This document shows positions 1-25,775 of a stretch of DNA of 25,775 bases, in pieces (positions within the stretch are counted from its first letter, which is position 1; each line of letters begins with the position of its first letter). The notes under the pieces were generated by a model. The model was not told where the DNA came from, did no database searches, and saw only the letters and a program-made list of their open reading frames with translations. This DNA is from a virus. The position numbers and the translations under genes were made by a program. The stretch spans positions 1 through 25,775 of the IMG/VR virus record IMGVR_UViG_3300007734_000518. The stretch is one strand, 5' to 3'.

Positions 1-531
1 GGCGGAAACGCAATCACATTCACATCAACAGCACCAACCGTTGGTCTTTTGTATCAAAAGCTCGCAGATGCGATCCAACAGATTCAGACAAACTCCTTCA
101 CAAACCCAACACACTTCATCATGCACCCACGCCGCCTTGCATTCTTGCTTGCAGCAGTTGACAGCACAAACCGCCCATTGGTAGTGCCAGCCGCTAATGG
201 CCCAATGAATGCAGCAGGTATTGGAGCAGGTGTTTCTGCATACGGTAACTCTGGATATCAGATGATGGGTCTGCCAATCATTACTGATGCAAATGTTGGA
301 ACAACATATGGAACAACAACAAATCAGGATGAAATCTATGTTGTCAACGCAGGTGAAGCTCACCTTTGGGAACAACCAGGATCACCATTCACACTTCGTT
401 ATGATGCAACAGGAGCAGGAAGCCTGACTCTTAAGGCTGTTGTTTATGGATACGCCGCGTTCACAGCAGAGCGTTACCCACTTGCAGCATCAATCATCTC
501 AGGTTCCGGATTATCGGCACCAACCTTCTAG
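1..531 (+). CDS. Major capsid protein, HK97 fold (C-terminal part; start lies outside the window)
   Basis: The frame is open from the first base, so the N-terminus and scaffold/delta region lie upstream; 176 residues remain. The visible part has features of the HK97-type C-terminal half: FIMHPRRLAFL, then GLPIITDANV, a segment in which the protein meets its own fold (EIYVVNAGEAHLWE), and YGYAAFTAERYP near the end. It would form the icosahedral shell. The genes that follow (connector, neck, tail tube) are the normal neighbours of a capsid gene. A hairpin follows its stop, consistent with high and separately tuned expression. The assignment rests on motif resemblance and position, not on a search. 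Confidence 0.85.
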   Translation, partial: GGNAITFTSTAPTVGLLYQKLADAIQQIQTNSFTNPTHFIMHPRRLAFLLAAVDSTNRPLVVPAANGPMNAAGIGAGVSAYGNSGYQMMGLPIITDANVGTTYGTTTNQDEIYVVNAGEAHLWEQPGSPFTLRYDATGAGSLTLKAVVYGYAAFTAERYPLAASIISGSGLSAPTF

Positions 532-551
532 TCTGAAGGTTCTTTAATAGT

Positions 552-593
552 GTGAAGAGTGGGTAGGACTCCCCCGACTTACCCACTCTTCAC
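552..593 (+). terminator. Stem-loop after the capsid gene (terminator or mRNA-stabilising hairpin)
   Basis: A perfect 14-bp inverted repeat (552-565 with 580-593) surrounds a short C-rich loop; one wobble and one further pair extend it. It begins 20 bases after the capsid stop codon. No T-run follows, so it is not a textbook intrinsic terminator. It could attenuate readthrough or protect the 3' end of the capsid message. Confidence 0.6.
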
Positions 594-615
594 TCCTAAG
601 ATTCGGGGGAATCAA

Positions 616-1299
616 ATGAAAACAGGTCACAAAGTCACAATCGGGTCTTGCGACCCAGGCATGGTCAATGGTGCTTTCGCATTTAGACTTATCCAACTTT
701 CAGGAGCTAGAAATTCAAAACTCGGCCCATTTGTTCGAGTCAAAGGTTCAGGTTTATTGTCAAAGCAACGCAATCGTGTTGTGAAACAATTCTTAGAAAT
801 GACCGATTCCGATTGGTTGTTGATGCTTGATAGCGATGAGCAACTTTCAGTTGATGCATTTGATGCTTTATGCAATACCGCCCACGACAAAGATCGCCCT
901 GTTGTTGCAGGTCTAGTCTTTGCAGGTTTCGGAGTTCCTGGCAAAACTTACCCAAAACCCGTTCCTGCAATCTTTCAAGATTCACCACAAGGATTCTTGC
1001 CCTTGTATAAATATGACAAGAACTCAGTTTTTGAAATAGATGCAGCAGGTACAGGTTGCCTGATGATTCATCGAAGCGTGTTGGAAAAGATGCGCGAAGT
1101 TGCAGACCCAAATCAAGGCAAAGATTGGTGTTGGTTTTGGGATGGGCCTGTCAATGGCGAATGGATTGGTGAGGATTTACTTTTCTCACGAAGAATCAAA
1201 TCACTTGGTTATCCAATCCATGTGAACACTTCAGTCATACTCCCTCACCAAAAATCATTTTGGTTGGATGAAAGTCATCACGAAGCATGGACAGATTAA
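616..1299 (+). CDS. Glycosyltransferase, GT-A fold (GT2-like), in the head module
   Basis: A 227-residue protein of the GT-A type, expected to move a sugar from a nucleotide-sugar donor. Residues 65-75 hold a DSDWLLMLDSDE segment, matching the metal-binding DxD loop; SKQRNR (49-54) lies before it and a GEDLLFSRRI segment lies near the C-terminus, as in phage GT2-like enzymes. I chose the ATG at 616, five bases after GGGGGA. An upstream in-frame GTG at 559 falls inside the post-capsid hairpin and is unlikely. Its place between capsid and connector genes suggests that the substrate is a virion protein. Some mycobacteriophages glycosylate capsid and tail-tube proteins with their own enzymes; the target here is inferred. 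Confidence 0.75.
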   Translation: MKTGHKVTIGSCDPGMVNGAFAFRLIQLSGARNSKLGPFVRVKGSGLLSKQRNRVVKQFLEMTDSDWLLMLDSDEQLSVDAFDALCNTAHDKDRPVVAGLVFAGFGVPGKTYPKPVPAIFQDSPQGFLPLYKYDKNSVFEIDAAGTGCLMIHRSVLEKMREVADPNQGKDWCWFWDGPVNGEWIGEDLLFSRRIKSLGYPIHVNTSVILPHQKSFWLDESHHEAWTD

Positions 1300-1406
1300 A
1301 AAAACTTCTTCGCAGGAAGCCGAAAGAAACGGCAACGGCGGAGCCACAATTAGAACGAGCAATCCTGCCAAAAGCAGAAAAGAGGATAAAGCGTGGCGAT
1401 CACTAA
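1287..1406 (+). CDS. Small very basic protein (39 aa), unknown
   Basis: A 39-residue ORF that starts inside the end of the glycosyltransferase gene and ends 14 bases into the connector gene, so it bridges a stretch that is otherwise non-coding. It is rich in Lys and Arg (MDRLKKLLRRKPK at the start, KAEKRIKRGDH at the end). No family is recognised. Overlap on both sides fits dense phage packing, but there is no clear ribosome binding site and the call rests on context alone. The alternative is a plain 93-base spacer carrying the connector's ribosome binding site. Confidence 0.45.
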   Translation: MDRLKKLLRRKPKETATAEPQLERAILPKAEKRIKRGDH

Positions 1407-2001
1407 CGGTTATTCCACACTTGCCGAGTTAAAGGCAGCATTGACAATTAGCGATGCAACCGATGATGCAGCTCTTGAAGCAGCCATCAATGCAACAAGC
1501 AGAATGATTGATGACTACACAGGGCGCTTCTTCTATCCTGACGGAACATCTCAATCACCTGTTGCTCGTTATTTTACAGCCCTTGATCCGTGGACAATGA
1601 ATGTTGATGACATCGTGACAATCACACAGATTGCAACAGATGACAACTTCAATCAAACTTGGGATACCGTATGGTCAACAAGTGATTACATGGTTGAACC
1701 CATTAACAATCCACGCCGAGGATGGCCGTTCACAAGAATCCTTGCAATTGGTCGCTATGTATGGCCTTACTACTTGCCACAGGCTTGCAAAATCACAGGT
1801 GTATGGGGTTGGAGCGCGGTGCCTTACGAGGTGCAATCTGCTTGCTTAATTCAATCCTCACGCATCTTTGTTCGCCGTCAATCACCTTTTGGAATTGCGG
1901 GAACCCCTGAACTTGGAACTGTTCGCTTAACTTCACGCCTTGATCCTGATGTTGAAGCATTGCTTCGACCTTTCCGCAAGAACAATGGGTTGGCTAAGTA
2001 A
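1393..2001 (+). CDS. Head-tail connector (adaptor) protein, gp6-like
   Basis: A 202-residue protein with the pattern of the phage gp6-like/DUF-type head-tail connector: an N-terminal helical domain (STLAELKAAL...DDAALEAAINATSRMIDDYTGRFF) and a C-terminal helical end (LDPDVEALLRPFRK). Proteins of this kind form a ring under the portal. The start is GTG at 1393, preceded by GAGGA at good spacing. The gene is directly followed by a neck/tail-terminator candidate through a TAATG junction, supporting the role. Assigned by family resemblance and gene order. Confidence 0.75.
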   Translation: MAITNGYSTLAELKAALTISDATDDAALEAAINATSRMIDDYTGRFFYPDGTSQSPVARYFTALDPWTMNVDDIVTITQIATDDNFNQTWDTVWSTSDYMVEPINNPRRGWPFTRILAIGRYVWPYYLPQACKITGVWGWSAVPYEVQSACLIQSSRIFVRRQSPFGIAGTPELGTVRLTSRLDPDVEALLRPFRKNNGLAK

Positions 2002-2399
2002 TGAACCCAAGTCAAGTTCGAGATGGTTTGAAAACAAGATTGCAAACAATTACAGGTTTGCGTGCGTATGATTTGATTCCTGACACGGTAGTTCCGCCGT
2101 GTGCGGTAGTCGGACAATTAGATTTCACATTTGACATTGACAATGCTCGTGGTCTTGACCAAGCGCAGGTTGATGTCCTTGTGATTGTGCAACGCTTTTC
2201 AGAGCGTGCTGGACAGGACAAACTTGATGCATACCTTGCAGGTTCAGGTTCAACTTCCATAAAGGCAGCAATTGAAGGTGATCGCACTCTTGGGGGAACA
2301 GTCAACACTTTGAGAGTTACAGGTGCCGAAGCAGGTACTTATGATTCTCAAGGAGTCACATTTCTTTCCTATCGTTACAGAATCACGATTTGGGGATAA
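2001..2399 (+). CDS. Neck / tail-terminator-like protein
   Basis: A 132-residue protein translated through a TAATG overlap with the connector gene. It opens with an amphipathic helix (PSQVRDGLKTRLQTI) followed by a mostly beta-type sequence and ends SYRYRITIWG. That layout, and the position between the connector and tail-tube genes, match tail terminator or head-tail joining proteins that cap the tail tube. No catalytic motif is present. Which of these neck roles it plays cannot be decided from sequence alone. Confidence 0.6.
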   Translation: MNPSQVRDGLKTRLQTITGLRAYDLIPDTVVPPCAVVGQLDFTFDIDNARGLDQAQVDVLVIVQRFSERAGQDKLDAYLAGSGSTSIKAAIEGDRTLGGTVNTLRVTGAEAGTYDSQGVTFLSYRYRITIWG

Positions 2400-2408
2400 G
2401 GAGAACCA

Positions 2409-2591
2409 ATGGCATACACCGTCATCTCAGATCGAGAGGTCTGTGGCAAAAAGAAGGGTGAGTCAATCACCGACAAAGAACTTGTTGATGCAGGAGTGAG
2501 CGCACAAGCACTCACCGCTGCAAACCACATCAAGGCAAGCAATGCAGTATCACCATCCATTAAACCAGCAACAGAAGGAGTGACCAACTAA
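2409..2591 (+). CDS. Small tail-module protein (60 aa), unknown
   Basis: Sixty residues with AAGGAGA about five bases before the ATG, and a TAATG-type junction with the first tail-tube gene. The N-terminus contains CGKKKGESITDKELVDAGVS, a short segment similar to the small 'head fibre' or tail accessory proteins often found just before phage tail-tube genes. Function is not known. Coding status is supported by the ribosome binding site, the lack of a competing frame and tight spacing. Confidence 0.6.
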   Translation: MAYTVISDREVCGKKKGESITDKELVDAGVSAQALTAANHIKASNAVSPSIKPATEGVTN

Positions 2592-3001
2592 TGGCACGCA
2601 TCGTTCTCACAAACGCCTTCATCTCTGTTGGTGGAGTGGACTTGAGCGATTTAGTCAGCTCAGTCTCACTTTCATCATCATTTGATGTCGTAGAAACAAC
2701 AGCATTTTCATCATCAGCATCAAAGACTCGCGTGGCAGGTCTTGTTGATAATTCAATCACTCTTGAATTTCATCAGGATTACGCAACAGGCGAAGTTGAA
2801 CAAACAATTTACCCATTACTTGGAACAGTTGCAGCAGTAATTGTGAAGCCAAATGGATCAACAACAAGCGCATTCAATCCTTCATACACCTGCAACGCCG
2901 TGATCTCAGAGTGGACTCCGGTCAACGGAGCCGTGGGCGAGTTAGCCAGCGCATCTGTGTCTTGGCCTGTAACAGGTGCAATCACTAAGGCGGTTGCATA
3001 A
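2591..3001 (+). CDS. Major tail (tube) protein, copy 1
   Basis: A 136-residue protein that by position and composition builds the tail tube. It begins MARIVLTNAF and has a beta-rich Ser/Thr-heavy core with conserved blocks TRVAGLVDNS, HQDYAT, EQTIYP, SEWTP and GAVGELASASVSWP. The next gene encodes a close paralogue with the same blocks in the same order, about two thirds identical by eye. Small single-domain tail-tube proteins of 130-200 residues are usual in siphoviruses. Start and stop overlap neighbours by one base on both sides, implying coupled translation. Confidence 0.8.
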   Translation: MARIVLTNAFISVGGVDLSDLVSSVSLSSSFDVVETTAFSSSASKTRVAGLVDNSITLEFHQDYATGEVEQTIYPLLGTVAAVIVKPNGSTTSAFNPSYTCNAVISEWTPVNGAVGELASASVSWPVTGAITKAVA

Positions 3002-3408
3002 TGGCACGCATTGTTCTAACAAACGCATATGTCCTTTTTGGATCAACTGATATCTCAGATCATGTGAGTTCAATTTCTCTCAGTTCAAGTTACGACTTGG
3101 TTGAGACCACAGCCTTCGGACAAACCGCAAAGACCCGTGTGGCTGGACTTGTGGACAATTCTGTGACTCTTGAACTGCATCAGGATTATGCAACATCAAG
3201 CATTGAGCAAACAATTTATCCAACACTTGGAACAGCAGTTACAATTGCAGTCAAGCCTGTCAATGGAACGACAACAACAGTCAATCCTCAATACAGTTTT
3301 TCCGCGGTTGTGTCAGAATGGACTCCGTTGAATGGTGCCGTGGGAGAGCTTGCCAGCGCAAGCGTGTCCTGGCCGATCAGCGGCGTAATTACAAAGACAA
3401 CAAGTTGA
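3001..3408 (+). CDS. Major tail (tube) protein, copy 2 (tandem paralogue)
   Basis: A 135-residue protein that aligns end to end with the preceding gene product: shared MARIVLTNA start, TRVAGLVDNS, LHQDYAT, EQTIYP, SEWTP and NGAVGELASASVSWP. Differences cluster around residues 10-20, 38-42 and 80-95, the pattern expected if core strands are kept and loops have diverged. It is the last gene before the tail chaperones. One copy could be the bulk tube subunit and the other a specialised ring or minor subunit; the sequence does not show which. Confidence 0.8.
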   Translation: MARIVLTNAYVLFGSTDISDHVSSISLSSSYDLVETTAFGQTAKTRVAGLVDNSVTLELHQDYATSSIEQTIYPTLGTAVTIAVKPVNGTTTTVNPQYSFSAVVSEWTPLNGAVGELASASVSWPISGVITKTTS

Positions 3409-3427
3409 TTGAAATAGGGGGAAACAA

Positions 3428-3706
3428 ATGGATGGATTAAGTATCAAAATCGTAACCAATGATGATGTGGAAAAAGTGTATTCGCTTCGACCACGCATCA
3501 TTGTTGACTTTGAACAAAAATATAACAAAGGACTTGCAAAGCTGATTGGCGAAGAGCAAAAGTTAGAGCATATCTACTATTTGGCTTGGTTAGCCTTGAA
3601 GCACAACGGAAACATCATCAAGCCTTTTGGCGGAGACTTCCTTGACTCACTCAAAGAAGTTTCGTTGGTGGCAGACCCAAATTCCGAATCCACAGAGACA
3701 GCCTGA
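3428..3706 (+). CDS. Tail assembly chaperone, short form (lambda gpG-like)
   Basis: A 92-residue mostly helical acidic protein (IIVDFEQKYNKGL, EHIYYLAWLALKHNG) lying between the tail-tube and tape-measure genes, where the G-type chaperone sits. It coats the tape measure before tube polymerisation. GGGGG lies seven bases before the ATG. Its last codons overlap a slippery CCCAAAT heptamer from which a longer form can be made. The residues IKPFGGDFLDSL near 65-76 resemble the usual end of the G domain. Confidence 0.8.
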   Translation: MDGLSIKIVTNDDVEKVYSLRPRIIVDFEQKYNKGLAKLIGEEQKLEHIYYLAWLALKHNGNIIKPFGGDFLDSLKEVSLVADPNSESTETA

Positions 3707-3834
3707 CCTATTCAATAGCAGCGGTTTCTGTGGAGACAGGCTTATCTCCAAATGATTTGCTTGATGCTCCTGATGGAATACTTGAAGCAATAGTTATATA
3801 CCTCAAAGAACGAGCGAAGGCGCGAAGCAAATAA
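3428..3834 (+). CDS. Tail assembly chaperone, long form made by -1 frameshift (gpG-T-like)
   Basis: Join of 3428-3682 and 3682-3834: 85 codons in the first frame plus 50 in the -1 frame, giving 135 residues. The heptamer C-CCA-AAT at 3676-3682 fits the X-XXY-YYZ rule exactly with X=C and Y=A. The -1 frame stays open to a TAA at 3832-3834, which overlaps the ATG of the next gene by one base. The added domain (SIAAVSVETGLSPNDLLDAP, then a helical ILEAIVIYLKERAKARSK) looks like a typical T domain. No other gene explains these 128 bases. Frameshifted chaperone pairs are near universal in siphoviruses. Confidence 0.8.
3676..3682 (+). promoter_or_regulatory. Slippery heptamer for programmed -1 ribosomal frameshift
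   Basis: CCCAAAT, in phase as C CCA AAT. Both tRNAs can re-pair one base back (CCC and AAA). It lies eight codons before the short form's stop codon, the usual position in phage tail chaperone genes. Confidence 0.8.
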
Positions 3835-4487
3835 TGGCGGAAATCAATTACAGAGTTGAGATGCAAGGTTTGACTGAAAACATCATCGCTCTTGAACGCT
3901 TCGCGCCTGACCTCAAAAGAGAATTAAACAAAGAAATTCGTGGAATTCTTGCACCAATTGTTATTGAAGCAAAAAGTTATCTGCCAAGCAATGACCAAAT
4001 CCATCCTTCAGGGTGGGCAAAAGGCGGCTTCAAACGCTTCAATGGCATCGGGCCGTTGGCTCAAGATCAAACTCGTGGTTTTATTGCATACGATGCTGAA
4101 CGAGCTAAGGCAGGAATCAAGCAAACTGCAGCAACTACCAAAAAAGACGGCAGCGGTTTTCGCAACACTTATGCAGTCATTCAGCGTGATCCAGGTGGAG
4201 CAATCTTTGAAACGGCAGGTCGCGGAAGCGCGGCATCTCGTTCACGAAGTAAGACAAGCAGATCACGCAACCCACAGGCTTCTCAACACTTTATTGGTGT
4301 GATTCAAAGAGAGCATGGCGCATTGCCAACTGCTCGTGGTGAAGGTAAAGATAAAGGTCGCGCACTTATTCGTGCAGTTGATAACAGTAGATACAAAGCA
4401 TTGCAAGGAATTCGTGAGGCAGTCAATAAAGCCTCTGCAAAAGCACAGGCACGAGTTGATGCCGCAATCAGTCAAAGAGAGGTGTAA
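3834..4487 (+). CDS. Tail-module protein of unknown role (217 aa; HK97 gp10-like at best)
   Basis: Translated from a TAATG junction with the long chaperone form and followed at once by the tape-measure gene. The N-terminal helix-rich part (ENIIALERFAPDLKRELNKE) and the segment IVIEAKSYLP resemble the start of HK97 gp10-type tail-completion proteins, and there is a basic Ser/Arg-rich stretch around residues 130-148. Genes of that family usually precede the tail-tube gene, so a position after the chaperones is unusual. I see no enzymatic motif. Treat as a structural or assembly protein with uncertain family. Confidence 0.6.
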   Translation: MAEINYRVEMQGLTENIIALERFAPDLKRELNKEIRGILAPIVIEAKSYLPSNDQIHPSGWAKGGFKRFNGIGPLAQDQTRGFIAYDAERAKAGIKQTAATTKKDGSGFRNTYAVIQRDPGGAIFETAGRGSAASRSRSKTSRSRNPQASQHFIGVIQREHGALPTARGEGKDKGRALIRAVDNSRYKALQGIREAVNKASAKAQARVDAAISQREV

Positions 4488-4489
4488 TC

Positions 4490-6850
4490 GTGTCAATTGT
4501 CGAGCGCATAGTCACCGTCTATAATGACAAAGGTTCCAAGCAAGCGGTTAAAGACCTCAAGAAACTTGAAAAAGATTTTGCCAATGCAGGAAAAAAGATT
4601 GCAAAAGCCTTTGGAGTTGCAGCAGTTGCCGTGGGCGCATTTGCAGTCAAAGTTGGTATTGATGCAGTAAAAGGTGCAATTGAAGATCAAAAATCACAAG
4701 CACTTCTTGCCAACTCTTTGCGTAATACCACAGGTGCAACAGATGCCGCAATCAAGGCAACTGAAGAATATATTTCAAAGCAACAAATGCTTGTTGCCGT
4801 ATCTGACACAGAACTTCGTCAAAGTCTTATCACCCTCACCACCGCAACAGGGGATTTGACACAGGCACAAGCTCTTCAAAATGTTGCTCTTGATACCGCA
4901 GCCGGCACTCAAAAAGATTTGCAAACTGTTTCTTTAGCAATTGCAAAGGCATATAGCGGGAACATTGGCGCACTCACAAAACTTGGCGTGAGCATTGACA
5001 AAACAATTGTCAAAAATAAAGATTTCAAAGGCGCAGTTGAAGCATTAACAAAAGCATATGGTGGCGCTGCAATCACGGCAGCAGATAGCCTTGAAGGTCG
5101 TTTGAAGCAATTGTCACTTGCTTATGACGAAATCCTTGAGACTTTGGGATATGCCCTTCTTCCTGTCATTCAAGAATTTGCAGAATATATTGTTGCCAAT
5201 GTGCTTCCTGCTCTTGAGCAATGGGTTAATGCAAACAAGGATGAACTTGCAGCAGGATTAGAAGGTTTAGGCACAACACTTCTTCAAGTAGGAAAATTGT
5301 TGGCAGGGTTCTTCAAAGTAATTTCCGAGAATTTAGGCGCAGTCAAAGCATTTGCAGCAATCTTTGTTGGCGCAAAGTTGGCAACAGGTATTTATGGCGT
5401 TGTCACCGCCATTGGTCTCTTGCGAGCAGCATTTGTCCAGCAAACAGCAGCAGCAACCGCCGCAGGCACCGCAACAGCATTTGCCACAGGCGGTGCTTCA
5501 GCAGTTGCAGCAGCAGCAGCCATTGGCGGTTTCGTTGTTGCAGCAGGTGCGGCATATGTTGCAATCAACAAATTGACAGATGCAACTGATGCAGGTTCGG
5601 AATCAACTCAAGCATACAATTCACACTTGGGTGATCTAGCAAGAGTTGCAGAACAAGTTGCAGCAGTTAATGAAAAAAACAGAAAAGTTGTTGTTAAGAC
5701 AACAACAGACACGACAAAACTCACCGCTGCTGAAAAGAAAGCTGCAGAAGTTCGAGCTGCAATCAAAAAAGCAGGTCTTGACAAATTTGGCATCAAGAAT
5801 GTCTCAGACACCGATCCAATTCAACTTGAAGCAGCACGCCTGAACCTTCTCAAGCAAAACAACCTAGAAGAACAGCGCAAACTCGCAACAATCATTGCGA
5901 ACATGAATGCACAAGTGATGGCAAATCAAGCAGTTCAGCGATATGTTGATTTGCTGGGAGTTGTTTCCGATCAGAAAATTTCAAATGAAGAAGTTGTTCT
6001 TTTATCTCTCAAGTGGGGAATAAGTCAAGAAGCAGTTGTTGCTTACACCACGGCGATATTTGCAGTCAATGATGCAAAACTTTCAACAGAAGAAATTGAA
6101 CTGCTTGCAAAGCAATGGGGAGTTACAAAGCAACAAGCAGAGATGTACCTTGATTTCTTCAAGGCGGTCAATGATGGAAAGCTAGATCAAACCGAAATCA
6201 ACGCTTTGATGAACAAGTGGGGACTGACTAACAAAGAAGTTCAAGATTACGCCGACAAGATCGCAAAGGGTGTTGTTCCATCTGACTTGTGGCCAACACC
6301 TGGCAATCAAGCAGCAAAATCTTGGAAAGATGCCCTTGCAGCTCTGAATGCTTATCTTGCAGCACTTGGGGTCAAACTTGCACCAACACCACCAACTACA
6401 ACTCCAGTACCTGGCGGTGGGGGTGGTGGTGGTGGTGGCGGCGGTGGGGGTGGTGGATTAGTAGCCACAAGCACAGCAGTCATCAATCAAGCCGTTGAAG
6501 ATTTAGGTGGAGTCATTTCTGTTATTGGTGAGAATGGTAAGGAATTTACAAAACTCATTGACAATACAGCACCGATCTTTCAAACTTTAGAAGATAGCGT
6601 TGCGAAGAATGCTTTTATATCTCAAGGAATTGTGACTCAACCATTTGATGCTGGATCATTTAGAACCGCCGAAGGTGGAAGTTTATTTGCATCAGGTGCA
6701 GTTGGCTCACGCGATAGAGATATTGTTGTGAATTTAACAGTTCAGGGAAGTGTGGCAACCCAAAACGATTTGGTTTCATCTATTCGTGATGGATTGTTAC
6801 AAGCACAAAATAATGGTCAAGTGATCACCAAATCATCGGTGGCAATCTAA
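4490..6850 (+). CDS. Tail tape measure protein
   Basis: The longest ORF in the window (786 aa), starting at GTG just after the previous stop. The N-terminus carries a heptad-like Lys-rich helix (residues 15-40), followed by Ala/Val-rich stretches (41-60, and again about 285-360) typical of tape measures. Three 34-residue repeats occupy residues 492-593 and a run of 15 glycines lies at 642-656. At the commonly used rise of about 1.5 angstrom per residue the tail would be roughly 118 nm. It acts inside the tail tube during assembly and at DNA ejection. Position after the chaperones makes this assignment firm. Confidence 0.92.
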   Translation: MSIVERIVTVYNDKGSKQAVKDLKKLEKDFANAGKKIAKAFGVAAVAVGAFAVKVGIDAVKGAIEDQKSQALLANSLRNTTGATDAAIKATEEYISKQQMLVAVSDTELRQSLITLTTATGDLTQAQALQNVALDTAAGTQKDLQTVSLAIAKAYSGNIGALTKLGVSIDKTIVKNKDFKGAVEALTKAYGGAAITAADSLEGRLKQLSLAYDEILETLGYALLPVIQEFAEYIVANVLPALEQWVNANKDELAAGLEGLGTTLLQVGKLLAGFFKVISENLGAVKAFAAIFVGAKLATGIYGVVTAIGLLRAAFVQQTAAATAAGTATAFATGGASAVAAAAAIGGFVVAAGAAYVAINKLTDATDAGSESTQAYNSHLGDLARVAEQVAAVNEKNRKVVVKTTTDTTKLTAAEKKAAEVRAAIKKAGLDKFGIKNVSDTDPIQLEAARLNLLKQNNLEEQRKLATIIANMNAQVMANQAVQRYVDLLGVVSDQKISNEEVVLLSLKWGISQEAVVAYTTAIFAVNDAKLSTEEIELLAKQWGVTKQQAEMYLDFFKAVNDGKLDQTEINALMNKWGLTNKEVQDYADKIAKGVVPSDLWPTPGNQAAKSWKDALAALNAYLAALGVKLAPTPPTTTPVPGGGGGGGGGGGGGGGLVATSTAVINQAVEDLGGVISVIGENGKEFTKLIDNTAPIFQTLEDSVAKNAFISQGIVTQPFDAGSFRTAEGGSLFASGAVGSRDRDIVVNLTVQGSVATQNDLVSSIRDGLLQAQNNGQVITKSSVAI
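5963..6268 (+). repeat. Three tandem 34-codon repeats within the tape measure gene
   Basis: Residues 492-525, 526-559 and 560-593 align without gaps on the pattern V-(N/S)-D-x-K-(I/L)-x-x-x-E-(V/I)-x-x-L-x-x-(K/Q)-WG-(I/V/L). The units begin VSDQKIS, VNDAKLS and VNDGKLD. The D-x-K-L-x-x-x-E core faintly recalls an EF-hand or dockerin loop but lacks its full acidic set. DNA identity between units is modest, so the duplication is not recent. Confidence 0.85.
6413..6457 (+). repeat. GGN codon run encoding 15 consecutive glycines
   Basis: Fifteen uninterrupted glycine codons (GGT, GGG, GGC, ending GGA) follow a Pro/Thr-rich stretch. They probably form a flexible hinge between the helical body and the C-terminal part of the tape measure. 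The tract is prone to length change by slippage. Confidence 0.9.
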
Positions 6851-8100
6851 TGGCAATGCCAACCCTGGGAGTTTCTGTAGATTTTGCCAACGGCCCTGCC
6901 TTTGGCAATCCTCTTATTCTTGATGATCCATCAACGCCACTTGGCATTGGCATCTTGGCAGATACGGCTTCAGATGTTGTGGATGTTTCCAACATTACAC
7001 TCACCGCCTCAATTCGAAGAGGTCGCAATAGAATTCTGAACAAGTTTGAAGCAGGAAGTGCATCAGTTGTTCTTGAAGATTCCAATGGCGATTGGGTGCC
7101 AACAAATACCTCATCTCCTTATTACGGCAAACTTGTACCTCTTCGCAAAATACGCATATGGGCAGATTACAACTCAGTTCGGTACTACCTTTATTCAGGC
7201 TATATCACGAGCTATGACACCAACTTCAAGGTTGGCATTGAGCAAATCTCAACCGTAACCTTGCAATGTGTGGATGCATTCCGCCTTTTCTCCAATGTTG
7301 CAATCACAACCGTTGCAGGCACTTCGGCAGGGCAGACAACAGGTGAGCGGATGAATAACCTGCTTGATGTTCCTGCCTTCCCAACTTCAATGCGTGTGAT
7401 TGATACAGGAGACAGCACCGTTCAGGCAGACCCAGGCACCGAGCGCGACCTTCTCAACGCTTTGCAGACAATTGAAAACAGCGAATTCGGCGGTTTCTAC
7501 ATTGATCCTGAAGGCAATGCAACCTTCCTTTCACGCGATACTGTGGCACAAAAGGCTGATCAAACAGCCACAAACTTCTCCGATGATGGCACAGGAATCT
7601 CATACCAGGCAATTGACTTTGCCTACGATGACACCCTGATCTTCAACGATGTAACAGTCAACCGAGTCGGTGGCACAGCGCAGACGGTGCAGGATACAAG
7701 TAGCATTGAAACTTACTTTATCCACTCAGGAAAACGCGAAGGGTTATTGATCCAATCCGATGCTGAGTCTTTAGATCAGGCAACAATGATCCTTCAATCA
7801 CGCAAAGATGCTATTTTTCGCATTGACTCAATTGGGCTGAATTTGGCAGATGATACCGAAACGGCTCGAATTGTTGCAGGGTTGAGTTTAGATATATTTG
7901 ACCTGACCAACATCACCAAATCAACCCCAGGGTCAGGAAGTGTCACCCTTGAGCTATTCGTTCAGGGCGTTCAGCACGATATTACGACCAACACATGGAC
8001 AACAAAATTGTTCACGGCGGAGCCTATAATTCAGGCATTCATTTTAGATTCAATAACTCAAGGAATATTGGATGGCGCAAACTCTGTGCTTTCCTACTGA
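6850..8100 (+). CDS. Minor tail protein (tail-tip / distal-tail region)
   Basis: A 416-residue beta-rich protein directly after the tape measure, where distal-tail and baseplate-hub proteins lie. Residues about 45-60 (SNITLTASIRRGRNRILNKF) and the following SASVVLEDSNGDWVPTN segment are a pattern I associate with actinophage minor tail proteins that open with an 'SIRRGR' element. The middle part resembles hub domains (ERDLLNALQTIENSEFGGFY, then DPEGNATFLSRD). No hydrolase motif is seen. The start is ATG at 6850 or 6856; both give nearly the same protein. Confidence 0.7.
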   Translation: MAMPTLGVSVDFANGPAFGNPLILDDPSTPLGIGILADTASDVVDVSNITLTASIRRGRNRILNKFEAGSASVVLEDSNGDWVPTNTSSPYYGKLVPLRKIRIWADYNSVRYYLYSGYITSYDTNFKVGIEQISTVTLQCVDAFRLFSNVAITTVAGTSAGQTTGERMNNLLDVPAFPTSMRVIDTGDSTVQADPGTERDLLNALQTIENSEFGGFYIDPEGNATFLSRDTVAQKADQTATNFSDDGTGISYQAIDFAYDDTLIFNDVTVNRVGGTAQTVQDTSSIETYFIHSGKREGLLIQSDAESLDQATMILQSRKDAIFRIDSIGLNLADDTETARIVAGLSLDIFDLTNITKSTPGSGSVTLELFVQGVQHDITTNTWTTKLFTAEPIIQAFILDSITQGILDGANSVLSY

Positions 8101-8113
8101 TTAAGGAGCAATA

Positions 8114-8971
8114 ATGGCAAAACAGACATTCACAACAGGTCAAGTTTTGACCGCAGCACAAATGACATCGCTGCAACAAACTGCGATGTTGGGTGGAGCT
8201 GCAAGCGCAAAGACTGCTTCTTATGTGCTTGTCGCAGCCGATGCCGGTGATGCAATTACAATGAGCAATGCAGGTGCAACAACAATCACCGCAAACACAG
8301 GATTGTTTGCAACAGGTGACATTGTGACGATCATCAACATTGGCACAGGCACTTGCACCATTACGGCAGGAACGGCAACAGTTACAACTTCAGGTTCACT
8401 TGTTCTTGCTCAAAATCAAGGTGGCGTTCTTCGCTTCACAAGCCCAAGTGCCGCGATTTTCTTACAGTTTGCAACACCTGCATCGGGTGACATTGAAGGC
8501 GTAACCGCAGGCACAGGTTTGTCAGGTGGTGGCACTTCAGGAACGGTGACACTTTCAATCGCTTCTGCTCAATCAGATTTGGTCATCAAAGGATTTGAAG
8601 AAGATGTCAATGTTGTTGCAAGTGCTGCAACAGGCACAATCAACTTTGATGTTTCGACTGCATCGGTGTGGTATTACACATCCAATGCAACCGCCAACCA
8701 CACGCTGAACTTCCGCTATTCAAGCGGAGCAACCCTCAGCTCGGTTCTAGCAGTCGGCGATGCGATCACACTCGTATGGCTTAACACCAATGGATCAACC
8801 GCGTACTACCCAAATGTGATTCAGATTGATGGAAGCGCAGTAACACCAAAGGTGCCAGCAGCGATCAGCGCAGGAAATGCTTCTGCAATTGATGCCTATG
8901 TGTTCACGATCATCAAGACAGCAGCAACCCCGACATATACTGTCCTTGAGACACAGACGAAGTTTGCATAA
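8114..8971 (+). CDS. Tail-fibre-like structural protein
   Basis: A 285-residue protein with AAGGAG seven bases before the ATG. It is rich in Thr, Ala, Gly and Ser and low in charge, as tail-fibre and tip proteins tend to be. Residues about 133-154 contain a GVTAGTGLSGGGTSGTVTLS-type segment that recurs in many phage tail fibres as a beta-structured linker. The first 25 residues (FTTGQVLTAAQMTSLQQ) resemble the short helical start often seen in actinophage fibre proteins. It probably lies at the tail tip and contacts the host surface. No depolymerase signature is visible. Confidence 0.65.
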   Translation: MAKQTFTTGQVLTAAQMTSLQQTAMLGGAASAKTASYVLVAADAGDAITMSNAGATTITANTGLFATGDIVTIINIGTGTCTITAGTATVTTSGSLVLAQNQGGVLRFTSPSAAIFLQFATPASGDIEGVTAGTGLSGGGTSGTVTLSIASAQSDLVIKGFEEDVNVVASAATGTINFDVSTASVWYYTSNATANHTLNFRYSSGATLSSVLAVGDAITLVWLNTNGSTAYYPNVIQIDGSAVTPKVPAAISAGNASAIDAYVFTIIKTAATPTYTVLETQTKFA

Positions 8972-9564
8972 TGTCACCGATCACTTCAACATTGGCCAAC
9001 GGATCGGCGTATGGATATCGCACGCTTGCAGGTGGTGCAAATGGATCTTATGAGTCCATCGCTACTGCTACTGGTACTGGGTCATCTGCAACGATCACAT
9101 TCTCCAGCATTCCTAGCACTTACAAACACTTGCAAATTCGTGGAATAACAAGAACAACTACAACAACACCAGAACCTGGAAATACTTATTGGGATTTGAC
9201 AATAAATGGTGATACAGGAACTAATTATGCAACTCATAGAATAAATGGAGATGGAACCTCGGCAACTGCTTTAGGTTTAAGTGCACAAACAGTTGCTCGC
9301 ATTTATTCTCTAGGTTCTAGGGGTAGTGATACAAACAGAGTTGGTGCTGTTATTTTAGACATTATTGATTACGCTTCAACAACAAAAAATAAAACCATTA
9401 GGGCTATTGGCGGCATAGATACCAACGGTGCAAATAGTGAAATTTCTCTAACTAGCGGTTTATGGATAAACACTTCTGCAATTACTTCTATAACCATTAC
9501 TATTGGTTCTGGAAACTTTGCAACAAATTCAACCATCGCACTATACGGAATTAAGGGAGCGTAA
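8971..9564 (+). CDS. Adhesin-like tail protein, paralogue 1 of 3
   Basis: A 197-residue Ser/Thr/Gly-rich beta protein joined to the previous gene by TAATG. It shares with the next two gene products an N-terminal block (YESIAT, ATITFSSIPSTYKHLQIRG) and a C-terminal block (ITSITI...STIALYGIKGA), with an unrelated-looking centre. About 25 extra residues precede the common block (GSAYGYRTLAGGANG). The fold is probably a jelly-roll or carbohydrate-binding-like sandwich. The likely role is receptor contact or virion decoration; this is inferred from position and composition. Confidence 0.6.
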   Translation: MSPITSTLANGSAYGYRTLAGGANGSYESIATATGTGSSATITFSSIPSTYKHLQIRGITRTTTTTPEPGNTYWDLTINGDTGTNYATHRINGDGTSATALGLSAQTVARIYSLGSRGSDTNRVGAVILDIIDYASTTKNKTIRAIGGIDTNGANSEISLTSGLWINTSAITSITITIGSGNFATNSTIALYGIKGA

Positions 9565-10062
9565 ATGCCAACAACTTACGAGCCAATCGCTACCACTACT
9601 TTAGGTAGTGCTGCAGCAAGCATTACATTTTCCAGTATTGCAGGAACTTATACTGATTTAAGATTAGTATTTGTTTGCACTAATGTAAGCGGCGGTGACC
9701 AAGTTAAAATAACATTTAATGGAGTTACTGGAACCTCATATTCTTCTTTATATATGTATGGAGATGGAACTACAGCAGGGTCTGGAAGTGCTACAAACCA
9801 ACCAGAAATTAATGCAGCAGTTGGTGGTACTTCTACAACAATTCCAACTATGTATACAGCAGATATATTTTCTTATACTGGTTCTACAAATAAAACTTGT
9901 TTAGTTACTGGTAGTGAAGATAAAAATGGCAGTGGTTTAGTTAGCAGAACTGTTGGACTCTGGAGAAATACTGCTGCAATAACTTCAATAACAATTGCTA
10001 AATCAGGTGGCACTTACGCTATCGGCACAACCGCGACTCTGTATGGGATAAAAAATGCCTAG
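9565..10062 (+). CDS. Adhesin-like tail protein, paralogue 2 of 3
   Basis: A 165-residue protein beginning immediately after the previous stop. It has the same frame of blocks: YEPIATTTLGSAAASITFSSIAGTYTDLRLV at the N-terminus and AITSITI...TATLYGIKNA at the end. The coding sequence is visibly more AT-rich, with more TTA and ATA codons than the neighbouring structural genes, so it may have a separate recent history. The centre (residues 45-130) is the divergent region and would carry any specificity. No enzyme motif seen. Confidence 0.6.
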   Translation: MPTTYEPIATTTLGSAAASITFSSIAGTYTDLRLVFVCTNVSGGDQVKITFNGVTGTSYSSLYMYGDGTTAGSGSATNQPEINAAVGGTSTTIPTMYTADIFSYTGSTNKTCLVTGSEDKNGSGLVSRTVGLWRNTAAITSITIAKSGGTYAIGTTATLYGIKNA

Positions 10063-10570
10063 TACCTACACACTCATCTCATCCAATGTCCTTACATCTA
10101 GCGCAGCAAGCGTTACTTTTTCTGCTATTCCTAGCACTTATACGGATTTAGTTATCCGATGCTCAACTAGGTCAGATGTTAGCGGTGCGATTCTTGTTGA
10201 GTTAAACGGAGACACATCAACTATTTATTCAACTACCCGCCTTCGTGGTGATGGTTCGACTGCTAGCAGTGGTCGAACAAGTGCAGCTGCCAATCTATTC
10301 TTTGGTATCAATGTGCCTTCTACAAGCACATCGAATACATTTACAAGCCAAGAAATTTACATTCCTAACTATACTGTGGCTCAAAATAGAGCCAGTTCTA
10401 ACTTTTCAGTTAGAGAAAACAACTCCGCTTCGACTGACACGACTATAGATGTTAATGCTGGTTTATACACAAGCACTACTGCCATAACATCTATCAAGTT
10501 CCTGCACGGCAGCGCAAACAATTATGCAGCAGGATCATCTTTCTACTTATACGGCATCAAGAACTCATAA
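10055..10570 (+). CDS. Adhesin-like tail protein, paralogue 3 of 3
   Basis: A 171-residue protein that overlaps the previous gene by eight bases, with GGGAT upstream of its ATG. The shared blocks are YTLISSNVLTSSAASVTFS..IPSTYTDLVIR at the start and AITSIKF...SSFYLYGIKNS at the end. It is closest to paralogue 2 in layout. The LNGD and RGDG turns, also present as INGD and YGDG in the others, mark conserved loops. With the other two it forms a tandem set typical of a tail-tip adhesin region that changes by duplication and swapping. Confidence 0.6.
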   Translation: MPSTYTLISSNVLTSSAASVTFSAIPSTYTDLVIRCSTRSDVSGAILVELNGDTSTIYSTTRLRGDGSTASSGRTSAAANLFFGINVPSTSTSNTFTSQEIYIPNYTVAQNRASSNFSVRENNSASTDTTIDVNAGLYTSTTAITSIKFLHGSANNYAAGSSFYLYGIKNS

Positions 10571-10579
10571 GGAGCAACA

Positions 10580-10804
10580 ATGACAACAGCAATCGAAATC
10601 AACTGCGAAACAGGCGAGGTTATCGAGCGTCCTTTGACAGCCGATGAAATCGCAGCCAATGAAGCAGCAGCGGCACAGGCAGAGGCAGACCGCCTAGCAG
10701 CGGAGGCAGAGGCGGCAGCCAAGGCAGCAGCCAAAGCCTCTGCCCAAGCAAAACTTGCAACTCTAGGCTTGACCGCCGATGAGATTGCAGCACTTCTCGG
10801 ATAA
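10580..10804 (+). CDS. Small Ala/Glu-rich coiled-coil protein after the tail fibres
   Basis: Seventy-four residues with AAGGAGCAACA before the ATG. After ETGEVIERPLTADEIA it is an almost continuous Ala/Glu/Lys helix (residues 27-60) and ends ATLGLTADEIAALLG. The LTADEIA motif occurs at both ends. Short proteins of this type commonly follow tail-fibre genes in many phages, where they are assembly factors or minor tip components. The exact role is unknown. Confidence 0.65.
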   Translation: MTTAIEINCETGEVIERPLTADEIAANEAAAAQAEADRLAAEAEAAAKAAAKASAQAKLATLGLTADEIAALLG

Positions 10805-10831
10805 CTTTCCCCTCACAATCAAGGAGCAACA

Positions 10832-11086
10832 ATGGGCATCTCCACCCGTCAAGTCACCGTCACGACATCGCCAACGGCGCTCGTTGACGCGACGCAAGAA
10901 GCGGAGATGGTTTATCTTCATAGCTCAAGCGGCCAATGCTTTATCGGCAACAGCGATGTGACAACGGCAACCGGATACCGAATGGACAACGGAGACAAAC
11001 TCACCATTGAAAATAAAGCAAACGGAATTTGGGCGATCACATCAGCAGGAACCGTGACGATGATGGTATTGGCAATCGGAAAGTGA
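10832..11086 (+). CDS. Small virion-associated beta protein (84 aa), unknown
   Basis: Begins with the same AAGGAGCAACA-ATG leader as the previous gene, implying matching late expression. The sequence is beta-rich with a YLHSSSGQCFIGNSDVTTATGY-type centre, similar to short phage proteins that decorate virion surfaces or follow fibre genes. Its last bases overlap the start of the membrane protein gene (GTGA). No function can be assigned. Confidence 0.6.
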   Translation: MGISTRQVTVTTSPTALVDATQEAEMVYLHSSSGQCFIGNSDVTTATGYRMDNGDKLTIENKANGIWAITSAGTVTMMVLAIGK

Positions 11087-11283
11087 CAGCGCAGGATTGG
11101 GCGGCTCTTGCCGTTGCACTCATCACCATTGTCGGAGCATTTGCAACGGCGGTTCGATGGTTGGTCAAGCATTACTTGGCAGAGTTGAAACCTAATGGCG
11201 GTTCAAGTGTCAAAGATTCCGTTGCGCGACTAGAACGACAGGTTGAAGAGATTTATCGCATTCTTCTTTCAAATAGCAAATAG
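11083..11283 (+). CDS. Small membrane protein, holin candidate 1
   Basis: Sixty-six residues from a GTG that overlaps the previous stop (GTGA). One hydrophobic segment spans about residues 7-28 (WAALAVALITIVGAFATAV), followed by WLVKHYL and a C-terminal coiled coil (SVARLERQVEEIYRIL). Longer in-frame starts upstream would run through the preceding gene and carry charged residues, so I reject them. The layout (one membrane segment plus cytoplasmic coiled coil, directly before the endolysin) fits a class III-like holin or a holin-associated protein. Confidence 0.65.
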   Translation: MTAQDWAALAVALITIVGAFATAVRWLVKHYLAELKPNGGSSVKDSVARLERQVEEIYRILLSNSK

Positions 11284-11292
11284 GGGAACACA

Positions 11293-11796
11293 ATGTCAGC
11301 ACAACTCAAAGCATTTCTTGACATAGCTCGTGGCGAAGAGGGTTTCATTGAAGGCCCTGCTGAAAATCAAACTCACTATCAAAAGGCAAACCAACCGTGG
11401 TGCGGTGCCTTCGTCAATTGGGTGGCAAAGAAGGCAAAAGTCACATCCATTCCCAACTGCACCTTTACCCCGTCAGGGGCGCAGGCGTTCCAGGCAAAGG
11501 GCAAGTGGCAAGATGCCGAAACTGCCACGCCAATGCCAGGTGACATCGCCTTCTTTGATTTCCCATCAGATAATGTTGACAGGATTTCTCATGTTGGCAT
11601 CGTCTTGCAGGTTCGAGATGATGGAACTGTCGTGACAATTGAGGGCAACACGGCACCTGATAAGAAGGGCGATCAGCGTAACGGTGGTCAAGTATGCCGT
11701 AAGGTTCGCGCCTATAAGACAAAGAATCGGGGCAAACTCAAGCCATCCTTGCCTGTGTTCATCGTTGGATTCGGCAAGCCTACTTTTAAGGAGTAA
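11293..11796 (+). CDS. Endolysin, CHAP-domain cysteine peptidase/amidase
   Basis: A 167-residue single-domain peptidoglycan hydrolase. The catalytic Cys is C37 in PWCGAFVNW, the His is H100 in RISHVGIV and the third residue is N119 in TIEGNT, in the order of CHAP domains. The MPGDIAFFDF segment before the His is also typical. There is no signal peptide, so release to the wall needs a holin; small membrane proteins lie on both sides. No separate cell-wall-binding domain is visible, apart from a short basic tail (RAYKTKNRGKLK). Confidence 0.9.
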   Translation: MSAQLKAFLDIARGEEGFIEGPAENQTHYQKANQPWCGAFVNWVAKKAKVTSIPNCTFTPSGAQAFQAKGKWQDAETATPMPGDIAFFDFPSDNVDRISHVGIVLQVRDDGTVVTIEGNTAPDKKGDQRNGGQVCRKVRAYKTKNRGKLKPSLPVFIVGFGKPTFKE

Positions 11797-11798
11797 TG

Positions 11799-11996
11799 AT
11801 GTTGGACAAAGTAAAAATTGAAGCAGTCGTAAAGACTTACCTGCGAGCAGCAGTTGCAGCAGTTGCAGCTTTATATCTTGCAGACCCAAATCAACCTGTG
11901 AAGAATTATTTGGTAGCAGGATTGGCAGCAGTTGCCGGCCCTGTATTGAAGGCGCTTGATTCCAAGTCAACCGAATTTGGTCGAGGAAGCAAGTAA
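11799..11996 (+). CDS. Small membrane protein, holin candidate 2
   Basis: Sixty-five residues with two hydrophobic Ala/Val-rich segments (about 15-28 and 37-52) separated by a short polar turn (DPNQPVKN), and a charged C-terminus, as in two-segment holins. AAGGAG lies five bases before the ATG at 11799; an ATG at 11796 overlaps the endolysin stop but sits too close to it. With the membrane protein on the other side of the endolysin it would make a holin/antiholin or holin/accessory pair. Which is which cannot be told. Confidence 0.6.
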   Translation: MLDKVKIEAVVKTYLRAAVAAVAALYLADPNQPVKNYLVAGLAAVAGPVLKALDSKSTEFGRGSK

Positions 11997-11999
11997 GCC

Positions 12000-12269
12000 A
12001 TGAACCGGGGGGAAATCTTAGATGAGGCAAAACGCCTCACACATACTGATCGTCAAAAAAACTATGGATCACCGTATGTAAATCACAAGCGCATCGCCGA
12101 CCTGTGGAGTGTGTATCTTGAAACTGAGATAACACCTTCACAGGTCGCTTTGTGTTTATGCCTTGTTAAAATAGCTCGGTTGATTGAGACACCTGACCAT
12201 GAGGATTCATTCATAGACTTGGCAGCATATGCCTCAATTGCAGGGGAGATTGAATCACGATGGAAATGA
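12000..12269 (+). CDS. DUF6378 family protein (MazG-like helical fold suspected)
   Basis: Eighty-nine residues carrying the family signature: ILDEAKRLTHTDRQKNYG near the start, the helix LWSVYL, ITPSQVALCLCLVKIARL in the middle and DSFIDLAAYASIAGEI at the end. Such proteins are frequent in phages of Actinobacteria and are sometimes mislabelled as nucleotide kinases. The all-helical layout and conserved Glu/Asp/Lys positions suggest a nucleotide-binding or NTP-pyrophosphohydrolase-like protein, but activity is not established. It opens the glycosylation gene group. Confidence 0.75.
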   Translation: MNRGEILDEAKRLTHTDRQKNYGSPYVNHKRIADLWSVYLETEITPSQVALCLCLVKIARLIETPDHEDSFIDLAAYASIAGEIESRWK

Positions 12270-12928
12270 TCACACTTGTTCCAACTCGTGGCAGACCACA
12301 AAATGCCGTTGAACTTCTTGCGTGCCATGATGACCTTTCATCTGCCTCACGCTTGCTTTTCATCGTAGATTATGACGATCCAAAGGCAGATGAATATGTC
12401 TTTGAATTAGGCGATGATTATGTAATCACCTGCAACAATGATTCACGCGGTATGGCAAAGCCACTCAATTATGTGGCGCACAAATATGCCGACAAATACA
12501 AGTATTTCGCCTTCGTAGGCGATGACCACCGCCCACGCACCGCCGATTGGGATGCACTCTTGATCGCGGCATTGCAAAAGGCACCGTCACTTGCCTATGG
12601 CAATGACCTACTTCAAGGCAAGCGCCTTCCAACGATGGTTGCAATGACATCAGATATTGTCGCAGCACTTGGCGGAATGGTGCCACCGAATATGAAGCAT
12701 CTCTACCTTGACAACTTTTGGAAGAAATTGGGCGAGGATTTAGGCTCTTTGACTTACCTTGAAGATGTCATCATTGAGCATATGCATCCCGTTGCAGGAA
12801 AAGCTGAGTGGGATGAAGGATATGTCGCAGTCAATGCACAGGAAGTTTATTCTGCCGATGCTCTTGCGTACAAGAATTATATTGAGTCTGAAGGCTACGA
12901 GGTTTTGCTCAAGAAACTACGCCGATGA
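12260..12928 (+). CDS. Glycosyltransferase-like protein, GT-A fold
   Basis: A 222-residue protein overlapping the previous gene by ten bases. The N-terminus ITLVPTRGRP is a common opening of GT2-type enzymes, and FAFVGDDHRP (residues 83-92) is the acidic loop that would bind the metal and donor. YLEDVIIEHMHP later in the protein matches the usual late His-containing element. The donor and acceptor are unknown. It is followed by a second glycosyltransferase and a sugar-nucleotide epimerase in tight overlap, indicating one pathway acting on the virion or the host surface. Confidence 0.75.
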   Translation: MEMITLVPTRGRPQNAVELLACHDDLSSASRLLFIVDYDDPKADEYVFELGDDYVITCNNDSRGMAKPLNYVAHKYADKYKYFAFVGDDHRPRTADWDALLIAALQKAPSLAYGNDLLQGKRLPTMVAMTSDIVAALGGMVPPNMKHLYLDNFWKKLGEDLGSLTYLEDVIIEHMHPVAGKAEWDEGYVAVNAQEVYSADALAYKNYIESEGYEVLLKKLRR

Positions 12929-13650
12929 GACAGGCAATTGCATTCTCACTTTATGGGTCAGATTTGCGGTACTGCGTTGGAGCAATCAAGAACGCCATCA
13001 TCGCTCAACAGATTTTGGATGATGAATACGAGTTGGTCTTTTTTGTAGGCGCATCGGTTCCACCCTGGGTGATTTCAACCCTGCGCCTGTTTAGCAATGT
13101 TCAAATCATTCAGACAGATGCACCTGAAGATCACACAGCCAAGTTATGGCGATTTCTTGCCTGTGAATTAGATTATGACTTTGTTGCCTTCCGTGATGCC
13201 GATGCTCGCCTGTCTTTGCGTGAATTAAACGCTCACGAGGAATTTCTTGACTCAGGTCTTGATGCTCACATCATGAAAGACCACCCCATCGGTCACAATT
13301 ATCCGATCAATGCAGGTATGTTCACAGTTCGCTGCGCCTTGTTCAAGGACATCCGCGCCTTGATTGAATCGGTTGAGATTTCAGACTATTACACCCAAGA
13401 TCAAGACTTCTTGCGAAATATGATTTACCCAAGAATCCAATTTTCCTGCCTTGTTCATGACGAGTTCTACGACACCGAGGTTGAGGGCAAATCCCTTCGC
13501 AAGCCATATCTGCTTGAACCTGTCAATCAAGTAAGTCACATTGGCGCAGCTCTTGATGAGAATGATAAGTTTATCTTCGCTATTGATCAACAAAAATCCA
13601 TCGCCCTGACAGGTGATGACAAATATCAATATGAATGGGGGATGGAATGA
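12925..13650 (+). CDS. Glycosyltransferase-like protein with DAD motif
   Basis: A 241-residue protein starting at an ATGA overlap. The DYDFVAFRDADARLSLRE segment (residues 83-100, DAD at 91-93) is a DxD metal site, and NAGMFTVR further on is the usual segment after the acceptor pocket. DQDFLRNMIYP may be the late acidic element. The sequence resembles bacterial GT-A enzymes acting on surface polysaccharide, although no named family is certain. It lies between another glycosyltransferase and an epimerase. Confidence 0.7.
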   Translation: MRQAIAFSLYGSDLRYCVGAIKNAIIAQQILDDEYELVFFVGASVPPWVISTLRLFSNVQIIQTDAPEDHTAKLWRFLACELDYDFVAFRDADARLSLRELNAHEEFLDSGLDAHIMKDHPIGHNYPINAGMFTVRCALFKDIRALIESVEISDYYTQDQDFLRNMIYPRIQFSCLVHDEFYDTEVEGKSLRKPYLLEPVNQVSHIGAALDENDKFIFAIDQQKSIALTGDDKYQYEWGME

Positions 13651-14510
13651 AAATTCTGATCACAGGTGATGCCGGTTTTGTTGGGCGTGCCTTTCATCGC
13701 GCACTTGATGACAAAAATCACGAGATTACAGGCATTGATTTAGTCAATGGCAAAGAGGTTCGACACTTCTTTGCTACCGACACCACTCAGTTTGATGTGG
13801 TGATTCACCTGGCGGCAATTGTCGGTGGGCGAATGACCATTGAGGGAAATCCATTGTCAGTTGCCTCTGACCTTGCCATTGATGCAGATATGTTTCAATG
13901 GGCGTTGAAAACTCGTCCGAAGCACATTGTCTATTTCTCATCATCTGCGGCTTATCCGATTTTCTTGCAGAAACTTGCCTACCAACAAAAATTGCGTGAA
14001 ATTGACATCAATCTTGAACATATCAGAACACCTGACTTCACCTATGGTTGGGCAAAGTTGTCAGGTGAAATGCTTGCCTCTTATGCACGAGCTGAAGGTT
14101 TGAAGGTCAGCGTTCTTCGACCATTTAGCGGATACGGTTCAGATCAGGCACTTGATTACCCATTCCCATCCTTTATTGAACGAGCAAAGCGCAAGGCAGA
14201 CCCATTTGAAGTGTGGGGCGCAGGAACTCAGGTGCGAGATTTTGTCCACATTGATGATGTTGTTGGGGCAACCTTTGCAGCAGTCACAAACGATGTTGGA
14301 GTAATGAACATCTGTTCAGGCAGACCAACCTCTTTCATTGAGTTGGCAGAGATGGTCATGTTGCAAGCAGGTTATCTTGCACCCATTAAGACCAATTTGA
14401 ACGCACCTGTTGGCGTTGAATACAGAGTCGGCGATCCGACTTGGATGTTGCAAAACTATGAACCAAAGATTTCTCTTGAAGAAGGCATTGCTCGCGCACT
14501 TGCCTCATAA
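13647..14510 (+). CDS. NAD(P)-dependent sugar-nucleotide epimerase/dehydratase (extended SDR)
   Basis: A 287-residue enzyme with the extended SDR set: GDAGFVG (7-13) for the dinucleotide, HLAAIVGG, SSSAAYP (98-104), catalytic Y133 and K137 in TYGWAKLSGE, and RDFVHIDDVV near the C-terminus. It would change a nucleotide-linked hexose (epimerisation, or epimerisation plus reduction as in GDP-fucose synthase). I prefer the ATG at 13647, which overlaps the previous stop (ATGA) and is preceded by GGGGGA; an in-frame ATG at 13635 is also possible. It probably supplies the donor for the adjacent transferases. It is the last gene before a strong terminator. Confidence 0.85.
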   Translation: MKILITGDAGFVGRAFHRALDDKNHEITGIDLVNGKEVRHFFATDTTQFDVVIHLAAIVGGRMTIEGNPLSVASDLAIDADMFQWALKTRPKHIVYFSSSAAYPIFLQKLAYQQKLREIDINLEHIRTPDFTYGWAKLSGEMLASYARAEGLKVSVLRPFSGYGSDQALDYPFPSFIERAKRKADPFEVWGAGTQVRDFVHIDDVVGATFAAVTNDVGVMNICSGRPTSFIELAEMVMLQAGYLAPIKTNLNAPVGVEYRVGDPTWMLQNYEPKISLEEGIARALAS

Positions 14511-14560
14511 GAAATCCCCCTCACCATCTTGTCGGTCATGGTGAGGGGGATTTCTTTGTC
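14511..14560. terminator. Strong rho-independent terminator, bidirectional
   Basis: A perfect 17-bp inverted repeat (14511-14527 with 14538-14554) with a 10-base loop begins immediately after the epimerase stop; T-rich bases (TTTGTCTTTG) follow. It separates the late plus-strand transcript from the convergent minus-strand operon. A shorter A-rich flank on the other side allows it to stop minus-strand transcription too. Confidence 0.9.
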
Positions 14561-14570
14561 TTTGTGTGAC

Positions 14571-15029
14571 TTAAATATATTCCATCATCGGTGCAGGTTG
14601 AATGTCTTTGATTACCTCATAGAACTTGCCTGACTCGTGCAATGATCCTGCACCCACGACATATCCATTGTGCTTAATGTCAACACCTTCACGCAATTTG
14701 CCTTTGAATTTGGCATCTTGTGGTGCGGTGTAATACAGATGCAAGCCATCGCCTGTTGCGACTGTGAAGGTGTCAAGGTTGAGACCATCTGTTGTTCCAC
14801 CATTGCGGAAATCAATGTCAAAGACAACCAATGATGAAGGCGCACAAGCGATGCCAATGTTGAGCATCGGTGCGCGAGTGAACCACTTCTCAATCTCTTC
14901 AATGTCAGTTGTTGCAGATTTGTACCCATTCTTTGCAATAGGAAAGAAAGGTGTCTTTTGATAAGGTGCAACAGGCAAGATGTGCCAACCCTTTTCAGCG
15001 AAGGCAATGGCGGTGTCAGCTTTTGTCAT
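14571..15029 (-). CDS. Stand-alone PrimPol domain (bifunctional primase-polymerase, N-terminal type)
   Basis: A 152-residue protein comprising only the catalytic domain of the primase-polymerase family (PF09250 type). Seen: AEKGWHILPVAPYQKTP at the start, the metal-binding VVFDID (D71, D73), GDGLHLYY with H97, and VDIKHNGYVVGAGS after it. No helicase or C-terminal domain follows. AAGGAT precedes the ATG, which overlaps the stop of the upstream ribbon-helix-helix gene (ATGA). A second PrimPol-like domain is fused to the helicase at 21471-23543, so this copy may act separately, for example in lesion bypass, repriming or interference. That role is inferred. Confidence 0.85.
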   Translation of the reverse strand: MTKADTAIAFAEKGWHILPVAPYQKTPFFPIAKNGYKSATTDIEEIEKWFTRAPMLNIGIACAPSSLVVFDIDFRNGGTTDGLNLDTFTVATGDGLHLYYTAPQDAKFKGKLREGVDIKHNGYVVGAGSLHESGKFYEVIKDIQPAPMMEYI

Positions 15030-15157
15030 TTGATATATCCTTTCAAGAAATCCACGATGACTTCAGAGACAGATTTGCCTTCTGACTTTGCCTTTGCCAT
15101 CGCCCTTGCCCATAGTTGATCGCTCACGCGAACTGATCTAACCTTTTTGCCTACCAT
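15026..15157 (-). CDS. Ribbon-helix-helix (CopG/Arc-type) DNA-binding protein, 43 aa
   Basis: A gene too short for routine ORF calling. The 43 residues match a minimal ribbon-helix-helix unit: basic lead, a strand KVRSVRVSD, helix A (QLWARAMAKAKSEG) and helix B (SVSEVIVDFLKGYIK). Such proteins dimerise and bind operators through the strand. It begins directly after the stop of the membrane-protein gene and overlaps the PrimPol start by four bases. It is the natural candidate for autoregulation of this operon or for control of the divergent promoters upstream, but no operator was identified. Confidence 0.75.
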   Translation of the reverse strand: MVGKKVRSVRVSDQLWARAMAKAKSEGKSVSEVIVDFLKGYIK

Positions 15158-15322
15158 TTACAACACCACACATTCACTCATTGAACCCCAACACCAACCA
15201 AGAAACTCTGCATTGGGTGAATCAATACCAACCCACCACAGATTGCTTGCAATTTGCCAAATAAGAATGATGCCAACTGCAATTGCAATTGCTCGCACTT
15301 TCTTTCCGCGCTTTGTGATCAT
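15158..15322 (-). CDS. Small single-pass membrane protein (54 aa)
   Basis: A basic N-terminus (MITKRGKKVR) followed by a hydrophobic segment at about residues 10-25 (AIAIAVGIILIWQIA) and a Trp/Cys-containing tail (FLGWCWGSMSECVVL). The positive-inside rule places the short N-terminus in the cytoplasm and about 28 residues outside, with two Cys that could pair. The stop abuts the ribbon-helix-helix start; GGAG lies upstream of the ATG. No family is recognised. Superinfection exclusion or envelope interaction are possible roles for such a protein, without direct evidence here. Confidence 0.6.
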   Translation of the reverse strand: MITKRGKKVRAIAIAVGIILIWQIASNLWWVGIDSPNAEFLGWCWGSMSECVVL

Positions 15323-15326
15323 CTCA

Positions 15327-15452
15327 TCACTCCATTTCTTCTAATAGTGCCGACAACATTTCAAGGTGATACTGCTCTTGCTCGCGTTCATTGCAAGAGT
15401 TTGCTTCTTTTGCTTGCTCCAAGTGGTATTCAGCGACATCTTTGATTTTCAT
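15327..15452 (-). CDS. Small acidic helical protein (41 aa)
   Basis: Reads MKIKDVAEYHLEQAKEANSC, then NEREQEQYHLEMLSALLEEME: a Glu-rich helix likely to form a coiled coil. Its ATG overlaps the TAA of the upstream gene (TAATG) and the upstream C-terminal codons supply GGAAGG as ribosome binding site. No family recognised. The frame is supported by its place in an unbroken chain of coupled genes. Confidence 0.55.
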   Translation of the reverse strand: MKIKDVAEYHLEQAKEANSCNEREQEQYHLEMLSALLEEME

Positions 15453-15592
15453 TATGCACCTTCCTTTGGTGAACAATTATTGCAATGCAAGCGATGAATG
15501 CTCCCAATTGCAGTTTTTGTCTCAAGAGTAAATTCCATTTCCATTCCGCAATATTTGCACGCCAATGCTCTTTTCAATTCGTTGCTTTTCAT
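15452..15592 (-). CDS. Small zinc-ribbon-like protein (46 aa)
   Basis: Two CxxC pairs, C12/C15 in ACKYCGMEME and C37/C40 in HCNNC, about 22 residues apart, form a compact zinc ribbon; His residues at 33 and 36 sit beside the second pair. The C-terminus is KEGA, and its GGTGCATAATG end is shared with the two upstream genes. Start and stop both overlap neighbours by one base. Function unknown; zinc ribbons of this size often bind nucleic acid or protein partners. Confidence 0.65.
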   Translation of the reverse strand: MKSNELKRALACKYCGMEMEFTLETKTAIGSIHRLHCNNCSPKEGA

Positions 15593-15750
15593 TATGCACC
15601 AATCTTTCTGTCACAGGCAGGACACAACATAAAGGGTTGTTGATGCCATCCCCAACGATGCCCATTCAACATTGATCTGTAAAATGAATCTTCAATCTCA
15701 TTTGGAATTCCTGCATCAAATAGTTCTAATGCTTTTTCTTTTGTAGTCAT
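15592..15750 (-). CDS. Small protein with CxxC pair (52 aa)
   Basis: Helical start MTTKEKALELFDAGIPNEIE, then HRWGWHQQPFMLCPACDRK with H31, H36, C43 and C46, which could hold one zinc ion. It ends KIGA-stop through the same GGTGCATAATG junction. No family recognised. The chained overlaps with neighbours on both sides are the main evidence that it is a gene. Confidence 0.6.
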   Translation of the reverse strand: MTTKEKALELFDAGIPNEIEDSFYRSMLNGHRWGWHQQPFMLCPACDRKIGA

Positions 15751-16007
15751 TATGCACCTGCCTTTGTGTAATCATCGTAGTTGTAAGACATTGCCCACTT
15801 GTAGTTGTGATCAAAACGCTTGTGGTAATCAACTTCAAACTGTACGAATGGCTTTGATGCTCCACCTGTGCGAGTCATCCAACCGCAAGAACATTCTGCA
15901 TCCCAACCCCAATTGCCACGCATTGTTGAGTTATGACGAACTTTTTCATTGCCATCATAAACAAACCATTTGATTGTCACTTTTGTATCTGTTGCAACTA
16001 GCTTCAT
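15750..16007 (-). CDS. Small CxC...HxxxxH zinc-binding protein (85 aa)
   Basis: First clear gene of the minus-strand operon, with AAAGGAAAG before the ATG. A Trp-rich beta segment leads into AECSCGWMTRTGG (C39, C41) and then FEVDYHKRFDHNY (H62, H67): a CxC...Hx4H arrangement that recurs in small actinophage proteins and is probably a zinc ribbon. The C-terminus KAGA-TAA overlaps the next ATG. Role unknown. Confidence 0.65.
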   Translation of the reverse strand: MKLVATDTKVTIKWFVYDGNEKVRHNSTMRGNWGWDAECSCGWMTRTGGASKPFVQFEVDYHKRFDHNYKWAMSYNYDDYTKAGA

Positions 16008-16084
16008 TTTGCTTTCCTTTTCTTTTTTTGGGAACCTTTCCCCCTACAAGAAGAACAATACGCCTCATCCATACGGATGTCCAT
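16004..16084 (-). CDS. Possible micro-gene with CxxC and Lys-rich tail (26 aa)
   Basis: Reads MDIRMDEAYCSSCRGKG followed by a Lys/Arg tail, and its TGA overlaps the ATG of the next gene (ATGA), like other junctions in this operon. An upstream in-frame GTG at 16093 would add MSC and a third Cys. There is no ribosome binding site, so it would need leaderless or weak initiation. The Lys-rich tail is encoded by the purine-rich ribosome binding region of the following gene, which may be its only function. Confidence 0.3.
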   Translation of the reverse strand: MDIRMDEAYCSSCRGKGSQKKKRKAK

Positions 16085-16171
16085 ACATGACACAAAGCAG
16101 TTTTGGCGAGTCGGGTTCCCCTGTGGATAACTTTCATGCGACCATTGGGCATCTCAAAGGAAGGGGTATAA
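16008..16171. promoter_or_regulatory. Divergent control region between the minus operon and the early plus operon
   Basis: This 164-base stretch separates the divergent starts at 16007 and 16172, so it should hold promoters for both arms. On the plus strand TTGGCG (16103-16108) and GATAAC (16126-16131) are spaced by 17 bases and form a weak sigma-70-like pair. A perfect DnaA box lies across the latter. Part may encode a micro-gene on the minus strand. No repressor-type palindrome stands out. Confidence 0.5.
16122..16130 (-). promoter_or_regulatory. Perfect DnaA box
   Basis: TGTGGATAA is the exact complement of the DnaA consensus TTATCCACA. It is one of two perfect copies I found; the other is at 23528-23536. 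A single box in a divergent promoter region may be regulatory rather than an origin. Confidence 0.45.
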
Positions 16172-16297
16172 ATGTTATTTTTGGCAGTTTTAGGGGGCGC
16201 AATCGCCCTCACAGGGCTTGTGTGGGGGCTTCTAGCCCTTGAGGACAGGTTCACCGCACAGATTACACACTCCGAGGGCGGGTGGGGCTATCTATGA
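16172..16297 (+). CDS. Small membrane protein (41 aa), first gene of the early operon
   Basis: AAAGGAAGGGG, a strong ribosome binding site, lies six bases before the ATG. The N-terminal half is a hydrophobic segment (MLFLAVLGGAIALTGLVWGLL, roughly residues 1-21), followed by LEDRFTAQITHSEGGWGYL. The stop overlaps the next start (ATGA). Too short for routine calling. As the first early gene and a membrane protein it might act on the host envelope or exclude other phages; this is inference from position only. Confidence 0.65.
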   Translation: MLFLAVLGGAIALTGLVWGLLALEDRFTAQITHSEGGWGYL

Positions 16298-16641
16298 ACC
16301 GCGAACCTCTGTTCTCAGTTCACAATTCGCTCAATGGGGATTTTGTCATTTACCTGGAAGAGCGCGATGCCAACCTTGATGTGGTTGAGGATATTTTGGC
16401 GGCAGTTCCATTGGTGCAGTTGCAGGGCATTCAAAGCCTAATCCTGCACGATTTGAAGTCAATTGAATCAGCTCGATTGATGGATAAGGCAAGGTCAGCC
16501 GTTCCTGATCTTGCTATCAAACTCGCAAGCATCAGCGAAAGCGAGGCACTTACTTTGGCTGAACAACTCATCACCGCCGTGAAGTTTGCACGCGCCATGC
16601 GCTCGCAACCTGTTGCGACAAAATTGGAGTTGGTGAAGTAA
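16294..16641 (+). CDS. Helical early protein (115 aa), unknown
   Basis: Begins at the ATG overlapping the membrane-protein stop, with GGTGGGG upstream; a GTG start four codons earlier is less likely. The protein has a short beta start (FSVHNSLNGDFVIYLEERD) and a long helical body (residues 30-108) without Cys. No family is recognised. It is immediately followed by a nuclease gene whose GTG abuts its stop, so the two are probably co-translated. Confidence 0.65.
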   Translation: MNREPLFSVHNSLNGDFVIYLEERDANLDVVEDILAAVPLVQLQGIQSLILHDLKSIESARLMDKARSAVPDLAIKLASISESEALTLAEQLITAVKFARAMRSQPVATKLELVK

Positions 16642-16992
16642 GTGGCAAATCCCAATGGTCGCAAGGGCGCACTCTTTGAAACTTCAGTAATGAAGTGGTT
16701 AAGAGAACGAGGGGTCAGCGCCGAGCGACTTTCAAAGGCAGGAAGTGCAGACGAAGGTGACATTGTTTGTGTCGTTGCAAACAAGACTTACATCTTTGAG
16801 TTGAAAAACCGCAAGGCGATCACACTTCCTGCCTTTTGGGATGAAGCAATCACAGAAGCACACAATTACGCCGTAGCTCGTGGTCTTGAACAAACTCCAC
16901 CTGCTTATGTCATAATTAAACGCCGAAATGCCGGCATTGAAAAGTCATGGGTCGTTCAGGATTTAGAACAATGGCTTGGAACCAGGGAGTGA
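16642..16992 (+). CDS. PD-(D/E)XK nuclease, Holliday-junction-resolvase-like (116 aa)
   Basis: Starts at GTG directly after the previous stop. Motifs in order: E13 in GALFETSVMKWL, D40 in AGSADEGDI and E53-x-K55 in YIFELKNRK, the PD-(D/E)XK core in a short single-domain protein, as in Hjc-like resolvases and small phage recombination nucleases. It should cut branched DNA during recombination or before packaging. Other proteins with this core (restriction-type or VRR-NUC nucleases) cannot be excluded. The C-terminus overlaps the WhiB gene start. Confidence 0.75.
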   Translation: MANPNGRKGALFETSVMKWLRERGVSAERLSKAGSADEGDIVCVVANKTYIFELKNRKAITLPAFWDEAITEAHNYAVARGLEQTPPAYVIIKRRNAGIEKSWVVQDLEQWLGTRE

Positions 16993-17438
16993 ACTTTGAA
17001 TACTTCTTCCCCACATTACCTTTGTTGTTACAGGCAAAATGCCGTGACATCGAAAACCCCGACATTTTCTTTCCTGAAGGAAAGGTCGAAGAGGCAAACA
17101 GTCTCCCAATCGCTCGCAGTATTTGCGAAGGTTGTATAGAACGAAAGGAGTGCTTGGAATACGCACTTGCAGAAAACATCCCATTTGGGATTTGGGCAGG
17201 AACGACACCGAAGGAGCGTGGAGTTTATGTTCAAAGAAGGCGCAAGAAGTTCGGCATCAATAACGCCGAAACCATTCGCAGACTTCATCTGCAAGGAAGA
17301 ACACCAAAAGAAATCTCAGTTGCCGTCAATGTTGACCTTTCCTATGTAGGACAGGTTCTTCGCAAGGCAGGGGTGAAATCAGAGGGAGAACTCCAATCAC
17401 AACTCAAAACAAGAAACTTATCAGGGGGATTGCAATAA
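16971..17438 (+). CDS. WhiB-like [4Fe-4S] transcription factor with a C-terminal helix-turn-helix extension
   Basis: The four cluster cysteines are C24, C52, C55 and C61 (Cx27Cx2Cx5C) with FFPEGK after the first and GIWAGTTPKER (73-83), the WhiB turn, after the last. A basic patch QRRRKK follows. Unlike standalone WhiB proteins, about 60 more residues form a helix-turn-helix-like unit (AETIRRLHLQGRTPKEISVA, then VDLSYVGQVLRKAGV). It probably binds promoter DNA with sigma factor and switches phage or host genes. I chose ATG 16971; a GTG at 16989 overlapping the upstream stop is possible and would remove six residues. Confidence 0.9.
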   Translation: MAWNQGVNFEYFFPTLPLLLQAKCRDIENPDIFFPEGKVEEANSLPIARSICEGCIERKECLEYALAENIPFGIWAGTTPKERGVYVQRRRKKFGINNAETIRRLHLQGRTPKEISVAVNVDLSYVGQVLRKAGVKSEGELQSQLKTRNLSGGLQ

Positions 17439-17824
17439 TGATCAGCGTAAGCGGTTTGACTTCAATGGTTGTCAATGCTGCATTTGCGCCTCAAGTTGCC
17501 GTTCCTGCATCTATTGTCTATTCACAGCGACCACCACTTGCACAGGTAAATCCGAAAGAAGTGGCTCGTGATTTGCTTACAACTAAGCAATACAAATGTT
17601 TTTCCGCGTTGATTGGTAAAGAATCAGCCTGGAAAGATGCAAAAAATCCAACGAGTTCAGCTCAAGGCATCGGCCAACTGCTTGACTCTACCTATCGCAA
17701 TCTCGGAATGGAACATTCTGAGTCTCGTGTGTCACAACTTGTGGCAACGCTCGCCTACATCCACAGGCGCCATGTGTCTCCATGCAAGGCATGGTCGCAC
17801 TTTCAAAAGTTCAATTGGTACTAA
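17438..17824 (+). CDS. Lytic transglycosylase-like (SLT-type) protein
   Basis: A 128-residue protein with the goose-lysozyme/SLT pattern: catalytic E62 in IGKESAWKDAKNP, then SSAQGIGQLLDSTYRNLG and, at the end, AYIHRRHVSPCKAWSHFQ. C54 and C116 are placed to form a disulphide. The N-terminal 30 residues (VVNAAFAPQVAVPASIVYS) are a possible export or anchor segment, though a classical signal peptide is not clear. It lies in the replication arm, far from the endolysin, so a role at entry or in envelope remodelling rather than final lysis is likely. TAATG joins it to the WhiB gene. Confidence 0.75.
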   Translation: MISVSGLTSMVVNAAFAPQVAVPASIVYSQRPPLAQVNPKEVARDLLTTKQYKCFSALIGKESAWKDAKNPTSSAQGIGQLLDSTYRNLGMEHSESRVSQLVATLAYIHRRHVSPCKAWSHFQKFNWY

Positions 17825-17845
17825 TTAAGATTCGGGGGAATTTAA

Positions 17846-18163
17846 GTGACCATTGAAATCGAACACAAGCGCGTTGTCTTTGATGATGATGTTGCTTCGT
17901 GGCTCAAGCAATACACAGATGCGTTGACTCGCATCAAGGAATGGCAAGAAGTTGCCGACATTGCTCGTTCGCATTTAGAAAATGCAATGGGTGATGCTGA
18001 AGTGGCTATGCATAATGGAAATGAAGTTGTGCGGTGGTCATTTGTTGAATCCAAGCGCATTGATGTCAAGAAGGCACGAGAAATTCTGCCTGATCAGGTC
18101 ATTCAGCTTTTGGAAGTTCCAACCACTTCACGCCGATTCACAATTGTCGAGAGTGGCGAATAA
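17846..18163 (+). CDS. Exonuclease-associated protein (105 aa)
   Basis: Starts at GTG five bases after GGGGGAA, in a 16-base leader that also precedes the glycosyltransferase at 616. The sequence has a helical half (LKQYTDALTRIKEWQEVADIARSHLENAMG) and then DAEVAMHNGNEVVRW, KRIDVKKAREILPD and TTSRRFTIVES. This resembles the C-terminal region often fused to phage YqaJ-type exonucleases (gene value-W-K...R-R-x-D-x-K...T-T-S-R-x-F), here as a free protein. The true exonuclease is two genes downstream. An assembly or DNA-binding partner role is inferred. Confidence 0.65.
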   Translation: MTIEIEHKRVVFDDDVASWLKQYTDALTRIKEWQEVADIARSHLENAMGDAEVAMHNGNEVVRWSFVESKRIDVKKAREILPDQVIQLLEVPTTSRRFTIVESGE

Positions 18164-18247
18164 ATGAGCATCATCACGCCCATTGCACCACTTCTTGATG
18201 AACCACCTTTCACGCCATATGAAGATGATGATGAGGATGACGAATAA
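18164..18247 (+). CDS. Small acidic peptide (27 aa)
   Basis: Fills the whole space between two genes: the ATG follows the previous stop directly and its stop is followed directly by the exonuclease ATG. It reads MSIITPIAPLLDEPPFTPYE and ends with an Asp/Glu run. GAGTGG lies upstream. Such extreme acidity occurs in DNA-mimic or docking tails, but nothing more specific can be said. Confidence 0.5.
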   Translation: MSIITPIAPLLDEPPFTPYEDDDEDDE

Positions 18248-18985
18248 ATGAACTTTGTTGCTCCACATAAACCATCAAAGGTGATTGCCGATGAACTTGC
18301 CGCGATTATCGTCAAGGCAGGTCAATGGTCTCCACGGTCAAAGCAAATTGCAATCGGCCCATCAGAAATTGGGCATGAATGCTCACGCCGTCTTGCTTAC
18401 AAACTTCTTGATTGGGAAAAAATCAATGAAGGTGGCAATGGATCGTGGGCAGCCCAGGTGGGAACTGCAATTCATGCTTACTTGGCAGAGGTCTTTGGCA
18501 AGATTGATGGCTATGAGGTGGAGCAACGAGTGACCATTCGTTCAGGTCTATCAGGCACGATTGACTTATTTGATGTCAACCGAGGCATTGTGATGGATTG
18601 GAAAACTACATCTGCAAAGCAGATTGAAACACGCAAGAAAGAAGGCGCGAGCAAACAACAGATCATTCAGACTCAGCTCTATGGATACGGCAAGGCGCAA
18701 CAAGGCGTTCAAGTCAACCATGTAGCACTTGTGTATCTGCCAACATCGGGGTCACTTGATGAGATGCATATGGAGATGTATGAATACGATGAGCAGGTTG
18801 CAATTGATGCACTTGCTCGCATAGATAGTCTTTATGGACTGCTCTCAACAGTAGATGTTGAAGCAAATCCTGCAATGTGGTCACTTATTCCGGCAAAGAG
18901 TGATCGCCTCTGTAACTATTGCCCATATTTTTTGCCTTACAGTAAAGATTTGAGTAAGGCGTGCAACGGAGACACCGATGTGTGA
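18248..18985 (+). CDS. RecB/Cas4-like PD-(D/E)XK exonuclease with four-Cys cluster site
   Basis: A 245-residue exonuclease. RecB-family motifs: H76 in GTAIHAYL, D106 in LSGTIDLFD, D117-x-K119 in VMDWKTTS and QTQLYGYG (142-148). C45 (GHECSRR) together with C222, C225 and C239 forms the one-plus-three Cys arrangement that holds an Fe-S cluster in Cas4 and AddB. It probably resects DNA ends for recombination with the SSB-like protein encoded just downstream. There are no cas genes or CRISPR arrays nearby, so this is the phage recombination enzyme, not an adaptation protein. Confidence 0.85.
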   Translation: MNFVAPHKPSKVIADELAAIIVKAGQWSPRSKQIAIGPSEIGHECSRRLAYKLLDWEKINEGGNGSWAAQVGTAIHAYLAEVFGKIDGYEVEQRVTIRSGLSGTIDLFDVNRGIVMDWKTTSAKQIETRKKEGASKQQIIQTQLYGYGKAQQGVQVNHVALVYLPTSGSLDEMHMEMYEYDEQVAIDALARIDSLYGLLSTVDVEANPAMWSLIPAKSDRLCNYCPYFLPYSKDLSKACNGDTDV

Positions 18986-19106
18986 ATGTAATTCATGCAG
19001 TTGCGGTCTTATACCGACAAAGGCACTCTCAGATGGTGTCAAAGAATGGGTGGAAAGTAATCCACCGCAAGAGTTAGACAACAACAACGAAAAGGGGGAA
19101 CAGTAA
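18978..19106 (+). CDS. Small Cys-rich protein (42 aa)
   Basis: Overlaps the exonuclease stop by eight bases and is joined to the SSB-like gene by TAATG; CGGAGA lies seven bases before the ATG. It opens MCECNSCSCG (four Cys in eight residues), followed by a helical acidic region (LSDGVKEWVESNPP). The close Cys spacing suggests metal binding. Too short for routine calling; no family recognised. Confidence 0.6.
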   Translation: MCECNSCSCGLIPTKALSDGVKEWVESNPPQELDNNNEKGEQ

Positions 19107-19570
19107 TGTTCACAGCACCAACGCAAGGTGGCGGTGATTCAGTCAAGGTTGCAGACTTGGCAGGAAAGCTGCTTATCATCACACCTGTTGAACACAAGAG
19201 AGAAATCTCAACAGTTCATGGGGTCACAGATGCAGTCGAGGTCAACATTGTTGATTTAGATGGCAACGATTCACATTCAGGCATCTTGTTCTTCAACATC
19301 GCATTGAAGAATGCACTCAAGGACAAGATCGGTCAAAAGGTTCTTGCTCGCATTGGTCAAGGTTCAGCAAAACCAGGCAAATCGGCACCGTGGATTCTCA
19401 TTGATGCCACAGGCAATCCTGATGACTTGGCAAAGGCAAATGCATATATCGGCGGGGGCAATGCGAATGCACCTGCCACGGCAAGCGCACCTGCCGCGCC
19501 AATTGACACCAACAATCTGCCACCTGAAGTGCAAGCATTGCTTTCACAATTAGGAGCAAAGCAGGTATAA
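19106..19570 (+). CDS. Single-stranded DNA-binding-like protein (OB-fold suspected)
   Basis: A 154-residue protein with an N-terminal beta-rich domain (VKVADLAGKLLIITPVEHKRE through VLARIGQGS and PWILIDATG) and a disordered linker rich in Ala, Asn and Pro (about 115-135), ending LLSQLGAKQV. Actinophage genes with this opening and position next to the RecB-type exonuclease are usually called ssDNA-binding proteins. The linker plus a short C-terminal helix resembles an SSB tail, though the acidic tip is missing. GGGGGAA precedes the start. Confidence 0.55.
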   Translation: MFTAPTQGGGDSVKVADLAGKLLIITPVEHKREISTVHGVTDAVEVNIVDLDGNDSHSGILFFNIALKNALKDKIGQKVLARIGQGSAKPGKSAPWILIDATGNPDDLAKANAYIGGGNANAPATASAPAAPIDTNNLPPEVQALLSQLGAKQV

Positions 19571-19575
19571 CAAAC

Positions 19576-19673
19576 TTTCCGTGGTTTTTGCCTTTCCTTT
19601 AGCCACGGGAACGAGGTATGGGATTTGCGCTTTTGGGGAAGGGCGCAGGTGAGTTCGACTCTCACCACCTCAC
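19576..19673 (+). ncRNA. Structured intergenic element with three hairpins, one like a tRNA T-arm
   Basis: Hairpin 1 pairs CCGTGG (579-584) with CCACGG (603-608). Hairpin 2 is eight pairs with a GGGG loop (627-634 with 639-646). Hairpin 3 is GGTGAG/CTCACC around TTCGACT (648-666), which has the T54-T55-C56-R57-A58 pattern of a tRNA T-loop. GAGGT (613-617) can pair with ACCTC (667-671), closing hairpins 2 and 3 into a three-way junction. A full tRNA cannot be drawn: there is no D-arm or proper anticodon arm. Candidate structured RNA, 5' UTR element or a tRNA-derived attachment site. Confidence 0.4.
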
Positions 19674-19701
19674 AAGATTTTAAGAACCGAACGGGGGAGC
19701 A

Positions 19702-19869
19702 ATGCCATTTTACGAATTCACCTGCGATTGTGGACACATCGCTGAAGTTTTTTTTGAGATGGATGATGAAAAGCGCATCATCTGCGAAAGTTGCAAAAAG
19801 AAGTTCATGCAACGCAAGTATTCTCTTGGTGGCATTGTCCTCAAGGGTGACGGTTGGGGAAGCAAATGA
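19702..19869 (+). CDS. FmdB-like zinc ribbon protein (55 aa)
   Basis: GGGGG lies before the ATG. MPFYEFTCDCGH is the typical start of the FmdB family, followed by a second pair ICESC (C28, C31) and the family's closing GGIVLKGDGWGSK. Here the first pair is CxC (C8, C10) rather than CxxC, which may weaken or alter zinc binding. The stop overlaps the methyltransferase start (ATGA). FmdB-type proteins are putative regulators; the role in phages is not known. Confidence 0.75.
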   Translation: MPFYEFTCDCGHIAEVFFEMDDEKRIICESCKKKFMQRKYSLGGIVLKGDGWGSK

Positions 19870-20034
19870 TTACTGCCGTATCTTTGTTTGCAGGTGTAGG
19901 TGGTTTTGATCTAGCTTTGCAGAGAAACGGTGTGAAGGTTGTTGCATCCGTTGAGATTGATAAGAAGGCACAGGATGTGTTGCGCCGACACTTCCCTGAG
20001 TCAACTATTTTCGGCGATATTACAGGGGTGACAG

Positions 20035-20535
20035 GTGAACAACTCAGAGCAGCAGGTTTTGAACCTTCAAACGGAATCATCACAGGTGGATTTCCTTGCC
20101 AAGACCTTTCCGTGGCTGGAAAACGAGCAGGATTGGAAGGATCGCGTAGTGGTCTTTTCTGGGAAATCTGCCGACTCCTTGACGAAACAAGAGCGCAAAA
20201 TTTTATCCTTGAAAATGTTCCTGGGTTACTTTCCTCAAATGGGGGAAAAGACATGGCCGTTGTCATTGAAGCGTTGGTCGAACGCGGGTATCGCATCGCC
20301 TGGAGGGTGCTTGATGCTCAACACTTCGGAGTTCCCCAACGAAGGCGCAGAGTGTTCATTGTTGGATGTCTTGGAAACTCAGGGGGATCACCTGAAGAAA
20401 TACTCTCTATCGGCCAAAGCCGCGCAAGGTATTTTGCGGAGAGCCAATCGAAGAGAAAAGACTCTGCCACCGCAACTTCAGAAAGCGTTGGAATTTACGG
20501 CGAATCAAGTTTTGGACAATACAAGCAAGGAGTAA
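20035..20535 (+). CDS. Overlapping +1-frame ORF inside the methyltransferase gene (166 codons)
   Basis: Open from a GTG at 20035 to TAA at 20535, wholly inside the catalytic core of the methyltransferase, one frame forward. Its C-terminal half (MLNTSEFPNEGAECSLLDVLE, then YSLSAKAAQGILRRANRREK and LPPQLQKALE) matches a pattern I recall from phage hypothetical proteins, written roughly as SLSxVLE...LSxKAAxGILRRAxKRG...LPxxLxxAL. The segment PNEGAECSLLDVLE is the +1 reading of the methyltransferase QRRRRVFIVG region. It may be a genuine overprinted gene or only a by-product of constrained codons. No strong ribosome binding site is seen. Confidence 0.35.
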   Translation: MNNSEQQVLNLQTESSQVDFLAKTFPWLENEQDWKDRVVVFSGKSADSLTKQERKILSLKMFLGYFPQMGEKTWPLSLKRWSNAGIASPGGCLMLNTSEFPNEGAECSLLDVLETQGDHLKKYSLSAKAAQGILRRANRREKTLPPQLQKALEFTANQVLDNTSKE

Positions 20536-20708
20536 GCACTCTCAAGGCATCAGGTGGCGTTCTTGGGGGTGGAAGTGAATCTTTTATCGTTCACGAAAGC
20601 TAAGCGAGCGCAGAATGTAAATGATTATGAAACTTGGGTCGCGGGGGGGTAGTGCCAACATTGAATGCAATGGATAACAATGGAGAAGCATTTGCAACAG
20701 TTCTAGTT

Positions 20709-21173
20709 GTTGCAGTTGATGGATACAACCAAACGATTTCAAATATCAATCAAACTTTACGAGTTGGATCGGATTTAGACAAAATGGGGATGGTTTTGAT
20801 TTGTGCAGTTGATTTTTACAATGCTTCAATCAGTAATGTTTCTCAGACAATAAAATCACACTCACCAAATGATGTGAATATTGGTGGAGTTCTCATCATT
20901 GATGGCACTCGTGTTGATGATGTCAGAGTGTATGAAGATGGAATAGTGCCAACAGTAATTTCACGATATGGAACAGGTGGGGGAAATGTGCCGATGATTT
21001 TCAGTCATACTCAAGGATTAGATGCACAACCAAGTGAAGAGAATTCACCAACATTGCGATCAGGTGGCAATGGGATGGCAGTTGCCTTTGATGCTTACAA
21101 TCACACAGTTTCAGAAGTGAATCAAACTTTGAGAAAAGGTTCAGACTTGGACAAAATGGGAACAGTTCTTGAA
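20709..21173 (+). repeat. Repeated recognition-region segments within the methyltransferase gene
   Basis: Three degenerate units share the pattern (A/V)xDxYNxxxSxxxQT(L/I): VDGYNQTISNINQTLRVGSD, VDFYNASISNVSQTIK and FDAYNHTVSEVNQTLRKGSD. Units 1 and 3 also share DLDKMGxVL. Between them lie two shorter units ending in Thr/Gly-rich RYGTGGGNVP and LRSGGNGMAV. This is where C5 methyltransferases carry target recognition, so the units may each hold a specificity or be spacer remnants. Confidence 0.6.
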
Positions 21174-21339
21174 TCTTCAGTAGTTCGCCGATTGACACCT
21201 GTTGAATGTGAAAGATTGCAGGGTTTTCCTGACAATTGGACAGATAACCAGGCAGATTCAAACCGATATAAGCAAATGGGCAATGCCGTTGCAGTTCCGG
21301 TGGTGGAATGGATTATTTCACGAATGGTGGCGCAGATCA

Positions 21340-21474
21340 ATGAGTGACACTTGTGTGAACTGTGGCAATGATGATGGGCCACACGCCATCTGCACAGATT
21401 GCTTAGAAAAGATTGATTGTAATTGCTACAAGGGTCAGAATTTGATTGATGATGTAATCGGGGGAGATGAATGA
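21340..21474 (+). CDS. Small zinc-binding protein (44 aa)
   Basis: Starts eight bases before the methyltransferase stop and overlaps the helicase start by four (ATGA). It contains TCVNCGNDD (C5, C8), ICTDCLEKIDCNCY (C18, C21, C27, C29): six Cys in 25 residues, enough for one or two zinc sites. The acidic C-terminus (DDVIGGDE) is encoded by the helicase gene's GGGGGA ribosome binding site. Longer in-frame starts upstream lie in the methyltransferase and are unlikely. Function unknown. Confidence 0.65.
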   Translation: MSDTCVNCGNDDGPHAICTDCLEKIDCNCYKGQNLIDDVIGGDE

Positions 21475-23543
21475 GTAACTTGCTACCAATCGCCCTGCGC
21501 TTCTTGGCACAAGGAATTGCAGTCGTTCCCACCGCCAATGATGGTTCAAAGCGCCCATCTTTTGCATGGAAGCGATTTGAAACCGAGATGCCGACAACAG
21601 ATGAGTTGTTGATGTGGTTCAAAGATGGTGTTGATGGCATCGGCGTTATCACAGGCAATGTGTCAAATCTTGAGATGTTGGAGTTGGAAGGTCGCGCCGT
21701 AGCTCAAAAGATGCACATTGAGATTGGCGAGATTGCAAAGAACTCAAAACTTGGTGACTTATGGAATCGCCTGAACAATGGTTATCTTGAAATGACACCA
21801 TCAGGTGGGTTGCATTGGTTGTATCGGATTGCAGATGGAGATGTTCCCGGCAACACCGTTCTTGCTCGAAAAGCAGGTGAAGATGGGGGTGTCCTTGCCG
21901 AGACACGCGGCACAGGTGGTTTTTCTATCACCGCACCGTCAGGTGGCAAGACACACCCCAATGGCGGTGATTGGACACTCATTGGCGGTTCCATTGAGAC
22001 AATTCCAACGATCACGATGGAAGAGCGCGATGCCCTGCACTCAATCTTTTCAATGTTCCATGAAATCCCACGAGTTGAAGCGGTGGCAGAAGATGTCATC
22101 TCTCGCACAGATGGCATTTTAACTCCCGGCGATGATTACAACGCCAAAGTCACCTGGGAATCCATCCTTGAACCTCTTGGGTGGACAAAGGTCTATTCAA
22201 AGGGGGATTTCATTGCATGGCGCAGACCAGGTAAGAATGAGGGTATATCTGCAACCACAAACTTCAATGGCAACGGCAAACTCTATGTGTTCTCCACATC
22301 AACCATCTTTGATGCAGAATCTTCATACTCCAAGTTTGCTGCCTACGCCAAAATTGAACACAATGGAGATTTCAAACAGGCTGCCAAAAACCTGCGCTCG
22401 CAAGGATATGGCGCAAGCAATGATCTGAAAACAGATTGGTCAGGTCTTGAAATCCATGCACCTTCAATGGTTCAGCTTCACGATGAGAACGAGGAAGTCA
22501 CCACAAGTTCTTGGATTCCGCGTGAGATTTGGAATGAGGACTTTGACGAGGAACTGCCACCCTCAATGCTTCGCCGTGAGGATGGGCATAACATTTTGTA
22601 TGCAGGAAAGGTCAACGCGCTCTTTGGTGAGTCTGAGTCAGGTAAGACTTGGGTTGCATTAGAAGCGGTGCGGCAGGAGTTAGCCAAAGGCAACTGTGTT
22701 TTCTACATTGACTTTGAGGATTCTGCACGAGGTATCTTCAACCGCCTTAAAACCCTTCAATGCAATATGGACAACCTGAAGTCATTTAAGTATGCCAACC
22801 CTGATGAACCACTCGGTGATGGCATCGGTGAGATTATGAAAACCGAGATCGGCAAATACCTGCCGACTTTGATTGTCGTGGATGGTGTCAACGCTGCGAT
22901 GAACCTGCTTGGATTGGATTTAGAGAAGAACAAGGATGCAACTACCTTCTCACAGAAGGTCTTGAAACCGCTGAAGATATTCGGCGCAGGTATCCTGACC
23001 ATTGACCATGTGACCAAGAGTAAGGACAATCGAGGCAACTATGCCATCGGCGCTCAAGCAAAGCGTGCCGATATTGATGGGGTGGCAATTGCCTGTGATG
23101 TGTCAATGCCATTTGGCAGAGGCATTGACGGCTGCCTTGAGTTGAAGGTGACGAAGGATCGCCCAGGTTTTGTCCGAGCCATCTGCCCTGATGCAAAGAC
23201 ACTTGGCGTTGCCAATATCCGAAACGGCAAGGATGACTCCATCTCTGTCTCAATCTCAGGTGGTACCGTGGCGATACCTTCTGCTGAGTCACGGATTGAG
23301 TTGGTTTCAGCTTTCATGGAGTCTCATGGGTATGAGATGGGGTTGAATGAGATTAGAGAAAAGATTCGCAAAGAAGGTCACAAGATCGGCAACACCGAGA
23401 TTTCAACGGCACTCACCGCCCTTGTGATGAGTCATCATCTGTTGATGAGAGAGGATGGGCAGAAGAAATTGTTCAAGCATCACAAGACATATGTGGTCAA
23501 TGATGTGCGAACTTTGGAGACTTTGCCTGTGGATAACTCTTGA
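21471..23543 (+). CDS. Replication protein: PrimPol-like N-terminal domain fused to a RepA-type helicase/ATPase
   Basis: A 690-residue replication protein. Residues 1-180 look like a bifunctional primase-polymerase domain (FLAQGIAVVPTANDGSKRP, GIGVITGNVSNLEMLELEG, TPSGGLHWLYRI), but the usual DxD metal pair is replaced by E71-L-E73. The central RecA-like AAA_25 domain has Walker A GESESGKT (386-393), FYIDFED and Walker B TLIVVDGV (D471), followed by ILTIDHVTKSKDNRG and KRADIDGVAI. The C-terminus is a helix-turn-helix-like domain. The start is ATG 21471, seven bases after GGGGG. It probably loads at the origin and unwinds DNA; the GC-rich repeat region downstream is a candidate site. Confidence 0.88.
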   Translation: MSNLLPIALRFLAQGIAVVPTANDGSKRPSFAWKRFETEMPTTDELLMWFKDGVDGIGVITGNVSNLEMLELEGRAVAQKMHIEIGEIAKNSKLGDLWNRLNNGYLEMTPSGGLHWLYRIADGDVPGNTVLARKAGEDGGVLAETRGTGGFSITAPSGGKTHPNGGDWTLIGGSIETIPTITMEERDALHSIFSMFHEIPRVEAVAEDVISRTDGILTPGDDYNAKVTWESILEPLGWTKVYSKGDFIAWRRPGKNEGISATTNFNGNGKLYVFSTSTIFDAESSYSKFAAYAKIEHNGDFKQAAKNLRSQGYGASNDLKTDWSGLEIHAPSMVQLHDENEEVTTSSWIPREIWNEDFDEELPPSMLRREDGHNILYAGKVNALFGESESGKTWVALEAVRQELAKGNCVFYIDFEDSARGIFNRLKTLQCNMDNLKSFKYANPDEPLGDGIGEIMKTEIGKYLPTLIVVDGVNAAMNLLGLDLEKNKDATTFSQKVLKPLKIFGAGILTIDHVTKSKDNRGNYAIGAQAKRADIDGVAIACDVSMPFGRGIDGCLELKVTKDRPGFVRAICPDAKTLGVANIRNGKDDSISVSISGGTVAIPSAESRIELVSAFMESHGYEMGLNEIREKIRKEGHKIGNTEISTALTALVMSHHLLMREDGQKKLFKHHKTYVVNDVRTLETLPVDNS

Positions 23544-23724
23544 GTGTGCAACCGCGCCGAACCGCGCCGAACCGATCCGCTAATTTCTCGGCATACTGCC
23601 GACAACCGCGCCGACGCGCCCCCTCTTTAGAGGGGCGCGGGGCGCGGTTCGGTGGCACGCTCACGGATTGGTTTGATAAATGAATTTCAACTTTGAACCA
23701 ATAAACTGCCGAGCCTGTGGAAAA
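23528..23724 (+). other. GC-rich repeat region flanked by DnaA-box-like sites (candidate replication origin)
   Basis: A perfect DnaA box complement (TGTGGATAA, 23528-23536) and a variant (TGTGGAAAA, 23716-23724) flank a very GC-rich stretch. It contains ACCGCGCCGA three times (23551-23560, 23561-23570, 23605-23614), a TCGGCA-TAC-TGCCGA palindrome (23588-23602), a GC hairpin with a bulge (615-626 with 629-639 of 23 kb) and CCGAACCGCGCC (23557-23568) inverted at 23641-23652. It lies directly after the helicase gene. The 136 bases between genes (23544-23679) hold no ORF. A strong transcription-blocking structure is an alternative. Confidence 0.5.
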
Positions 23725-24030
23725 CTTATTTGGCGCGGTTTATCTTCGGGCGGATTTGATACCAAACTTGATACGGCTCGACTCAATGTTGCCGAGGAGA
23801 TCGTGAAGATTTTGCAGGGTGCAAGAACCTATGAATGCCACAAGACTGTCATCTCATTTGAGGCAGTCAGAAGAACCTCAAGTCGGATTGCAATGGGAAC
23901 TCATCCCAACGCCGTCACCCTTGCCACCCACCTATGTTCGACCATGCACCTGTTTGAGACACCTGACATGGCACCTGCCTATTGGGGAAAGCCAAAGACA
24001 ACCAAAGAGTATGAAGGAGTTCCTTTCTGA
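23680..24030 (+). CDS. CxxC protein of the replication module (116 aa), unknown
   Basis: Starts downstream of the GC-rich region without a clear ribosome binding site. Near the N-terminus NCRACGKLIWRGLSSGG carries one CxxC pair; then DTKLDTARLNVAEEIVKI, TYECHKTVISFEAVRRTSSRI and a late HLCSTMH could complete a metal site. Proteins of this layout are common in actinophages beside helix-turn-helix genes. A DNA-binding or replication accessory role is inferred. The stop overlaps the next start by one base. Confidence 0.6.
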   Translation: MNFNFEPINCRACGKLIWRGLSSGGFDTKLDTARLNVAEEIVKILQGARTYECHKTVISFEAVRRTSSRIAMGTHPNAVTLATHLCSTMHLFETPDMAPAYWGKPKTTKEYEGVPF

Positions 24031-24770
24031 TGAACTGCACCATCTGCGACAGAGCGACCAAGCATGAAGGCGCGTGCCTTACCTGTGAGTTAAAGGTCAA
24101 GGCGTGTCTGACTGAACTTCCTGCATTGCAGTATGAGGCAGGTAATCACCTTGCACCTGCTCGGACAGGATCGGGCGCAGTTAGCTCGGAGAGAAGCATC
24201 GGCATCAATGTCAATGCTTTGGACTTTTCAATGGCAACTGACCTGCTCCACATCATGCATGGGTGGGAAGTGCCGATTCGGATCGGGCGTGGGCTGACAC
24301 CACCTGCCTTTGTGGATCGGGAACCAACCACAGATGCCGAGGTGGATGCCACCTGCTCGTTCCACCTGACTCACTTGGACTTCACTTTGTTGCAGCCGTG
24401 GGCGGTAGAGTTCGCCTCAGATGTCTATGGTCTCCATGCCAAAGGCAGAGCAGCAGCGAAGAAGTTCTCTGAACAAGCCCGGCGCATTCCTTGTCCAACA
24501 GATGAATGCAAACGATTTGTTGTGATTGATGTTGAGAACTTATCTGATGAGGTCTCTTGCTTTGGATGTAAGCAATCATGGACAGTAGCTCGATTGGTGA
24601 AGTTGGCAATGAGTAATCCGAACCGCAAATTCTTTCTTGATGTTGAGGCAATTAGTTTGTGGCTCAAGATAAGTCAGAGAGAGATTTATCGGATTGCAAA
24701 ACGCCATGACATTGAAAAGCGTGGAAGCCTATACAACTTCGGGGATATTTTGAAAGTGGTGCAATTGTGA
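24030..24770 (+). CDS. Zinc-binding and helix-turn-helix DNA-binding protein (246 aa)
   Basis: N-terminal CTICDRATKHEGACLTC (C3, C6, C16, C19) looks like a zinc finger; a long helical middle (24-150) follows; IPCPTDECKRF and VSCFGCKQSW (about 154-182) form a second CxxC-type set; and EAISLWLKISQREIYRIAKRHDIEKRG (209-235) is a good helix-turn-helix of the excisionase/MerR-like kind. Such composite proteins recur in actinophage early regions. It may control the neighbouring operons or act in replication. The TAATG-like junction with the previous gene implies coupled translation. Confidence 0.7.
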   Translation: MNCTICDRATKHEGACLTCELKVKACLTELPALQYEAGNHLAPARTGSGAVSSERSIGINVNALDFSMATDLLHIMHGWEVPIRIGRGLTPPAFVDREPTTDAEVDATCSFHLTHLDFTLLQPWAVEFASDVYGLHAKGRAAAKKFSEQARRIPCPTDECKRFVVIDVENLSDEVSCFGCKQSWTVARLVKLAMSNPNRKFFLDVEAISLWLKISQREIYRIAKRHDIEKRGSLYNFGDILKVVQL

Positions 24771-24862
24771 GTGATTTGACAAAGTTGGCAATTGAATATG
24801 CTACGCTTTCGCTATCAGGTTTTGCTATCCCTGCATCAGCATTAGGAACACTACAATGCTGA
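24767..24862 (+). CDS. Possible small peptide (31 aa)
   Basis: A GTG overlapping the previous stop (GTGA) opens a frame that ends seven bases after the ATG of the following gene: MSDLTKLAIEYATLSLSGFA and an Ala/Leu-rich tail. There is no strong ribosome binding site, and the same bases include a TTGACA element, so the stretch may be a promoter instead. Low support. Confidence 0.3.
   Translation: MSDLTKLAIEYATLSLSGFAIPASALGTLQC
24776..24802 (+). promoter_or_regulatory. Possible sigma-70-type promoter
   Basis: TTGACA (24776-24781) is an exact -35 consensus. TATGCT (24797-24802) is a fair -10 but the 15-base spacing is short. It would drive the last genes, the two endonucleases, and perhaps terminase beyond the window. 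Confidence 0.3.
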
Positions 24863-25059
24863 AGATAATGATAAACATTGGCGATGTTGCAACAGAGTTG
24901 ACAACAGATCAGTCTCTTTCATTTGATGCGATTGAGTCTTTAATGAATCGAGCAGTTCAAGCAACTCTTCAATCATACCTATCACTTCCGACTGAGGATC
25001 GCCTTGCTGCACTTGGATTGGATACTTCTGAAGATGATGAAGATGAGGACGATGAGTGA
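24856..25059 (+). CDS. Small acidic protein (67 aa), unknown
   Basis: Sixty-seven residues of helical protein (SFDAIESLMNRAVQATLQSYLSL, then TEDRLAALG) ending in an acidic tail TSEDDEDEDDE. No family is recognised. The Asp/Glu tail may mimic DNA or hold a partner. Its end overlaps the endonuclease VII start by eight bases, supporting the frame. The start overlaps the weak 31-residue peptide and lacks an obvious ribosome binding site. Confidence 0.55.
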   Translation: MLKIMINIGDVATELTTDQSLSFDAIESLMNRAVQATLQSYLSLPTEDRLAALGLDTSEDDEDEDDE

Positions 25060-25426
25060 CACGACATCCAAATGTCGGCGTTGCAAAATAGATTTACCTC
25101 TCGATTCATTTCATAAAGATAAGCGCACACCAAATGGGCGATACGATATCTGCAAACAATGTAGAACAATTCATCGCAACATCACAAACATTACTGATGA
25201 ACAATATGATGCGTTACTTGTAGCACAAAACAACTCATGTGCTATCTGTGGCATACATACATCAGAGGCAGAGCGTGGCTTAGTTGTTGACCACAATCAT
25301 CAGACTCACAAGATTCGTGGACTCTTATGCACACGATGCAATGTAGGGCTGGGGTACTATGGGGATGACACCACAAAGTTGTCAATGGCAATTGAGTATT
25401 TGGTAAAGACTGATGGTATTGCCTAG
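25052..25426 (+). CDS. Endonuclease VII-type (ENDO VII) recombination endonuclease
   Basis: A 124-residue protein from ATG 25052, overlapping the upstream stop. The N-terminus has an extra zinc ribbon (C8, C11, C34, C37: KCRRCKIDLP and DICKQC). The catalytic domain carries the endonuclease VII core: CAICG (C63, C66), LVVDHNHQTHKIRGLLC (D80-H81-N82-H83, C93) and TRCN (C96-N97), ending GLGYYGDD. Phage enzymes of this family resolve branched DNA before packaging. It sits just ahead of an HNH gene, near where the terminase should begin. Other upstream starts would run through the acidic gene and are rejected. Confidence 0.88.
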   Translation: MSDTTSKCRRCKIDLPLDSFHKDKRTPNGRYDICKQCRTIHRNITNITDEQYDALLVAQNNSCAICGIHTSEAERGLVVDHNHQTHKIRGLLCTRCNVGLGYYGDDTTKLSMAIEYLVKTDGIA

Positions 25427-25709
25427 ACCTTGCAATGGTTGTGGTGTTGTTGTCAGAGCTGCACGATGCAATGCTTGCAAAAGAATGTTAGGCCGGGGCA
25501 GACCACGGCGTGCGGATCGAGGATACGACAGTAAGTGGCACAAACTCTCTCGCACCATGAGGGAGCAACAACCCTTCTGCACCATCTGTTATTCAACAAA
25601 AGATTTGACTCTTGATCACATCCAACCCTTATCTCAAAACGGGTTAAGTATTCCAAGCAACTTGCAAGTGTTATGCCGTAAATGCAACAGCCGAAAAGGT
25701 TCGAAATAA
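25413..25709 (+). CDS. HNH endonuclease of the terminase-adjacent type
   Basis: A 98-residue protein overlapping the endonuclease VII gene by 14 bases. It has an N-terminal Cys pair (CNGC, C7/C10) and CNAC (C19/C22), then YDSKWHKLSRTMREQQPFC, and the HNH core: CTIC (C56, C59), LTLDHIQPLS (D68-H69), N83 in SNLQVLC and CRKCN (C88, C91). This is the form that commonly lies next to phage small terminase genes and takes part in cos cleavage. Its position at the end of the window suggests that terminase comes next. Confidence 0.88.
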   Translation: MVLPRPCNGCGVVVRAARCNACKRMLGRGRPRRADRGYDSKWHKLSRTMREQQPFCTICYSTKDLTLDHIQPLSQNGLSIPSNLQVLCRKCNSRKGSK

Positions 25710-25775
25710 TAAAGAACCCCCCGGTGGCACCTATGGGTACACGCACAATTTGCAAAACAAGCGCGAAAGCGTAAC
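25710..25775. other. Non-coding end of window, candidate packaging-site region
   Basis: Sixty-six bases after the HNH stop contain a C-rich ACCCCCCGGTGG element and a short CGC-GAAA-GCG hairpin, and no convincing gene (a 13-codon ORF is ignored). In phages with this gene order the cos site often lies between HNH and terminase genes, but nothing here proves an end. Confidence 0.2.

Follow-up and report, generated by a model that had tools for sequence, protein, structure and literature searches.

The seven minus-strand genes at positions 14571-16007 of the window (the whole stretch of DNA analysed, 25,775 bp of a single IMG/VR virus contig) form a real, conserved and actively shuffled accessory operon, whose function we infer. 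The same architecture is found in about 100 related contigs and combines a nearly universal ribbon-helix-helix (RHH) gene with exchangeable micro-genes and an optional PrimPol gene; nearly all close relatives also have repeats at the operon promoter. On balance, we lean towards an early accessory operon, autoregulated by the RHH protein, whose swappable genes interact with the host in the manner of acr-aca operons and in which PrimPol is an optional passenger. No paper describing the locus was found in the open-access literature. The elements of the operon and its surroundings are the following.

14509-14556, not strand-specific: bidirectional terminator hairpin with A/T runs on both sides (19-bp stem, -32.4 kcal/mol), between the converging SDR and PrimPol genes
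14571-15029, minus: stand-alone PrimPol of the archaeo-eukaryotic primase superfamily, 152 aa (PF09250 match and alignment)
15026-15157, minus: RHH protein, 43 aa, proposed autorepressor (PHROG 6506 match and alignment)
15158-15322, minus: single-pass membrane protein, 54 aa, with a basic N-terminus (one hydrophobic segment in the sequence)
15327-15452, minus: acidic helical micro-protein, 41 aa, family f4, exchangeable (found in 9 loci)
15452-15592, minus: zinc-ribbon-like micro-protein, 46 aa, two CxxC pairs, family f29, exchangeable (Pfam match below cut-off)
15592-15750, minus: micro-protein with one CxxC, 52 aa, family f8, exchangeable (sequence and locus comparison)
15750-16007, minus: first operon gene, 85 aa, family f6, exchangeable (homologues in relatives)
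15748-15758, 15590-15600 and 15450-15460, minus: copies 1, 2 and 3 of the junction sequence GGTGCATAATG (Shine-Dalgarno, stop and start in one)
16030-16044, minus: 5′-leader hairpin GGGGGAAAGGTTCCC (stem sequences differ among relatives)
16055-16083, minus: operon promoter TGGACA-N17-TATTGT, divergent, sigma-70-type (from the sequence)
16056-16086, minus: candidate RHH operator made of three GTATNG direct repeats (spacings 12 and 13 bp) that cover -35 to -10
16122-16130, minus: perfect DnaA-box-like 9-mer TTATCCACA in the divergent intergenic region

In operon order the proteins are 85, 52, 46, 41, 54, 43 and 152 aa long. An initial annotation had described seven minus-strand reading frames here, five of them under 60 codons, and this is borne out: the window has no other convincing minus-strand gene, and all remaining plausible genes are on the plus strand. 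Each gene had also been said to touch the next. Five of the six junctions do overlap or abut; in operon order they are TAATG at 15750, TAATG at 15592, TAATG at 15452, a 4-nt gap separating the membrane protein gene from the 41-aa gene before it, which is the exception, an abutment at 15158/15157 and ATGA at 15029. The placement of the operon between a terminator and a divergent promoter agrees with the hairpin and with the promoter, which reads from 16083 to 16055. Among relatives, the stem of the 5′-leader hairpin is GGGGGA...TCCCC or GTAGG...CCTAC, and the pairing seems to be kept.

The window has no near match among 50,697 phage records, which hold no near-identical cultured phage. Its gene order runs from head, tail and lysis genes through SDR and glycosyltransferase genes to the operon, and then to a rightward early/replication set that includes a WhiB gene, a PDDEXK nuclease and a 690-aa PrimPol-ATPase protein. 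The host is probably actinobacterial, because a WhiB gene is present, and the habitat of the phage is probably fresh water. A similar GC content (44.8%) and genomes of 39 kb are known from cultured phages of freshwater Nanopelagicales that carry WhiB (PMC10202952). Rfam and tRNA searches gave no match, and with PADLOC models no operon protein was matched and no known defence system was found. Integrase or resolvase genes are absent from 11 of the 13 records searched, all 13 possibly fragments, and this weakens the lifecycle switch that had been listed, beside superinfection control and counter-defence, among the possible roles of the operon. Tyrosine recombinase genes are found in two relatives, G007 (L430) and G010 (L334), and therefore some relatives may be temperate.

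Related loci were collected by a PrimPol search (42 viral contigs), a PrimPol alignment search (best 80 of 423) and an RHH alignment search (best 80 of 232). Removal of duplicates left 103 related viral loci, a sample that leans towards close relatives because the best 80 per search were kept. The location of the operon is fixed: in every locus showing both sides, the RHH strand is opposite to p16282 and VRR on one side and to SDR or DUF6378 on the other. The RHH gene is present in 98 of the 103 loci, and in four of the remaining five the PrimPol gene starts no more than 47 nt from the contig end. It precedes PrimPol on the same strand in all 76 loci where PrimPol has sequence upstream, within 60 nt in 67 of them. 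PrimPol itself is optional, as 19 loci have the RHH gene last despite room for another, facing the convergent neighbour. Across the operon genes dN/dS is 0.04-0.28 (RHH 0.04, PrimPol 0.10, membrane protein 0.20, acidic protein 0.07). In many relatives, e.g. L003, L005 and L013, a second small membrane-protein gene (family f3, 81 aa), absent from the window, lies downstream of PrimPol, either overlapping its end or after it.

The micro-genes are combined in many ways. There are 43 gene orders among 49 loci, a count that sets leader reading frames aside and is slightly inflated by the inclusion of L045, L091 and L141, which are among the few differently organised phages; the flanking genes stay collinear. 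Families f4 and f7 each have six distinct predecessors and f5 has five. Families f6, f10, f15 and f21 are first in nearly all cases, and f4, f11, f16 and f22 are usually last before the membrane protein gene. That some families keep the first position and others the last suggests replacement by way of the flanks and not random insertion. The membrane protein gene is immediately 5′ of the RHH gene in 33 of 43 loci; it is kept in most close relatives and is diverged, replaced or missing in more distant loci. Where measurable, the exchanged genes are under purifying selection (dN/dS 0.07-0.28). The fixed locus, the near-universal RHH gene and this combinatorial exchange support the earlier view of an accessory module with a regulator. 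Independent scattering of homologues among other phages had been named as evidence against a unit, and here the outcome is divided. The RHH-PrimPol pair survives, adjacent in 76/76 loci, but the micro-genes are shuffled, and cassette homologues are also carried by phages of a different organisation that showed neither RHH nor PrimPol (L141, L047). Homologues of the 85-aa f6 protein are also found in other phage groups (L045, L047, L050-L052).

The initial annotation had counted three zinc-type proteins, and this holds for one of them. The 46-aa protein resembles a zinc ribbon of the Elf1 type (16.9 bits; cut-off 29.8) and is the only plausible zinc ribbon in the operon; the 52-aa protein has one CxxC and the 85-aa protein CxC only. 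Pfam and PHROG searches revealed no known anti-host homologue or recognisable family among the micro-proteins, and no match for the 52-aa protein. Family f11 (52 aa; L016, L018 and L030), which is absent from the window, shows a weak resemblance to RNA polymerase inhibitors of phages (phrog_1307 at E 0.0023; PF16857 score under the cut-off).

The three copies of GGTGCATAATG in the window are confined to three operon junctions, where the sequence merges a Shine-Dalgarno sequence, the stop codon of the upstream gene and the start codon of the downstream gene. In related loci there are 43 exact copies on the operon strand and none on either strand of 796 kb of flanks, and 44 different family pairs have the sequence within one mismatch. 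A longer motif joins two open reading frames at 122 of 122 testable sites in viral contigs, both frames being under 130 codons at 105 of them; 42 of the 122 sites come from contigs that resemble none of the ten marker proteins used. A shorter form joins genes at 78 of 108 sites in bacterial genomes, where recurring length pairs suggest a few conserved gene pairs. The KAGA/KVGA protein ends at motif sites are imposed by the search pattern and add no evidence. Micro-gene arrays with GGTGCATAATG and KVGA protein ends also occur in L125 and L175, in which no similarity to the window phage was detected. Overlaps of 1 or 4 nt are found at 212 of 345 junctions; the figure comes from a gene caller that gives no reward for overlapping starts, because the other caller does reward them. 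The preferred reading of GGTGCATAATG is a convergent translation coupler, which may supply microhomology as a by-product. A dedicated recombination element was rejected as the main reading, since ordinary genes in bacterial operons are joined by the shorter form as well.

The RHH protein matches the Arc-like repressors of PHROG 6506 (E 1.9e-10), with Pfam RHH models below cut-off. Its sequence has the strand-helix-helix order, and R7 and R10 of the DNA-contacting strand are invariant in 21 aligned homologues, down to 30% identity. The 31 close loci share a highly conserved intergenic region, and most relatives have the promoter form TTGACA-N16-TATCGT. GTATNG repeats with 12-13 bp spacing lie across -35 to -10 in nearly all 31 of these loci, which are related and not independent samples. 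The array is the only one in the window, with no second pair, and none arose in 20,000 shuffles of the region, the pattern having been picked after inspection. A 12-bp repeat of similar type is found at promoters of the distant loci L041, L086, L107 and L145, and an 11-bp repeat in L072. No such repeat is visible in the distant loci L063, L154, L039, L130 and L131, and in several other distant loci no promoter was recognised. The repeats are a candidate RHH operator. Autoregulation of the operon promoter appears to be the likeliest reading, because a conserved control region, promoter-spanning repeats and invariant R7 and R10 occur together.

Two other interpretations of the regulator and its region were dropped. 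The dyad CATCCGTATGGATG was set aside as an operator since its arms are poorly kept in relatives and the GTATNG direct repeats are kept better; a toxin-antitoxin pair was rejected, as no toxin-like partner adjoins the RHH gene. The 9-mer TTATCCACA is present in all 30 displayed leaders of close relatives. In the distant loci L041, L080, L098, L107, L142 and L145 it is near the same place, often inverted, and many distant loci are without it. Because of these absences, and because a possible rightward -10 overlaps it, the site was not accepted as proof of an origin. The 9-mer occurs once more at 23528, close to where the 690-aa replicase gene ends.

PrimPol is a single 152-aa domain with no fused helicase. 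It matches PF09250 over profile positions 1-156 of 158 (E 2.5e-29, 103.2 bits against a cut-off of 22.8), and the operon thus ends, as had been annotated, in an RHH protein and a PrimPol. The residues of the catalytic DxD, His and second Asp (D71, D73, H97 and D117) do not vary among 18 aligned homologues, and for this reason the active site looks intact and the enzyme looks active. A PDB sequence search gave no match. With a modest AlphaFold2 model (pLDDT 66), the top three PDB matches are all the PrimPol of pRN1 ORF904 (TM 0.40, E 0.028-0.12). A fused PrimPol-ATPase replicase of 690 aa is encoded at 21471-23543, and 10 of 12 records with the stand-alone PrimPol, all possibly fragments, also show a fused protein of 690-699 aa. 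In the fused replicase, glutamates (LELEG, AETRG) align with the catalytic aspartates of PrimPol, in relatives too, and since they replace these aspartates its own primase activity is uncertain. Phages that lack the stand-alone PrimPol have the same glutamates in the fused protein, and therefore a simple division of labour does not follow.

The favoured reading can be set out as a sequence of proposed steps. The operon would be transcribed leftward from its own promoter, presumably early, and its micro-genes would be translationally coupled by overlapping stop-start codons. The small proteins encoded by the exchangeable micro-genes at its head are most likely directed at the host, for takeover or counter-defence. 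RHH protein made from the same mRNA would repress the promoter through the GTATNG repeats across -35 and -10, giving a self-limiting burst of expression like that of acr-aca operons. Micro-genes may be replaced mainly by recombination in the conserved flanks, i.e. the promoter/leader on one side and the membrane and RHH genes on the other, and short shared junction sequences perhaps help the exchange. The stand-alone PrimPol probably helps to prime replication or restart of phage DNA.

Several points speak against this reading: no known anti-host homologue among the micro-proteins, a repeat pattern picked after inspection that is not visible in several distant loci, known Aca proteins that are helix-turn-helix and not RHH, and PrimPol, which has no clear place in an anti-host operon. 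In a bolder version, which we consider rather unlikely, the locus would be a plug-in site for host-directed micro-proteins, run by the RHH protein in many environmental actinophages and holding dozens of undescribed small-protein families, with PrimPol recruited for the counter-host programme and not for ordinary replication. Alternatively, as in the archaeal plasmid pRN1, the operon might control replication, the RHH protein setting the dose of PrimPol, priming taking place at or close to the divergent intergenic region, where the DnaA-box-like site lies, and the micro-genes being passengers. The unbroken RHH-PrimPol order (76/76), the conservation of TTATCCACA, the RHH gene before a primase/polymerase gene in Microbacterium phage Hendrix, the repressor-PrimPol operon of pRN1 (PMC4234260) and the pRN1 PrimPol as best fold match of the modest model are all consistent with this. 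We nevertheless find it doubtful: 19 loci retain the RHH gene and operon but have no PrimPol, a 690-aa PrimPol-ATPase replicase is already encoded by the phage, the DnaA-like site is lacking in many distant loci, and no iterons were seen.

Quite improbable is a switch of the immunity or lysogeny type, in which the RHH protein, similar to Arc and Mnt, would control a divergent early promoter while the membrane protein excludes superinfecting phage. The RHH protein is of the Arc-like family, the operon and the early replication operon face each other across one common regulatory region, the integrase-side operon of Arthrobacter phage MrSmee ends in a related RHH gene, and two relatives have tyrosine recombinases. 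The repeats, however, lie on the operon's own promoter, with no clear placement on the rightward one, distant loci have a diverged membrane protein or none, and 11 of 13 records, possibly fragments, have no integrase or resolvase. Expendable small-gene regions are common in actinophages, and most of the micro-genes have no recognisable function. The locus might be a dispensable site that gains and loses short genes with no function in common, kept by recombination in the conserved flanks. The purifying selection on the exchanged genes, the strict coupling and the constant promoter and RHH gene make such neutral turnover very improbable.

If the host-interaction reading is correct, the RHH gene and promoter repeats would serve as bait for takeover and counter-defence proteins of phages that are abundant yet hardly cultured, much as aca genes have served in finding anti-CRISPRs. 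Phages with and without a stand-alone PrimPol beside the same regulator would also offer a natural comparison for the role of a single-domain primase.

The initial annotation did not recognise this combination of genes, but precedents exist in pRN1 (PMC4234260) and in phages Hendrix, DillTech15 and MrSmee. One likeness is to acr-aca operons (PMC9410906), which have variable small genes first, a conserved DNA-binding protein late or last and an operator in the core promoter; here the candidate operator, GTATNG from -35 to -10, is likewise in the core promoter. Known Aca regulators are helix-turn-helix proteins, whereas here the regulator is an RHH protein of no known Aca family. The candidate operator consists of direct repeats, known anti-CRISPR or anti-defence genes are absent, and PrimPol may follow the regulator. 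Its RHH regulator and the lack of any known anti-defence gene are why the operon is not classed with acr-aca. A layout that works similarly is found in archaeal viruses, whose early anti-defence genes share a regulator (PMC11065993).

In the orf56-orf904 operon of pRN1, a small repressor gene lies directly before PrimPol and a terminator follows (PMC4234260). The RHH-PrimPol pair is alike in forming one operon with a terminator after it, and the modelled PrimPol may be of the same fold family. Here, however, PrimPol is optional and has no helicase fusion, a second, fused PrimPol replicase is present in the phage, and the RHH gene exists without PrimPol. The 100-nt origin stem-loop that follows the PrimPol gene in pRN1-type replicons was not seen; a 48-nt terminator-like hairpin is found in its place.

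Among actinophages, Mycobacterium phage DillTech15 (gp69-67) and Arthrobacter phage MrSmee (gp27) have short counter-strand operons with an RHH gene of the same family last, but without the adjacent PrimPol found here. In Hendrix, as here, the RHH gene is just before the primase/polymerase gene. Neville gp93, Nebkiss gp94 and Bobby gp128 are, like the PrimPol described here, single domains without helicase (218-238 aa, 33-38% identical); no RHH gene is annotated alongside them, and in Neville a small membrane-protein gene overlaps PrimPol. The junction sequence has a parallel in the start-associated sequences of cluster K mycobacteriophages, where a short repeat also lies just upstream of the starts of many gene families (PMC3203893). 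That repeat is the 13-bp GGGATAGGAGCCC upstream of starts, whereas the repeat described here also holds the upstream stop and the next start.
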